This document shows, piece after piece, positions 1-64,000 of a DNA stretch of 64,000 bases. Positions within the stretch are counted from its first letter, which is position 1, and each line of letters starts with the position of its first letter. The translations under genes were made by a program, and so were the position numbers. The notes beneath the pieces are model-generated. The model was not told where the DNA came from. It saw only the letters and a program-made list of their open reading frames with translations, and made no database searches. Origin of the DNA: Solemya velum gill symbiont (lineage in GTDB: Bacteria; Pseudomonadota; Gammaproteobacteria; Chromatiales; Chromatiaceae); contig NZ_JRAA01000002.1 in NCBI RefSeq assembly GCF_000787395.1, forward strand, positions 186,001 through 250,000, read 5' to 3'.

Positions 1-1342
1 GTTTTAATGCATCACGTGGTGGAACCTTGATCCAGCGGGTAATCGAAAGCATGCCTCCCGGCTGCAGTCTCCGGTAATAGAGCCCCAGAGCCTCGGTTGT
101 ATAAAGGTAGTTCTCACTTAGTGCGTAAAGCCCGGCACTAGATGCGCCTGCTGCATCCAGCAGCGACATCTGGATAAGATCATAAGTCGATTGATTGTGC
201 GCCAGGAAGGCACGCGTTTCCGACAAATGAATCCGGGTATGATCTTGCAGAAATGCCCAACCGGCGAAATCTGCATAGTCATCCTGCAACAGCTCGACCA
301 GGTGTGGATTCATCTCAACCGCTTCGATATTGCCCACATCGTGATACTCCGCCTGCAGTATGTCGCTTCCTCCTCCCATACCAAGAATCAGGACGCGAGC
401 CGGATTTGAAAGGTGATACGGCAGTGCCGATGTCTGGTAATCGAGATAGATCAATTTCGAACGATCGCCATCATAGCGGGTCAGCGCACTTGGGCCATCA
501 CTGTCGACAAATAGTGCGTACTGGGTTGGTGGCTCTGCACTATTGTTAAGACTGATACCTGATGCAAGTCGAAACGGGATTTGCCGGTTTTCAAGCACAG
601 TAACAACGCCATGCGGCCCCGAGAGCACGCGCTCTACATGTGAACCGGATACCTGCATGTACTGGCTCAATGGCTTGTATGGTGACATCTGCAGTGACAA
701 CCACCCTTTCGGCAACATTAAGAGAGTTGCAATTGAGATGACAACAATGACAACTGCAGTCAGACGATAGTCGGTTCGCATCTCAAGCATCGCAACGACG
801 ACCGCAATCAGAACCGTAAAAGAGATAAGCAGCAATACCTGCTGAGGCTGCAAGAACATAAGGGAATAGATCAACACAAGCGAACCGACACCAGCGCCAA
901 ACAGGTCAAAACCATAGATCCGGGGAATCTGCTCGCTAAAAGCACCAAACGTCAGGACGATACAGTTCGCTACAAAGAAAAAAGGCAGTAGCAACAGCAG
1001 GTATGCAGCAAGCAAGTATCCCCATTGTGCCGAGTCCCACAGGATTTCCAGTGCATTGAATGGCAATTTCTGTACCAACAGAAAACTAGCGATGATCGTA
1101 AGTGCAAAACCGATGCCGTTGACGATATACGCGGTCACATAATGCGGCATCACCCTTTCCCGTAAAAGAGTCATTATGGTTCCGCTGACGCCATACCCAA
1201 GCAGTGCCAGGCTGATAATCATGTAGGCAAAATGATGCCACTGGATGATCGAGAAGAGGCGAATCAGGAGTACTTCGAATGCGAGCGCCGAGGCAGACAC
1301 CAGCATGATGGAAATGACAGGAGGTTTGGCACTGGTGTCCAT
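1..1342 (-). CDS. Membrane-anchored spermidine-synthase-like protein (C-terminus outside window)
   Basis: The reading frame runs from an ATG at 1340-1342 on the minus strand to the window edge without a stop, so about 447 codons are visible and the C-terminus is missing. Roughly the first 210 residues are hydrophobic, with some six or seven membrane segments. The soluble part carries the glycine-rich motif LILGMGGGSDILQA followed by EAVEMNPHL, which matches the cofactor-binding Rossmann core of spermidine synthase and related methyltransferases. Proteins of this layout are annotated as fused transporter/spermidine synthase, but most have no proven substrate, so polyamine synthesis is not claimed here. 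The gene starts 27 bases after pcm on the same strand and is probably co-transcribed with it. Confidence 0.75.
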   Translation of the reverse strand, partial: MDTSAKPPVISIMLVSASALAFEVLLIRLFSIIQWHHFAYMIISLALLGYGVSGTIMTLLRERVMPHYVTAYIVNGIGFALTIIASFLLVQKLPFNALEILWDSAQWGYLLAAYLLLLLPFFFVANCIVLTFGAFSEQIPRIYGFDLFGAGVGSLVLIYSLMFLQPQQVLLLISFTVLIAVVVAMLEMRTDYRLTAVVIVVISIATLLMLPKGWLSLQMSPYKPLSQYMQVSGSHVERVLSGPHGVVTVLENRQIPFRLASGISLNNSAEPPTQYALFVDSDGPSALTRYDGDRSKLIYLDYQTSALPYHLSNPARVLILGMGGGSDILQAEYHDVGNIEAVEMNPHLVELLQDDYADFAGWAFLQDHTRIHLSETRAFLAHNQSTYDLIQMSLLDAAGASSAGLYALSENYLYTTEALGLYYRRLQPGGMLSITRWIKVPPRDALK

Positions 1343-1369
1343 ATTGATACTCCTGTCAGCCCCCTGTCA

Positions 1370-2149
1370 TTATCGCTGGCCCTGATCTCCGGTAAGAGGA
1401 ACAAATACGACGGGCAGAACCTGGCGCGTACGCAGTTTTCCGTCATCACCCTTCTTCACCAGTACCAGTTGTTGCGTCTGGAATGCACCGCCAACCGGCA
1501 CAACCAGGCTGCCACCCGGCTTCAGCTGCTCAATCAATGGCGGCGGTATATTGCCCGCAGCCGCGGTCACAATAATTGCGTCATACGGCGCATGTTCTTT
1601 CCAGCCGTAGTAGCCATCACCATGACGTGAATGAATATTTGCATAGCCCATCTGCTCAAACACTTGCGTTGCCCGTTGATGCAAGGGCTCTATAATTTCT
1701 ATTGTGTAGACTTCTTTGGCCAGTTGCGACAGGACAGCAGCCTGGTAGCCGGAGCCGGTACCGATTTCCAGCACACGATCACCCGGCTTGATCTCAAGCA
1801 GGTCGGTCATCAGGGCGACGATGTAGGGTTGGGAAATCGTCTGCCCGTGGCCAATCGGCAACGGCCTGTTCTTATAGGAGTTATCAAGCTGCTCCTCTGG
1901 CACGAATTGATGTCGAGGGACGTTTCCCATGGCTTCCATCACGCGCTCATCGAACGCTGACTTTTTAATATATGAAGCAGTAAGACGCGCTTCTGCACCG
2001 ATTTCCTTCAGCATATTTTCACGCATAACGGCGTACTCGTCAGTTGCCAGCCCTGCTGATGCAATCATCACCAGGACCATGCAGAGGAGAAATTGCACCC
2101 CCCATTTGGAAGTGAACGTTTTCTTTATCAAAAGCGGAGATAAAACCAT
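1370..2149 (-). CDS. pcm: Protein-L-isoaspartate O-methyltransferase with export signal
   Basis: The 259-residue protein belongs to the PCMT family, which methylates isoaspartyl residues in damaged proteins using S-adenosylmethionine. Visible motifs are RHQFVPEE and IGHGQTISQPYIVALMTDLL near residues 75-115, the SAM-binding motif VLEIGTGSGYQAAVLS near 125-140, and LKPGGSLVVPVG near 210. A hydrophobic segment at residues 17-35 looks like a signal peptide or anchor, which suggests action in the periplasm rather than the cytosol. A GGAGG sequence at 2155-2159 supports the chosen ATG. The spermidine-synthase-like gene follows 27 bases downstream. Confidence 0.88.
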   Translation of the reverse strand: MVLSPLLIKKTFTSKWGVQFLLCMVLVMIASAGLATDEYAVMRENMLKEIGAEARLTASYIKKSAFDERVMEAMGNVPRHQFVPEEQLDNSYKNRPLPIGHGQTISQPYIVALMTDLLEIKPGDRVLEIGTGSGYQAAVLSQLAKEVYTIEIIEPLHQRATQVFEQMGYANIHSRHGDGYYGWKEHAPYDAIIVTAAAGNIPPPLIEQLKPGGSLVVPVGGAFQTQQLVLVKKGDDGKLRTRQVLPVVFVPLTGDQGQR

Positions 2150-2398
2150 TAAATCCTCCGGGGCAATAATATCCGTAAGATTAAGTACCCTCTACATTGA
2201 AAGTAGGCAATGATGCTTCAATTTACAACTCGCCTCTTGAGCCGATAATTAATAAATTGCTGAATTAACGCTAATAATGAGCTGTAGTGAGAATGTAGTA
2301 AAGAGTGCGCGCATGGTGATTTTGTTATCTATACTTAGTGCCTATAAGGAAAACAACCCAACAGGCGCCCGGATAATCACATAACAGGAGACTGGTTC

Positions 2399-4090
2399 AT
2401 GTCTATCAAAGATATATCCAGCTTGCAGCAACACCTTCAATGGGCGATTGAGCTTGAGCATGCAACGCTAACACCTTACCTGTGTGCCCTCTATTCAATC
2501 AAAGAGGGGCATAATCCCGAGTCAGCTGAAATTCTGCGCAGCATCTTTATGGAAGAGATGTTGCATATGACGCTGGCTGCAAACGTGTTAAATGCAGTTG
2601 GAGGCACACCTGTTCTCGACTCCCCTGATTTCATCCCCTCCTACCCTTCCTTTCTTCCATACAGTGACCATTCGTTCATCGTTCCCCTGACGGGATTTTC
2701 CCCTGAAACCATCGCTACCCTGATGAAAATCGAACGACCGGAACAAGCCGGTGCACCTCCTGAAGATGAGCAATATGAAACAATCGGTCAGTTTTACGAG
2801 GCGATCAAACTTGGCCTGGAAGAAGTCGCGCAGCAACTTGGAGAAGAGGCTGTTTTCACCGGTGACCCATCCCGCCAGATTCATCCGGATACTGTTGTCT
2901 ATGCAGGAAGTGGAAGTATCGTCCCCGTAACCGATCTTGATTCGGCCTTGGCTGCCCTCAACGAAATCATGCACCAGGGCGAAGGTATGTCTTTCGACAC
3001 CATCTGGGATGGCGACCAGAATATGTTTCATCACGAGCGGGAAGAAGTTGGCCACTATTTCAGACTCAATCAAATTCTCGAGGGACGCTTCTACCAGCGT
3101 GGTGATACGCCTCAATCAGGCCCCACTGGAGAAGCGTTCGAAGTCGACTGGGAGGCAGTATACAAACCATCTGACATCATCGCAGACGAATTCCATGAGG
3201 AGGAGATTAAATCTCAAAACGAGATCTTCTGCCGCAGGTACAGCGAGATATTGCGATTCATCGAACAGGGTTTCAATGGTGATTCCAAATCGATTTGTCG
3301 CTCTGTCGGTGCAATGTATGAACTCAAGCAGGATGCCATAGAGTTGCTGCAAATGACCACGAAGATTGATTTGAAGTATGTTGCGGCCAATGTTTCAGGC
3401 GGTGACTACTGCATCAAAATCTTACCCGATGGTCCTTATGCCATCCAGGGGAAAATACCCCTGACCAGGAAAAGCATCATGCGCTCCGAGGGTGGAGAAT
3501 CACTCGCATGGTCTATGGATGGTGATGTTGAAACGATGCCCGACTATGCACTCTGCCGCTGTGGTGCTTCGAGGAACAAACCCTTTTGTGACGGAAGTCA
3601 TGCGACTATTGAATTTGACGGCTCGGAAACTGCAGATAGAAAAAGCTATTCGGAATCCCAAAAAGAGTATCCCGGCAAGGGCATTCTGATGAAAGACGTG
3701 CGCTCCCTCTGTTTCCACGCAGGATTTTGCAGCAACCGTGCCACGAACGCATGGGAGCTATCCAGAAAAACTGACGATATCCAGGCAAGAACCGAGCTCA
3801 TCGCAATGGTAGAACACTGCCCTTCCGGTGCACTCACCTATGCACTGGATAATGCACGGAAACATCATGAAACCGGTGAGGCGGCATGGCAAAGCATAGA
3901 ACCGGCGCTATCCAGGTCAATCGCACTGATGCCTAACGGACCAATCTGGGTGACAGGCGGTATAAAGATCATCCGTTCAGACAATACGCCCCTGGAAATC
4001 CGTAACAGGGTCGCACTGTGCCGCTGCGGGCATTCAAAAAACAAACCCTTCTGTGATGGAACACATGCAGAAGTCGGTTTTAAGGGTTAA
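2399..4090 (+). CDS. Ferritin-like / CDGSH / divergent 4Fe-4S / CDGSH fusion protein
   Basis: This 563-residue protein combines four metal-binding modules. Residues 1 to about 290 form a ferritin-like helical domain of the type found in VioB-like proteins, with EEMLHMTLAANVLNAVGG as a clear metal-ligand helix. A CDGSH iron-sulfur motif (CRCGASRNKPFCDGSH) lies near 383-400. A YjdI-like mono-cluster segment (SLCFHAGFCSNRATNAWE, later HCPSGAL) lies near 433-480. A second CDGSH motif (CRCGHSKNKPFCDGTH) is near 540-556, at the C-terminus. CDGSH domains bind redox-active 2Fe-2S clusters in other systems. The role of this fusion is unknown; iron or redox sensing or handling is inferred. It stands alone, preceded by CAGGAG before the ATG and followed by a strong terminator. 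Confidence 0.82.
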   Translation: MSIKDISSLQQHLQWAIELEHATLTPYLCALYSIKEGHNPESAEILRSIFMEEMLHMTLAANVLNAVGGTPVLDSPDFIPSYPSFLPYSDHSFIVPLTGFSPETIATLMKIERPEQAGAPPEDEQYETIGQFYEAIKLGLEEVAQQLGEEAVFTGDPSRQIHPDTVVYAGSGSIVPVTDLDSALAALNEIMHQGEGMSFDTIWDGDQNMFHHEREEVGHYFRLNQILEGRFYQRGDTPQSGPTGEAFEVDWEAVYKPSDIIADEFHEEEIKSQNEIFCRRYSEILRFIEQGFNGDSKSICRSVGAMYELKQDAIELLQMTTKIDLKYVAANVSGGDYCIKILPDGPYAIQGKIPLTRKSIMRSEGGESLAWSMDGDVETMPDYALCRCGASRNKPFCDGSHATIEFDGSETADRKSYSESQKEYPGKGILMKDVRSLCFHAGFCSNRATNAWELSRKTDDIQARTELIAMVEHCPSGALTYALDNARKHHETGEAAWQSIEPALSRSIALMPNGPIWVTGGIKIIRSDNTPLEIRNRVALCRCGHSKNKPFCDGTHAEVGFKG

Positions 4091-4102
4091 CCATTTTCCA
4101 CA

Positions 4103-4130
4103 AAAAAGGGCCTTCTGAGAGGCCCTTTTT
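4103..4130. terminator. Bidirectional intrinsic terminator
   Basis: A perfect 10-base-pair stem (AAAAAGGGCC at 4103-4112 with GGCCCTTTTT at 4121-4130) encloses an 8-base loop. Its flanking A and T tracts let it work in both directions, between the plus-strand fusion gene ending at 4090 and the minus-strand gene ending at 4151. Confidence 0.9.
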
Positions 4131-4150
4131 CACCAACGTTCAAGAATGAC

Positions 4151-4981
4151 TCATTCACAACTACTGTAAACGAAGATCATTGCACCTGCATTCGGATCCT
4201 GGCTCTTGGTAATCAGCTTGTCACCAACAACCTCAAGTTCTACCTCGTGCATGGATTGGGAATCCCCGGTACCACATGCATACTCGGCAGAAAAGGAATC
4301 ACCTTCAGACGCGATGACTTGTGATACTGAACAGCTGTTCACGCCGTCATTAAACCCATTCGCATCAATCATAAGTTGCTGGGCACTTTCGCCGGTACAG
4401 TCATCCTTCCAGCTACCCTGGAACTGTGACGGAACAGATGCAGAGCCAAACAGAACCGGCTGCGAAGCTGCAGCAGTCGTGCCGCCAGTCATCTCAACGC
4501 GATATTCAAGCAACAATCCTTTGGAGCCTTCAGGCATTGAGGCAACCTTCTGCATGGTGTTAAATCCACCAGCCTGAGCCTTGTTATGAGAATTGATTAG
4601 AAAATCTTTCTCAAACTGGCTCAACTGACCGGTCGCAGGAAAACCCATGTAGACCTGGTATTGCGAAATCGCATTGCGAGAAGAAGGGCCAAGAACACCA
4701 TCTGCACTACCGGCAGGAAAGCCGAAGTAGTTCAGCGCATTTTGAATCGATTTATTCTCGGTACGGTCTGCAACATAAACGGTCTGTACTTGTTGCTTCT
4801 TTTGCTGCTTCTTCTGCTGTTTCTGCATGTCCTTTTTTATGATGTGGCCCGACACAGCACCACCGACGATACCGCCGACGATGCCGCCGACAATTCCATC
4901 ACTGCCTGCTACCGCAACAGTTGGTTGCAGCGTTACAAGTGGAACGATCAGAAGCGTAAATAGAAATTGCTTCATATTCAT
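4151..4981 (-). CDS. Exported protein with glycine-zipper and peptidoglycan-binding-like domain
   Basis: The 276-residue product starts with a signal peptide ending near AVA (residues 1-25). A glycine-zipper run (GGIVGGIVGGAVSG) follows, then a Gln/Lys-rich stretch made of repeated KKQQ units. Residues 75-135 resemble a PG_binding_1 module: IQNALNYFGFPAGSADGVLG followed by NAISQYQVYMGFPATGQL. The last 130 residues are an unassigned domain with several cysteines (CTGES, NSCSVS, YACGTG, YSSCE) that may form disulfides. It is likely periplasmic or attached to the envelope and wall. An AGGAGAG sequence upstream of the ATG supports the start. It is the lone minus-strand gene between the terminator and tRNA-Arg. 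Confidence 0.7.
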   Translation of the reverse strand: MNMKQFLFTLLIVPLVTLQPTVAVAGSDGIVGGIVGGIVGGAVSGHIIKKDMQKQQKKQQKKQQVQTVYVADRTENKSIQNALNYFGFPAGSADGVLGPSSRNAISQYQVYMGFPATGQLSQFEKDFLINSHNKAQAGGFNTMQKVASMPEGSKGLLLEYRVEMTGGTTAAASQPVLFGSASVPSQFQGSWKDDCTGESAQQLMIDANGFNDGVNSCSVSQVIASEGDSFSAEYACGTGDSQSMHEVELEVVGDKLITKSQDPNAGAMIFVYSSCE

Positions 4982-5057
4982 GACATATCTCTCCTGCGAA
5001 TTCTTGCTAGTCGACTATCGATCTGCTCTATACAGATTATGGCACATATTGAGAAAA

Positions 5058-5134
5058 TGGTGCCCCGGAGACGATTCGAACGTCCGACCTGCCGCTTAGG
5101 AGGCGGCTGCTCTATCCAGCTGAGCTACCGGGGC
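5058..5134 (-). tRNA. tRNA-Arg (anticodon CCT)
   Basis: The minus strand reads GCCCCGG at 5128-5134, pairing with CCGGGGC, followed by A and an encoded CCA at 5058-5060. The anticodon arm is GCCGC-CTCCTAA-GCGGC, giving anticodon CCT, which reads AGG. The T arm contains GTTCGAATC. The gene is 16 bases downstream of guaA on the same strand, so it may be processed from the guaBA transcript. Confidence 0.95.
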
Positions 5135-5150
5135 AAAAAACTGTTGGATG

Positions 5151-6725
5151 TTACTCCCACTCGATGGTGGCAGGCGGCTTGCTTGAAATATCGTAAGCCA
5201 CACGTGAAATGCCAGACACCTCGTTGATGATACGGCGTGAAACGGTTTCGAGAAACTCGAACGGCAAATGTGCAAAATGCGCCGTCATGAAATCAACCGT
5301 CTTCACCGCGCGCAATGATACGACATATTCATAGCGGCGTGCATCACCAACGACTCCGACCGATTTAACCGGCAGGAAAACCGCAAACGCCTGGCTCACT
5401 TCATCGTAGAGCTTGTGCTTGCGCAGCTCTTCAATATAGATATGATCGGCCTCTCGCAGCAGATCGGCGTACTCTTTCTTGACCTCGCCAAGGATACGTA
5501 CACCAAGGCCAGGACCCGGGAACGGGTGGCGGTAAACCATGTCGTACGGTAGGCCGAGTTCCACACCGATACGGCGTACCTCGTCTTTGAAGAGTTCACG
5601 CAGTGGCTCGACCAGTTCGAGCTTCATGTAGTCAGGCAGGCCACCAACATTGTGATGTGACTTGATGACGTGTGCCTTGCCAGATGCTGCACCGGCTGAC
5701 TCGATCACATCGGGATAGATGGTTCCCTGCGCGAGAAAATCTACACCCTCGATCTTGCCTGCCTCTTCCTCGAAAATATCGATAAAGAGATTACCAATAA
5801 TTTTACGTTTCTTTTCCGGATCGGCCTCGCCTTTCAAGGCATCGAGGAAACGTTGCTCGGCATCGACACGAATCACCTTGACGCCCATGTGCTCGGCAAA
5901 GGTTGCCATCACCTGGTCACCTTCATTGAGACGCAACAGGCCGTTATCGACAAACACGCAGGTGAGCTGATCACCGATCGCTTCATGCAGCATGCCGGCA
6001 ACAACAGATGAATCGACACCACCTGAAAGACCAAGTACGACCTTGCCGTTACCAACCTGCTCTTTTATGGTGTGGATTGCATTCTCGATAATCGAGCCCG
6101 GATTCCACAGTGCTTCACAACCGCAGATTTCAAACAGGAAGCGTTCGAGAATACGTCCACCCTGCAGCGTGTGTGTCACCTCGGGATGGAACTGGATACC
6201 ATAGAAATCGCGCTCTTCATCAGCCATGCCGGCGATTGGCGTATCATCAGTGTTGGCCATCAGTTTGAAACCGTCTGGCATCTTCGCAACACGGTCGCCG
6301 TGGCTCATCCACACATCCAGCAGACCGTAGCCTTCAGGTGATGTGTGATCTTCAATATGATTCAGCAGTTTGGAGTGGCCGCGTGCACGTACCTGGGCAT
6401 AGCCATACTCATGCTTGTCGGAGGTTTCTACCTCACCACCAAGCTGTGCTGCCATGGTCTGCATGCCATAGCAGATGCCCAGTACAGGCACACCCTGGGT
6501 AAAAATCATACCGGGTGCGACAGGTGCATCGTCGCCGGTTGTTGATTCAGGGCCACCCGAGAGGATAATTCCGGCAGGCTGTTGTGCGCTGATTGCATCA
6601 ACACAGTTATCCCATGGCCAGATTTCGCAGTAGACACCGGCTTCGCGAACCCGACGCGCGATCAGTTGCGTATATTGTGAACCGAAATCGACAATAATAA
6701 TTCGGTGCGCGTGGATATCAGACAT
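5151..6725 (-). CDS. guaA: GMP synthase (glutamine-hydrolysing)
   Basis: This 524-residue enzyme converts XMP, glutamine and ATP to GMP in the cytosol. The N-terminal class I glutamine amidotransferase domain has its nucleophile in GICYGMQ (Cys85) and the partner motif FHPEVTHT. The ATP-pyrophosphatase domain begins with the P-loop [11 protein letters not shown] near residue 235. The C-terminal dimerisation and XMP-binding part includes [17 protein letters not shown]. The length is normal for the family. It follows guaB by 28 bases, the classic guaBA order, so the two last steps of GMP synthesis are probably made from one message. Confidence 0.98.
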
Positions 6726-6753
6726 GCGTATCGTTCCTGGAGCTGATTAGCTG

Positions 6754-8267
<1,514 letters not shown>

Positions 8268-8313
8268 CTAGGAATGGAGCCCAATTTGTTACTTTAGCTG
8301 AGCTTTTTCTGCA

Positions 8314-9072
8314 CTATTTCGCTACATTTCTCTGGCGTATCGCTTCAAATAGTGTCACACCCGTTGCCACGGCGACATTCAGGCTCTCAACTGAACCAGC
8401 CATCGGCAGCGAGATGAGCTGATCACAATGCTCGCGGGTCAGGCGTCGCATGCCCTTCTCTTCGGCACCCATGACAATCGCCGTCGATCCGCGCAAATCG
8501 GCGTCATAAAGGCCCATATCGGCCTCGCCTGCGGTACCTGTCACCCACACCTGGAACTCCTGCGTGAGCATTTCGAGTGTGCGCGCCAGGTTAGTCACCT
8601 GCACAAACGGCATACTCTCGGCCGCACCACTTGCCACCTTGCAGACCACCGGAGTCAGGCCAACACTACGATCTTTCGGTGCTATCACTGCGTGTACACC
8701 AGCAGCATCTGCAGTTCGCAGGCAGGCGCCGAGGTTGTGTGGATCCTGCACACCATCGAGGACTAAAAGCAGATAGGGAGGCTCAATCCTGTCGAGCAGC
8801 TGGCGCAGCGCATTTTCATCCAGCGCAGCCGGTGCCCGTGCACGCACCAGGACACCCTGGTGATTCAGATCCGAGGCGAGACGATCCAGTTCGTCGCGAT
8901 CACTGGAATGGAACGCAATACCCAGCTTGTTAAACTCATCGATCAGTTCACGCAGGCGGCGGTCGCGACGCCCGCTGTCAATCCACGCCTCAAGAATCGC
9001 CTCTGCGCCGTGGCGCAGAATATTCCTGACACTGTGGATACCGCCAACAAGGCGAGTTTCTGAGCGGCTCAT
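8314..9072 (-). CDS. rlmB: 23S rRNA (guanosine-2'-O-)-methyltransferase
   Basis: The 252-residue SpoU/TrmH-family protein methylates the ribose of a conserved guanosine in 23S rRNA. The N-terminal substrate-binding domain starts GIHSVRNILRHG. The knotted SPOUT catalytic domain shows QDPHNLGACLRTADAAGV (motif 1), VMGAEEKGMRRL (motif 2) and LPMAGSVESLNVAVATGV (motif 3). Its start overlaps the rnr stop by four bases, so rnr and rlmB are translationally coupled, as in many gammaproteobacteria. Confidence 0.96.
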   Translation of the reverse strand: MSRSETRLVGGIHSVRNILRHGAEAILEAWIDSGRRDRRLRELIDEFNKLGIAFHSSDRDELDRLASDLNHQGVLVRARAPAALDENALRQLLDRIEPPYLLLVLDGVQDPHNLGACLRTADAAGVHAVIAPKDRSVGLTPVVCKVASGAAESMPFVQVTNLARTLEMLTQEFQVWVTGTAGEADMGLYDADLRGSTAIVMGAEEKGMRRLTREHCDQLISLPMAGSVESLNVAVATGVTLFEAIRQRNVAK

Positions 9073-11396
9073 TTACCCTGTTTACGTGGCTTTTTGCCGC
9101 CACTACGACGTCTTGAACGTGGAGCCTTTGACTTGTCACCGCCATCCTTGCGACGTTTGCCGGAACTGCGTTTTTTGCCACCGGGACGTGAGTCCGCCCC
9201 TTTTCTGGATGCCGCATCATGCAGCACAAAATCGATTTTACGTTCATCCACATTGACTGCTGCCACCTGGATACGCAACGGATCACCGAGACGGTAGCTC
9301 TTGCCGGTGCGCTCGCCACTGAGCCTGTGTGCAACAGGATCAAAATGGAAGTAATCCTTATCCAGCGCCGTGATATGCACAAGACCATCGACGTAGATGC
9401 CGTCGAGCATCACGAAGAGGCCAAACGAGGTCACGCTGGTAATGATGCCGTCGAACTTCTCACCCACCTTGTCGAGCATGTACTCGCACTTGAGCGTATC
9501 GAGTGCATCACGACTCGCTTCATCGGCGCGCCTTTCAGTCGTCGAACAGTGTTCGGCGAAGCTCTGCAACTCACCCTTCGAGTAGTGAAAATCACTCGCC
9601 TTGCCGCCATTCACGGCGTGTTTAAGAGCGCGATGGACCAGCAGGTCAGGATAACGACGAATCGGGGATGTGAAGTGGGTATAGGCATCATAAGAGAGAC
9701 CGAAATGCCCAAGATTGTCAGTGGTGTAAACCGCCTGCGACAGTGAGCGCAGCAGTACCGTCTGGATCAGCTGTGCATCTGGACGTTCGCGCACCTGGTT
9801 AAGCAGCTTCGCGTAGTCCCCCGCGGTGGGTTTAGCACCACCCGGCAGTGACAGACCCATTTCGCCAAGGAACTGGCGCAGATCAATAAGCTTCTCGGCA
9901 GAAGGCCCCTCGTGCACACGGAAATGCGCAGGAATCTTCTTGCGCTGAAGCAGGCGAGCCGCAGCGACATTGGCGGACAGCATGCACTCTTCAATAATCT
10001 TGTGTGCATCATTGCGTGTCACCGCAACAATATCAGCGATTTTCCCCTCGTCGAAAATGATACGTGTTTCGACAGTTTCGAAGTCAATCGCACCACGTTC
10101 GCGCCTTGATGCCTGCAACACATGGTAGAGCGCATAAAGCTCCTCAAGATGTGGCAAAATTTCTGCATACTCCTTGATCAGCTTTTTATCGCGATCAACC
10201 AGCATGGCAGCAACCTTGTCATAGGTCAGCCGCGCATGTGAGTGCATCACACCCTCATAAAAGCGTGAGCGCAGCAGTTTGCCCTCGCGGCTGATCAGCA
10301 TCTCGCAGCACATGCAGAGGCGATCGACTTTAGGATTAAGCGAACACAGGCCATTGGATAGAATCTCGGGCAGCATGGGTACAACACGTCCCGGAAAATA
10401 GACCGAGGTGCCGCGTGAAGACGCCTCTTTATCAAGCGGATTACCGGGCTTAACATAATGTGAGACATCGGCAATCGCGACGATTAGCTTCCAGCCTTTT
10501 GGCGTCGCTTCACAGTAGACAGCGTCGTCATAATCACGCGCATCTTCACCATCGATTGTGACCAGCGGCAATTTACGCAGGTCGACCCTGCCCTTTTTGG
10601 CCTTTTCCGGCACCTTCTCGGAGAGCTTTGCAATAGCCTGCTGAACCTCAGCGGGCCACTCGACCGGGATTTCGTGGCTGCGGATTGCAATATCCGTCTC
10701 CATGCCTGAGGCCAGGTGTTCACCCAGCACCTCGACAATCTTACCGACCGGCTGTGTACGTCGGCTTGGCTGTACAATCAGCTCAACAACGACGATATCG
10801 CCCTTTTCGGCACCATTCAGCTCGGTTCCGGGGACGATAATCTCCTGCGTCATGCGCTTGTTGTCAGGCCTGACAAAACCGACACCGCCCTCGATCGCCA
10901 GGCGACCGACGATTTTTTCATGCGCACGCTCAAGCACCTCGACAATGGTACCCTCGCGGCGTCCGCGATTATCGATACCGGCAACCCGCACCACGGCACG
11001 GTCGCCATGCATCAGCTTGCGCATCTCGCGATGCGTCAGAAACAGGTCGTCACCGCCCTCTTCGGGGATCAGAAAGCCAAAACCGTCAGCATGGCCAGTT
11101 ACACGGCCAACAATCAGCTCTTCTTTATCAATAACGCAAAAACCCTTCTTGCGGTTCTTGATCAGCTGGCCATCACGCAGCATAGCGCCCAGACGACGAT
11201 CGAGAGCAATTAACTGATCTTCATCCTTGATAGCCAGGACACTGGCAATTTCTGCAAAACTGATGGGGCAGCCCTTTTCATTAATGGATTCCATAATGAA
11301 TTCGCGGCTGGGGATGGGGTTGTCATACTTCTTCGCTTCACGTGCGAAATTCGGGTCACGCTTGGATTTGCGCTTTGACCGATTCTGATTACTCAA
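9069..11396 (-). CDS. rnr: Ribonuclease R
   Basis: The 775-residue 3'-to-5' exoribonuclease degrades structured RNA and takes part in rRNA and tmRNA quality control. In order it shows a winged-helix N-terminus, cold-shock OB folds, an RNB catalytic domain (DGEDARDYDDAVYCE, with the metal-binding aspartates), an S1 domain (GIITSVTSFGLFVMLDG) and a Lys/Arg/Gly-rich tail. The start is a TTG; the upstream residues NPIPSREFI match the family N-terminus, and the first ATG is too far inside. It overlaps rlmB by four bases. The divergent tRNA-Leu starts 85 bases away. Confidence 0.96.
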   Translation of the reverse strand: MSNQNRSKRKSKRDPNFAREAKKYDNPIPSREFIMESINEKGCPISFAEIASVLAIKDEDQLIALDRRLGAMLRDGQLIKNRKKGFCVIDKEELIVGRVTGHADGFGFLIPEEGGDDLFLTHREMRKLMHGDRAVVRVAGIDNRGRREGTIVEVLERAHEKIVGRLAIEGGVGFVRPDNKRMTQEIIVPGTELNGAEKGDIVVVELIVQPSRRTQPVGKIVEVLGEHLASGMETDIAIRSHEIPVEWPAEVQQAIAKLSEKVPEKAKKGRVDLRKLPLVTIDGEDARDYDDAVYCEATPKGWKLIVAIADVSHYVKPGNPLDKEASSRGTSVYFPGRVVPMLPEILSNGLCSLNPKVDRLCMCCEMLISREGKLLRSRFYEGVMHSHARLTYDKVAAMLVDRDKKLIKEYAEILPHLEELYALYHVLQASRRERGAIDFETVETRIIFDEGKIADIVAVTRNDAHKIIEECMLSANVAAARLLQRKKIPAHFRVHEGPSAEKLIDLRQFLGEMGLSLPGGAKPTAGDYAKLLNQVRERPDAQLIQTVLLRSLSQAVYTTDNLGHFGLSYDAYTHFTSPIRRYPDLLVHRALKHAVNGGKASDFHYSKGELQSFAEHCSTTERRADEASRDALDTLKCEYMLDKVGEKFDGIITSVTSFGLFVMLDGIYVDGLVHITALDKDYFHFDPVAHRLSGERTGKSYRLGDPLRIQVAAVNVDERKIDFVLHDAASRKGADSRPGGKKRSSGKRRKDGGDKSKAPRSRRRSGGKKPRKQGK

Positions 11397-11481
11397 TCAA
11401 TTTTTCCATTAAGGCTATATTATTTATACTATTGTACGTTGACAGAAGGCTCTTGTCGCTGTATTGTTCGCACCGCACTTA

Positions 11482-11568
11482 GCCGAGGTGGCGGAATTGG
11501 TAGACGCGCTAGCTTCAGGTGCTAGTGGGCATTAGCTCGTGGAGGTTCAAGTCCTCTTCTCGGCACCA
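11482..11568 (+). tRNA. tRNA-Leu (anticodon CAG)
   Basis: The acceptor stem GCCGAGG pairs with TCTCGGC near the 3' end, followed by A and an encoded CCA. The anticodon arm CTAGC-TTCAGGT-GCTAG gives anticodon CAG. There is a long variable arm, as in class II tRNAs, and a T arm with GTTCAAGTC. It is 87 bases long and followed at once by a terminator. Confidence 0.96.
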
Positions 11569-11573
11569 TACAT

Positions 11574-11611
11574 AAAAAACCCTTTAGTGATTGATCGCTA
11601 AAGGGTTTTTT
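11574..11611 (+). terminator. Intrinsic terminator after tRNA-Leu
   Basis: The hairpin pairs AAAAAACCCTTTAG with CTAAAGGGTTTTTT around a short loop and ends in a T run, six bases after the tRNA. IS30 copy 1 begins 43 bases further on. Confidence 0.88.
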
Positions 11612-11654
11612 ATGTGGCATCCCAGATTAACTTTCAACCATGACAAACAACACA

Positions 11655-12724
11655 CGTGAATTCAATTTCCAAGTGCAACTCAACAGAGTTGGTTAGAGGG
11701 CAAGCTGCGGTAGCATAGGTAGCTTCTCTCACCGACCAAAGTTAGAGGAGCACCATGTACACGCAGCTTACCCAGGAAGAACGATACCAGATTCAGGCAC
11801 TGATGAAAGCAGGTCACAATCAAACAGAGATAGCCAAGATACTTGGGCGCCACAAATCCACTGTCAGCCGCGAACTGAGGCGTAACCGTGGCTTGCGCGG
11901 CTATCGCCCCAAACAGGCCCATCGGCTGTCTGTAGAGCGCCGTCAGAGCAAGAGCCAGCCCCGTATTGCCACTACCCACTGGGAGCGAGTCGAGCATCTG
12001 TTGCGCGAGGACTGGAGTCCGGAACAAATCAGCCTGTGGCTGTGCAATGAGGCTGACATTCAAATCTCTCATGAGTGGATTTACCAGTACGTTCTCCAGA
12101 ACAAATCCATGGGCGGTAACCTATACCGCCACCTGCGTTGCCAGAAGCAGCGTCGAAAGCGCTATGGCAGCTATAGCCGCCGAGGGCAACTGATTAACCG
12201 AGTCAGCATCGATGAACGTCCTGCCGTGGTTGATGAGCGTTCACGCTTCGGTGATTGGGAACTTGATACCATTATCGGAAAAGGCCACAAACAGGCCATC
12301 GTTTCAATCACCGAGCGTAAATCCCGATTGACGCTCATCCATAAGGTGGAGAGAAAAACCGCCAGCAACGTCACCAGCGCTATCCTCAAACTGCTCAAAC
12401 CCATCGCCGGCCGCGTTCACACGCTGACCTCAGATAATGGTAAGGAATTCGCCGGTCACGAGACCATCGCTAAAGGCCTCAGTGCCAGGTTCTTCTTTGC
12501 CCATCCCTATGCCTCCTGGGAACGTGGCTTGAATGAGAACACCAATGGACTCATTCGCCAATACTTCCCAAAGCATCGGGACTTTACAACCATCACTCAG
12601 GCGGAAATCAACCAGGTGATGAATAAACTGAACAATCGTCCCCGAAAATGTCTTGGCATTAAAACGCCCAATCAAGTATTTTTCGGGATTAACCCATCCG
12701 TTGCACTAGTGAGTTGAATCCGCG
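11655..12724 (+). mobile_element. IS30-family insertion sequence, copy 1 (1070 bp)
   Basis: The element is bounded by imperfect 25-base inverted repeats at 11655-11679 and 12700-12724 that share ATTCAA and AGTGCAAC. It is flanked by a three-base direct repeat ACA (11652-11654 and 12725-12727), as expected for IS30-type insertion. It carries one transposase gene. A second copy with the same ends and the same encoded protein lies at 44600-45669 in the opposite orientation. The clean duplication suggests copy 1 is a simple insertion between the tRNA-Leu terminator and the next gene. Confidence 0.9.
11755..12717 (+). CDS. IS30-family transposase (copy 1)
   Basis: The 320-residue transposase has an N-terminal helix-turn-helix (YTQLTQEERYQIQALMKAG, then KILGRHKSTVSRELRRN) that binds the element ends. 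The C-terminal integrase fold has DDE residues in GDWELDTIIGKG, LTSDNGKEF and WERGLNENTNGLIRQYFP. The length is normal for the family and no frameshift is seen, so it should be active. The protein is identical to the copy at 44607-45569, which implies recent spread. AGAGGAG precedes the ATG. Confidence 0.95.
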   Translation: MYTQLTQEERYQIQALMKAGHNQTEIAKILGRHKSTVSRELRRNRGLRGYRPKQAHRLSVERRQSKSQPRIATTHWERVEHLLREDWSPEQISLWLCNEADIQISHEWIYQYVLQNKSMGGNLYRHLRCQKQRRKRYGSYSRRGQLINRVSIDERPAVVDERSRFGDWELDTIIGKGHKQAIVSITERKSRLTLIHKVERKTASNVTSAILKLLKPIAGRVHTLTSDNGKEFAGHETIAKGLSARFFFAHPYASWERGLNENTNGLIRQYFPKHRDFTTITQAEINQVMNKLNNRPRKCLGIKTPNQVFFGINPSVALVS

Positions 12725-12845
12725 ACATTAATCACGCTCCCGGCAATGTCATAATTGCCAGAAATCATATGATGATGAGTGACTTGCAAATCCAGGTAAA
12801 GCGAATGTGTGCAGACCATCATCTGGCCTGCACACACGACACTTT

Positions 12846-13073
12846 CTAGTCTTCGCCGAGACCTTCGTGCCAACCGGTATCAAGTCCGAACTCGAAAGTG
12901 TGGCACTTCAATCCTTCCGGAAATACTGATCTAAGACGACGTTCGAACTCGGCATAGACCTCAGCCTTGTGTTGCTGTACGTCATAATCGCGGCTGTCTG
13001 CCTCAACATCAGGCACCTCGATATCCATTTTAAATTCAATTTCCGGCGCCATTTGTACGCGTATCTTACTCAT
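12846..13073 (-). CDS. Small acidic protein of unknown function
   Basis: The 75-residue product is rich in Glu and Asp and has no signal peptide, membrane segment or recognisable motif. It starts MSKIRVQMAPEIEFKMDIE and ends GWHEGLGED. A GGGAAAG sequence just upstream of the ATG could serve as ribosome-binding site. It lies 62 bases downstream of the hppA fragment on the same strand, and 121 bases from IS30 copy 1. I do not recognise the family. Coding is supported by the ribosome-binding site and the lack of a competing frame only. Confidence 0.5.
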   Translation of the reverse strand: MSKIRVQMAPEIEFKMDIEVPDVEADSRDYDVQQHKAEVYAEFERRLRSVFPEGLKCHTFEFGLDTGWHEGLGED

Positions 13074-13135
13074 GTTTCTTTCCCCTATATGATTCAGTGA
13101 ACGCTATTTTGATGAATATTTCCAATTGCATTGCA

Positions 13136-13765
13136 CTAAAGCAGCGGCACCATCATCAGGGCCACGATGTTGATAATCTTGATTAACGGGTTGATTGCCG
13201 GACCAGCAGTGTCCTTGTAGGGGTCACCAACTGTGTCGCCTGTGACTGATGCCTTATGTGCTTCAGAACCCTTACCACCATGGTTATCGTCTTCGATATA
13301 TTTCTTGGCGTTATCCCATGCACCACCGCCTGTTGTCATTGAGATAGCAACAAACAGACCGGTCACAATAGAACCGAGCAGAACGCCACCAAGAGCAACA
13401 GGACCCAAAATCAATCCAACCAGAAGTGGCACTGCAATAGGAAGCAGTGATGGCACGATCATTTCACGAATGGCTGAACGAGTCAGCATATCAACCGCTC
13501 TTGAATAGTCCGGTTTTGCAGTCCGATCCATGATGCCGGGAATCTCTTTGAACTGGCGACGTACTTCATGCACGATACCGCTGGCTGCACGTCCGACAGC
13601 TTCCATGCCCATGGCGCCAAACAGGTAAGGCACCAAGCCACCGATGAAGAGGCCGATGATGACCATGTGATTCGACAGGTCGAAACTTGTCTCACCGCCA
13701 GTATGGATCGCCAACTCACGCGTGTAGTCAGAAAAGAGTACAAGTGCAGCAAGTGCGGCTGAGCC
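13136..13765 (-). pseudogene. hppA: Membrane-bound proton pyrophosphatase, 3' part only
   Basis: The frame begins at the IS3 boundary with [17 protein letters not shown] and runs to a stop at 13136, about 209 residues. It contains the C-terminal pyrophosphatase signatures [19 protein letters not shown] and [20 protein letters not shown], with several membrane segments. A complete ion-pumping pyrophosphatase has about 650-700 residues, so roughly the first two thirds, including most of the active site, are missing. IS3 copy A sits exactly at the break, and the other side of that IS is a different gene. The fragment cannot make a working pump. Whether another complete copy exists elsewhere cannot be seen here. 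Confidence 0.92.
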
Positions 13766-13799
13766 TGACCTGCCCCCAACAAGTGGTCCAGTTTGAATG

Positions 13800-14606
13800 T
13801 TAGTTCATCGCCGGTTTCAGCTCCAGTGGAATGATGGATTCAGGAGCTGGAGGGCGATAGCCCAGCGAGCTATGTGGCCGCTTGGTGTTGTAATGTTTTC
13901 TCCATTGTTCAATGATCACTTTCGCTTCGTGTAGCGTGTAAAAGACCTCACCATTGAGCAATTCATCCCTGAACCGGGCATTGAAGCTCTCGCAGTAGCC
14001 GTTCTCCCAAGGTGAGCCTGGTTCGATGTATGCCGTTTTAGCGCCGACAGCAGCGATCCACTTCCTCACGGCTTCTGCAATAAACTCGGGGCCGTTATCC
14101 GAACGGATATAGGCCGGTACCCCACGCAGAATGAACAGGTCAGTCAGCACATCAATGACATCGGCTGAGTTCAACTTACGTTTCACCCGGATTGCCAGAC
14201 ATTCCCGACTGTATTCATCAATCAGGTTCAATGTCCGGAAGGCTCTGCCATCATCGGTTCTATGGTGGACAAAGTCGTAGGACCAGACATGATTTCTGTA
14301 TTGTGCACGGAGTCTGATACAAGAGCCATCATTGAGCCATAAACGGCCACGCGGCTTCTGCTTGGCAGGTATTTTCAGCCCCTCTTGTCGCCATAACCGC
14401 TCGACACGCTTGTCGTTAACTTGCCAGCCTGCCTCTCTCAGGAGAGCGGCGATACGACGGTAACCATAACGGCCATACTCCCTTGCTAGAGCGATCATAT
14501 CAGCGACAAGTCGTGTTTCATCACGACGCCCCTGTGGAATACGGCGCTGGGTTGAGCGATGTTGTCCGAGTACACGGCAAGCCCTGCGCTCGGAAACAGC
14601 CATCAT
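13800..14606 (-). CDS. IS3-family transposase OrfB (copy A)
   Basis: This is the catalytic part of the transposase, 268 residues from its first ATG. It has an HTH_21-like segment ([19 protein letters not shown]) and an integrase core with DDE residues in [18 protein letters not shown] and [15 protein letters not shown], ending [17 protein letters not shown]. Translation most likely starts in OrfA and shifts by -1 at a GGGAAAC site (minus strand, 14654-14660), since the OrfB frame stays open upstream as [11 protein letters not shown]-type sequence. It differs from copy B at scattered residues near the N-terminus. Confidence 0.93.
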
Positions 14607-14647
14607 GCAACAAACGTTTTCGATACAGGCCCTGCGACGCGAGGGGC

Positions 14648-14926
14648 TCAGAAGTTTCCCTTGGCAGCCTCCGACAGAATCTGCTTATCCAGTGTCAGAT
14701 CAGAAACGGCCTTGCGCAAACGTTCATTCTCCTTCTGTAGCCGTTTCAGTTCTTTTAACTGGTCAATCCCCATCCCACCGTACTTTTTGCGCCAGCGGTA
14801 GTAAGTCTGCTCAGTGATGCCAATTTCGCGGATCGCATCGATGCGGGCAGTGCCTTGTCCAACCAGGACTTCAACTTGCCGCAGTTTCTGGACGATTTCT
14901 TCCGGTTTGTGTCGCTTGATTCCCAT
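14648..14926 (-). CDS. IS3-family OrfA (copy A)
   Basis: The 92-residue protein begins [17 protein letters not shown] and has a Transposase_8-type helix-turn-helix ([20 protein letters not shown]). A leucine-zipper-like helix follows ([18 protein letters not shown]). It binds the element ends and joins with the frameshifted OrfAB product. A GGAGG lies upstream of the ATG. Confidence 0.92.
14654..14660 (-). promoter_or_regulatory. -1 frameshift heptamer GGGAAAC, IS3 copy A
   Basis: On the minus strand the OrfA codons GGA AAC at the end of orfA form the slippery heptamer G GGA AAC. A -1 slip joins OrfA to the OrfB frame three codons before the OrfA stop. The same site is present in copy B. Confidence 0.75.
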
Positions 14927-14983
14927 TTTCGGTCCTCCGTTTTACTCATCATAAGGGTGGACCAACTTATTGGGGGAGGATCA

Positions 14984-15255
14984 ACACGAAAGTAGATAAC
15001 CGCGTTCACTTTCACCGAGACATTGTCACGCGAGATAACATCCTGTTCAGGTACATCCATTACAACTGTGCGCAGGTCCACCCGGACCATCTGCTGGATT
15101 ATCGGGATGACGATAATAAGGCCGGGACCCTTGACCTTCCAGAAACGTCCCAGCGTGAAGATCACTCCTCGTTCGTACTCACGAAGAATAAAAATCGCCC
15201 AGAGCACCAGCAGTGCAATAAAGCCGAAAACCATATAACTTAGATAAGCGATCAT
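14984..15255 (-). pseudogene. Slipin (SPFH/stomatin) gene, 5' part only
   Basis: About 90 residues remain, beginning [18 protein letters not shown] (membrane anchor). The stomatin-type start of the SPFH domain follows: [37 protein letters not shown] and [17 protein letters not shown]. Slipins have about 250 residues, so two thirds are missing at the IS3 junction. The start ATG directly follows the nfeD stop, the usual NfeD-slipin pairing in which a membrane protease acts on its stomatin partner. The frame runs on into the IS as unrelated sequence, so any product would be chimeric. Confidence 0.9.
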
Positions 15256-16630
15256 TTAACTATCCTCCTGTTTATTTTCCGGTTCTATATCCAGAATCAA
15301 ACCATCCAAGCCAGTCACACGTACCTGCTCTCCCCTGGTTACTTGAACAGGACTACGAGCCTGCCACAGTTCCCCATGAACACGAATCCGTCCTTTACCA
15401 AGAAAATCTTCCAGCACCTCGGCTTGCATCCCCACGAGCTCCTCAGCACCACTGACTACAGAGCGTCGATGCGACTTGATTGCCATACCGACAATCAACA
15501 CGAGCAAAGCTGCGCTGACGAGGGCGAAAGCACCGATTAGGGGAAGTGAGATACCAAAACCGGGCACCTCGGTATCAATAAGGATCACCGAGCCAATGAC
15601 AAATGCGATAATTCCACCGATGCCAAGGATGCCAAAACTTGGCTCAAAGGCCTCGCCAACCATTAACGCCACACCGAGCAGAATCAGGAACAGGCCGGCA
15701 TAATTGATAGGCAGCAGCTGAAACGCATATAGCGCAAGCAGCAGGCAGATGGCACCTGTCACTCCCGGCAGAATGCTTCCCGGGTTGGAGAATTCTAGAA
15801 TCAGCCCGTAAATGCCGATCAGCATCAGGATATAGGCGACGTTGGGGTTGGTAATAACGGCCAGTATCTGGCTCAATGTGATTTAACAGCAATCCTTCGG
15901 TTGCCAGTGTGACTTCCTGCCCAAGGATATTGATTCTTCGCCCATCCAGCAGGACAAGCAGTTTGCTCATATCCGATGCCACTATATCGATAACACCCAG
16001 TTCCAGGGCCGATCTTGCATCCAGGCTTGCCGCTTCGCGCACTGCCTTTTCTGCCCAGTCTGCGTTGCGCCCCCTGAGGCTGGCAAGACTGCGAATATAG
16101 GCAACTGCATCATTAATCGCTTTTTGGCTTTTTGCATCAAGGCTTACCGGTTGCTCCTGGCTCTTTTCTGCATCCGGCCGGGCCTCTTCCACAGGCTCTT
16201 TGCTGCCAGGTGTTGCAGGGGGAGAAACGGTCGGTGCGATACTGACCGGCGTGGCAGCCCCCAGGTTGGTGGCAGGCGCCATTGCCGCAACGTGGCTGGC
16301 GTAAAGAAGAAAGGTACCGGCACTTGCAGCCCGGGCACCATTGGGGAATACATAACCGACCACGGGCACTGGCGAAGCAAGGATCACCTTGTTGATATCT
16401 CGCATCGAGGACTCGAGTCCTCCCGGAGTATCAATACGTAAAATGATCAGCTGAGCCTGTTCTTCAGCCGCAAGGTCAATGGCGCGTTCGACGTAGTCAG
16501 TGGTTGCCGGTCCAATAGCTCCGTCAATATCAATCCACACCCCGCTTCTGGAGCCCGCACCCTCCTGCTGTGCCAATAGGATGAGTGGCCAGAGAAACAG
16601 GAGCAACAAGAACAGATGTTTCGTTTTCAT
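15256..16630 (-). pseudogene. nfeD: NfeD-type membrane serine protease, frameshifted
   Basis: The N-terminal frame starts at the ATG 16628-16630 with a signal peptide (MKTKHLFLLLLFLWP). It includes a ClpP-like protease domain (IILRIDTPGGLESSMRDI and GARAASAGTFLLYASHVAAM, with the expected catalytic serine). After EGLLLNHIE, near 15880, the frame drifts into nonsense. The other frame then continues with ILAVITNPNVAYILMLIGIY, four membrane segments and the C-terminal OB-fold domain, ending at 15256. Relatives have a few extra residues between HIE and LLAVIT, so a short deletion that is not a multiple of three is likely. With the truncated slipin downstream, the locus is probably dead unless this is a sequence error. 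Confidence 0.85.
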
Positions 16631-16803
16631 GGCATTTACTGTTCCAGGTTCATTTCGAGGACAACCCGTCAGCACCGATCTGACTGATGCGATTTACATT
16701 ACATGGTTGTACTCATCTAGTAACAGTATAGATTGAAAAATGATAATTCACTTACAGATTAATATGTTATGGCTTCCTGGCTGTTGAAAAGGCTGAATTC
16801 TGT

Positions 16804-16953
16804 TCAGGTTATGCAGCCTTGCTCAACTTCCTCGAGATGACTGATACGGATGGATGCCGGCGGGTTCGAACCGTAAATGAGTGAATGAAGAGCATCAGAC
16901 GCCAGGGTAGCGTCATTCTCGCTGTAGAGCCTGATGAGTGCGCTGACAAGTTG
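16804..16953 (-). pseudogene. Remnant of the 3' end of an M48 peptidase gene
   Basis: The minus strand here translates as LVSALIRLYSENDATLASD, then ALHSLIYGSNPPASIRI, SHLEEVEQGCIT and a stop. This matches the last 48 residues of the intact M48 peptidase at 22360-23613 at about two thirds of positions, in the same orientation 5.5 kb away. Similarity stops near 16953, just before the stop of the DUF2130 gene. No start codon or catalytic part remains. Confidence 0.88.
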
Positions 16954-16966
16954 CCACACTCACGAC

Positions 16967-18376
16967 CTATTCAGTATCGGTTGGATCCTGATCCTTAAGC
17001 TCATCAAACTTGGATGCCATTGTGGGGTTTTTCCGTGTCAGCTTCTTGATGGTTACGTCTTGCGCCTTGTTGTTTGCAAGACGAAGGTTCCGATCCGTAC
17101 CAAGCAAGGCATCCTTTGTCTTCTGCAGGTGAGTAATTGACTTATCTATCTCATCGATTGCTGTTTGGAATTTCCGCGAGGCAAGATCATAGTTTTTCCC
17201 GAATGCGCTCTTGAATTTTTCAAGATCGCTTTCGAAGTTTGTTATGTCGATATTCTGTGCCTGAACAAGCGCCAGCTCCCTCTTGTACTTAAGCGAGTTC
17301 ATCGCGGCATTACGCAACAGTGTAATGATTGGAAGAAAGAACTGCGGCCGTACGATGTACATCTTCGGGTAGCGGTGAAACATGTCAACAATGCCCGTGT
17401 TGTAGAGTTCACTGTCGGACTCGAGCATAGAGACCAAGACAGCGTATTCACACCCTTTCTCGGTGCGATCCTTGTCGAGCTCCTTGAGGAAGTCCTCGTT
17501 CTTTTTCTTGGTTGCAGTGGTATCGTTCTCGTTCTTCATTTCGAACATGATCGAAACAATTTCAGTGTCGGCCTCATCCGTGTCACGGAAGATATAGTCA
17601 CCCTTACTGCCGCTCCTGGCATCGTTATCCTTCTCGAAATATGCTCTCGGAAACGCTGTAGCCCGAATGCGATTGAACTCGGTCTCACAATGCTGCTCAA
17701 GGGTTTCTCCAACCATCTTTGTCGACAAACGCGCTTTCATGTCACGCAGGCGCTCGATTGCTTCGTCGCGATCCTTGATTTGCGTCTCGTACTTATCCTT
17801 GAGCGACTTCTCGGCAAGTTGCTTTTCAAGTGCTGCCCGGTCGAGGTTGTTTTTCAGCTCATCGCGCTCTTTCTCGACCTTACCGACGGCACCTGTAATT
17901 GCGAGCGTCTGCTCGACTTTACTGGCATCGAGCTTGGCCTTTAATTCCAGGATCTCGGCATCCTTCTTTGCTGCGGTTTCCTGCAGCTCTTTGGAGAGTT
18001 TCGCATCAGCCAGTTCAGAGGCAGCCTGCTTGTCGCGCTTTACTTGTTCAAGTTCGTTGGCGAGCTCATTACGCTCTTTTTCAACGATGTTTAAAGCCTC
18101 GGTCACAGCAAGGTTCTTCGCGATCTCACCGGCATCGAGTTTGGCTTTCAATTCCTGGATTTCGACATCCTTTGCTGCGGTCGTCTTGTGCATTTCGCTA
18201 CTGACCTGGTTCTTGGCAAGCTCAACAGCGTTCTGCTTCTCCTTCTCGGCCAGCTCAAGTCGTTCGTGCAACTGTTGCTCAAACTCATGGTCACGGACTT
18301 GCTTAAGAATGTCCGCATACCCGGCTTCGTCGATTTTGAATGCTTTACCGCAGTGCGGACAGATTATTTCATGCAA
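16967..18376 (-). CDS. DUF2130 coiled-coil protein
   Basis: The 469-residue protein opens with a zinc-ribbon-like CPHCGKAF. Residues 25-215 are a highly charged coiled coil containing a duplicated segment of about 63 residues ([17 protein letters not shown] and [17 protein letters not shown]). The globular DUF2130 domain follows ([48 protein letters not shown]), with a nuclease-like arrangement of acidic and lysine residues; that fold is my inference. The start is a TTG preceded by GGGGAG. Function is unknown in the family. It lies in the interval bounded by the intact and fossil M48 gene ends. Confidence 0.8.
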
Positions 18377-18755
18377 CGATACTTCTCCCCTGCTTTGGCC
18401 AAGAATTACATCTATTTATTTTGTGCCTTCATAGGCATCCTAACCGATTAAATACTGAATATCTGTATGAATTTTCTAAAACTACGGTGAGTACCAAATG
18501 TTCATTTTTTACCGGAAGCGGCCATTCGCAACAAGTCGCTAACAGTGGATGATTACACCATTATTGGCGAGAGATCAGGAGAAATATATACTTCTATATG
18601 CCACGACTACACCTTCGAATCCGCTTTGGACGGATTATCAGATTTAGCTATAGCAACACCACGTAAATTATCAAACTGGCATCATTTTTATAGCACATAT
18701 GCATTTCTGGAATTGAATCAAGCCGGAACTACCCCTGATTTGTATCAAAAGGGCT
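18377..18755. other. 379-base gap with one doubtful small frame
   Basis: The gap separates the DUF2130 start from the end of the HD-GYP gene. A plus-strand frame from 18545 to 18766 encodes a 73-residue peptide starting MDDYTIIGERSGEIYTSI that overlaps the 3' end of the HD-GYP gene. It has no clear ribosome-binding site and no family I recognise. Promoters for the DUF2130 gene are expected here but none is convincing by eye. Confidence 0.3.
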
Positions 18756-20282
18756 TCAGAAAGTGAAAGCAGGAGTGCCCTGGAACAGTGTCAGGCAGGC
18801 ATCCGCAACCCTGGAATCGAAAAGAACTCCCCGCCCTTTTCTGACTACATCCAACGCCTCATCTATTCCATATGCAGGCCGATAAGGACGGTGACTATTG
18901 ATTGCTTCAACCACATCGGCAACTGCAATAATGCGTGCCTCGAGTATAATTTCTTCCCCTTTTAAACCTTGCGGATAGCCGCTCCCATCCATTCGTTCAT
19001 GGTGCTGATGTATCATCTCTGCAACAGGCCAGGGGAAATCTACACCTTTAATGATGTCGAAACCAATCTCCGGATGAGATTGAATCAGCCCTAGTTCCAG
19101 CTCCGTCAATTTTCCTGGACGATTTAGTATCTCAGCGGGAATGGCAATCTTGCCAATATCATGGATAGCGGCACCGAGGCTAATACCCTCGATTTGTGCA
19201 TCTGTCAGGCCCAGTAGCTTTGCAATTGAGGTAGCTAGTTTTGAAACCCGCTCCTGATGGCCCGAGGTGTAAGGATCGCGCTTTTCAATTGTTAGTGAGA
19301 CAGACTTGATCGTACCAAGCAACGCACCTTTCAATTGTATGGCTGCCCGCTGTTTGTCCTTCTCGGCCATCTTACGTGCTGATATATCACGTGCGATACC
19401 GACACCATAGAAGCCATCCGATAATTGCATAGCAGAAACCGATAACTCAATAGGAAACTCACTTCCATCTTTTCTCAAGCCGGTAAGCTCTACTAATTTA
19501 CCAACAAAATTTCCCTCTCCGCTAGCAGAGAAAGTTCTCATACTATTGTTAATAGCTTCATGGAATCGCTCCGGGGCTATTAGATCATGCAACTTTATTC
19601 CAATGGCCTCTTCGACACTGTAGCCGAAGATAGTCGTTGCAGCTGGATTCCAGGAAACAATGGAGCCGTCGTCAGATTTAATCACGACTAGTGCGTCGCG
19701 CACGGCATTAGTTGCACTCTGCAGTCGCATATTACTTTCATTCAGAGCAATTTCAGCCAATCGACGATCTGTAATGTCAACAATCGTACCATCAAGCCAA
19801 ATCTGTTCTGTCTTGTTCTCGAATCCAGCCTGTCCTCGAACATGCACCCACTTTATGTCACCTTTACTGTTACAAATGCGATAGTCAATAAAATAGGGAA
19901 TGGCCTCATTGACAGCCTCCATTATCTGCTCTCGAACCATCTCCCTGTCATCGGGGTGAATGATACTGGCAAAAGATCTAACCTGATTATTAATGAAATC
20001 AGAAACAGGATAGCCGGTGATACTTTCGATTTCATCGTTTAGATACAGCATGCTCCAATTGCTATCAATCAAGCACCTGTACACAACGCCCGGTATATTC
20101 TGAACCAGGGTTCGATACTTTTTCTCGTTCTCCTCCAGGTCTTCCAGAAGAAACAGCATGGCCCGGCGTGTATCATTGAAGGTATCCAATCGAGTATGTA
20201 ACTCCTCCAGCTCTGCCCTGAGGCGACCAGTTTCTGCTCGAAGATTCCCGATACTTTCAACTTCTGTGTTATTTGTTGTCAT
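18756..20282 (-). CDS. PAS-PAS-HD-GYP protein (c-di-GMP phosphodiesterase candidate)
   Basis: This 508-residue cytosolic regulator starts with a coiled coil. Two PAS domains follow, near 55-180 (IPGVVYRCLIDSNWSMLYL, IVDITDRR) and 185-310 (VSWNPAATTIFGYSVEEAIG, ARDISARK). The HD-GYP domain spans about 325-500. The metal-binding and signature motifs are intact: SGHQERVSKL, AAIHDIGKIAIP, HPEIG, HQHHERMDGSGYPQGLKG and IIAVADVVEAI. HD-GYP domains hydrolyse cyclic di-GMP, so the protein probably lowers this messenger in response to a PAS-sensed signal. It lies 42 bases after the haem/PAS sensor gene and its first PAS resembles that protein's last PAS, so the two likely act together. Confidence 0.9.
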   Translation of the reverse strand: MTTNNTEVESIGNLRAETGRLRAELEELHTRLDTFNDTRRAMLFLLEDLEENEKKYRTLVQNIPGVVYRCLIDSNWSMLYLNDEIESITGYPVSDFINNQVRSFASIIHPDDREMVREQIMEAVNEAIPYFIDYRICNSKGDIKWVHVRGQAGFENKTEQIWLDGTIVDITDRRLAEIALNESNMRLQSATNAVRDALVVIKSDDGSIVSWNPAATTIFGYSVEEAIGIKLHDLIAPERFHEAINNSMRTFSASGEGNFVGKLVELTGLRKDGSEFPIELSVSAMQLSDGFYGVGIARDISARKMAEKDKQRAAIQLKGALLGTIKSVSLTIEKRDPYTSGHQERVSKLATSIAKLLGLTDAQIEGISLGAAIHDIGKIAIPAEILNRPGKLTELELGLIQSHPEIGFDIIKGVDFPWPVAEMIHQHHERMDGSGYPQGLKGEEIILEARIIAVADVVEAINSHRPYRPAYGIDEALDVVRKGRGVLFDSRVADACLTLFQGTPAFTF

Positions 20283-20324
20283 GTCTTACCAAGCAAGGCC
20301 AATAACACAAGAACTGAACAATGA

Positions 20325-22098
20325 TTAATTATCTTCATTCTCAACTCCTGTAATGCGGCCCGTTTTCAATGCTTTAATTTCGTCTTGCAGCTCTTTCATC
20401 CGTAGTTCCCGGTTGACTGTCACCTTCTGAAAACGTAGCGCTTCATCCAATTGACTCTCCAGCATCTCTTCCGCCTGTTTGCGCTCAGTGATATCAAAGA
20501 TATATCCCTCCAGCACCTCCGGGGAGACCTCTGGTGATGATACACGCAGACCACGTGCCAATACCCAGCGGACATCACCATTTTTATGCTTGATGCGGAA
20601 TTCAACCTCAAACGGCATGTTCTCCTGAATCGCTGCCTGTACTTGCTGCCAGATTCTGTAACGATCATCAGGGTATAGAATGTTGCTGTAGACGAAAGCA
20701 GGATCGGCAATAAGTTCTTCTGGGGTATAGCCGCTCAATTTTTCACTACCACGACTGACGAATTGCATAGTCCAGTTAGAGTCATTCAGACATCGATAGA
20801 CCATTCCTGTCAGATTGTCCATCAAGGTGGAAAGCCTGCGTTCATTCTCTTGTAGGGCAATTTCACTCCGGTTAAGGTCAGTGATGTCATCACCTGAGCT
20901 GAGAGTAGAAACAATCTCCCCTTGATCATCCCTTATTACCGAATTGCGCCAGGCGATTTCACGAAGCTCACCGGTACGGGTCTGGATTTGATTGGCATAA
21001 TATTCATAATCATCCAGTTCACCTTTCATTAGTTTGTAGTGGGCTTCGCGAGCTTCTTCCCTTATATTTTCCGGAATGAACTCATTAAACCAATTTAAAC
21101 CCTTGGCTGTTTCAGGATCAGCCCCCAGAACCTCTCCAGCTTTTTGGTTGATCGACAGAATAAACCCCTCATCATCCAGCTTGATCAATAACACACCAGA
21201 GATATTGAAATATTGGCGTGCCAAGTTCCGCTCACTCTCCATCTGATCATTGCTCTTTTTTAATTCCTCCCCAAACCCTCTCTGCCGCTTTGCGGAATTC
21301 AATAATTGCCCTGATGAATAGTTAATTCCCATCAGACCGATCATCCAAAGAATAAAATGACCTGAGAACAAGCTTATTGTTTGAATGATAGAACTACTGT
21401 TAATGTATTCACTTGGCAAGGATATGCTGATCCCTCCACGGACATCTCCAACCTTGTAACCTTGAGCTTCATGGCATTTTGTACATGCCTCGCTGACATA
21501 TAATGGCGCCATATAGCGGAAGTAGGTCTCTCCATTGATATCACTGAAACCACTAGCCTCATCCTGATGCAGTTCAAAAGATTCTAGCGCTGCTTTTTCC
21601 CAGGCATCAGCAGCATTTTCAGGGCGTATGGGATTCAGGCTGGTGATATGTCCCAGCACACCACTTTTCTTGGAAGCCAACTCATGAACCTGGCGGGTCA
21701 TATAGGCCGGATTTATTAATGTCAGTGCAATGCCGGATGTGGTAACGACATCCCGCTCAGGAACCTCTAAATATTCGTTTGGGAGTGTGGATTCAGAAAT
21801 GGGCGCATACAAACCACCATGTGACGCATTCCATTGCCGGTAATTGATGTCTTTTTCAAAAAGTAGCCCGTGCATGACCCAGGTGAAGTTCTAAAGTTGA
21901 CTCGGTTTGTTTATGGTGCATCCAGAGGCTCAGAGTCAAAATCGAAGTCGTCCAAAAGAGGATAAGTATCCAGCGATAGCGTCTGATCGTATTAACTTCT
22001 TTACCTTGGTTCACAATGACAACCTTATTATTTTTACAGGTATACCTTTTCGCTACGAGAGCAGTAATTTCTTCTGTTCTGCTCCCAAATGTACGCAC
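20325..22098 (-). pseudogene. DUF3365-type haem/PAS sensor, broken by one extra base
   Basis: An N-terminal frame (upper bound 22098) encodes a membrane helix (RRYRWILILFWTTSILTLSL) and ends GHARATF. The next frame continues directly with EKDINYRQWNASHGGLYAP. Removing one T from the five-T run (five A at 21858-21862 on the plus strand) rejoins them. The rest shows a Tll0287-like sensor domain with a haem motif CTKCH, a second membrane helix, and two PAS domains (near 225-345 and 345-465 of the longer frame). No output domain follows, so it probably signals through a partner such as the HD-GYP protein downstream. An internal start could still make the C-terminal part. Confidence 0.82.
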
Positions 22099-22188
22099 CA
22101 GGCGAAAAGATTATTGCCAAATAAAAAATAAATAATATTTAAGGTAAGTATAAGCATCCTTAAGAATGAATTCAAAAATAATATCTGA

Positions 22189-22359
22189 ATGTTTGCAGAT
22201 CAATGGGGCCAGGTACGATTGGCTAAGGCGGCCCGATACATTTCGTTCGAGTCTTATCCTATTGATTCAGAGAGCCAGCCACTGATCCTTGATCATGTTC
22301 GGATCGAGCCCGAAACGGAGCTTGCCGCATCTAGCGAAACAGGTAGTGACCAATCCTGA
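22189..22359 (+). CDS. Doubtful 56-residue frame, unknown
   Basis: A plus-strand frame from ATG 22189 to TGA 22357-22359 encodes a peptide starting MFADQWGQVRLAKAARYISF. It ends exactly one base before the stop codon of the convergent M48 gene. The composition looks protein-like and a TGA lies directly upstream of the ATG, but no ribosome-binding site or family is recognised. It may be a gene remnant. Confidence 0.25.
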   Translation: MFADQWGQVRLAKAARYISFESYPIDSESQPLILDHVRIEPETELAASSETGSDQS

Positions 22360-23613
22360 TCATGCGGCCCCGTGATCTATTTCCTCAAGATGCCTGATAC
22401 GAATCGATGCCGGCGGATGCGAATCGTAAAAGAGTGAATGAAGCGCATCTGGCGTCAATGTGCTGGCATTCTCCCTGTAGAGCGTGATAAGCGCGCTGAC
22501 AAGATGCCTGCCGCCGGATTGATTGGCAGCAAATGCATCGGCTTCAAACTCATGCTTGCGTGACACCCAGGAGAGTGCCGGGCTGAGAAAGTAGGTAAAT
22601 GCCGGGCTGATGAGCACAAACAGGATCAGGGCCATGTAGGTCGATGACTGCTCCACTCCCAGGCCTGTATAGAACCACGCGTTTTTCATTAACCATGCAA
22701 GAATGGCAAAGCCGGCCAACGACATGGCGGCAGAGAGAATAAAGCCCTTGATAATATGGCGTTTCTTGAAATGGCCAAGTTCGTGTGCCAGCACGGCTTC
22801 AACCTGCTCGGCCGACAACTGTTTCAGCAGTGTATCGAAGAAGACAATGCGCTTGTTATTGCCGAAACCCGTGAAATAGGCATTACCGTGGCCCGAACGC
22901 CGGGATCCATCCATCACGTAGACACCGTTGGACTGAAAGCCGGTTCTGGACAGCAGTGACTTAACACGTTCGGCAACCTCACCCTCTTCAAGCGGTTCAA
23001 AGCTGTTGAACAGGGGTGCGATGATCTGGGGATAGATCCAGGTGATAAGTAGTGAGAAAGCGGTTAGCGCCACCCACGCCGTAATCCACCAGTATTCACC
23101 CAGTGACTGCATGACCCATAACACTGCCATGACTAGCGGCACACCAATCAACAGTGAAAGAACCAGTCCCTTGAGGCGATCAAGCCAGAATGTCGCCATG
23201 GTTGAGTTGTTGAAACCAAAACGCTCTTCTATGACAAATGTGCTGTACAAGGCGGCAGGAATACTCACGATGGATGAAAAGAGTGTCACTGCAACAATCA
23301 CCAGGGTTCCCGTGACAAGTTCCGAGTGGCCCAGCGCAACAAGCTGCTTGTCAGCCCAGTTGAGGCCACCGCCCAGGGTCAGAATCAGTAACAGCGCCAA
23401 TCCAAGAAAGAGCTCCAGCCTGCCAAAACGCACCTTGGTGATGGTGTAGTCAGCCGCCTTGTGGTGCTGTTCGAGTGAAAGCATCCCGGAAAAAGCTTCC
23501 GGTACTTTCGGGCGATGCGCAGCAACGTGAGCCTGTTGCCTCCATGACAACCATAACTGTGTGGCTGTTGTCAGGAACAGGAAAAGAAGAAAAAGGTAAG
23601 AGAATTCATTCAT
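22360..23613 (-). CDS. M48-family integral membrane zinc protease (Ste24-like)
   Basis: The 417-residue protein has several membrane helices and the zinc-protease motif VLAHELGHFKKRH near residue 280. A downstream glutamate ligand lies in SRKHEFEADAFAA. The N-terminal half matches the CAAX-prenyl-protease N-terminal family (RFGFNNSTMATFWLDRLKG), so it is Ste24-like rather than HtpX. Bacterial relatives are thought to degrade membrane proteins; no prenyl substrate is implied. The ATG at 23611-23613 is preferred over an in-frame TTG six bases upstream. A fossil copy of its 3' end lies at 16804-16953. Confidence 0.9.
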   Translation of the reverse strand: MNEFSYLFLLFLFLTTATQLWLSWRQQAHVAAHRPKVPEAFSGMLSLEQHHKAADYTITKVRFGRLELFLGLALLLILTLGGGLNWADKQLVALGHSELVTGTLVIVAVTLFSSIVSIPAALYSTFVIEERFGFNNSTMATFWLDRLKGLVLSLLIGVPLVMAVLWVMQSLGEYWWITAWVALTAFSLLITWIYPQIIAPLFNSFEPLEEGEVAERVKSLLSRTGFQSNGVYVMDGSRRSGHGNAYFTGFGNNKRIVFFDTLLKQLSAEQVEAVLAHELGHFKKRHIIKGFILSAAMSLAGFAILAWLMKNAWFYTGLGVEQSSTYMALILFVLISPAFTYFLSPALSWVSRKHEFEADAFAANQSGGRHLVSALITLYRENASTLTPDALHSLFYDSHPPASIRIRHLEEIDHGAA

Positions 23614-23678
23614 CGGCAAAAAATCAGCTGTCTATAGTCTATTCAGCGATTATACAGCCTCGATTCTCTAAAACCTAC

Positions 23679-23698
23679 CCCTGATTATTGAGAAGGTT
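23679..23698 (+). repeat. 20-base direct repeat, copy 1 (flanks DUF4399 gene)
   Basis: CCCTGATTATTGAGAAGGTT here matches 24382-24401 at 18 of 20 positions in the same orientation. The pair brackets only the DUF4399 gene. Confidence 0.55.
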
Positions 23699-23783
23699 TA
23701 CTTTCTGAATAACTGGCCAAGGGATGGCGCTTTTCGCCACCCGCCAGCCATCAACCCACAAACAGACCTGGTACAGGTGTCGA

Positions 23784-24209
23784 CTATTTCACGGTTATGG
23801 TGATTTTATTCGACACGACAGGTGGATTGTGTGGGATATGGTTCATGTCGCCCAGAAGTAACTGCAATGTATGTTCACCGGGTGACAAATCGATTGTAGC
23901 TTCAGTTTGTCCACCACCGAAATGCTTATGCTGATCATCAGCAGGCACCGGCTGATCAATTGCAGGAAGTTTGGCCACATCAATGAGTAAGTGATGATGC
24001 CCTGTATTTGCCTTCTCGATCCCTGCGGGGGCAACACCCATCTGTTTAAGACCAAAATTCACCGTCACAGGGCTGCTCACCACTGCGCCATCTGCAGGAG
24101 AAATAATGTAAAGCTGCGCTCCTTCAGGCGAAGGTGTGCGTGCTAATGCAGAGCCTATAACCAGGAAGAGACCTGATAAAACGATTAAACCGATTGACTT
24201 AACGGACAT
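23784..24209 (-). CDS. DUF4399 exported protein
   Basis: The 141-residue protein has a signal peptide ending near ALA (residue 23). The mature domain is typical of DUF4399: IISPADGAVVSSPVTVNFGL, TGHHHLLIDV, FGGGQTEATIDLSPGEHTLQ and GDMNHIPHNPPVVS. Several histidines (GHHHLL, HKH, NHIPHNP) suggest metal binding, which is inference. The fold looks like a small beta-sandwich. AGGAG precedes the ATG. It is transcribed divergently from selO and bracketed by a 20-base direct repeat. Confidence 0.85.
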   Translation of the reverse strand: MSVKSIGLIVLSGLFLVIGSALARTPSPEGAQLYIISPADGAVVSSPVTVNFGLKQMGVAPAGIEKANTGHHHLLIDVAKLPAIDQPVPADDQHKHFGGGQTEATIDLSPGEHTLQLLLGDMNHIPHNPPVVSNKITITVK

Positions 24210-24381
24210 GATTCATCTCCTGTTTTGATTGTCCTGAAAGAATAGTCAATTCAATTAGCAAAAACCCACCTTTCTGCTCAGGTATTTGATAACAACTCTC
24301 TTAATAATTGATTATTCGGCATTTATTATTGATTTAATGACCTGTCCACCTTTTGTTCAATAGCCATTTTTTTCCATGACT

Positions 24382-24401
24382 CCCTGATTATTGGGGAGGT
24401 T
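24382..24401 (+). repeat. 20-base direct repeat, copy 2
   Basis: CCCTGATTATTGGGGAGGTT lies 33 bases upstream of the selO start. It is the partner of the repeat at 23679-23698. Confidence 0.55.
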
Positions 24402-24433
24402 GAATCTCAAGCGAGTAATGCGAAACTAATCGC

Positions 24434-25852
24434 ATGAACTTTATTAACAGCTATGCTCAACTTCCGGAGCATTTTTACGCCAAAATCCGGACAGCCAATG
24501 CTCCAGAACCCGAACTGATCGCCTGGAACAAGGAGCTGGCCATGCAACTCGGCCTGAACGAGCTGGATGCCGACGAAGCCAGGCTGGCACGTATATTCAG
24601 TGGCAATGAGCCGTTACCTGGCGGTGAAACCATTGCATTGGCATACGCTGGTCACCAGTTTGGCCATTTTGTGCCACAACTTGGTGATGGACGCGCGGCC
24701 CTGATCGCTGAAATCGTCAGCCCCGTCGATGGAGAGCGTTACGATATTCAGCTCAAGGGATCTGGCCAAACACCCTTCTCCCGCAATGGCGATGGTAAAT
24801 CTTCGCTAGGGCCGGTTATACGGGAATTCCTGCTCAGCGAGGCCATGCACAAGCTTGGTGTACCAACCACACGCGCTCTGGCAGCCGTCAGCACAGGTGA
24901 GGACGTGGTTCGCGAAACACGCGAACCGGGAGGCGTCATGACACGTGTAGCATCCAGCCATATCCGTGTCGGTACCTTTCAATACTTTGCCTCGAGAGAC
25001 GATAAAGCTGCAATGAAGGAGCTAACCAACTACGCGATTGCCCGCCACTACCCTGATGCCGCATCGGCTGAACAGCCCGTGTTCGCATTTTTCTCGGCAG
25101 TTGTTAAAAAGCAGGCCAGACTGGTTGCTCACTGGATGGCGCTGGGATTTATACATGGTGTCATGAATACCGACAACTCGGCCATCTCCGGTGAAACGCT
25201 CGACTATGGCCCATGTGCTTTCATGGACGAATTCCATATCAACAAGGTCTTCAGCTCCATCGATCGACAGGGTCGATATGCATATGGCCAACAAGCCAAT
25301 ATGGCGCAATGGAACCTGACACGGCTGGCAGAGTGCCTGATGATGCTCGACGGAGATCAGAAAGACTACGAGTCGCTACTGGACCAGTTTATACCGGCGT
25401 TCGAAGAGCACTACTTTGCCTTTATGGGTAACAAACTTGGCCTCGCCGAGCTGACCGATGATGACCCTGAGCTGATCACGGCATGGCTGCAACACCTGCA
25501 GGACAATCAACTCGATTACAGCCAGAGCTTCCGCCAGCTCGCCACTTGCCTGGACAACTCCGAATCCATCAGCTTTGGTGACTTTGAAGCCCGCTGGCTC
25601 AAGCGTATTGATCAACAGGATGGCGGGCGTGAGGAAGCAGGCCGTCTCATGGCATCAAGTAATCCTGTTGTCATCCCCCGCAACCACCAGGTTGAACGGG
25701 CCATTGAAGCGGCGTTTGAGGATGATTTCAGCGTGTTCAATGAACTACGGCAAGTGCTTGCTTCTCCATTCACCGAGCAGCCGGGGTTGGAACACTATTC
25801 AATTCCCCCTGAATCTCACGAGCGGGTGATGGCAACCTTTTGCGGGACCTGA
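24434..25852 (+). CDS. selO: SelO-family protein AMPylase
   Basis: The 472-residue protein is a SelO/YdiU (UPF0061) pseudokinase, a family shown to transfer AMP from ATP to hydroxyl side chains of proteins during redox stress. Seen motifs are YAGHQFGHFVPQLGDGRA (ATP site), DIQLKGSGQTPFSRNGDGK, GVMTRVASSHIRVGTFQYF and HGVMNTDNSAISGETLDYGP, which holds the metal-binding Asn/Asp. The C-terminus ends at ATFCGT and lacks the extra cysteine or selenocysteine tail of some homologues. It converges with the formyltransferase gene with only 13 bases between stops. Confidence 0.93.
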   Translation: MNFINSYAQLPEHFYAKIRTANAPEPELIAWNKELAMQLGLNELDADEARLARIFSGNEPLPGGETIALAYAGHQFGHFVPQLGDGRAALIAEIVSPVDGERYDIQLKGSGQTPFSRNGDGKSSLGPVIREFLLSEAMHKLGVPTTRALAAVSTGEDVVRETREPGGVMTRVASSHIRVGTFQYFASRDDKAAMKELTNYAIARHYPDAASAEQPVFAFFSAVVKKQARLVAHWMALGFIHGVMNTDNSAISGETLDYGPCAFMDEFHINKVFSSIDRQGRYAYGQQANMAQWNLTRLAECLMMLDGDQKDYESLLDQFIPAFEEHYFAFMGNKLGLAELTDDDPELITAWLQHLQDNQLDYSQSFRQLATCLDNSESISFGDFEARWLKRIDQQDGGREEAGRLMASSNPVVIPRNHQVERAIEAAFEDDFSVFNELRQVLASPFTEQPGLEHYSIPPESHERVMATFCGT

Positions 25853-25865
25853 TGCGCCCCCCTTC

Positions 25866-26933
25866 TCATCCCTGTGCGAGCAGAGAGTTCCCGGTTGATT
25901 GATGACGGCTCCTGCGCTTGTGCCCGACAAGATCAAGAAAGGAAGAATCATCAGCGAGTTTAATCAGCGCTTCCTTCAAAGCCTCTCTTTTGAGCTGGTA
26001 ATTGAGATGACGCAGCGACTCTTCCGTAAGGAATTCCTTCTGAGGCAAGCTTGCGCTGACACAATGAATCACTTCGCCGTTATCAACACGTGGGGAGACG
26101 TAATGCACACTGGCCGCTGTGTGTAAAACAGGCGCGACCCTCCTTGCGGTTCTGTTTCTGCCCTTGTAAACAACCTGAATCTCTTCACCTTCCGGCAGAT
26201 CGACATGGTGCTTGTCATCAACAATGACATAACCGTGGTGCGCACGGGTCAGTGCATCCCTTGTTGGTGTGGCTCCGGGCAGCCTGTCCGGCCTGCCAGT
26301 GTCTGTAACAGCCGGGTGAATATTGATAAACATGCATTCAGATGCTTCACTCCCGGTACTGCCGTAACCCAGCAGTTCATCACCAATAATCCGCACGTAG
26401 CTGTCGCTAATGACAATGTCAGCGCCCAGCTTATCCAGCTGCTGCGCAATTTGTGCTTCGTAGTGTGACTTTCTGACACGCTTTTCTGCTCTATTCTCAG
26501 GGCATGTGCCCGCCCAGCGACTGGAAGGAATGCAGCAGGTGATCTGGTCTAGTGTGACGCTCTCCTCCACGCCCTGACCGGAAATCCCTTGGCTCACAGG
26601 CATTTGACTGTTCCACAACGGTTGATCACCACCGAGAAGGCGGGTGTCATCGTCATCAACGATCACTCCAGTCAGCTTATATCGCCCATGGAGAGGTGAC
26701 TCCGGGCTGTTCAACTGATATACCAGCTCCTCAAGACTTCCTGTGCGCCGTGGATGAAAACAACCGGTTTCCAGATCGCAAACAACCCGGCCGACACCCT
26801 CCTTGTGCAGCTCGCGAAGACTGGTGAGATAGACAATAGACAATTGGCTAGCGGAATCCTGTACCGTGCAGACAGGACTCCCCTGCATCTCGAGTTGATT
26901 GGCGAATCTCTGTTCGGATATCTGCATATTCAT
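25866..26933 (-). CDS. Formyltransferase-fold enzyme linked to CphA-like ligase
   Basis: The 355-residue protein has an unassigned N-terminal region and a formyltransferase-type catalytic core. FINIHPAVTDTGRPDRLPGA at residues 202-221 holds the expected Asn204 and His206. ATPTRDAL follows, and TAASVHYVSPRVDNGEVIH holds the expected aspartate at 284. This Asn-x-His...Asp set is the catalytic triad of GART and Met-tRNA formyltransferases, which move a formyl group from 10-formyl-tetrahydrofolate to an amine. The N-terminus does not look like PurN, Fmt or PurU. It starts 15 bases after the CphA-like gene, so it probably formylates that enzyme's product or substrate. No signal peptide; cytosolic. 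Confidence 0.7.
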   Translation of the reverse strand: MNMQISEQRFANQLEMQGSPVCTVQDSASQLSIVYLTSLRELHKEGVGRVVCDLETGCFHPRRTGSLEELVYQLNSPESPLHGRYKLTGVIVDDDDTRLLGGDQPLWNSQMPVSQGISGQGVEESVTLDQITCCIPSSRWAGTCPENRAEKRVRKSHYEAQIAQQLDKLGADIVISDSYVRIIGDELLGYGSTGSEASECMFINIHPAVTDTGRPDRLPGATPTRDALTRAHHGYVIVDDKHHVDLPEGEEIQVVYKGRNRTARRVAPVLHTAASVHYVSPRVDNGEVIHCVSASLPQKEFLTEESLRHLNYQLKREALKEALIKLADDSSFLDLVGHKRRSRHQSTGNSLLAQG

Positions 26934-26948
26934 GGAATGGAGTTTACT

Positions 26949-29372
26949 TCACAGCCTGAGCCATTCAAACCCCCGTTGTTCCAGCCATTCATCAAAATGA
27001 ACGCTGCTAAAAGTTGTATCCACCAGCAGATCGTCATCATTCAGTGAATCATATGCAAGCTTCATCGCATCTTCAGAGGATGGAACAACCTGAATCTGCT
27101 CTTCAGGTACTCCGCATGCTTTCAGCTCTGTGGCAATCAACATGGGAACATCCTCGGGCTGGCGCTCTCCCCTTAGTTCACAGTAATTGGTGCATACATA
27201 ACTGGAAAACAGCCCAGCTATTGCACGTGCCTTATCCCTGATAAATGCATCAGGACGATCTCCGACAGCGCAGAGAAGCAGATGTTTTTGGCCGGGGATA
27301 TCCATCTGCCCGGCAAATTCGGCAGCCTCGCGCATCGAGTATGAACTGTCAGCCTGGCAGACAACCAGGCTGTATGGAAGATCCTGGAAATAGTTGTTTC
27401 TTCCAGGATTATTCTTCATGGTCGATTTGAATCCGGAAAGTGCCTCTTGAATAGTATCGAAATCAACACCCACACCATGCGCTGCAGCCATGGCAAAAAG
27501 CGCATTGATCAGTGCAGGACGATTTCTGCCCTCCCAGCTGTCAGGAATATCCCTGCATGACAATTGGCCAATCTGTTTTGAACCTTCCCATAAATGCAAT
27601 TCAGGCTCTGAAGCATCACTCGACAGGTAAGCCACCATTCCACCATTACGCTGATGCGCCAGGAGTTCCCGGTTATCAGATACCATGCTGACAAGAGATG
27701 TTCGAGGTGCAGTAATGCTTTCCCGTGCAGCCAGGCACAAGGGATCATCTGCATTCAGCACCGCCAGTTTCCTGGCATTCTGGACAACCTGCCGTTTAAC
27801 ACGGGAGAGTTCTTCGCGGGTGTGAATACCGTTCAGACCGAGATGGTTGTCATGTACATTCAGCATCACCCCGACATCGACTGCATCGATGATCATGCCG
27901 TACTTGACCAGTCCACCACGCGCCAACTCGAAGACACCCGCTTCAACTGCACTGTCCTGCATCAACAATGAAGCGACTCCACCCCCGGCCAAATCACCTT
28001 GCATCACCTGTTCATCACCAATCCAGGCTCCCAGTGTTGTCGATAGCGCCACGTTTTTTCCTGATTGCGAAAGAATATCTGCCACCATTCTGCTCGTGGT
28101 CGTTTTACCAACGCTGCCGGTAATACCGACCGTGGGAATTCTTCCATCTGAATTTTCCGGGAACATTTTGCGAATCATGGGCCCGGCAAGCTCCCGTTTT
28201 GGGTTGGCTGCCAGATGCGACTGCAACTCGGGATTCGAATTAACACCAGTAATAGCACCTGGGACTTCCCTCCAGGAACAACTGATATCCGGCGACTGAA
28301 AAATGATTTCAGCCACATCCATTCCCAGAATACGCGTTGCTCGTTCTGCCAGACGGCTGTTATGCGGGTGAATTTCGTCTGTTACATCGACCGGCTTCTC
28401 GCTCATGGTTGCAGCAACAAGTGATCCATTCACTACCAGCAGTCGGTAGTCGCTGCCCTGGATATATCGCTCTACAAGCAGACCATGTCCAAAAGAAGCA
28501 GCAGTCTCAAGTGCAGAGTCCAATTCTCCCTGGCTGTTGATGTTAAGCGTGACGCCTTTTCCCACAATTTCCGCATTAGGTCTCACAACCAGTGGAAAGC
28601 CCATCTCCCGTGCAATCTTTTTCGCCTGTTCAATGGAAGGTGCAGCTTGCACTCCAGCAACAGGCAGCTTGTTCCTGGTAAGAATCTGCATCGCCAGCGG
28701 CTTGTTTTCCTGCAATCGTGTGACAACACCACTCGTATCATCAGTCAGAACTCCGCTGATGCGTTTTCGGAAAACTCCCTGCCCCAATTGCACGATCTCT
28801 CCTTTCCCCGTCATTCTGTAGTGAGGGATTCCCTGCTGAATAGCTGCCCTGACCAGGATCCTGGTCGAGTGATCGAGAGCATGGTTACCTGCAAGTGACC
28901 GCGCTTTCTGAAAACCCTTCTTGAAATGAGAACCCATTTGATCCTGCTTTCTCCGGTCAAGTGCAGGAATCGCATTAACAAGTGCCAATGAAAACTCACA
29001 TGCAGAAGAGCCAATCGCTGCATGATCACAAGCTAAAAAGAGACTGATTCGATTGTTTTTCCTGCCAAACAATTGAACCGGCGCAGGCTGCAGGCAGTAG
29101 TCGCGAACACAGAGGGACGCTATGCTTGAAAAGAGCGCGACCAGGGGTAAGCGTGCTTCGCACAGAGTCTCCGGTGAAGAGAGAAGCTGAGTATCAGCAG
29201 AAAAAGGGATCGACTTGCCAAGAAACTCAATTAGATAAGCGGCCTCTTCCCGGTCAGGCTTCCAGTCAAACAGAGTTGTCGTCTCATCGTCACTTATCGA
29301 CAACAAAATACCGGAATTTGAAGAATATAAATTCGGGCCGCGATAATACTGAGCGGTATCAAAAGTAAACAT
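26949..29372 (-). CDS. Cyanophycin-synthetase-like ATP-grasp/Mur ligase
   Basis: The 807-residue protein has the domain order of cyanophycin synthetase: an N-terminal domain (1-215), an ATP-grasp ligase (about 216-410) and a Mur ligase (about 411-800). The ATP-grasp part shows FPLVVRPNAEIVGKGVTLNI and LLVERYIQGSDYRLLVVNG, and the Mur P-loop is GITGSVGKTTTSRM at 417-430. Two motifs depart from CphA. The EVN metal site reads GVN (366-380 region). The Mur C-terminal DYAHNP-type motif after NPGRNNYFQ reads CQADSSYS (near 672-679). It is shorter than CphA (about 870-900). The substrate is thus probably not plain aspartate/arginine. It is followed by a formyltransferase gene. Confidence 0.75.
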   Translation of the reverse strand: MFTFDTAQYYRGPNLYSSNSGILLSISDDETTTLFDWKPDREEAAYLIEFLGKSIPFSADTQLLSSPETLCEARLPLVALFSSIASLCVRDYCLQPAPVQLFGRKNNRISLFLACDHAAIGSSACEFSLALVNAIPALDRRKQDQMGSHFKKGFQKARSLAGNHALDHSTRILVRAAIQQGIPHYRMTGKGEIVQLGQGVFRKRISGVLTDDTSGVVTRLQENKPLAMQILTRNKLPVAGVQAAPSIEQAKKIAREMGFPLVVRPNAEIVGKGVTLNINSQGELDSALETAASFGHGLLVERYIQGSDYRLLVVNGSLVAATMSEKPVDVTDEIHPHNSRLAERATRILGMDVAEIIFQSPDISCSWREVPGAITGVNSNPELQSHLAANPKRELAGPMIRKMFPENSDGRIPTVGITGSVGKTTTSRMVADILSQSGKNVALSTTLGAWIGDEQVMQGDLAGGGVASLLMQDSAVEAGVFELARGGLVKYGMIIDAVDVGVMLNVHDNHLGLNGIHTREELSRVKRQVVQNARKLAVLNADDPLCLAARESITAPRTSLVSMVSDNRELLAHQRNGGMVAYLSSDASEPELHLWEGSKQIGQLSCRDIPDSWEGRNRPALINALFAMAAAHGVGVDFDTIQEALSGFKSTMKNNPGRNNYFQDLPYSLVVCQADSSYSMREAAEFAGQMDIPGQKHLLLCAVGDRPDAFIRDKARAIAGLFSSYVCTNYCELRGERQPEDVPMLIATELKACGVPEEQIQVVPSSEDAMKLAYDSLNDDDLLVDTTFSSVHFDEWLEQRGFEWLRL

Positions 29373-29437
29373 TCTGTTAAATCATTCGGGAAGATGATGT
29401 CATGATGTAAAACAATATCACCCGGAGAGGAGTGAGA

Positions 29438-30385
29438 CTAGCCGGACTTATCTTCTACCCGACGCCAGTTATCTCCCTCGCGAAACACCTCGTAGCGACA
29501 CCAGCGGGTAAATTCCGCAGAGGTAGCAGAGCCATTGGATGGTGCGCCCTCTCCTTCAACAATACGATAAATGATACCGTCGTCGCGACCTGCTTCATCT
29601 GACGAGATGTCGATGATGCGCCTGATCGACCAGGCGTCTCCCGGTTTACCATTACTGTAGTAATGGCCGGACATCAGCTCATCGGGAGATAAACGCCTGT
29701 TTTGCCGACTGCGTGTTGCCAACTCATAAATGCGCAGCAGGTCATTCTCACTGACATCGATATAGGAGTTGATCTCACTGAGGGCGTAAACAAAGTCCTC
29801 ATGGGCAATCGCCTCGTAGGATTCAGACGAAAGCTGTTCTTTTTTCACGGCCAGGCGCTGATACAGCCAGGTTGGATAACGGCGCCACTCGAAAAAGAGA
29901 TTGAACAGAATCGCAGTGACAAGAATTGCCAGTGTGTTGGCAAGAACAGGCGTGAGCACAAACTGGTATCCAAGTGCTTCAATTTCACTACCGCCAATCA
30001 CGGCAACCAGTGCAGTTGCCCCGCCCGGCGGGTGTATGCAGCGCAGGTAATGCATGGCGCCGACAGCAAGTGCAACAGCCAGTGGTGCAGCAAGCAGATC
30101 GGAGGGAATCATCAGTGAACAAGTGACACCAAGCAGCGCTGAAACGAGATGCCCGCCTACTACAGACCAAGGCTGTGCCAAGGCACCGTGTGGAACTGCG
30201 AAGAGTAATACTGCCGAGGCACCCATTGAAGCGATAACCAGGTAGGAGTCTTCATCTCCAAGGAAATAGCGACTGGTCAGTACAACCGCCGCTATACCAA
30301 GAAATGCACCCAGTGCCGAGACAATCCGTTCCCTGTGGCTAACCTCACGCCACTCTATACCCAGGATATCGAAGAGTGTTTTCAT
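29438..30385 (-). CDS. HPP-family membrane protein with extra C-terminal domain
   Basis: The first 180 of 315 residues form an HPP domain with about five membrane helices. It includes the family signature CIHPPGGATAL, plus MGASAVLLFAVPHGALAQPW and ALGYQFVLTPVLANTL. HPP proteins are linked to nitrite transport in cyanobacteria and chloroplasts; that role is not shown here. The remaining 135 residues are a soluble region (RRLSPDELMSGHYY, DDGIIYRIVEGEG, EFTRWCRYEVFREGDNWRRV) that I cannot assign. It lies 34 bases after the Usp gene and 65 bases before the CphA-like gene, all on the same strand. Confidence 0.85.
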   Translation of the reverse strand: MKTLFDILGIEWREVSHRERIVSALGAFLGIAAVVLTSRYFLGDEDSYLVIASMGASAVLLFAVPHGALAQPWSVVGGHLVSALLGVTCSLMIPSDLLAAPLAVALAVGAMHYLRCIHPPGGATALVAVIGGSEIEALGYQFVLTPVLANTLAILVTAILFNLFFEWRRYPTWLYQRLAVKKEQLSSESYEAIAHEDFVYALSEINSYIDVSENDLLRIYELATRSRQNRRLSPDELMSGHYYSNGKPGDAWSIRRIIDISSDEAGRDDGIIYRIVEGEGAPSNGSATSAEFTRWCRYEVFREGDNWRRVEDKSG

Positions 30386-30419
30386 GTCGATGACTGGCGA
30401 CAGGAGATTCTGGTGAAAC

Positions 30420-30845
30420 TCAACGCACCACGGTCACAGAACAGGGCGCATGCCGTACAACTCTCGAAGCGTTGTGGCCTATCAGGTAGTCCTTGATGCC
30501 ATCATGTCCTGATGCGACTACAATCACATCTGCATTAATCTCTTTCGCCATCTCGATAATCTCATTGTAGACAGTACCTTCTGCGACGATACTTCCATAT
30601 TGAATATCGTCAGGAAGATGATCCTTCTCAAATGCCTCCAGCGCCGCGAGGGCTTTCTCCTCAAGTTCCTTCTTGTAGTCCTCGGGAAAATACTGATCAA
30701 CAATTGCCATACCATAATCAGGTATCACGTTCAGCAGGTGCAAAGTGCCACCTGATGACCTGACATATTCAATCGCCACCGGCAACGCCTTTTTCCATGA
30801 CGACTCATGATGCAAATCAACTGCAAGTAAAACCTCTTTGAACAT
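30420..30845 (-). CDS. UspA-family protein next to TRAP permease
   Basis: The 141-residue universal stress protein has the ATP-binding signature GHDGIKDYLIGHNASRVVRH near 113-132 and a C-terminal CSVTVV strand. The N-terminus KEVLLAVDLHHESSWKKAL is the usual first strand and helix. It starts 9 bases after the TRAP permease stop. The Usp protein TeaD is encoded next to the TeaABC TRAP transporter of Halomonas and tunes its activity; a similar role here is inference from position. Confidence 0.88.
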   Translation of the reverse strand: MFKEVLLAVDLHHESSWKKALPVAIEYVRSSGGTLHLLNVIPDYGMAIVDQYFPEDYKKELEEKALAALEAFEKDHLPDDIQYGSIVAEGTVYNEIIEMAKEINADVIVVASGHDGIKDYLIGHNASRVVRHAPCSVTVVR

Positions 30846-30854
30846 TGTTGCCCC

Positions 30855-33478
30855 CTATGCAGAAGAAGAAAGTCTGCGACGCTGTATAATAATAATAATA
30901 AACAACAATACGACTGCAGGAGTAAAGAATAACTCCTTTGGCATGCGTTCAGCAGGCAGCTCGATACGTTTCACGCTAACGGGTTCATCCGCATAAAAGT
31001 CAAACTGCAGCAGAGTCTGCGACAGCGCTGTGTTTAACATCGGCTCTTCCAGCAGGGCCCTGTCCCCTTGCACATCAACCATCAGGCCTGCTGCTGACAT
31101 AAGGCGCTCATCACCAGTGCCGCTCTCACCGAGTGGTGCATAGAGCGTCAACTGCTTGATTTTACCGTTTCGGCTGTCAGGGCCCTCTACTACCATGCGC
31201 AGCTGATCATCAGCCGGTGCGGCTTGTGCATGTTGCAGGATCTCTATTCCTGGCCTGTATTCATAGGGTGATGAAACCTGGTCAAGCCAGAAACCGGGAC
31301 GAAACATGGTGAAAGCGACCAGCAGCAGCAAGAGTGTCTCCCACCACCTGTTGCGTACGAACATGAAACCCTGCGTGGCAGAGGCGAATGCCATCATCGC
31401 AACCAGGGCGACAAGGAAAACAAACACTGCCTGAACCGGACCGACGTTGATCAGCAACAGGTCCGTATTGAAAATGAACAGGAATGGCAGAATGGCAGTA
31501 CGAATATCATAGGTGAAGCCCTGAATACCGGTACGAATGGGATCTCCACCTGAGATTGCCGAGGCTGCGAAAGCCGCAAGTCCCACCGGCGGCGTATCGT
31601 CGGCAAGAATACCAAAATAGAAGACAAACATATGTACTGCGATCAGCGGAACAATCAGTCCCGACTGGGCGCCGACAGAGATAATCACTGGCGCCATCAG
31701 GCTCGATACCACGATGTAGTTAGCCGTGGTCGGCAGGCCCATACCAAGTATCAGGCTCAGCAGAGCGACCAGGAACAGCATCAGCATCAGGTTACCGCCG
31801 GAGAGAAACTCGACAAATTCACCCATGATCTGGTGCGCACCTGTGAGTGATATTGTGCCGACAATAATACCAGCCGCACCCGTGGCCACGGCAATGCCAA
31901 TCATGTTGCGTGCACCGGCAACCATGCCGTCGATCAGCTGTGACCAACCACGCTTGATGCCATCTGCAATACTCCCCTGCTTGCGCATAATGGACTTGAG
32001 GCTGTGTTGGGTCAGGGCAATAAAAATCATTCCCATGGTAGCCCAGAATGCAGAGAGCCCGGGTGAGAAACGTTCGATCATCAGGCACCAGACAAGCACG
32101 ACGATTGGCAACAGGTAATAGAGTCCTGTTCTTACCGTCGGACGCAGTTCCGGTTTGACCAGCATTGGACGACTGAGGTCATCCAGGTCGAGATCGGGTA
32201 TGCCTGCGGCATATTTTGCCAACAGGATGTAGCCGATGAGAAAAAGACCCATGGCGATATATATGGTGCTGTCACCAAAAACTCCCTTGGTCCAGCCGAG
32301 TCCGTAGTAGAGCCCGGCTGCCAGTCCGGAGACAACAAGAAAACCCAGCAGTACATTGGCGATACGTGAAATCAGCTTTCCGGGCTGTGAGCCCCTTGGT
32401 AAACCCTGAAGACCCAGTTTCATCGCCTCAAGATGAACGATGTAAAGCAGCGCAATATAGGAGACCAGTGCAGGCAGGAATGCGTGCCGGATCACCTCAA
32501 GATAGCTGACACCAACATACTCGATCATGAGGAATGCCGCAGCACCCATAACCGGTGGTGTGAGCTGGCCATTAGTACTCGACGCCACCTCGACAGCACC
32601 CGCCTTCTCCGGTGGAAAACCGGTCCGCTTCATCAGTGGAATTGTGAATGTACCTGTTGTTACCGTGTTGGCAATCGAGGAGCCGGAGATCATTCCGGTC
32701 ATGGCAGATGAGAGCACCGACGCCTTGGCCGGTCCGCCTCTGAAGTGACCAAGCATTGCAACAGCCGTCTTGATAAACCAGGCACCGGCACCTGCTTTTT
32801 CAAGTATCGAACCAAACAGAACAAACAGGAATATCATGGATGCGGAGACACCCAGTGCGACACCGAAAACACCTCGGTCTGCATCCAGTAGTGGCCCAGC
32901 GCCTTTGAGAGTGAGGCACCCTTCCACTGAATCACTTCCGGCAACCAGCTGTAATGACCGAAAAAGACATACATCATGAATACCGATGCGACCACCACCA
33001 GGGGCAAGCCAAGAGATCGATAGACGGAAATCAGCAGCAGCGTGATACCAACAGCAGAAACGACCAGGTCTGTCGTTGTCCACAAGCCAGGGCGCAGGGA
33101 TATTTCACTCTTGAAAGTCGGCAGGTAAAGACAGACTGCAACACCGACCAGGGCGAGTACCCAGTCATACCAGGGAATCCTGTCTCGCGGCGATTTGCTG
33201 AGGAGCGGAAACGCGGTAGCGGCAAGAAACATAGCAAATGCAAGATGGATTGCACGTGTTTCATCCGAGTTGAATGTCAGGTTGACACCCAGGGTCGTTG
33301 TCAGCCAGAAAGGCAGCGTGGAAGAGACGTAAATCTGAAACAGTGACCAGGCAAGCGGAACGAGTATCAGCAGTGTGCCTGCCATACCGACAGGATGACG
33401 TGCGCCAGTATCGCTCTCGGCGACCATCTCCTCGATACTGCTCTCCCGCGTAGTGGATTTAGTCTGCACTTCAGTCAT
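30855..33478 (-). pseudogene. TRAP transporter fused permease (4TM-12TM), frameshifted
   Basis: The N-terminal frame (ATG 33476-33478) encodes a small-permease-like part with membrane helices and reads in frame up to HYWMQTE. The following frame resumes with VFGVALGVSASMIFLFVLFG and continues through the DctM-like large permease with GMISGSSIANTVTTGTF and LILGMGLPTTANYIVVSSLM, ending at 30855. Adding one G at the GG of GAGGTG (CC at 32872-32873 on the plus strand) restores MQTEGVFGVALG. The protein would then have about 874 residues. Fused permeases of this type work with TAXI receptors, and one is encoded just upstream. The uptake system is disabled if the deletion is real. Confidence 0.87.
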
Positions 33479-33511
33479 ACTCTTCCTGTGAAAGATCCTG
33501 GTCAGGAAATT

Positions 33512-33546
33512 AAAAAACCGCCGGGTGTCATGGACAGCCGGCGGTT
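33512..33546 (-). terminator. Intrinsic terminator between TAXI receptor and permease genes
   Basis: On the minus strand AACCGCCGG (33538-33546) pairs with CCGGCGGTT (33516-33524), followed by six T. It lies after the receptor stop at 33563 and before the permease start at 33478, so read-through probably sets a high receptor-to-permease ratio. Confidence 0.85.
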
Positions 33547-33562
33547 AGAGACTACAGAATAC

Positions 33563-34564
33563 TTACTTCATCAAGCCAAGTTCCTTGTAGGCTTTTTCTG
33601 CGCCAGGATGCAGCGGTGCAGAAAGACCATCAGTAACCATGGTCTTGGGATCAAGATTGGCAAATGCCGGATGCAGTTTACGGAACTGCTCAATATTCGA
33701 CATCGTCTCCTTGGCGACGGCATAAGCTGCGTCGTCAGGCACATTCGCTGATGTAACGACAGTTGCACCAACACCGAATGTAGTTACGTCCTTATCCGTA
33801 CCTGCGTACATACCACCAGGAATGGTTGCGACCCGGTAAAACGGATTATCTGCAACCAGCTTGTCGATCGCTGCACCGGTCACATTGACAAGCTTCACAT
33901 CACAGGAAGTTGTTGCCTCTTTGATAGCAGCGGCAGGATGACCAACTGTATAGATCATGACATCGATCTTGTTGTCACACAGGGCTGCAGCCATTTCAGA
34001 ACCTTTCAACTCCGAAGCCAGTGCAAAATCACTATTCTTCATGCCAAATGCGTCCATGACCACTTCCATGGTAGCGCGTTGACCTGAGCCCGGGTTACCG
34101 ATGTTGACACGTTTACCCTTGATCTCTTCAAAGTTGTTAATACCGGAATCAGTGCGCACGACAACGGTGAAAGGTTCAGGATGAACCGAGAACATGGCGC
34201 GTAATTCCTTGAATGGCCCGGCATCTTTAAACTTGGAAGTGCCGTTATAGGAATGAAATTGCCAGTCGGACTGGGCAACACCAAATTCAAGTTCACCAGC
34301 ACGAATCGTGTTGATGTTATAGACGGAACCACCGGTACTCTCTGCAGAACAGCGGTAACCATGCTCCTTACGCGTCTTGTTGACCAATCGGCAAATCGCT
34401 CCGCCTGTCGGGTAGTAGACTCCGGTTACGCCACCTGTACCAATAGAAACAAATTTTTGTGCTGCACTCGCAACTGTCGGAATGCTGCCTATTGTTGCTG
34501 CTGCCAGAACTGTTGCAGCCACTGCGGTTTGTGTAAAAATCTTCTTCATAGTCGTTCCACTCAT
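33563..34564 (-). CDS. TAXI-family TRAP transporter substrate-binding protein
   Basis: The product of about 333 residues starts MSGTTMKKIFTQ at the ATG 34562-34564, preceded by TTGGAG. It has a signal peptide cleaved near ASA. The mature part matches TAXI receptors: FVSIGTGGVTGVYYPTGGAI, STGGSVYNINTIRAGELEFG, NIGNPGSGQRATMEVVM and DVMIYTVGHPAAAIKEA. TAXI proteins are periplasmic receptors feeding fused TRAP permeases; known ligands include glutamate and dicarboxylates, but the substrate cannot be read from sequence. The gene is intact although its permease is frameshifted. Confidence 0.92.
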   Translation of the reverse strand: MSGTTMKKIFTQTAVAATVLAAATIGSIPTVASAAQKFVSIGTGGVTGVYYPTGGAICRLVNKTRKEHGYRCSAESTGGSVYNINTIRAGELEFGVAQSDWQFHSYNGTSKFKDAGPFKELRAMFSVHPEPFTVVVRTDSGINNFEEIKGKRVNIGNPGSGQRATMEVVMDAFGMKNSDFALASELKGSEMAAALCDNKIDVMIYTVGHPAAAIKEATTSCDVKLVNVTGAAIDKLVADNPFYRVATIPGGMYAGTDKDVTTFGVGATVVTSANVPDDAAYAVAKETMSNIEQFRKLHPAFANLDPKTMVTDGLSAPLHPGAEKAYKELGLMK

Positions 34565-34626
34565 GTTTTTGTTCTCCAAGAACAAAACACTAGCAGAAGA
34601 ATGGGTGAACTTTCAATGGCGCATAC

Positions 34627-35553
34627 TCATACCTGCCCCATCAGCCTCTTGACGTGAACAGTGACACACCTTGCCAATGCATCAAGTGAATAGCCGCCTT
34701 CCAGGGTTGAAACAACTTTGCCCTCGCAATAGGTATCAGCAAGTGAACACAACTGCTGTGTCACCCATGCGTAGTCCGACTCGTGCAGTTCCATCTGTGC
34801 CATATCATCCGAGATATGTGCATCAAAACCGGCAGATATCAAAATGAGTTGCGGCTTGAAGGCCTCAATTGCCGGGACAAATGCGGTACTCACGGCATCA
34901 CGAAACTCACGACTTCCTGCGCCTGCCGGTAACGGACAGTTGACGATGTTATCCACACTCGTATCTGCCCCGCTACCCGGGTAGAAAGGATGCTGAAAGC
35001 TTGAGCAGAAAAGCACCTTGGAATTACCACTGAAAATATCCTCTGTGCCATTGCCGTGATGCACGTCAAAATCAACAATCGCAACACGCTCCAGTCCATA
35101 TGCCTCGATAGCATGTGCAGCTGCAACTGCGACATTATTGAAGAAACAGAAACCCATTGCCCGGTTATGCTCGGCATGGTGTCCCGGCGGGCGCACAGCA
35201 CAAAATGTCTTTTTAACCTGTCCGGTCATGACCATGTCGACAGCCTGAACATTGGCACCTGCAGCAAACAGGGCAGCGTCGAGTGTATCCGGGCACATGG
35301 CGGTGTCACCATCGAGATAGGCAAACCCATCTGCCGGTGAGGTCTCAAACACCTGGTCGATATAATCTGAATCATGCACGCGCAACAGCTGCTCTCGCTC
35401 AACCTTGTGAGCTTCGCGGTGATATAGGTAAGGCTCGACACCTGCAGAGATCAGGCGGTCGTTAATCGCATGCAATCTTTCAGGACACTCGGGATGGTAA
35501 TCGCCCATGTTATGCAGCATGAAAGAGTGATGTGTGATGAAACCTATAGCCAT
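34627..35553 (-). CDS. Histone-deacetylase-family (class II-like) amidohydrolase
   Basis: The 308-residue protein has the zinc-dependent deacetylase core. RPPGHHAEHNRAMGFCFFNN holds the catalytic His pair, VDFDVHHGNGTEDIF and SAGFDAHISD the zinc-binding Asp/His/Asp, and EGGYSLDAL the C-terminal glycine motif. Bacterial members remove acetyl groups from lysines or from small amines. Divergent transcription from the acyl-CoA synthetase/GNAT gene 130 bases away suggests it reverses that protein's lysine acetylation, which is inference. It ends 62 bases before the TAXI receptor start on the same strand. Confidence 0.9.
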   Translation of the reverse strand: MAIGFITHHSFMLHNMGDYHPECPERLHAINDRLISAGVEPYLYHREAHKVEREQLLRVHDSDYIDQVFETSPADGFAYLDGDTAMCPDTLDAALFAAGANVQAVDMVMTGQVKKTFCAVRPPGHHAEHNRAMGFCFFNNVAVAAAHAIEAYGLERVAIVDFDVHHGNGTEDIFSGNSKVLFCSSFQHPFYPGSGADTSVDNIVNCPLPAGAGSREFRDAVSTAFVPAIEAFKPQLILISAGFDAHISDDMAQMELHESDYAWVTQQLCSLADTYCEGKVVSTLEGGYSLDALARCVTVHVKRLMGQV

Positions 35554-35683
35554 ACCTGTGCTCCCTTCATAAATATTTCATGCAATAAATGATAATTGAT
35601 GTTGCGGCGCAACAACATACTGGACTATTCTGTACATATGGTCAATTTACACCCCGAATCTCCTTGGCATTGAGACAATTATC

Positions 35684-38365
35684 ATGAAAAAGCACTATCT
35701 CTCCAAACTCTTTGAACCTGATTCAATTGCAATTATCGGTGCATCAGAATCCGAGGGTTCAGTTGGTGGGCAGGTTCTGAGGAATCTGCTTGATAGTGGT
35801 TTCGGCGGCGCCCTCTATCCTGTCAATCCAAAGCATGATGAAATCATGGGACTATCTGCCTACAAATCTGTTTCAGGGGTCGATCACACGATTGAACTCG
35901 CTGTGATAGCCACACCGGCCAAACTCATCCCTGGCATCATGCAAGAGTGTGCAGATCATGGTGTCGCTGCCGTGATTGTTATCTCTGCAGGATTTGCAGA
36001 AATCGGTAAGGCCGGTCTGGACCTGCAAAACGAGATTGTCGATATTGCACGAACCTATGATATCCCCTTGATTGGTCCAAACTGCCTGGGCATCGTCAGA
36101 CCACGCGTTGGCCTCAATGCGACTTTTGCCAAGAGTCCGGCAAAAACCGGTGAGCTTGCACTGGTTGCCCAGTCAGGTGCCTTCTGTACTGCCCTGCTCG
36201 ATTGGGCCGATACCGAGGGCTTTGGCTTTTCGGCAGTCGCTTCTCTTGGTGCTACCGCAGATATTGGCTTTGGTGAAGTCCTCGACTACCTGGCAGTTGA
36301 TCCGGAAACAAGAAGTATCCTGCTCTATATCGAAGGCATTACGGATACACGCTCCTTTATGAGTGGTCTGCGTGTTGCAGCACGTCTCAAGCCCGTTATC
36401 GTGGTGAAATCAGGACGCAATGATACAGGTACAAAAGCTGCCGTCTCGCACACGGGTGCGATGGCCGGGTCTGACAACGTTTTCGATAGCGCGGTTAAAC
36501 GTGCCGGAGCCGTTCGCGTAAAAACTGTTGCACAGCTGTTTGCTGCGGCAAAAGTCCTCGCTTCAGGAACGCGTGTCAGTGGCTCACGCCTTGCAATTAT
36601 CACTAACGGTGGTGGCCCGGGCGTCATGGCGGCAGATCGTGCACACGATATCGATGTGCCACTCGCGGAGATGTCGCAGAAGACTTATGATCACCTGGAT
36701 AGCGTGCTGCCTCCATTCTAGTCACACTCCAACCCCATCGATATTCTCGGTGATGCACCACCCGAGCGCTATCGCCAGGCCACCGAAGCGATCCTCAAGG
36801 ACAGGAGTGTCGACGGCGTACTGGTCTTGCTGACACCACAGGCAATGACAGATCCAACCGGTTGCGCACAGGCAATTGTCGATGCAAGGGGAAAATCAAC
36901 CAAGCCGGTACTCACCTGCTGGATGGGTGAGAGTCTTGTTGAGGAAGGCCGCCAGATACTGGCAGATTCCGGCATCCCGCATCTGCGCAGCCCGGAAGCA
37001 GGTGTTGAATCCTTCGGTTACCTTGCCTGCTATCACCGTAACCAGAAGGCGTTGCTACAGGCTCCCGGCCCACTCTCTGAGCACAAGGTTCCTGATGTTG
37101 AGGGTGCAAGGCTGATCATTGAAAACGTACTGAGTGAGAGACGCCAGACACTCAACACGGCAGAGGCAAAGGCGGTATTGAATGCTTTTCAGATCCCTAC
37201 CTCGCCAACCCTGAACGTCTCGTCTGCAGGAGAGGCCCTGGTCGCAGCTGAAAGTGTTGGTTTGCCAGTTGCAATGAAAATCAATTCACCCGATATAACG
37301 CACAAATCGGATGTCGGTGGTGTACGCCTCAACATCAACGAGCCGCGTTCGGTACGCACTGCTTATCGCGAGATGATCGACTCTGTTCAGGAAGCGATGC
37401 CGAATGCACATATTGATGGTGTCACAATTGAACCCATGATCAACAAGCCACATGCGCGCGAGCTGATTATCGGTGTTTCCAACGATCCCGTTTTTGGCCC
37501 GGTCATCAGCTTCGGTACAGGAGGTATTGCGGTAGAGGTCTACGGTGATTCGCATGTCGCCCTTCCTCCACTGAATGAATATCTCAGCAAACAGCTGATC
37601 GATAGCACGCGTGCCTCGAAAATGCTGGGCAAATTTCGCAACCTGCCGGCAGCCAATCTCGATGCCCTGATCAATGTTCTGCAGAGAACTTCAGAAATCG
37701 TCTGCGAACTGCCCGAAATCGATGAACTCGATATCAATCCCGTACTGCTGGATGACAAGGAGGTCATTGCAGTCGATGCACGCATCACTGTGCGTCCGCC
37801 TAAAACCAGTACCGAGAGTTTCGGTCACATGGCAATTCACCCCTACCCGACCGAGTTGGTCTCAAGTTGGCAGCATGCTGACGGCACCGATATCGTGGTT
37901 CGTCCTATCCGTCCTGAAGATGCCAATATCGAGCAGGACTTTGTCACCAACCTGTCGGCCGAGAGTAAATATTTCCGATTCGTACAGAACTTCGAAAACC
38001 TCACGCCGATGATGCTGGCACGCTTTACCCAGATCGACTATGACACCGAGATGGCGCTGATTGCAGTGATCAATGATGAAAAGCCGAATGCCAGGGCGGT
38101 CGGTGTTGCACGCTATGTGACCAATCCGGATCACGAGTCGTGCGAGTTTGCCCTCACCGTTGCCGACGACTGGCAGAAGCACGGCATTGGTCGCGAACTG
38201 ATGCAACGCCTGATGACAATCGCCAAGGATCGCGGCATCGAAATCATGATCGGTGAAGTATTGAAGAACAACAGCAAGATGCTGAAGGTGTGTGAAAAGC
38301 TGGGATTCCGCCTGTCTCGTGATGCCAGCGAACCCGAATTTGTCGAAGTACGCAGGCACCTGTAA
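35684..38365 (+). pseudogene. Acyl-CoA synthetase (NDP-forming)/GNAT lysine acetyltransferase with in-frame amber codon
   Basis: The frame starts at ATG 35684. The CoA-binding domain (FEPDSIAIIGASESEGSVGG) and succinyl-CoA-ligase-like domains (GPNCLGIVRP; SGAFCTALLDWADTEGFG) come first. At 36719-36721 a TAG follows LPPF; the next codons read SHSNPIDILGDAPPERYRQ in the same frame, where relatives have Trp (TGG). The rest has an ATP-grasp domain (TSPTLNVSSAGEALVAAESV, MKINSPDITHKSDVGGV) and a C-terminal GNAT domain (HGIGRELMQRLMTIAKDRG). The whole would be 893 residues, like Pat/YfiQ-type acetyltransferases. The interrupted form gives a 345-residue fragment; an internal start (for example ATG 36827 or 36842) could make the C-terminal part. 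Confidence 0.88.
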
Positions 38366-38440
38366 GCGGTTGACACAGATCTGCAGAGAGATATTCTGTT
38401 TTAACCTGACTGAATCTCTCTGAGCCATAAGGATCGCAAG

Positions 38441-38875
38441 ATGAATAAACGCCTGACCGCAGCACAACTGATTCTGGTTATCACCATCCTGGTGGCCTCT
38501 CAAAGCCTTGCAGCAAAGGAGAAAGGTTATCCTGCCATCCCGCTGCTCTCGACCGAAACCACGATTGTCGGAGAATCGATTGCCTATCCGACCACTGGCC
38601 AGGCAAAAGTTACGGCAGCAATTGTCACCCTTGCTCCCGGTGAAAAAACGATCCTGCATAAGCATGGTGTGCCGCTATTTGCGTACATACTCGATGGTGA
38701 GTTAAGCGTGGATTATGGCAATGATGGAATACGCATTTACAAACAGGGAGATGCCTTTATGGAGGCGATGTCTGTTTCCCACTTCGGAGAGAACAATACT
38801 TCACAACCTGTCCGCATCCTCGCTGTTTACATGGGCGCAGAAGGATCTGAGAATGTCATCAAAATGACACAATAA
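38441..38875 (+). CDS. Exported single-domain cupin
   Basis: The 144-residue protein has a signal peptide ending at SLAAKEK. The cupin barrel shows the first motif in LAPGEKTILHKHGVPLFAYI (metal-binding HKH, then LDGELSVDYG) and the second in GDAFMEAMSVSHFGEN. It is predicted to be periplasmic. Substrate and activity are unknown. It lies 75 bases after the GNAT fusion gene, preceded by TAAGGATCG. Confidence 0.82.
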   Translation: MNKRLTAAQLILVITILVASQSLAAKEKGYPAIPLLSTETTIVGESIAYPTTGQAKVTAAIVTLAPGEKTILHKHGVPLFAYILDGELSVDYGNDGIRIYKQGDAFMEAMSVSHFGENNTSQPVRILAVYMGAEGSENVIKMTQ

Positions 38876-39214
38876 CCTCTCTGTAAACGGCAATTAATTA
38901 CGCCGCATACAACTCAGTAACCACAAATACACAGGCATTATGGACTCAGGCAGGCTGTCTGAGTTCTTAACTCCCAGCAACCGCTTTCCATCAGTAGTTG
39001 ACTTCACCCGAACAAATAGTACGACTCAGTACTAATCAGGATATGGCACTCACCTCGCTTACCTCCGTTCCGGAGTCATAAAAAATACTATTGGGAATTT
39101 TTTCCCATTTTCCTATCTTTTTGCCAAGTTTGTGTTTATCCTTAGCTATATGTATCAGCCAAAAAAGAAGCTGGTCTGGTTGAAAAACGAATAACAGGAA
39201 TCAGGGTAACCATC
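38876..39214. other. 339-base leader region upstream of the multihaem cytochrome
   Basis: No gene is seen. The region becomes AT-rich towards 39100-39170 and holds two small inverted repeats: AGTAC-6-GTACT at 39018-39033 and TGGGAA-4-TTCCCA at 39092-39107. Either could be a regulator site. No clear -35/-10 pair stands out. It probably contains the promoter for the cytochrome. Confidence 0.4.
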
Positions 39215-42200
39215 ATGAATAAAGGAACCTACAGGGTATTGGCGGTCTTCTCAGCCTGTGTGGTCTTATCCACAGCAGCCATGCAAAATGCAGCAGCTGC
39301 ATTCTCGATCAATGCAGCAAAATGGGAGTCTGGCGACCAGACACTCGTCGTGAAAGGAAAAAAAGACCGCCGACGTGGTATCAATTTCTATTCGGCAGGT
39401 AGCGGAGACTCGATCGGGAGTGTCAGATCAAGCAAAAAACGGGAATATGAAGTCGAGTTTGAAAGACTCAGTGTCGTACCCTGCCGTGTACGTGGCGTTC
39501 AATCAGATGGAAAAACAGCTGAACGGGATGTAGCAAACGCCCCTGACAACTGTGATGGCGTTGCCCCACCACCCCCTCCTGAGCCAAACAGGGCACCGGA
39601 AGCCAATGCAAACGGCTCCTATAATGGAACTGCAGGTATTGCGGTTAATTTCAGCAGCAAAGACTCGAAGGATGAAGACGGCACTATCGTCTCCTATGCA
39701 TGGAGCTTTGGTGATGGAACCAGCAGCTCGGATGCAAATCCGACGCATACTTATGCAACTCCGGCTCTGTACAATGTCAGCCTGACTGTGACCGACGATG
39801 ACGGTGCGACAGATACCGACAACACAACTGCAGAGATTATTGCATCAACTGTCAATGCAGCGCCGATAGCAAACGCCAATGGTCCCTACAGTGCAAACAC
39901 GGGGGACACTGTCAATTTCAGCAGTGCAGGCAGCAGTGATAATGATGGCAGCATCACCTCCTACAGCTGGAATTTCGGTGATGGTAACACCAGCACTTCT
40001 GCCAACCCATCACACAGCTACGCGCTCGCAGGTACCTACAGTGTCAGCCTGACTGTCGTAGACAATGATGGTGCTGACAACACGGATAGTACGTCAGCCG
40101 TGATTGAAGATGAGGTGCCACCACCTCCAGGTGGCACACCGGATGTTTCGATCAACTCGACTGCCGTTGACTCAAGCGGCCAAAACACCACTGTCGTACA
40201 GGAACAACCGGTGGTAGGCAATAACAACTACAGCATTCTCGCGATTAATGATCTGGGCATGCACTGTGGAGACCTGGATACTCGAATCTCCAGCATCCTG
40301 CCTCCGTTCCAGGTCTTGCTTGCGCAGGTTATTCAGAAAGGCGCTGAGCCAACGCTCAACCCTGCCGGAATCGATCTTTACTACTCGGCCGCATCCAATC
40401 CGAATGATCCTGCACTGGGCGGGCCACTCGAGGGTGTCAAAGATGATGGCAGCACCTATAAGACCAACTTCTGGGAAGATGCAGTTAACAAGAATGCCTA
40501 TGACCCCTTCTATCCTGGCGGCATGGGAATCACACCACTGGCATCGGGCGGTTTTCCAGTCACCAGCGACGTGGGATTGCCTGTACCCAATGCTGAACAT
40601 CTCTACCTCGGACACGATGAGAGTGTCGGTAGCGGCGACGAAGGGCTGAGTGCCGTTCAACATGCAATGCCGGGCTTAATCGCACCCTACAGTCCAGGTG
40701 CTACAGGCAATGCACCTCAGAAAGTTCAGGAGTATGCCAAGCACAAGCCATTCTTTATCAACTTTCCATTCGGCTATGTCGCTGAAGATGTTGACTGGTA
40801 CGAGGCTGCGGGTATTCCTCTCGCGGGCTACGACGACTTTGGTCGTGCAAACCCCTACCCACTGGTACGTGTTGAAGCCACGAATGGTTCAAACACTGTT
40901 TCAACACTCGATACAGTTCTGCCGATCTCCGGTGAAGCTAGCTGTACCAACTGTCATACAGACAATACTGACTACACGAGTGTCCATGGCATAGCTAATC
41001 GCACCAGCGGACCGACCGATGCCCTCACGGACGCAGGTCTCGACGTCGCAACCAGTCTTGATGACCCGGACAGTAATATGCCGATCAAGGTGAGCCTTGA
41101 GTATGCAGCAGACATCAATATCCTGCGTCTGCATGATCTCAAGCATGGTGCCAACTATGTTGCTCCGAGCATCAACGATGATGAAACCACTGTACCTGCA
41201 CCTTGTGATATCACTGCCAACAGCGGTGAAGGTGATGCCAACTGCCTCGCAAACCAGGCATTGGTACAGGGCAAGCCGGTTGTATGCCAGGTGTGTCACT
41301 ACACCCCTGCCCTCGACCTGGCCCAGTTTGGTCCTTTGACAGGGCCGGAAGGCTCGCTGGCAAATGGTCGCAACCAGTTATCTCACAAGAGTAACTCGAA
41401 CGTCATGCACGGCCATCACGGTCAGTACGATGAGCTGTTCACGCCTATCCCTGCCCCAATCCAGACTGATACCGGTGTCATCACCAACCAGTCTGAACGA
41501 ATCATTGCACTGGAACAGAACTGTTACCAATGTCATCCAGGTAAGGATGCCCAGTGCCTGCGTGGAGCAATGTTCAATGGTGGCATGCTGTGTAGCGACT
41601 GCCACGGCGGCATGGAACAGGTAGGTTCAGACTTTACCAACAACGTCTCCCCGACAAACCCGGGTGCATTCGATCTACATGGTAATTTCTACACCGACCC
41701 GACCCAGCCACGTGTGCCATGGGCGAACGAGCCTGGTTGCGGATCCTGTCATACAGGTGATGCAGTCGATAATCTTGCCGGCACAGCAAATACATTGACC
41801 AACACGGTTGATACCAATGGCAACACTGACGGTATCCGTCTACGCCAGGCATTCCTCACTGGTGATGTCAGGGCAACGCCGATCGTGCCGACCAACAAGC
41901 GTTTTGCCGAACCGGCTATTCCAGCAGACTTTAATGGCTTTGCGAATCCTGGTGCAGGTAATCCAAAGCTCTATCGCGTCAGCACCGGTCATGGTGGCGT
42001 CATGTGTGAAGGCTGTCATGGTGCAACGCATGCCGAGTGGCCAAATGAAAACCCCAACGCTAACGACAATGTTGCGGCAATCCAGCTACAGGGACACACA
42101 GGTACGATCACCGAATGCAGCACCTGTCACGGCACAGCGATGAACAACGAGGACACGCTTGGCGGACCACACGGTATGCACCCTGTCGGTGACACCGGAT

Positions 42201-42511
42201 TCGCACGCGAAGGTCACGTGCAGATGTCAAAGGATAATCCTGACTCCTGTCGTACATGCCACGGCCAGAGCGGAGAAGGCACTGTTCTCTCCCGTGTTGC
42301 GACAGATCGCGTTCTGCAAGGCAAAGAGGATAACGAGATTCATACGATGGCACGCGGTGATGTGATCGGCTGTGGACTCTGTCATGAGAACAAGTTGCCG
42401 GAACTAGGAAGTGAGAGCGAATCCGAACCGGAGCCTGAACCTGAGTCTGTAAGCAGCGAAGAGGAATCAAGTAGCTGGCGTGATCGCCTGAGCCGCTGGT
42501 TCAGACGCTGA
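39215..42511 (+). CDS. Exported nine-haem cytochrome c with two PKD domains
   Basis: The 1098-residue protein has a signal peptide. Two PKD domains lie near 125-300 (SYAWSFGDGTSSSDANPTHT and SYSWNFGDGNTSTSANPSHS). A middle domain starts YSILAINDLGMHCGDLDTR. Nine CxxCH haem sites follow between about residues 575 and 1056: CTNCH, CQVCH, CYQCH, CSDCH, CGSCH, CEGCH, CSTCH, CRTCH and CGLCH. It ends in a Ser/Glu/Pro-rich stretch and a basic tail (WRDRLSRWFRR). PKD modules usually mediate extracellular binding, so it may transfer electrons at or beyond the outer membrane; this is inference. No porin or decahaem partner is nearby. It stands alone with its own terminator. Confidence 0.9.
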   Translation: MNKGTYRVLAVFSACVVLSTAAMQNAAAAFSINAAKWESGDQTLVVKGKKDRRRGINFYSAGSGDSIGSVRSSKKREYEVEFERLSVVPCRVRGVQSDGKTAERDVANAPDNCDGVAPPPPPEPNRAPEANANGSYNGTAGIAVNFSSKDSKDEDGTIVSYAWSFGDGTSSSDANPTHTYATPALYNVSLTVTDDDGATDTDNTTAEIIASTVNAAPIANANGPYSANTGDTVNFSSAGSSDNDGSITSYSWNFGDGNTSTSANPSHSYALAGTYSVSLTVVDNDGADNTDSTSAVIEDEVPPPPGGTPDVSINSTAVDSSGQNTTVVQEQPVVGNNNYSILAINDLGMHCGDLDTRISSILPPFQVLLAQVIQKGAEPTLNPAGIDLYYSAASNPNDPALGGPLEGVKDDGSTYKTNFWEDAVNKNAYDPFYPGGMGITPLASGGFPVTSDVGLPVPNAEHLYLGHDESVGSGDEGLSAVQHAMPGLIAPYSPGATGNAPQKVQEYAKHKPFFINFPFGYVAEDVDWYEAAGIPLAGYDDFGRANPYPLVRVEATNGSNTVSTLDTVLPISGEASCTNCHTDNTDYTSVHGIANRTSGPTDALTDAGLDVATSLDDPDSNMPIKVSLEYAADINILRLHDLKHGANYVAPSINDDETTVPAPCDITANSGEGDANCLANQALVQGKPVVCQVCHYTPALDLAQFGPLTGPEGSLANGRNQLSHKSNSNVMHGHHGQYDELFTPIPAPIQTDTGVITNQSERIIALEQNCYQCHPGKDAQCLRGAMFNGGMLCSDCHGGMEQVGSDFTNNVSPTNPGAFDLHGNFYTDPTQPRVPWANEPGCGSCHTGDAVDNLAGTANTLTNTVDTNGNTDGIRLRQAFLTGDVRATPIVPTNKRFAEPAIPADFNGFANPGAGNPKLYRVSTGHGGVMCEGCHGATHAEWPNENPNANDNVAAIQLQGHTGTITECSTCHGTAMNNEDTLGGPHGMHPVGDTGFAREGHVQMSKDNPDSCRTCHGQSGEGTVLSRVATDRVLQGKEDNEIHTMARGDVIGCGLCHENKLPELGSESESEPEPEPESVSSEEESSSWRDRLSRWFRR

Positions 42512-42592
42512 TTCCAATCTTGAAGGATATAACTGAACCAGGGAAGGTTCAGTTATCGAATCACACTCTACGGGCAACTCCCATCGGCCATT

Positions 42593-42620
42593 GCCCGTGA
42601 ACCATCACGGGCTTTTTTTT
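42593..42620 (+). terminator. Intrinsic terminator after the cytochrome gene
   Basis: GCCCGTGA (42593-42600) and TCACGGGC (42605-42612) form a perfect 8-pair stem with loop ACCA, followed by eight T. Confidence 0.93.
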
Positions 42621-42659
42621 CGTTCGAGTATCCCAAACAAACAGTCGATACTCTGCTCG

Positions 42660-43069
42660 TTATGAAACACCTTTGTCCCTGAAGAAGTCTTTGTATTTCA
42701 TATCTTCGACGAGTATGTGGTTCGTCCACCAGTCAATGAGAAATTCCAGGACCAGCTGAGGCAATTTATATTTTTCGCCAGTCATGACATTAGCTGAAAA
42801 GTGTTCCACTGCAGCAATGAAGTCTTCATGCGTCTCCTTGTACTCTCAAGATCCGGATACCCATATTTTTTCAACAAGGCTTCTTCATACTGCAGGTGAA
42901 GTTTTGCGTACTCCATCAACGAGAGCAGGATTTCCCGGTCTGAAACAAACAGGTGTGCATCATCCTGATTATCGGATAACCTGTTGATCATCTTGATGAT
43001 TTTCTGGTGTTGCTCATCAAGTTTGCGAACACCAACGCTGAATTCCCCGGTCCATTCAATCCTGTCCAT
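42660..43069 (-). pseudogene. Bacteriohaemerythrin, broken by one missing base
   Basis: The N-terminal frame MDRIEWTGEFSVGVRKLDEQ, then HQKIIKMINRL and LHLQYEEALLKKYGYPDLES, is typical of bacteriohaemerythrin. Near 42838 it shifts; the other frame continues ETHEDFIAAVEHFSANVM, LEFLIDWWTNHILVEDMKY and RDKGVS to a stop at 42660-42662. Adding one A to ACAAGG (TT at 42838-42839 on the plus strand) restores a 136-residue protein with all di-iron ligands, including the HILVED motif. Haemerythrins bind oxygen or nitric oxide. As given, the last ligands are lost. Confidence 0.9.
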
Positions 43070-43165
43070 ATCTCTATTCTCGTCTATCCATGAGAAAAAT
43101 GTAAATACAGCCTACTTCAGAAAAAGTGTACCTCTCCTATTGATTACTTGCATATTTCAAACAAT

Positions 43166-43194
43166 AAAAAAGGCCTGGTGGAGTTCCAGGCCTT
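43166..43194 (-). terminator. Intrinsic terminator after DUF808 gene
   Basis: On the minus strand AAGGCCTGG pairs with CCAGGCCTT (43186-43194 with 43170-43178) around a 7-base loop, followed by six T. Confidence 0.9.
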
Positions 43195-43202
43195 AGTTTT
43201 GA

Positions 43203-44096
43203 TTAGTCGGCAGGAACCGATTCAGCACGTGACCGTTTAAACAGCTGAATTATTCCAACGAGAACGACACCAAGAAGGATTCCAAACATTAGTTCACCGA
43301 GAATACCCGGCAGAAAAGCCAGGGCATGATGGAGCCATTCGATGTTATGTACATACATGCCACCACCCACTAACAGCATTGCTACGGTACCAATGACTCC
43401 GAGAAACCGGATAATGTATGGCAAAGAGACAATTAGAGCCTGGCCAACTCGTTTTACAAGACCAGCTATGGCCCCAGACATCTGCCTGGCCTTGGAGATC
43501 AGGTACAAGCCTGCATCATCCATTCGAACCAGCAACGCAACAACACCATAGACACCGACGGTCGCTATCAATGCGATAAAACTGACCACCAGGATACGAA
43601 TGCCAAGAGACTGCTCCATCACCGTGCCCAACGTTATCACGATGATCTCAATTGAGAGTATGAAGTCAGTGCGGATGGCTCCTTTAATCTTGTGAGCTTC
43701 CAAGTCAAGCAAGTCAGATCGATCACTCGTGGTTTCTGCTGCCGGTGTTTCATGGTGCTTATGCGGTAGAATCCATTCCAGAACCTTTTCTGCTCCTTCA
43801 TAGCTTAGATAAGCCCCTCCCAAGAGAAGAATCGGCACAATTAACCACGGCATGTAGGCACTCAGCAGGAAGGCAACAGGCAGAATAATGAGTTTGTTTA
43901 CCACGGAGCCCTTGGTTATTGCCCATATCACAGGCAGTTCTCGAGAAGCTTTAAAGCCCGTCGCTTTCTCGGCGTTTACAGCAAGATCATCACCCAGAAG
44001 ACCTGCTGTCTTTTTTGCTGCCAACTTGCTGTAAACAGCCACGTCGTCAAGCAGAGTTGCCACATCATCGAGAATTGCAAAAATACCGCTAGCCAT
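43203..44096 (-). CDS. DUF808 (YedI-like) inner-membrane protein
   Basis: The 297-residue protein starts with the family signature MASGIFAILDDVATLLDD followed by KKTAGLLGDDLAVNAEKATG. It has about six membrane helices and a charged His-rich loop (ILPHKHHETP). RTDFILSIEIIVITLG and GGGMYVHNIEWLHH are also typical of DUF808. Function is unknown in the family. It stands alone with a terminator directly after it. Confidence 0.9.
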   Translation of the reverse strand: MASGIFAILDDVATLLDDVAVYSKLAAKKTAGLLGDDLAVNAEKATGFKASRELPVIWAITKGSVVNKLIILPVAFLLSAYMPWLIVPILLLGGAYLSYEGAEKVLEWILPHKHHETPAAETTSDRSDLLDLEAHKIKGAIRTDFILSIEIIVITLGTVMEQSLGIRILVVSFIALIATVGVYGVVALLVRMDDAGLYLISKARQMSGAIAGLVKRVGQALIVSLPYIIRFLGVIGTVAMLLVGGGMYVHNIEWLHHALAFLPGILGELMFGILLGVVLVGIIQLFKRSRAESVPAD

Positions 44097-44347
44097 ATCC
44101 GTTAATTCGTTCCAATTATTCGCTGAAGATGTTCTTTATAGCATGAAGCACTTCGAGAATTGAGCACATTTACTCGTAAAATATTGAGAAAGGTTACTTT
44201 TCAAGGAATTTGAAGAATAGCCGCTAGCGACCCAAATCACTAATTCGTAAAAAAGTCATAATGTGTGATCAATCGATACTGGCAGTCGAGATGTTAATAA
44301 CTTGTAGTAATGACTGATACATGCGAAGAATTCTCGCTCATATCGGA

Positions 44348-44587
44348 CTATTCACAGCCATCATCAACATTAGAGAGAATTGTAAGAAGAAATGTTGAAA
44401 CCAGAATAATCGGCGCAAAGAAAAATAACAACATGCCTATGACAGTAAACACATGATTGATATTGGCAACATTCGGAATCAATTGCAGTCCGGCCAACAT
44501 CATTGCAACACCTGCCGCAAAAAATGCAAAGGAGTAGAGGATTCCATCCCTGATCTGGCCACAACCAAAAATAAGAAATTTACGCAT
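44348..44587 (-). CDS. Small two-helix membrane protein
   Basis: The 79-residue product has two hydrophobic segments (LYSFAFFAAGVAMMLAGLQL and a stretch through GMLLFFFAPIILVSTFLL) and a short acidic tail. I do not recognise a family. IS30 copy 2 begins 12 bases upstream of the start codon, so the native promoter and ribosome-binding site have been displaced. Expression now depends on the element. Confidence 0.5.
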   Translation of the reverse strand: MRKFLIFGCGQIRDGILYSFAFFAAGVAMMLAGLQLIPNVANINHVFTVIGMLLFFFAPIILVSTFLLTILSNVDDGCE

Positions 44588-44599
44588 AGTTCTAAATCC

Positions 44600-45669
44600 C
44601 GCGGATTCAACTCACTAGTGCAACGGATGGGTTAATCCCGAAAAATACTTGATTGGGCGTTTTAATGCCAAGACATTTTCGGGGACGATTGTTCAGTTTA
44701 TTCATCACCTGGTTGATTTCCGCCTGAGTGATGGTTGTAAAGTCCCGATGCTTTGGGAAGTATTGGCGAATGAGTCCATTGGTGTTCTCATTCAAGCCAC
44801 GTTCCCAGGAGGCATAGGGATGGGCAAAGAAGAACCTGGCACTGAGGCCTTTAGCGATGGTCTCGTGACCGGCGAATTCCTTACCATTATCTGAGGTCAG
44901 CGTGTGAACGCGGCCGGCGATGGGTTTGAGCAGTTTGAGGATAGCGCTGGTGACGTTGCTGGCGGTTTTTCTCTCCACCTTATGGATGAGCGTCAATCGG
45001 GATTTACGCTCGGTGATTGAAACGATGGCCTGTTTGTGGCCTTTTCCGATAATGGTATCAAGTTCCCAATCACCGAAGCGTGAACGCTCATCAACCACGG
45101 CAGGACGTTCATCGATGCTGACTCGGTTAATCAGTTGCCCTCGGCGGCTATAGCTGCCATAGCGCTTTCGACGCTGCTTCTGGCAACGCAGGTGGCGGTA
45201 TAGGTTACCGCCCATGGATTTGTTCTGGAGAACGTACTGGTAAATCCACTCATGAGAGATTTGAATGTCAGCCTCATTGCACAGCCACAGGCTGATTTGT
45301 TCCGGACTCCAGTCCTCGCGCAACAGATGCTCGACTCGCTCCCAGTGGGTAGTGGCAATACGGGGCTGGCTCTTGCTCTGACGGCGCTCTACAGACAGCC
45401 GATGGGCCTGTTTGGGGCGATAGCCGCGCAAGCCACGGTTACGCCTCAGTTCGCGGCTGACAGTGGATTTGTGGCGCCCAAGTATCTTGGCTATCTCTGT
45501 TTGATTGTGACCTGCTTTCATCAGTGCCTGAATCTGGTATCGTTCTTCCTGGGTAAGCTGCGTGTACATGGTGCTCCTCTAACTTTGGTCGGTGAGAGAA
45601 GCTACCTATGCTACCGCAGCTTGCCCTCTAACCAACTCTGTTGAGTTGCACTTGGAAATTGAATTCACG
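44600..45669 (-). mobile_element. IS30-family insertion sequence, copy 2 (1070 bp)
   Basis: Ends and length match copy 1 (11655-12724), in the opposite orientation. Flanking triplets are TCC (44597-44599) and TTC (45670-45672), so there is no matching duplication. On one side it abuts a glycosyltransferase gene that has lost its 3' end, on the other a small membrane protein gene outside the polysaccharide cluster. This points to a deletion or other rearrangement at the element. Confidence 0.9.
44607..45569 (-). CDS. IS30-family transposase (copy 2)
   Basis: The 320-residue protein is identical to the transposase at 11755-12717, with the same helix-turn-helix and DDE motifs. The identity argues for very recent transposition or gene conversion. 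It is intact and should be active. Confidence 0.95.
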   Translation of the reverse strand: MYTQLTQEERYQIQALMKAGHNQTEIAKILGRHKSTVSRELRRNRGLRGYRPKQAHRLSVERRQSKSQPRIATTHWERVEHLLREDWSPEQISLWLCNEADIQISHEWIYQYVLQNKSMGGNLYRHLRCQKQRRKRYGSYSRRGQLINRVSIDERPAVVDERSRFGDWELDTIIGKGHKQAIVSITERKSRLTLIHKVERKTASNVTSAILKLLKPIAGRVHTLTSDNGKEFAGHETIAKGLSARFFFAHPYASWERGLNENTNGLIRQYFPKHRDFTTITQAEINQVMNKLNNRPRKCLGIKTPNQVFFGINPSVALVS

Positions 45670-46218
45670 TTCAATCATTACTGTGCGCTGTTGCGTATCT
45701 GTTAAAGCAAGCTCAATCGAATTTGCCATTGCTTCAGCATTATTGGTATCAAAATAGATCGACCGACCTTCTGTAATTTCACGGAATACAGGTAAATCAC
45801 TCAGAACTATAGGACGCTGTGCGGCCATGGCTTCCAAGATAGGAATTCCGAAGCCTTCATACTTAGATGGGAAGATAAAGAGACTGCACAATTGATATGC
45901 ACAACGCACCTCTTCATCAGTCAAACCACTTAATATTGACACTTGAGCAGATAGGCCTGCTTTTTCTATGTGAGCTTCAACTTTCTCTCTTTCACCACTG
46001 TTGTTACCAATAATCAACAATGGCACATCGAAACCGCGCTGTTTAAGTACAGCTAGAGAATCTATCAAGTGAGGATAGTTTTTACGTGTTTCAAAATGCC
46101 CTACTGCCAATGCAAAACTATCCGGTAGTGCGTAGTTATTTGTAAACTCAGTTAATCGCTGTTCATTAATATGATTAAAGTCAGAAGCATCCAATCCATT
46201 GTAGATAACAGAGATATC
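45670..46218 (-). pseudogene. Glycosyltransferase family 4 fragment, both ends missing
   Basis: About 180 residues remain of a GT-B glycosyltransferase. They include SVIYNGLDASDFNH, FALAVGHFETRKNYPHLIDS, the nucleotide-sugar motif FPSKYEGFGIPILEAMAAQ and PIVLSDLPVFREITEG. The N-terminal half is cut at IS3 copy B (46219) and the last 20 or so residues at IS30 copy 2. In the polysaccharide cluster it follows the truncated Wzc-like gene in transcription order. It cannot make a working enzyme. Confidence 0.9.
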
Positions 46219-46275
46219 TGATCCTCCCCCAATAAGTTGGTCCACCCTTATGATGAGAAAAACGGAGGACCGAAA

Positions 46276-46554
46276 ATGGGAATCAAGCGACACAAACCGG
46301 AAGAGATCGTCCAGAAGCTGAGGCAAGTTGAAGTCCTGGTTGGACAAGGCACTGCCCGCATCGATGCGATCCGAGAGATCGGCATTACCGAGCAGACTTA
46401 CTACCGCTGGCGCAAGAAGTATGGCGGGATGGGGATTGACCAGTTAAAGGAGCTGAAACGGCTACAGAAGGAGAATGAACGTCTGCGCAAGGCCGTTTCT
46501 GATCTGACACTGGATAAGCAGATTCTGTCGGAGGCTGCCAAGGGAAACTTCTGA
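46276..46554 (+). CDS. IS3-family OrfA (copy B)
   Basis: The 92-residue helix-turn-helix protein starts at ATG 46276, preceded by GGAGG at 46264-46268. An in-frame upstream ATG at 46237 lies in the terminal repeat region and is not preferred. The protein matches OrfA of copy A. Confidence 0.92.
   Translation: MGIKRHKPEEIVQKLRQVEVLVGQGTARIDAIREIGITEQTYYRWRKKYGGMGIDQLKELKRLQKENERLRKAVSDLTLDKQILSEAAKGNF
46542..46548 (+). promoter_or_regulatory. -1 frameshift heptamer GGGAAAC, IS3 copy B
   Basis: The orfA codons GGA AAC at 46543-46548, preceded by G, form G GGA AAC. After a -1 slip the frame reads through AAA CTT CTG AGC into OrfB. OrfA is in frame 1 and OrfB in frame 0, as expected for programmed -1 frameshifting in IS3 elements. 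Confidence 0.75.
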
Positions 46555-46595
46555 GCCCCTCGCGTCGCAGGGCCTGCATCGAACACGTTCGCCGT

Positions 46596-47402
46596 ATGAT
46601 GCCTGTCTCAGAGCTAAGAGCCTGCCGTGTACTCGGACAATATCGTTCAACCCAGCGCCGTATTCCACAGGGGCCTCGTGATGAAGCACGACTTGTCGCT
46701 GACATGATTGCACTGACAAGGGAGTATGGCCGTTATGGTTACCGTCGTATCGCCGCTCTCCTGAGAGAGGCTGGCTGGCAGGTCAACGACAAGCGTGTCG
46801 AGCGCCTGTGGCGCAAAGAGGGGCTAAAAGTACCCAGTAAGCAGAAGCCGCGTGGCCGTTTATGGCTCAATGACGGTTCCTGTATCAGACTCCGTGCACA
46901 ATTCAGAAATCATGTCTGGTCCTACGACTTTGTCCACCATAGAACCGATGATGGCAGAGCCTTCCGGACATTGAACCTGATTGATGAATACAGTCGGGAA
47001 TGTCTGGCAATCCGGGTGAAACGTAAGTTGAACTCAGCCGATGTCATTGATGTGCTGACTGACCTGTTCATTCTGCGTGGGGTACCGGCCTATATCCGTT
47101 CGGATAACGGTCCCGAGTTTATTGCTGAGGCAGTGAGGAGGTGGATCGCTGCTGTCGGCGCTAAGACGGCATACATCGAACCAGGCTCACCTTGGGAGAA
47201 CGGCTACTGCGAGAGCTTCAATGCCCGGTTCAGGGATGAGTTGCTCAATGGTGAGGTCTTTTACACGCTACACGAAGCGAAAGTGATCATTGAACAATGG
47301 AGAAAACATTACAACACCAAGCGGCCACATAGCTCGCTGGGCTATCGCCCTCCAGCTCCTGAATCCATCATTCCACTGGAGCTGAAACCGGCGATGAACT
47401 AA
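46596..47402 (+). CDS. IS3-family transposase OrfB (copy B)
   Basis: The 268-residue catalytic domain has the same DDE motifs as copy A ([24 protein letters not shown]). It differs at a small number of positions, for example RACRVLGQY against RACRVLGQH. The frame is open upstream to 46551 and beyond, fitting translation as an OrfAB fusion. It is intact. Confidence 0.93.
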   Translation: MMPVSELRACRVLGQYRSTQRRIPQGPRDEARLVADMIALTREYGRYGYRRIAALLREAGWQVNDKRVERLWRKEGLKVPSKQKPRGRLWLNDGSCIRLRAQFRNHVWSYDFVHHRTDDGRAFRTLNLIDEYSRECLAIRVKRKLNSADVIDVLTDLFILRGVPAYIRSDNGPEFIAEAVRRWIAAVGAKTAYIEPGSPWENGYCESFNARFRDELLNGEVFYTLHEAKVIIEQWRKHYNTKRPHSSLGYRPPAPESIIPLELKPAMN

Positions 47403-47436
47403 CATTCAAACCGGACCACTTGCTGGGGGCAGGTCA

Positions 47437-48130
47437 AGGCGTTAACGACCTTTGCCGCCAGATTGGGATCAGGGCTGTCGTAGCTGATCCTTATAACACG
47501 TGACTGCCTGATGGTCTCGAGCAGCAGGTTACTCAGAAGGTGATTCTGAATGGATGATTCTGAGGAAGGGTTCAGGGGTACAATATCAATCCGTCCAACT
47601 GGATCAGCACCGAAGAATTCCTTGATCTTTGCCACCAGGTTTTTCACCCATGTAGTGAACTGCCTGAATATCGATACTTGTTGATTACCAGATACCTGGT
47701 TGACGGAAACCAGCCCCAGATCGGACGCGACCCGGCCTGCAACTGCACGGCTTTTCAGAAGTTCATACTGGGTCCAGAAATAATCCTGGCCACCGGTATT
47801 ACGCATGGCGATATCATCGAATGATGTGATGTTGCCAGACTCATTACCGATCTCGACCGTGGTGCTACTGCGATAGATTGGCGTTTCCAGCGAGGTCATG
47901 ATGAATGTGCCAAACAGCACCAAAAGTGCAACAATCGCTATGAGCCACTTGCGGCGGATAATAACAGACCAGTAGGCACGCAGGTCGAGTGGCTTCTCTT
48001 CAGTATGTGCAAAAACCTGCTCACCTGTATAGGCCATGATCTGCTGATGCTGCTCTTCCCTGACGACCATGTCCCTCTGACCTCCGTGGTTAGGGCCATT
48101 CTGATTCTCGTCTTTGTCTCGTCGATACAT
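47437..48130 (-). pseudogene. Wzc-like polysaccharide chain-length/tyrosine-kinase gene, 5' part only
   Basis: About 231 residues remain from ATG 48128-48130. A cytosolic leader, a membrane helix (RRKWLIAIVALLVLFGTFIM) and a Wzz domain (PIYRSSTTVEIGNESG, FWTQYELLKSRAVAGRVASD, SYDSPDPNLAAKVVNA) are seen. The frame meets IS3 copy B right after the Wzz-type NLAAKVVNA motif. The second periplasmic part, second helix and BY-kinase domain expected in a protein of 700 or more residues are gone. Confidence 0.9.
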
Positions 48131-48198
48131 CTAGATATTACTCGAATCCGTTTTATTCACTGTAGATACTTAGCTTAGTCAATGGATACTCAGCCTGC

Positions 48199-49098
48199 TT
48201 ATAAAGGGAAAGCCAAAATACCGAGAAAGCTGCGAAGCGTACCGGTAACACTCTCGAAGGCTGACTTGCTGCCGTGCTCCGGCACCACGATGATGTCATT
48301 ATTCAACACCAGTGGATTAGGTAATTTTCCCGACCTCACTTCTGTTACGTCAATCTTGTAGCCAACCGTATTGCCTCCCCCTATCTCGCGAAAGACAACC
48401 ACTTCCGTGGCATCACTAAGACGTTCTACTCCACCACCCATCGCCATCGCTTGTAACAAGGTCGTTTTACCCTTGAGTGGGTAAATACCGGGCTTTTTGA
48501 TCCACCCCTCGAGGGTGATACGCTGGCTGGCGAACTCGGAGAGGCTCAGGGTGACGTGAGGATCCTGCAAGTACTTTTCTCCAAGCACTTTCTCAATGTG
48601 ACGCTCAGCTTCTTCTACCGTCAGGCCGCCTACCTCGACAGCACCAATCAGCGGCATGGTGATAAAACCCTGCGTATTGACGCGCGCGGTGTGGTTCAGT
48701 TCCTCAACCTGGAATACCTCTATCCTGATTTCATCCTGCGGGCCGATACGGTAGGCAAAATCGTTTGATGTACGTGCAGTTGGCACACTGATACCCGCTC
48801 CACTTGCCTGGTCAACCGGTGGCACAGGAACCTGGATACTTTCACCACCCTGGATCAGCGCATTGCCCGGAGCATTCGCGCTTCCCTGGTACTGATTTGT
48901 ACGATTCGACTGCTGCTTTTTTTTAATTGAATTGTACTGCAGGTCATCAAGCATAGACTCTGCATACGCATTGACAGGCAACAACATGAAACTTATTAAG
49001 AGGAGAATGCCCCACACAAGTGAAAATGCAGCACCTCCCAAAGAAGGCTTGAAAAGCTGGCGAGTGAATGATGAAAAATTATACGACATAGAACCCAT
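48199..49098 (-). CDS. Polysaccharide export protein (Wza-like, OMA family)
   Basis: The 299-residue protein has a hydrophobic signal sequence ending near NAYAES, without a clear lipobox. A Poly_export domain follows (FAYRIGPQDEIRIEVFQVEE, GFITMPLIGAVEVGGLTVEE, SLSEFASQRITLEGWIKKPG), then an SLBB domain (LLQAMAMGGGVERLSDATEV) and a C-terminal NDIIVVPEHGS. It would form the outer-membrane channel for polysaccharide export. It lies between the EpsG-like polymerase and the truncated Wzc-like gene in one transcription unit. Confidence 0.92.
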   Translation of the reverse strand: MGSMSYNFSSFTRQLFKPSLGGAAFSLVWGILLLISFMLLPVNAYAESMLDDLQYNSIKKKQQSNRTNQYQGSANAPGNALIQGGESIQVPVPPVDQASGAGISVPTARTSNDFAYRIGPQDEIRIEVFQVEELNHTARVNTQGFITMPLIGAVEVGGLTVEEAERHIEKVLGEKYLQDPHVTLSLSEFASQRITLEGWIKKPGIYPLKGKTTLLQAMAMGGGVERLSDATEVVVFREIGGGNTVGYKIDVTEVRSGKLPNPLVLNNDIIVVPEHGSKSAFESVTGTLRSFLGILAFPL

Positions 49099-49215
49099 TA
49101 GTCAGGAGATCTCTATAGATCAAGAAATCATCATAGCAAAGTCATACTCTTTTGAGTACTTGTAGCCAAGATGATATTTTTATTACATCAGGGTATGACT
49201 CTCAACCGGAAAAGA

Positions 49216-50259
49216 TTACTGAAACAATAGGTTCCTGTACGGTAACCAGTGCGGGGCATGGGTGGCATAATTGAGCCATACGAAGAGCACTGCAGCATAA
49301 CCGAGCACAAGGACAGTTGTTGTCGCCTGGGGCGTGACTCTGTTGCGAAACAGGTACGGCATGCGTGACAGCACAACAACCTGCAAGGGCGTCAAGTAGA
49401 GGGAGACACGATCAACCGCGGTCGAGGCGAAACTGACTAGGAATACTGCTGCAACAGCGCCAAATGCCATCCAGATCCAGAACCGGCCATCAGGGAAAAC
49501 CCGTAGCCACTGTCTGCGAAACAGCAGTAACACCAGCGCAGGTGCCAGGTTCATGACGATACGGATCAGCGCTCCCTGTGATTTCATCTCGGCATCGACA
49601 TAGTTCGCCCAAATCGCTTCGTAGGAGTCGGACACTATCAGGCCCCATAAACCGTAGGCAATCGAGATAACCACGAAACCACGAAACAGCCAGTTGCCCC
49701 TGGTGATAAAAAACCCGAGCGGCACCATCAGCATGGCCGATTTATGGAATAGTGCTGCAACAACGATATAGAACAGGAACCAGAAGAGATTGCGTTTCTC
49801 AAGCCAGTTCAGCGCCAGGAAAATCAGGCCAAGTGCCACACCCTGCCGGGTATAACCCATAGAAACCACAATCACCAGGTAGGGAACTGCAACTGTCAAT
49901 GCAAGCCAGGGAGCTGGCTGTTTTGAACTGAAACTGATTAAACCTGTCATGAAAATAACGGCACAAACGAGATTGACGAAACCCATGCCCCAGTCGTTAT
50001 TTGCCGCTATCCAGTTAAGGAAGACATATCCTGGATCACCTCTCCCTGACAACAGGGACGCGAGCGGTTCGCCATACGCCATCTCGTAATACCGCAGGTA
50101 ATTGCCCCAGTCACCACCAACCTCGAAACGCAGACCGATAAACAAGACGAAGATCAGCCAAAACCAGCCCATCGAGCGAAATGACTGTATCCTGTGTCGA
50201 TGCGACAGTGCGATTGCCATGAATCCCGGCAACAAGTACATGAACCAGTATGCCAGCAC
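49216..50259 (-). CDS. EpsG-like polysaccharide polymerase
   Basis: The protein of about 347 residues has some ten membrane helices and the EpsG signatures FIGLRFEVGGDWGNYLRYYE, MGYTRQGVALGLIFLALNWL and AALFHKSAMLMVPLGFF. The family polymerises exopolysaccharide repeat units in the inner membrane. The start is taken as the GTG at 50257-50259. It sits right after the stop of the RfaH-like gene and is preceded by GGAGGAG within that gene's last codons, which implies translational coupling. Confidence 0.87.
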   Translation of the reverse strand: MLAYWFMYLLPGFMAIALSHRHRIQSFRSMGWFWLIFVLFIGLRFEVGGDWGNYLRYYEMAYGEPLASLLSGRGDPGYVFLNWIAANNDWGMGFVNLVCAVIFMTGLISFSSKQPAPWLALTVAVPYLVIVVSMGYTRQGVALGLIFLALNWLEKRNLFWFLFYIVVAALFHKSAMLMVPLGFFITRGNWLFRGFVVISIAYGLWGLIVSDSYEAIWANYVDAEMKSQGALIRIVMNLAPALVLLLFRRQWLRVFPDGRFWIWMAFGAVAAVFLVSFASTAVDRVSLYLTPLQVVVLSRMPYLFRNRVTPQATTTVLVLGYAAVLFVWLNYATHAPHWLPYRNLLFQ

Positions 50260-50260
50260 G

Positions 50261-50767
50261 CTACTCCTCCACGACTGCACCGAGACTGGTGCGCTCTATG
50301 GTGATGTTGCTCTGGCGACCAAGAAGGTCGAGCAACAGGATGATGCGCTCGTCATCTTTCTCGACCTGGTAGATACCGCTGAGACCAGCAAACGGTCCCT
50401 CGGTGATCTCTACCCTGTCACCCGGCTTGTGTGGCCATTCTTTGTCGACGCGGCTTTGCAGTTGTGAATCTTCATGCTGCTGCAGAAACCCGATCACCTC
50501 TTCAGGCACAGGCACCAGGTGCGTGCCGAAGCGAACAAGTTTTGCGACACCGACTGTTGAACGCACAACAGAAACATCCTGCTGCTGAAGGTCTGCCTGT
50601 AAAAAGAGATAACCGGGGAAAAGTGCACTGGTGACCATCTGCCAACTGCCGCGCAGACGTTTACGTTTACTGATACGCGGGTAGTAAACAACAAAGCCCT
50701 GGCGCTCGAGGTTATCGACGGCAATCTGCTCTTGGCGGGGTTTGGTTTGTACGGCTAGCCAGGTCAT
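50261..50767 (-). CDS. RfaH-like NusG-family antiterminator
   Basis: The 168-residue protein has an NGN domain (WLAVQTKPRQEQIAVDNLER, FPGYLFLQADL, STVGVAKLVRFGTHLVPVPE) and a C-terminal KOW domain (GDRVEITEGPFAGLSGIYQV). Sequence and position match RfaH-type specialised NusG paralogues, which bind RNA polymerase and allow long surface-polysaccharide operons to be fully transcribed. As first gene of the cluster it probably controls its own operon. No ops-like element is visible upstream. Confidence 0.9.
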   Translation of the reverse strand: MTWLAVQTKPRQEQIAVDNLERQGFVVYYPRISKRKRLRGSWQMVTSALFPGYLFLQADLQQQDVSVVRSTVGVAKLVRFGTHLVPVPEEVIGFLQQHEDSQLQSRVDKEWPHKPGDRVEITEGPFAGLSGIYQVEKDDERIILLLDLLGRQSNITIERTSLGAVVEE

Positions 50768-50822
50768 GCGGGGATTGTAGCAATTAATCGCGGGTCTGTT
50801 TTTGCTCCTGCAAAACTGACAT

Positions 50823-50855
50823 TCCCGCCTTCCATGGCGGTCAGGGGCGGGGCGA
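50823..50855. repeat. Palindromic intergenic repeat, single unit
   Basis: The sequence contains CCGCCTTCCATGGCGG followed by TCAGGGGCGGGG. The same unit occurs, with neighbours, at 51779-51901 and 54413-54559, so it is one member of a dispersed repeat family. It lies between the divergent RfaH-like and methyltransferase genes. Confidence 0.8.
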
Positions 50856-50944
50856 TTAATAACACCAACCTCACCATAAGGTGTAACACAAACACGAACA
50901 GTTAGTTTAAACTTGGCACCATAATAATTTTAAACATTTCACCA

Positions 50945-51769
50945 ATGGCCAAAACCCGTAAGAAAAAAACACTCGCCGAACAGGCTGACCGTCATCGCTT
51001 ATACCAGCTGTCGGTACAGTGTGCTGAAGCCGAGATCGATTTTGTTGAAGAGCGTTTTCGCACACTCAAAGGCCGCCCTGCCCGCCTGTTGCGTGAAGAC
51101 TTCTGCGGACCTGCAGAGGTCTGTTGTGAATGGGTCAGACGCCATAAGAACAACCGTGCTATTGGCGTAGACCTCGATGATGAAGTTCTGCAATGGAGTC
51201 GAGATAATAATATTGACCGCCTCAGCAAGTCACAGCGCAAGCGCATTGAACTGATCGAAGAGAATGTGCTCGAGGTTGAAACAGAAACAGTCGACGTGGT
51301 TTCCGCCATGAACTTCAGCTACTGGCTGCTGATGGACCGCGGCACATTGAAGCGATATTTCAAACGCGTACACAAGGCTCTTGCCGATGACGGCATCCTC
51401 TTCCTTGACTCCTATGGTGGTTATGAATCCCACCAGGAGATTATCGAGGAGCGTGAAATCGAGGACGGTGATTTCAGTTTCACCTACACATGGGAACAGG
51501 AACGCTTCAATCCGGTAACCCATGAACTTGAATGCAGCATTCATTTCGCCTTCCCCGACGGTAGTTCAATAGAGAGTGCATTCCACTACGTGTGGCGCCT
51601 GTGGACTCTGCCGGAGATTAAAGACCTGCTCACCGAATGTGGGTTTGATGTCACATTCTACTGGCAAGGTTTCGATGAAGATGGTGAAGGTGATGGTGAG
51701 TTCGAGCCAGTTACCAGCGCTGATTCCGATGCCGGGTGGATTTGTTATATCACTGCGGAGAAGTGTTAG
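50945..51769 (+). CDS. Class I SAM-dependent methyltransferase
   Basis: The 274-residue protein has a Rossmann methyltransferase core: RLLREDFCGPAEVCCEWVRR (motif I region), AIGVDLDDEVLQWSRDN and VDVVSAMNFSYWLLMDRGTL, then LADDGILFLDSYGGYE. The Lys-rich N-terminus MAKTRKKKTLAEQADRHRLY may contact nucleic acid or protein. The substrate is unknown. It is monocistronic, between two clusters of intergenic repeats. Confidence 0.82.
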   Translation: MAKTRKKKTLAEQADRHRLYQLSVQCAEAEIDFVEERFRTLKGRPARLLREDFCGPAEVCCEWVRRHKNNRAIGVDLDDEVLQWSRDNNIDRLSKSQRKRIELIEENVLEVETETVDVVSAMNFSYWLLMDRGTLKRYFKRVHKALADDGILFLDSYGGYESHQEIIEEREIEDGDFSFTYTWEQERFNPVTHELECSIHFAFPDGSSIESAFHYVWRLWTLPEIKDLLTECGFDVTFYWQGFDEDGEGDGEFEPVTSADSDAGWICYITAEKC

Positions 51770-51778
51770 CCTGATATT

Positions 51779-51901
51779 TGATCGCGGCGAGGGCGCCCCT
51801 CCTACAGAGTAAAGTGCGATAAATATGTAGGAGGCCCGCCCTGACCGCCATGGAAGGCGGAAATGCCAGGAACCGTATGGAACGGTTCCGGCCGGGGCGC
51901 T
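51779..51901. repeat. Intergenic repeat cluster, left of asmA-like gene
   Basis: Three palindromic units lie in a row: ATCGCGGCGAGGGCGCCCCT (start at 51781), then TGTAGGAGG-CCGCC with CCGCCATGGAAGGCGG, then GGAACCGTATGGAACGGTTCC with GGCCGGGGCG. The same units occur in reverse order and orientation at 54413-54559, on the other side of the AsmA gene. They resemble REP-type elements. Confidence 0.85.
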
Positions 51902-51909
51902 GGCTTAAA

Positions 51910-54279
51910 TCAGAACTTAAGCCCTTTCAACAAACTATCCTTAAGTTTATCCTCAACGCTCTTTTTCTTCTTTGGCTCTTCCGCAGCTGGTGCCTGGTCG
52001 GTTGCTGCTGCATCAGCAGGTGCTGCAACAGGCGCTTCTTCTGCAACAGGTAAACCAAGTTTTTCAAGCAGCTTGCCCTTGAGCTTATCCTTCTCTTTAT
52101 CAAGCTCCTGCTTGGCACGCTCTTTGAGCAACTCCTCGAGGTCGAGTGAATAGCTCAGGTTATCAAAGTGCCCTTTGACACGAATCGGGATGGTGAGTCC
52201 TTCAAGGTCGCTGAACTCTGCACCGCCCTGCCCTTTAATTGTGCTGGTAACCTTGGTTGTCAGCAGGTAGTTAACCGAACTGGCTGACAGGTTGACCGTG
52301 CCCTTACCAGTAACTCGCAGAAAAGGAGATTTCATAACCAGGTCGTTGTTGGTCACAACACCCGACTTGATCTTTGCTGTTCCCGATAACTCGGCAAAGT
52401 CTGTCTGGCGTGCCTCTTTTGCTTTCTCAACAGGCCTGTTGTTCAGCTTGGCTTTGGCTTCGCGGAGTGCGGCTGCCAGGTTGATGCCCTTGACGCTGCC
52501 GTTTCTGACAGTAAATGTCGTGTTACCACCCAGTGAAGACATCATCTGCTTCTTATCGACACCTGAACCATTGATTTTCAGTGTGACATCAGCCTTGCCG
52601 TCGATACGCTCCTGGCCAACCAGGTCCTTGAGAAGCGGGCCTATATTTACGCCTTTAAGACGCTCGTTGGCAGACCATGTAAGGCGCTTGCCTTTACCCC
52701 TGAGGACAATATTGCCGTTGTAGCTACCACCATAAAGACCGGCAGAGAGTGGTGACAGGCGAGTCTCTCCTCCTGCGGAGATGATGTTCGCCTTGAAGTT
52801 ACTCATGCTCAGTCCGGATGCATGTAATGAACCGATCTTCACAGAACCATCCAGTCGTAATCCGCCGATGGTTTTTGCCGCCTTGGCTTCCTTGACTGCA
52901 GCTGACTCTTTCTTGTCATCGGCATCGGTTGGTGGAAGGTAGTGATCGACATTGATCTTGTCTACTGCAAGGTTGAATGCAAAGTGTGGATTATCGAACC
53001 GGGTAATTCTGACATCACCATTAATACTGGAGCTGTCCAGCTTGATGTTGAACGGTTTCAGCTGCACGTGATCCGTATCGCCGTTGAATGAGAAGTTACC
53101 TGCCAGGCTACTCAGCGCCTTGTCTGACGAAACCTGTGGTGCTTCCATACCAAGCTCGCCCATCAGTTTGCCTGGGTTCAGTTGTGCGATTTTGAAACTG
53201 CCACTGTAGGTCGCTTTATCGACAGGCGTCTTGACTGCGAGGTTGCCTTCGATACTGCCGCCAGCTGCCTTGAGACTCAGCGGGTTGATATTTACTGTGT
53301 CGCCGGCAGTCTTGATCACCATTTTGCCGGAGACTTTCTCAGGCAGACCGGATGCATCAGCACCGAATGCTTTTGCGAGAGACGCAATCGAGAGTGAGTC
53401 GATATCAAGATTTCCCTCAACCTGTGGCTTGCTGCTGTAGTCAGCCGCTTGCAGTTCGCCACTGACTCTTCCGTCGGCCGATGTGATCTCAAAGTCTCGC
53501 ATGACAAACTGTTTGCGCTCCTGGTCAAGACCGATGTTGCCACTGACAGTGACCTGCTGCTCCGGGTGCTTCACCGGCGTCAGTGTCAGTTCCAGGTCAG
53601 GTGCGTTAATGTATGAAAACTTCTCGTCGACAGTCAGGGTACCCTTGCCTTCCAGCTCATACTGACCAAGACGGCTTGAATCCATCACAAGATCGAGTTC
53701 GACAGGTACTGCACGCCTGGCTCCGAGCATACCGGTAGTAATCTTGTTGATCTGCAGTGAGTGCTTTTCGTTTGCCTGCGCATCGTTGAATGAAAAAGAG
53801 GTGTTGGTGATCTCGATTCGCTTGACCATCACCTCTGAATCGCCACGATCTCCGCCACCTTCATGAGGTTTATCTTCTCCGCCTTTCTGCAGGTCACTCC
53901 AGTTGTCCTTACCATTGGCAAGACGCTCAAGTGCGATGTTTGCGCCATCGAGAGAAACACTTTCAACAATAATTTCCTGGCGTAGAAGAGGTATAAGCGC
54001 TGCGCTGAAAGCCGCGTGTTTAACTTGCAGCATGTTGGGTGAGCTGAAGCCCTCCGGATTGCCCAGGGTAACTCCCTCGGCACTGATCGCAATACGCGGA
54101 TAGAGATCCCACCCCAGCTGACCATCAATTGAGACATTACGGCCTGTCTCTTCCTGAACCTGCTCAATAATCTGCTGCTTGTAGTCATTGGGGTCAAACA
54201 GAGTGATAAAGGCACCGGCCGCAATCACGACGATGATAACCAGGCCAATGACCAGCTTGAAAAGAGTCTTGATCTTCAT
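51910..54279 (-). CDS. AsmA-family protein
   Basis: The 789-residue protein has one N-terminal membrane anchor (IKTLFKLVIGLVIIVVIAAG) and the AsmA start FDPNDYKQQIIEQVQEETG with DGQLGWDLYPRIAISAEGV. A long beta-rich periplasmic region follows, with the C-terminal AsmA_2 part (LSPLSAGLYGGSYNGNIVL, GNTTFTVRNGSVKGINLAAA). It ends in a Lys/Glu/Ala-rich tail. AsmA proteins are thought to bridge the envelope and affect lipid transport or outer-membrane assembly. It is monocistronic and flanked on both sides by inverted copies of a repeat cluster. Confidence 0.93.
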   Translation of the reverse strand: MKIKTLFKLVIGLVIIVVIAAGAFITLFDPNDYKQQIIEQVQEETGRNVSIDGQLGWDLYPRIAISAEGVTLGNPEGFSSPNMLQVKHAAFSAALIPLLRQEIIVESVSLDGANIALERLANGKDNWSDLQKGGEDKPHEGGGDRGDSEVMVKRIEITNTSFSFNDAQANEKHSLQINKITTGMLGARRAVPVELDLVMDSSRLGQYELEGKGTLTVDEKFSYINAPDLELTLTPVKHPEQQVTVSGNIGLDQERKQFVMRDFEITSADGRVSGELQAADYSSKPQVEGNLDIDSLSIASLAKAFGADASGLPEKVSGKMVIKTAGDTVNINPLSLKAAGGSIEGNLAVKTPVDKATYSGSFKIAQLNPGKLMGELGMEAPQVSSDKALSSLAGNFSFNGDTDHVQLKPFNIKLDSSSINGDVRITRFDNPHFAFNLAVDKINVDHYLPPTDADDKKESAAVKEAKAAKTIGGLRLDGSVKIGSLHASGLSMSNFKANIISAGGETRLSPLSAGLYGGSYNGNIVLRGKGKRLTWSANERLKGVNIGPLLKDLVGQERIDGKADVTLKINGSGVDKKQMMSSLGGNTTFTVRNGSVKGINLAAALREAKAKLNNRPVEKAKEARQTDFAELSGTAKIKSGVVTNNDLVMKSPFLRVTGKGTVNLSASSVNYLLTTKVTSTIKGQGGAEFSDLEGLTIPIRVKGHFDNLSYSLDLEELLKERAKQELDKEKDKLKGKLLEKLGLPVAEEAPVAAPADAAATDQAPAAEEPKKKKSVEDKLKDSLLKGLKF

Positions 54280-54412
54280 ATGTGTCTATCCGGTTCTTCT
54301 TGATGATCTTTATATAATAGCAAAGGAGTATGACGGTTTGGTTGAAATGGGGTGGGAATTTACGTGGTTGACTGGATCGCGACGAGGAGGCACATCCTAC
54401 ATTCTCAAAAAT

Positions 54413-54559
54413 CTGTAGGAGCGGCGCCCTCGCCGCGATAAAAGGGAGCATTCAATCGCCCCGGCCGGAACCGTTCCATACGGTTCCCGGCATTTACGCC
54501 TTCCATGGCGGTCAAGGACGGGGCTCCTACATCAACCATAGGCTGTAGGAGGGATGTTC
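54413..54559. repeat. Intergenic repeat cluster, right of asmA-like gene
   Basis: Units TGTAGGAGCGGCGCCCTCGC (from 54414), CGCCCCGGCCGGAACCGTTC (from 54457) and CGCCTTCCATGGCGGTCA (from 54498), then GGGGCTCCTAC, form the near reverse complement of the cluster at 51779-51901. A last TGTAGGAGGG unit follows at 54544. Confidence 0.85.
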
Positions 54560-54568
54560 TCACAACAA

Positions 54569-55507
54569 TCAACCAGGAAAAGCAATCACCTCTTTGATAT
54601 GCTCCGCCCCGGTTTGCAACATCAGCAAACGATCAAGTCCAAGCGCAACACCGGAACAATCAGGCAAGCCCACGGCAAGTGCATCAAGAAAGTCCTGGTC
54701 AATTGGTGGCTGATCCATTCCCTGCGCCTCTCGACTGGCAAGGTCTTTTTCAAAACGTGTCTTCTGCTCGGCGGCATCCTGCAACTCGTGAAAACCGTTC
54801 GCCAATTCGATTCCATCGATATAGAGCTCGAAGCGCTCTGCGACACGTGAGTCCTGCGGGCTGATTTGCGCCAGTGATGCCATGCTTGCCGGGTAGTTGT
54901 AGACAAACACACCGCCCGACTGCTTGAGCCAGTCACCGACAGAGAGATCAAATAGCACATCGAGGAGCCAGTCCCTCTCCACCTGTTCAGGCAACACCAC
55001 TCCAAGTGACTCGGCTTTTGCCGAGAGCTCTTCAAGAGTCGCTTCAAGAGGATCAAGCCCCACGTGGTTTTTGAAGAGTGTCTGGAAGGTATGACGTTCG
55101 AACGCCATGAGATTCGGCAGCAACTCAATGATCATGGCTTCGACATCATCCATCAGCTGATAGTGATCGAAGCCGATCCGGTACCACTCCAGCATGGTGA
55201 ACTCCGGGTTGTGATATCGCCCGGTTTCCTCCTCACGAAATACTTTACATATCTGATAGATAGAGCCACTTCTTGAAGCTAATAATCGCTTCATGGGGAA
55301 CTCGGGTGAGGTGTGAAGATACTGTTCCGGATGCTGATCGGAATCGGTACGGAAGGAATTGATGGCAGGATCCGGGTTGCCGTATCGCGACATGATCGGG
55401 GTCTCGACCTCGAGCACCTCTTCACGTCTAAAATAGTCACGCACCCGCGCAAGCAATCCGGCTCGCTTGCGCAACATCTGCTGCGAGGCAGCAGGCTGCC
55501 AACTCAC
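54569..55507 (-). CDS. epmA: EF-P--(R)-beta-lysine ligase
   Basis: The 312-residue class II lysyl-tRNA-synthetase paralogue attaches (R)-beta-lysine to EF-P. It lacks the tRNA-binding domain of LysS. Seen are the N-terminal SWQPAASQQ, LEVETPIMSRYGNPDPAI, motif 2 FREEETGRYHNPEFTMLEW, and motif 3 GVALGLDRLLMLQTGAEHI. The start is a GTG a few bases after the efp stop, with AGGAAG upstream. The order efp-epmA on one strand and epmB divergent gives a complete beta-lysylation set except EpmC. Confidence 0.95.
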   Translation of the reverse strand: MSWQPAASQQMLRKRAGLLARVRDYFRREEVLEVETPIMSRYGNPDPAINSFRTDSDQHPEQYLHTSPEFPMKRLLASRSGSIYQICKVFREEETGRYHNPEFTMLEWYRIGFDHYQLMDDVEAMIIELLPNLMAFERHTFQTLFKNHVGLDPLEATLEELSAKAESLGVVLPEQVERDWLLDVLFDLSVGDWLKQSGGVFVYNYPASMASLAQISPQDSRVAERFELYIDGIELANGFHELQDAAEQKTRFEKDLASREAQGMDQPPIDQDFLDALAVGLPDCSGVALGLDRLLMLQTGAEHIKEVIAFPG

Positions 55508-55510
55508 TGT

Positions 55511-56083
55511 TTAATCTTCCTTGGCTCGCGAAACGTATTCACCCTTGCGCGTATCCACCTTGATCACTTCGCCAATCTGGACAAAGAGTGGTACACGTAC
55601 AACAGCACCGGTTTCCAGTGTTGCCGGTTTTCCGCCACCGCCAGATGTGTCGCCCTTGAGGCCCGGGTCAGTATCGGTTATTTCGAGGGTGACGAAATTG
55701 GGCGCTTCGACTGTCAGCGGCGAACCGTTCCACAGGGTGACTGAACAGACATCCTGCTCCTTGATCCACTTGATCGCATCGCGAACCGCTGTCTCATCGG
55801 CCTGGTACTGCTCGAAGCTCTCCTGGTCCATGAAGTGCCAGTACTCCCCGTCTGTATAGAGATACTGCAGGGTGATGTCGATAACATCGGCTGCCTCGAC
55901 ACTCTCACCGGACTTGAATGTCTTTTCAATAGTACGGCCTGTTTTCAGGTTGCGAACCTTGACGCGGTTAAACGCCTGACCCTTGCCGGGTTTGACGAAC
56001 TCGTTTTCGACGATGGTGTAAGGATCTCCGTCGAGCATGATTTTCAACCCGCCTTTGAATTCGTTGGTACTATATGTCGCCAT
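55511..56083 (-). CDS. efp: Translation elongation factor P
   Basis: The 190-residue factor relieves ribosome stalling at proline runs. Its modification site is Lys34 in [16 protein letters not shown], the lysine form that receives beta-lysine in EpmA/EpmB organisms. Three beta-barrel domains are complete. The start ATG lies 35 bases from the divergent epmB start, so a shared promoter region controls substrate and modifying enzymes. Confidence 0.97.
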
Positions 56084-56118
56084 GTCAGCCTCAAATATTG
56101 TCGCGATAAAACCCGCAT

Positions 56119-57126
56119 ATGATAACCCGTAACCTGAGAATCGAAAACGATAAGATGAGCTGGGAGCAGCAATATGCCGCCAGTTTTCGCAATCCGACCG
56201 ATTTACTCACCTGGCTTGGCATCGATATTGGCACCATTTCAGATGCAATCGACACCGATAGCGAGTTTCCGTTGCGAGTGCCGCATGCATTTGCCAGCCG
56301 TATGCTGCACGGTAATCCTGACGATCCGCTGCTGAGACAGGTGCTCCCGTTAAAGAATGAACGTATTCCGGTCAGCGGTTTCAGCAATGATCCTCTCGAT
56401 GAGGAGAATTACACTGTCGGCAATGGCATTATCAAGAAATACCAAGGACGCGCCTTGCTGATTGCAACCGGCGCATGTGCGATTCACTGTCGCTACTGTT
56501 TCAGGCGTCACTACCCCTATGCCGACGAGTCACTGACACGCGAACAGATCAGCACCATGATTTCAGAATTACGGCGCATGGGTGATCTCGACGAGGTCAT
56601 CCTCAGCGGTGGTGACCCACTCAGCCTCAGCGACTCCCGACTTGAGGAACTGCTCGATGCGCTGGCGACGCTCCCGAAACTGCGGCGCCTGCGTCTCCAT
56701 ACACGCCTGCCGATCGTTTTACCCGACAGGGTGACAGGACGACTTGCCACCATGCTGGGGCAATTTCCGACAGAGGTCGTATGTGTCATGCACGCCAATC
56801 ATCCGAATGAATTGGACGACCAGGTCGCAGCTGCAATGCATCGGTTACGTGTTGAAAACGTCACTTTGCTGAACCAGTCAGTTCTTCTAAACAGGATTAA
56901 TAATGATTCAGATACTATTGAATTACTTTGTAAAAAAGGATTCGAAATGGGAGTTCTTTCCTATTATCTGCATCAACTCGACCCCGTCTCCGGCACGCAC
57001 GCCTTTGCTGTCGGTGATGCGGAAGCGAATGAGATTCACGCCGAATTACTGACACGCCTGCCCGGCTACCTGGTTCCAAAACTGGTCAGGGAACAAGCCG
57101 GGGCACTCTCCAAGACTCCGCTGTGA
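56119..57126 (+). CDS. epmB: L-lysine 2,3-aminomutase for EF-P
   Basis: The 335-residue radical-SAM, PLP-dependent enzyme makes (R)-beta-lysine for EpmA. The cluster motif [15 protein letters not shown] is near residue 120. [13 protein letters not shown] and the C-terminal [19 protein letters not shown] match EpmB/YjeK. It is divergent from efp and converges with the LonB-like gene with 24 bases between stops. Confidence 0.95.
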
Positions 57127-57150
57127 TCCAGTCCGGGTGTTGCGCCCGAA

Positions 57151-59559
57151 CTACCCGGAAGACTTTTTCTGCCGATCCGCGAACTCTTTCAGTCGCATAA
57201 CAACACGTTGATTCAGACTCTGCTCGGGAAACTCTCCCTTGTGATTACGTTCGCCTACTTCCAGCCCGGTCAGAATCGTCATGCATTCATCAATGCTGCT
57301 GACTGCATAGATATTGAACTGACCATTTGCGACTGCATCCACCACCGACTGCTTCAGCATCAGGTGCTTGACGTTTGAAGCTGGAATAATGACTCCCTGC
57401 CCGCCTGTCAGTCCGCGCGCCTTGCACAGATCATAAAAACCCTCGATTTTCTGATTGGCCCCGCCAATCGGCTGTATCTGCCCATGCTGGTTTACGGAGC
57501 CTGTAATTGCGATTGACTGCTTGATTGGAGCCTGCGCCAGGGAGGAGAGCAATGCACAGAGTTCTGCAGCCGAGGCACTGTCACCTTCAATAGGTCCATA
57601 GGATTGCTCAAACACCAGGCTCGCCGAGAGGCTCAACGGACGATCGGTGACATAGCGTGAAGCGAGGAAGCTGGAGAGTATCAGCACACCCTTGGAGTGA
57701 ATCGGCCCACCGAGTTCAACCTCGCGTTCAATATCAATCACCTTGCCTGCGCCCAGTGACGAATTCGCCGTGATACGAACCGGGTGGCCAAAGATGAAGT
57801 TGCCCAACTGGATGGTGGCAAGGCCATTGACCTGGCCGGGCATTTCACCCTCGCTGTCGATCAGGATCGTGTTGCGCAGTGTCTCACGCAGCAGGCGGTC
57901 ACGAATGCGGCTCATGCGGCGCTGTTGCATCCTGATTGCACTACGAACCTCGTCAGTTCCGATAACGCTGTTGTCATTGCGCGTGGCCCAATAGTGCGCT
58001 TCCCTGACAATATCAGCGATACGACGCATGCGCGTGGATAGCATCTGTGCATCACCTGCATTGCGTGAACTCTCCTCGATGACTCTTGCGACCGCACTGT
58101 TATCCAGAGGCTTGAGCTCTTCCTTCCTGACAATGGAAGCAACCAGGCGAGCCAGCTGCAGCATGTTCTCATCGCTGCGTTCCATGTCATCTTCGAAATC
58201 AGCTGCCACCTTGAAATGCTCGAGGAACTCGGGGTCGTACTCCATCAACAGGTAGTAGTACTCACGGTCACCGATAAGAACCACTTTGACATCTAGAGGG
58301 ATAGGTTCGGGTTCAAGTGAAACCGTACCGATCAGGCTGTAGGCCTGGGCAATTGACTTGGTATCGATTTCACGCGATTTCAGGGCGCGCTTGAGCGCTT
58401 CCCATGCAAGCGGCTCTATCAGGATTTTTCGGACATCAATGACAAGGTAGCCACCATTGGCACGATGCAGTGCACCTGGGCGTATCAGGGTGAAATCTGT
58501 AACCAGGTTTCCGTATTGTGATTCGTGTTCGATCTGTCCGACAAGGAATGGATAGGCCGGGTGATCTTCGAAGATGACAGGTGCACCGTCGGAATCATTG
58601 CGATCGACAAGCAGGTTGACGCTGTAGCGACGCAGAATCGCAGATTGCGGATCGATTTCATCCGGGTCTGCAATAATGCTGTTAGCACCCTCTTCCTCAC
58701 CGCTGGATGCCTGCAGAATAATCTCTGCATGATCGGCAATATCCTGCTGCAGTGCCTTGAGGTAACTGATGACCCGGGGGAATTCTTCATACTCCGACAA
58801 CAGTTCATCGATGAGACTGCTGACAGCAAAGAGTGCAACTTCACGATTAAGCTTCTGTACCTTCTCACGTGCCTTGCGCACCCGTTGCGGAATTTTCTGC
58901 AGTGTTTTGCGTAACTCTTCACCAACTTTTTCGGTATCCTGCTGCAGCCGCTCCTGCTCCTTCTCGGAAAGCTTGTTGTACTCTTCCGGTGTGATAGCCA
59001 CACCGTCATGCAGTGGGACAAAAGTAAACCCGGTCGCAGTCTGGATAATGCCAAGATCAAGCTCCTCAGCCTGCTCCTTGACCTCCTGGAAAGCCTTCTC
59101 CTGTGCCTGGTTGGCCTGCTGCTCTATCTCCTGGCGACGGTTGTGATAGTCCTCACTCTCGAACGCAGTTGGCAGGGCAGAACTCGCCTCCTTGACGAGC
59201 TGTGTCATGTCGTCACGAAAACGACGTCCCCTGCCCGCAGGCAGTTCGATCGCTTTCGGTTTGCGTGGCTCATCAAAATTATTGACGTAACACCAGTCAG
59301 TAGAGACGCTCTCCTTGCTCGCCTTCTCCTGCAGAAACTGGCGAATAAAACTGTGCCGTCCGGTACCGGCAGGACCGAGCACAAAGAGATTAAAACCCTG
59401 CAGATCATGCCCCGTACCAAGCTCAATCGCTTCAACGGCACGCTCCTGACCTAGCATGCAGCCAAGATCCTCAAGCTCATCAGTTGTCTTGAACGGGAGG
59501 CTGCCAGGATCGCAGCTCTGGTTAAGATCTCCAGGCAATAATGGCGTAACAGAGTGCAT
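57151..59559 (-). CDS. LonB-like ATP-dependent protease (AAA_32/Lon_C)
   Basis: The 802-residue protein has a Walker A loop of the family's GTGR type (FVLGPAGTGRHSFIRQFL, residues about 58-75) interrupted by a long coiled-coil insertion. A central AAA part follows (HRANGGYLVIDVRKILIEPL, VVLIGDREYYYLLMEYDPEF). The C-terminal S16 Lon protease domain has its Ser in IEGDSASAAELCALLSSLA and its Lys in PIGGANQKIEGFYDL. It lacks the Lon N-terminal substrate domain. It should degrade damaged or specific proteins in the cytosol. Confidence 0.93.
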   Translation of the reverse strand: MHSVTPLLPGDLNQSCDPGSLPFKTTDELEDLGCMLGQERAVEAIELGTGHDLQGFNLFVLGPAGTGRHSFIRQFLQEKASKESVSTDWCYVNNFDEPRKPKAIELPAGRGRRFRDDMTQLVKEASSALPTAFESEDYHNRRQEIEQQANQAQEKAFQEVKEQAEELDLGIIQTATGFTFVPLHDGVAITPEEYNKLSEKEQERLQQDTEKVGEELRKTLQKIPQRVRKAREKVQKLNREVALFAVSSLIDELLSEYEEFPRVISYLKALQQDIADHAEIILQASSGEEEGANSIIADPDEIDPQSAILRRYSVNLLVDRNDSDGAPVIFEDHPAYPFLVGQIEHESQYGNLVTDFTLIRPGALHRANGGYLVIDVRKILIEPLAWEALKRALKSREIDTKSIAQAYSLIGTVSLEPEPIPLDVKVVLIGDREYYYLLMEYDPEFLEHFKVAADFEDDMERSDENMLQLARLVASIVRKEELKPLDNSAVARVIEESSRNAGDAQMLSTRMRRIADIVREAHYWATRNDNSVIGTDEVRSAIRMQQRRMSRIRDRLLRETLRNTILIDSEGEMPGQVNGLATIQLGNFIFGHPVRITANSSLGAGKVIDIEREVELGGPIHSKGVLILSSFLASRYVTDRPLSLSASLVFEQSYGPIEGDSASAAELCALLSSLAQAPIKQSIAITGSVNQHGQIQPIGGANQKIEGFYDLCKARGLTGGQGVIIPASNVKHLMLKQSVVDAVANGQFNIYAVSSIDECMTILTGLEVGERNHKGEFPEQSLNQRVVMRLKEFADRQKKSSG

Positions 59560-59682
59560 ATTTATCCTTCTTGTTTTTTTATGAACTGTATTTCATCTAT
59601 TGCTAATTAAAGACTAGTCCATCTTGCACGGTTTTTGCATCGGAATATTTACAATGACCTGATGACGCGCCTTTCATCAAAA

Positions 59683-59711
59683 TTGAATGACTTCTCCGCA
59701 AAGACTATATT
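59683..59711 (+). promoter_or_regulatory. Sigma-70-type promoter for the zinc-ribbon gene
   Basis: TTGAAT at 59683-59688 and TATATT at 59706-59711 are separated by 17 bases. They precede a short leader with AAAGGAGG before the ATG at 59747. Confidence 0.6.
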
Positions 59712-59746
59712 TATAGTAGAGGAAGAAGTAAAAAAAGGAGGACGAA

Positions 59747-60250
59747 ATGAGCGGAAAAGAAGGTAATGTGGCTCAGCATGGACGACAGGACCGCCTGTTG
59801 AAAGAACACGTCCATGACCCATACATGGCCAGCAAAAAGTTGTCAGAACCGACCGTTTGCCCTCGTTGTCATGTCGTTTACAGCGGCGCAAGATGGCAAT
59901 GGAAGTCCGAGACACCAGAATGTGCATACGAAGAAGTCTGTCCTGCCTGTCGTCGAATCCAGGACAAGGTGCCGGCTGGGATTCTGACGCTGAAAGGCGA
60001 TTTCTTCGAGGAACACCGGGGAGAAATCATGCGCATGGTTCACCACCATATTGAAGATCAGATGGAGCTGCATCCAATGAAACGCCTCATGGGAGTCGTA
60101 GAAGAGGATAACGAAAACAGTGTTCTACTTTTTACCGACACACATCTGCCACGAAGTGTTGGCGAGGCGGTTGAACATGCCTTCAAGGGTGAACTGGATA
60201 TTCACTATACGAAGGAATCAGGGATTGTGCGGGTTTACTGGCAGCGGTAA
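59747..60250 (+). CDS. BCAM0308-family zinc-ribbon protein
   Basis: The 167-residue protein has two CxxC pairs (VCPRCHVVYSG and VCPACRRIQDK), an NMD3-like zinc ribbon at residues 37-72. A C-terminal alpha/beta domain ends IHYTKESGIVRVYWQR. The family is named after a Burkholderia protein of unknown function; RNA or ribosome-related roles are only suggested by the NMD3 similarity. It has an unusually strong ribosome-binding site (AAAGGAGG) and its own promoter, so high expression is likely. Confidence 0.82.
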   Translation: MSGKEGNVAQHGRQDRLLKEHVHDPYMASKKLSEPTVCPRCHVVYSGARWQWKSETPECAYEEVCPACRRIQDKVPAGILTLKGDFFEEHRGEIMRMVHHHIEDQMELHPMKRLMGVVEEDNENSVLLFTDTHLPRSVGEAVEHAFKGELDIHYTKESGIVRVYWQR

Positions 60251-60269
60251 TACTTCCCGTTGCTTGTCG

Positions 60270-60288
60270 TACCGGCCTTGAGCCGGTA
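60270..60288. repeat. Small palindromic intergenic repeat
   Basis: TACCGGC-CTTGA-GCCGGTA forms a perfect 7-pair hairpin between two convergent genes. No T run follows, so it is more like a dispersed palindromic repeat than a terminator. Confidence 0.6.
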
Positions 60289-60336
60289 TCCAGAAGTGCA
60301 TGCACTATTGTAGATGTACCCCGGGTCAAGCCCTCC

Positions 60337-61281
60337 CTACTTCTCGTTGGAAACCCCGTGAGGAACATGCGCTGACGGCACATGGCGTGAAGCCGACTGG
60401 CAATGCTGATGACGATCGTCGAAGAAGATATCTGCACCAAACGCCTTGAGGAAATCACCTTTATCGATGCCACCGAGGAACAGTGCCTCGTCGATACGTA
60501 CACCCCACGACCTCAGGGTACGGATAACACGCTCATGCGCAGGTGCGCCCCTGGCTGTAATCAGGGCTGTGCGTATGGGTGACTTCTCAGCCGGGAGCTC
60601 TTTCTGAATCTGGTGCAAAACGGCAAGAAACTGTTTGAATGGCCCACCGGGCAGTGGCAAACGGGCACTCTCCTTTTCGCTCTTCTCAAATGCCTCGAGA
60701 CCCTCACTCTGGTAAACACGCTCAGCCTCATCGGAAAACAGCACGGCATCACCGTCAAAGGCGATTCGCAGTTGTGTATCTTCCGGCTTTTCGCGACCTT
60801 CCTCATCCGCCTTTCTGTCAAGAAAGATGGTTGCAGCTGCGAGGCCAGAATCAAGCGCCAGGCGGACATCATCCGCATTGGCAGAGAGAAACAGGTGTGC
60901 CCCGAGCGCCTTGGCATAGGGAAACGGCCGTTCGCCACCGGTGAAGGCGGCACGCCTGATCTGCAGTTTGTGATGATCGATTGAATTAAATACGCGCAGG
61001 CCTGTATCGGCGCTATTACGTGACAACAGGACAATCTCGATGGTTGCCTTGTCCTGCAGCAGTGAATTGATATTCAGAAGTTTACGCACCAGCGGGAAGG
61101 CCTGGCCCACTGCGAGGGGCTCATCTTCTCTTTCAACCTGGTAGTTACAGTAGGCTTCTATGCCCTCCTCTTCGTAGACACGATGCGACTCATCAAGATC
61201 GAAAAGCGCACGCGATGAGATGGCAATGACCAGCTTGGCGGGTGGATGCTGCCCGACTGCTGTTACGTCACTGCCTGACAT
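60337..61281 (-). CDS. 5'-nucleotidase (cytosolic cN-I family)
   Basis: The 314-residue protein matches the 5_nucleotid family (PF06189). It shows LVIAISSRALFDLDESHRVY, with the DLD nucleophile loop, VLLSRNSADTGLRVFNSI, RIAFDGDAVLFSDEAERVY and DEALFLGGIDKGDFLKAFGA, then ADIFFDDRH. It dephosphorylates nucleoside monophosphates in the HAD-like manner. It follows the ParA-like gene by 5 bases, so the pair is co-transcribed. Confidence 0.9.
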   Translation of the reverse strand: MSGSDVTAVGQHPPAKLVIAISSRALFDLDESHRVYEEEGIEAYCNYQVEREDEPLAVGQAFPLVRKLLNINSLLQDKATIEIVLLSRNSADTGLRVFNSIDHHKLQIRRAAFTGGERPFPYAKALGAHLFLSANADDVRLALDSGLAAATIFLDRKADEEGREKPEDTQLRIAFDGDAVLFSDEAERVYQSEGLEAFEKSEKESARLPLPGGPFKQFLAVLHQIQKELPAEKSPIRTALITARGAPAHERVIRTLRSWGVRIDEALFLGGIDKGDFLKAFGADIFFDDRHQHCQSASRHVPSAHVPHGVSNEK

Positions 61282-61286
61282 GGGTG

Positions 61287-61928
61287 TTACCTGACAAGGT
61301 GAGAATATAGCTCTGCTGCAAGTGCATTGAACTCACGCACACCCGGATCGCGTGGATCCAGTTCCATGGCAGCCAGTCCTTCACTGAACGAGTGCAGGAA
61401 TACAGCTCGCTGGGAGAGACGCGGAATCAGGAAGCGGATACCCGGCAGTGACACAAGAGCAGCAGCAGTTTCATAGGATTCATTCACAGCCGACTGCATA
61501 TCGACACGATTCAGAAAGCCGTAGACTTCCGGCTTGTTCTCGAGGTTGGCAATAATGCTATTGACGAAACGGACGAAACGCTGGGTTGACCAGACATCTG
61601 CCTGACTTGGAGGTACAGGAACAATAATACGGTCTGCAATCTGGATGGCGCGTTTCAACGATGCCATGTCAGAGGTACCAACATCGATCAGAATCTCTTT
61701 ATAGGAGTTCAGATCAGTACCATCATAGAGTGCCTGGCGTCCCCTGACTTCAATACCCGGCTGGTACCCTTCTTCTGCGCGCACATCGGCGACATCTGTA
61801 AAGGTTGCCTGTGGATCAAGATCCAGCCCGAGTGTTCTTTGTCCTGCCAGCGATAACCAGACGGCAAGATTGAATGTCACCGTACTTTTACCCGAACCAC
61901 CTTTAAGACTACCAATGACTGTGATCAT
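61287..61928 (-). CDS. ParA/MinD-like ATPase
   Basis: The 213-residue protein has the deviant Walker A motif SLKGGSGKSTVTFNLAVWLS and the switch GLDLDPQATFTDV. IILPVPPSQ-type sequence (RIIVPVPPSQADVWSTQRF) follows near residue 115. It resembles orphan ParA-like ATPases that position protein complexes or cargo. No parB gene or parS site is seen. It lies between the Tyr/Gly-rich exported protein and the 5'-nucleotidase, all on the same strand. Confidence 0.88.
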   Translation of the reverse strand: MITVIGSLKGGSGKSTVTFNLAVWLSLAGQRTLGLDLDPQATFTDVADVRAEEGYQPGIEVRGRQALYDGTDLNSYKEILIDVGTSDMASLKRAIQIADRIIVPVPPSQADVWSTQRFVRFVNSIIANLENKPEVYGFLNRVDMQSAVNESYETAAALVSLPGIRFLIPRLSQRAVFLHSFSEGLAAMELDPRDPGVREFNALAAELYSHLVR

Positions 61929-61955
61929 CTATTCTTATTTCCTGTCACTTGCTGC

Positions 61956-62513
61956 TTACCAGCTCGGAACATATCCGCCTGGAGAATAACTGTTGTATCC
62001 CGGCATATAGTTGCCCGGGTTCATGTAGCTGCCCTGGTATCCAGGTACCAGGTATGGAGATTGGCCTGAATAGGGCAACGGAGCCACCGGTGTCGGCTGA
62101 TAAGCCGGGTACGTCGGATAAGCCTGGTAGCCCTGGTAGCCCTGGTAGCCCTGGTAACCATGTTGCACCTGGGGTCTCTGATAACCCCTGTACTGGTAAC
62201 CAGGTTCGACACAAGCGTCCCTACCCGGATTATAAGTCGGCGACAGTGTGCGCTGCTTGCGCGGCGCACGGAACCTGTAATTGCCCATGGCGTTTGATTT
62301 AGGTCCGCTTCCACTCTCCTGCACTGCCTGCTGTTGCTCCATGTCTCCACGAAAGACAAAATCCTGATTACCACTCCCCGTGCTCGCCGGTGTTTCAACA
62401 TCGTTTCGAAACGTGAAACCACCTGTATCAAATGTTGACTGGGCAACTGCAGCTACGGGCAGCAGCAGAACAGCCAGTAAAGAGCAAAATCCTCGGGTTA
62501 TGGCTATCGACAT
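61956..62513 (-). CDS. Exported Tyr/Gly/Pro-rich protein
   Basis: The 185-residue protein starts at ATG 62511-62513, with GGAAAGGAG four bases upstream, and has a signal peptide ending at AVAQS. The C-terminal half is low-complexity: GYQGYQGYQGYQAYPTYPAY, then further Pro/Tyr/Gly units to GGYVPSW. Two short similar segments (GGFTFRNDVE and QDFVFRGDME) precede a basic linker (FRAPRKQRT). No family is recognised; a surface or envelope structural role is inferred. A longer in-frame extension upstream is rejected because it would run through the RND gene's 3' end. Confidence 0.7.
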   Translation of the reverse strand: MSIAITRGFCSLLAVLLLPVAAVAQSTFDTGGFTFRNDVETPASTGSGNQDFVFRGDMEQQQAVQESGSGPKSNAMGNYRFRAPRKQRTLSPTYNPGRDACVEPGYQYRGYQRPQVQHGYQGYQGYQGYQAYPTYPAYQPTPVAPLPYSGQSPYLVPGYQGSYMNPGNYMPGYNSYSPGGYVPSW

Positions 62514-62514
62514 A

Positions 62515-64000
62515 TTACTCCTTTCCACCCTGATCATCAGATTCATCCGGCATATCGCGCAGACGAATACCACGACGACGGCGCTTGCCAGGCTGGGGAA
62601 CAGTGGCACCAGGCATCTGTGAAGCTGAATCCGACTTGGCAGCAGCGACAGACGTTGGCCTGATCGGTGCTGAGAGAAGATCAATATCATCATCACTGGC
62701 CTGTGAAACCTCGATGATATCTTCATCTGCCTGAAGCGGCTCGGCAACTTTCCTCTGCTCGACAACAGGTGCTGCAGGTTCTGGTGCTACGACTTCTGGT
62801 TCAGGTTCAGGTTTCGGCTCAGGTGCAGTAACCGGCTCGGCAACAATCGGCTCAACCACTTCAGGTGCTGGCGCTTCAATCTCCGGTTCAGAAATTGGCG
62901 CTTCTGCTACTGGCTCTGGGGCAGGAGCTTCAACGACCGGCTTGGGCGTTTCAGCTACTGGTTCAGGTTCAGCAACAAATTTCTGCTCTGCTTCTGCAGC
63001 AGGTGCCTGTGGTTCTGGTTCCGGCGCCGGTTCAGGTACAGGCGCAGCCTCAGGTACAGGCGGCGGCGTTGGCGGCGGCTTGGGAGCAGCTGGCGGTTGT
63101 GGTGCTGCCGGTGGCGGAGCCTGAGGAGGCTTCTTCTTTGGAAGCAACAGGCGCAGCCAGTTCATCAGAATACCGAAGAACGAGATCAGCGCGAAGATGG
63201 CGCCGATCAGTTTGCCCCATACCATGAAGGCCATGTCTGTGAACGAACGTTTGGGTGCAACAGGTGCTGCTGCTGGCGCGGGGGTTGAAGTAGTACCACC
63301 AGATCCATCCGGCATATCAACACCAGCCACCTGGTAGAGCGCCTTCGCCGCCTTGGTCGTTCCAAGCGGAATAACAATCAGGGTAAGAACGGTCGAGACC
63401 AGCACACCGGCAGCCAGCGAGATCGCCATGCCCTGAAAGATCGGATCTGTCAGGATGACTGCAGAACCACCGACAAGTGCCAGTGCAGTAATCACGATTG
63501 GGCGCGTTCTGGTCATACAGGCCTTGATAACGGCCTCTTCAAGTACAACCCCTGCACGTACCTCGTGAATCGTGAAATCGACCAGCAAGATCGAGTTACG
63601 CACGATAATACCCGCTAGCGCAATCCAACCGATCATTGACGTTGCTGTAAACTCAGCTCCAACAAATGCATGAGCAGGAATAATTCCAAGCAGTGTCAGT
63701 GGTATCGGCGCCATGATAACTGCAGGAATGCGGAAGTTGCCGAATTCGATGACGACGAGGAAATAGATAACTGCGAGTGCCACCATGAATGCGGCGCCCA
63801 TGTCACGGAATGTCTCGTAGGTGACGGTCCACTCACCGGTCCATTCAAATGATGACTCTATGTCATTTGCGGGTGGCCCCATCCACTCGATGTTATTACC
63901 GAGTATGGCGCCATCCGGAGCGACATAGCCTTGACCATCGTTAGCAGCCGCTAGTGCATCCTGTACCTGCATCATGCCATACACAGGTGCAGCGAGGCGC
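62515..64000 (-). CDS. RND efflux permease, C-terminal part, with long Pro/Glu/Ala tail
   Basis: The frame is open through the window edge (RLAAPVYGMMQVQDAL), so the N-terminal part is outside. The visible part has the RND C-terminal membrane helices: FMVALAVIYFLVVIEFGNFR, GWIALAGIIVRNSILLVDF, RTRPIVITALALVGGSAVIL and GMAISLAAGVLVSTVLTLIV. After a further hydrophobic helix (FALISFFGILMNWLRLLLPK) comes a tail of about 210 residues dominated by Pro, Glu and Ala, ending in a basic patch (GKRRRRGIRLRDM). Such a tail is not usual in RND pumps and would face the cytosol or periplasm depending on the extra helix. The Tyr/Gly-rich gene starts one base after its stop. Confidence 0.88.
   Translation of the reverse strand, partial: RLAAPVYGMMQVQDALAAANDGQGYVAPDGAILGNNIEWMGPPANDIESSFEWTGEWTVTYETFRDMGAAFMVALAVIYFLVVIEFGNFRIPAVIMAPIPLTLLGIIPAHAFVGAEFTATSMIGWIALAGIIVRNSILLVDFTIHEVRAGVVLEEAVIKACMTRTRPIVITALALVGGSAVILTDPIFQGMAISLAAGVLVSTVLTLIVIPLGTTKAAKALYQVAGVDMPDGSGGTTSTPAPAAAPVAPKRSFTDMAFMVWGKLIGAIFALISFFGILMNWLRLLLPKKKPPQAPPPAAPQPPAAPKPPPTPPPVPEAAPVPEPAPEPEPQAPAAEAEQKFVAEPEPVAETPKPVVEAPAPEPVAEAPISEPEIEAPAPEVVEPIVAEPVTAPEPKPEPEPEVVAPEPAAPVVEQRKVAEPLQADEDIIEVSQASDDDIDLLSAPIRPTSVAAAKSDSASQMPGATVPQPGKRRRRGIRLRDMPDESDDQGGKE

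Follow-up and report, generated by a model that had tools for sequence, protein, structure and literature searches.

The window, the whole stretch of 64,000 nucleotides that was analyzed, carries on its minus strand two adjacent genes that we tentatively read, at somewhat less than even chances, as a biosynthetic unit making a small formylated amide or isopeptide and not cyanophycin, with a ligase dead at its ATP-grasp (G) site and active at its Mur (M) site. The first gene (26949..29372, minus strand) encodes LIG, a CphA-derived ligase of 807 aa that appears to join a degenerate G half to an intact Mur-ligase core (open reading frame, profile matches, alignment and trees). After a gap of 15 bases (26934-26948) follows FT, a PvdF-family formyltransferase of 355 aa (25866..26933, minus strand; profile, fold and alignment). 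Both frames are open across 3.5 kb, and the initial annotation had described the size of the ligase and the order and spacing of the two genes correctly.

The ligase and its two catalytic halves

Judged from its sequence, LIG is a descendant of a full two-site CphA-like enzyme. It matches the cyanophycin synthetase model TIGR02068 (E 1.2e-141) as well as cyanophycin synthases of solved structure (E 9.8e-104 for the best), and the profile matches support the domain order that the initial annotation had assigned, ATP-grasp (RimK, residues 222-323) then Mur ligase (Mur_ligase_M, 417-562). The TIGR02068 score of 473.5 bits lies below the curated equivalog cut-off of 850 bits, and that of the N-acetylglutaminylglutamine synthetase model TIGR03103 (67.3 bits) is likewise under its cut-off of 569 bits. 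Nor does LIG resemble a functional CphA1: as the initial annotation overlooked, the ATP-grasp half is about 75 residues shorter and has lost catalytic residues.

In this remnant G domain (residues 161-395; 28188..28892, minus strand; alignment), K261R, E450G and R458Q (CphA1 numbering) replace residues found in 45, 43 and 42, respectively, of the 46 other aligned rows, LIG and its sister G262 excluded. The omega lobe is missing (site at residues about 320-328; 28389..28415, minus strand; alignment), with 8 residues in LIG at the position that holds 83-84 in 44 of the 48 aligned rows, and K220, R309, D431 and N452 are retained. The TeCphA1 counterparts have assigned roles: E450 as the chelator of Mg, K261 in binding an ATP phosphate, and R458 together with the omega loop in holding the aspartate; the R458A mutation lowers activity (PMC9427784). 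We infer that the G site is catalytically dead, which makes an Asp-backbone amide polymer an unlikely product. The G domain as a whole has also diverged: the outside rows are closer to G262 than to LIG in all 41 comparisons, and LIG shares 40.4% identity with G859, vs. 47.7% for G262 and G859, a divergence that is partly clade-wide, given that the latter two sisters are intact and that control pairs outside the LIG clade with comparable M identity (n = 21) average 65.6%.

The Mur-ligase core (residues 396-655; 27408..28187, minus strand; alignment) has the P-loop GSVGKTTT and retains Lys423, Thr424, Glu482 and His510, such that the CphA1 Mur ATP-site residues K499, T500 and E558, and also H586, are all present; D585, an aspartate in 43 of the 46 other rows, is Asn509 in LIG, an unusual change. 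By alignment this core is as conserved as in the full-length sisters (57.3% identity between LIG and G859 vs. 58.1% between G262 and G859), LIG being less similar than G262 to the outside rows in 19 of 41 comparisons, and the M site is predicted to be active. In the Mur lid (residues 656-800; 26973..27407, minus strand; alignment), CQADSS stands in place of DYAHNP, a motif changed throughout the four-member LIG clade. The similarity of LIG falls below that of G262 in 38 of 41 comparisons for the lid and in 30 of 41 for the N domain, so that relaxed constraint is not limited to the G domain. These comparisons cover 41 of the 46 other rows (L003, L040, L050, L004 and L167 were left out). The branch leading to LIG is long (1.21 vs. 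0.41), which is compatible with decay; G848 (1.61) and G817 (2.26) also have long branches. Taken together, LIG is likely a mirror image of CphA2, an amide ligase of the Mur type with a single working site, carried on an ATP-grasp scaffold that has died.

LIG forms a clade with G262, G859 and G817 (support 95/94), within which the nearest-sister fork of LIG and G262 has support of only 84/73. The sister ligases share with LIG the D585N change, the altered lid motif and a GS[VL]GKTT P-loop, but unlike LIG all three retain the omega lobe and E450, R458 being Gly in G859. No FT match was detected in the loci of these three ligases; in that of G859, the ligase has an asparagine-synthase-like gene as its immediate upstream neighbor. 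The same loss of the G site and omega lobe is found elsewhere, with retention of the Mur residues, and the starred branches of trees built from the M domain only (L004, L167 and near-copies left out) force at least three changes. A single origin of the first four omega-less rows is rejected (AU test, p 9.5e-29), the p-value referring to a group named after the tree had been seen and not to a prior hypothesis; a fifth such row, G848, was added later and lies outside the test. An earlier tree carried a long-branch warning for a join of the LIG clade with the CphA of this genus, but the join is gone in the later tree and none of the conclusions depends on it. The main alignment took proteins of at least 750 aa, minus L149, which overlaps another row, so that L051, L038 and L034 fell outside it; L051 (724 aa, Deinococcus deserti) has N and Mur domains and no ATP-grasp match. 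Four other proteins of the genome under study show the reverse pattern, with the ATP-grasp site kept and the Mur site lost.

The formyltransferase and the distribution of the pair

FT is PvdF-like in fold and sequence. It barely passes the Formyl_trans_N cut-off (26.9 vs. 26.1 bits) and matches PvdF (6cul) better (E 2.2e-13), which is also its best fold match (Foldseek E 2.4e-15, from a model of moderate quality, mean pLDDT 65). The triad N204, H206 and D284, called intact in the initial annotation, is indeed so and is identical in all 23 aligned PvdF relatives.

LIG and FT make up a 3.6-kb presence/absence unit (25853..29437, no strand assigned; synteny) flanked by the convergent genes SelO and HPP, as follows from one comparison with the congener G001, in which 37 bases separate SelO from HPP and neither LIG nor FT is present. 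The HPP, Usp and TRAP/TAXI genes (HPP named by Pfam, the others by eye) are indeed found upstream and on the same strand, as had been noted, but synteny separates them from the unit, and they were rejected as members of the system because G001 keeps the order TRAP, Usp, HPP, SelO without LIG and FT. In four other genomes (L185-L188, stretches of 5.1-12 kb), the HPP gene has no SelO match next to it, so that gain and loss of the unit cannot be polarized. Mobile-element borders were ruled out, with no inverted repeats and two short families of direct repeats in 25780-29500, and blastn in distant mode gave no match of the unit to plasmids. A weak terminator-like hairpin lies directly past the HPP stop (29418..29435, minus strand; hairpin search), in a region with 8 such sites vs. 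5.0 (sd 1.8) in shuffles. Elsewhere in the window, at about 45.6-50.8 kb, an exopolysaccharide-type region was read by eye.

Conservation of the pair beyond close relatives, which the initial annotation left to be checked, failed in the genomes searched: no second LIG-FT pair was found in any of them, the site in G001 is empty, and the adjacency is thus a single case and not a conserved operon. With FT as the query, there were no others among 369 genomes of the class (E 1e-6) or 190 of the order (E 1e-4), and 9 others among 398 of the phylum at the PvdF level (E 1e-14 to 2e-7), each n counting the window's own genome as the sole strong match; plasmids gave seven records at the PvdF level and phages none. 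Contig scans with exact peptide patterns, which can miss divergent orthologues, gave first 19 pattern matches and no confirmed relative and then 197 confirmed relatives, the best 80 of which are all at the PvdF level (E 2e-21 or weaker, 27-33% identity) with no CphA-like match in the stretches of DNA retrieved for them. With LIG as the query, proteins nearer than CphA1 were found in one of 339 genomes of the class (G262), one of 195 of the order (G859) and none of 396 of the phylum, G262 being alone among 6 in its own family and order; the genome draws overlap, so that these counts are not additive, and the large-set searches scored only the top few candidates from each genome, so that omega-less proteins may be undercounted. 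Among the literature matches listed, in which subscription journals are poorly covered, none dealt with such a pair or with a G-dead CphA.

Possible functions of the pair

The adjacency and shared presence of the two genes suggest a joint function. We propose that the ATP-grasp, backbone-extending site of a CphA-like ancestor died, leaving LIG with one Mur-ligase site. Driven by ATP, this site would couple an amine, with a basic amino acid or a derivative of one as the likeliest candidate, to a carboxylate on the side chain or at the terminus of an acceptor made elsewhere. FT would transfer a formyl group from N10-formyl-tetrahydrofolate to a nitrogen, either in the building block or in the product; the substrates used, the sequence of the reactions and the cooperation of the two enzymes are all predictions. 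Capping of the ligase product by N-formylation, as suggested in the initial annotation, is possible.

A serious, if unlikely, alternative is that LIG comes from a CphA-like gene in decay and that FT, unrelated to it, became its neighbor through an insertion accident, with nothing being made. The restriction of the pair to one genome, its absence from the congener, the loss of the omega lobe, the diverged G domain, N domain and lid and the long branch all fit decay. Against it stand the two open frames, the conservation of the Mur core at the level of the sisters, the retention of the catalytic Mur residues and the FT triad, and the recurrence of the same loss in other lineages that keep the Mur residues. 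Less probable, and offered as speculation, is a broader scenario in which CphA chemistry has been repeatedly taken apart, with M-only ligases (LIG and its relatives) and G-only ligases each working as an independent amide-forming module and acquiring new tailoring enzymes; LIG and FT would then be the first such pair to build an N-formylated isopeptide, for which a G-only ligase may supply the acceptor.

We give still less credence to decoration of a surface glycan, in which LIG would place an amino acid on a sugar carboxylate for FT to formylate: glycosyltransferase genes lie near G859, G817 and the omega-less pair of G015, and the window has its exopolysaccharide-type region, but LIG-FT is not inside a glycan cluster and neither, by eye, is the G262 gene. 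The characterized member of the PvdF family formylates a side-chain N-hydroxyamine, and the closeness of FT to PvdF in sequence and fold would fit a siderophore-like hydroxamate unit, in which FT did the same and LIG joined the product to a carboxylate. This we regard as very doubtful, because Ser178 and Arg308 of FT occupy the positions of G147 and N254, the hydroxyornithine-binding residues of PvdF (PMC7926923), and none of those best 80 PvdF loci has a CphA-like match in the DNA retrieved. Furthermore, a PF13434 search of the genome revealed no PvdA-like protein along the full family length, only two short matches (26.4 and 20.4 bits, 24.3 with neighbors; cut-off 21.3) that cover about 73 of 339 positions in frames reading by eye as dihydrolipoamide-dehydrogenase-like and glutathione-reductase-like flavoprotein disulfide reductases, although this is a blunt test for PvdA given matches in 12 of 14 control genomes. 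Least probable of all is the two-site ligase of the initial annotation, making an amide polymer that formylation caps or activates, which the CphA domain order and the four retained G-site residues favor; against it stand the loss of E450, R458, K261 and the aspartate-binding omega loop, the sub-cut-off TIGR02068 score and the lack of a Peptidase_S51 (cyanophycinase-family) match in the genome.

Comparison with known systems

CphA1 has been investigated as a polymerase with two active sites, CphA2 as a derivative with one; in CphA2 the working site is the ATP-grasp one and the Mur site is lost. Ligases of several origins that keep only the Mur site would, if this reading is true, be natural single-step amide synthases and ready-made controls for the mutual dependence of the two CphA sites, and LIG would then reveal a new tailoring partner, a formyltransferase, for a CphA-type ligase.

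LIG shares with CphA1 the order of the N, ATP-grasp, Mur core and Mur lid domains and the Mur Lys, Thr, Glu and His, and differs from it in the lost omega lobe, E450, R458 and K261, the D585N change and the replaced DYAHNP motif. Its locus differs in having a formyltransferase neighbor and no cyanophycinase-family match in the genome, whereas cphA1 clusters with cyanophycinase in 535 of 658 genomes (PMC10206079), which agrees with the view of the initial annotation that the pairing is unusual. Like CphA2, which uses a single active site (PMC10206079), LIG is a CphA relative with one predicted working site, but the choice is reversed, the Mur site being kept. FT shares with PvdF the fold, the triad and the N-terminal VYxxSLR motif, and differs in identity (30-37%), the two replaced substrate residues, about 19 inserted residues between positions 236 and 258, a C-terminal extension and a genome in which the blunt PF13434 search showed no credible PvdA.

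The gene pair and its chromosomal setting

Two open frames on the minus strand of the window, namely LIG, a CphA-derived ligase of 807 aa (26949-29372), and the downstream FT, a PvdF-family formyltransferase of 355 aa (25866-26933), are separated by 15 bases, as claimed in the initial annotation. In the one congener used for the presence/absence comparison (G001; an assembly of 380 contigs, 91% complete), TRAP, Usp and HPP continue directly into SelO, with 37 bases between the HPP frame and SelO; DNA identity to the window is 88% for the TRAP-Usp-HPP stretch (29442-33391) and 86% for SelO. Neither LIG nor FT has a meaningful match on the G001 contig carrying these genes; across G001, FT has no match at E 1e-4, and the best match to LIG is the congener's own CphA (35%). 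Because both genes are missing from this site, they are present or absent together, and the upstream neighbors fall outside the unit; with a single congener compared, the data fit either gain or loss of the pair. A terminator-like hairpin, weak against shuffled sequences, follows HPP.

The TRAP permease is split in the window (30855-33478) into two overlapping frames of 742 and 214 aa and is one 843-aa frame in G001; the converse holds for HPP, which is split over two frames in G001. Inspection by eye also revealed two copies each of an IS30-like transposase (11755-12717 and 44607-45569) and an IS3-like transposase (13800-14606 and 46596-47402), one copy of each type lying within or adjoining exopolysaccharide-type genes (45.6-50.8 kb), along with stomatin-like and NfeD-like frames (14755-16675) that are overlapping or broken-looking.

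Predicted active sites of LIG and FT

LIG matches the cyanophycin synthetase model TIGR02068 with 473.5 bits, below the cut-off of 850, and also matches solved CphA structures. Across 48 aligned CphA-like proteins, the omega-lobe stretch of the ATP-grasp (G) half spans 83-84 residues in 44 rows, 20-25 in three (L003, L050 and L040) and 8 in LIG. Three further G-site positions (CphA1 numbering; counts over the 46 rows other than LIG and its G262 sister) are replaced in LIG: E450 by Gly (Glu in 43/46), R458 by Gln (Arg in 42/46) and K261 by Arg (Lys in 45/46); K220, R309, D431 and N452 are retained. As described for TeCphA1, the Mg ligands are E450 and D431, the ATP phosphates are bound by K261 and K220, and aspartate is held by the omega loop (N394, S396), R323 and R458, with activity impaired by Ala at N394, R323 or R458 (PMC9427784). 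In SuCphA1, the G domain is described as inactivated when His267 is mutated (PMC9262961); among the 46 rows this residue varies (Gln in 23, His in 18), so the Val in LIG carries no weight. The Mur-ligase core retains K499, T500, T522, E558 and H586, with D585 replaced by Asn; the lid motif DYAHNP, whose first Asp is kept in 45/46 other rows, is lost (CQADSS). From these residue patterns, LIG is predicted to be a half-dead ligase that has lost G-site residues and the omega lobe and retained those of the Mur core.

FT matches Formyl_trans_N barely above the cut-off and PvdF clearly (6cul, E 2.2e-13). The seven best PDB matches of its AlphaFold model (built from 24 sequences; mean pLDDT 65, pTM 0.71) are all PvdF chains (E 2.4e-15 to 1.7e-13, TM on target 0.74-0.77). 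The Asn-His-Asp triad proposed at the outset is indeed intact, N204, H206 and D284 being identical in 23/23 aligned relatives; its PvdF counterparts are the catalytic N168, H170 and D229, of which D229 is described as required (PMC7926923). Motif spacings of 61, 25 and 21 residues, as counted in three relatives, are identical to those in the published PvdF numbering, so that S178 of FT falls at the G147 position and R308 at that of N254. G147 and N254 are listed as the two residues binding hydroxyornithine in PvdF (PMC7926923), whereas both are replaced in FT; hence, the FT substrate is probably something other than hydroxyornithine.

Evolution of predicted G-dead CphA-like ligases

LIG and the ligase of G262 pair at 100/100 in a tree of the 48 rows; their terminal branches measure 1.21 and 0.41, respectively. 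An order-wide search added ligases from G859 and G817, and in a tree of the Mur-ligase domain only, a branch at 95/94 sets these four apart from the other rows; among them, LIG pairs most closely with G262 (84/73). All four carry D585N and a changed lid. Since the omega lobe and E450 are retained in the three sisters, loss of both is most simply placed on the LIG branch. In the G859 ligase, R458 is replaced as well, by Gly. The gene for this ligase (L194:9343-12018) has an asparagine-synthase-like gene immediately upstream, and PGA_cap, glycosyltransferase, TylF and radical SAM genes occur in the same stretch.

LIG and G262 are 57.3% and 58.1% identical to G859 in the Mur core, and 40.4% and 47.7% in the G domain. 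LIG falls below G262 in similarity to 41 outside rows in 41 comparisons for G, 38 for the lid, 30 for the N-terminal domain and 19 for the Mur core. Judged from these comparisons, constraint on the LIG domains is uneven, and the divergence of the lid and N-terminal domain counts against loss limited to one domain. G identity between LIG and G262 is 45.4%, versus an average of 65.6% (minimum 53.8%) among 21 control pairs from outside the clade with Mur-domain identities of 45-62%; nevertheless, identity is only 47.7% between G262 and G859, both intact sisters, so the divergence is partly clade-wide.

The combination of features seen in LIG (a shortened omega stretch, Gly/Ala in place of E450, R458 lost, and Mur Lys, Thr/Ser, Glu and His kept) recurs in a Deinococcus taeanensis plasmid gene, in two genes on one 26-kb G015 contig with glycosyltransferase genes (L039:3332-5863 and L040:2552-5218) and in an 807-aa G848 protein (L195:4909-7332). 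For one G015 gene, the longest frame shares sequence with the end of a DUF6065 gene. In each of two 30-row Mur-domain trees, the starred branches require three changes or more (four counted in the later tree), and a single grouping of four omega-less rows, picked after a tree had been viewed and tested before G848 was added, was rejected (AU p 9.5e-29). On this basis, we take predicted G-dead proteins with Mur residues kept to have at least three independent origins. A 724-aa protein on Deinococcus deserti plasmid 3 (L051:5236-7410), with CphA N-terminal and Mur domains and no ATP-grasp match in Pfam, is perhaps another case.

Predicted function and relation to known systems

The symbiont genome (2.7 Mb) encodes four CphA-derived proteins that are the mirror image of LIG (L033:9996-11831, L034:3904-5856, L035:2750-4570 and L036:2775-4640), retaining omega, K220, K261, R309, E450 and N452 without the Mur P-loop. 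Their tailoring-type neighbors comprise a BKACE-GNAT fusion, a ketosynthase-acyltransferase protein with methyltransferases, a P450 with a UbiA-type prenyltransferase, and a Cys/Met PLP enzyme. A full 873-aa CphA-like protein (L033:5913-8534), in which D585 is replaced by Glu and the lid His by Leu, is encoded divergently from a BKACE-GNAT fusion and a G-only ligase, an arrangement shared with G001. Cyanophycinases are Peptidase_S51 members, and no match to this family was detected in the symbiont genome.

Most likely, the Mur site of LIG would use ATP to activate a carboxylate, to which an amine would then be coupled, and FT would add a formyl group to a nitrogen of the donor or the product. 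That one of the G-only enzymes supplies LIG is speculation. The arginase-family gene adjoining the G848 ligase, together with the nearby aldehyde dehydrogenase and ornithine-cyclodeaminase-like genes, would fit a connection with basic amino acids, although this ligase belongs to a different lineage.

In the literature collection searched, listings and abstract beginnings yielded nothing on a comparable pair or on G-dead CphA. The clustering of cphA1 with cyanophycinase and dipeptidases is covered in PMC10206079, in the main text of which a word search found none beginning with "formyl". CphA ligases and PvdF formyltransferases are both already known, and the LIG-FT pair is a new variant of these.
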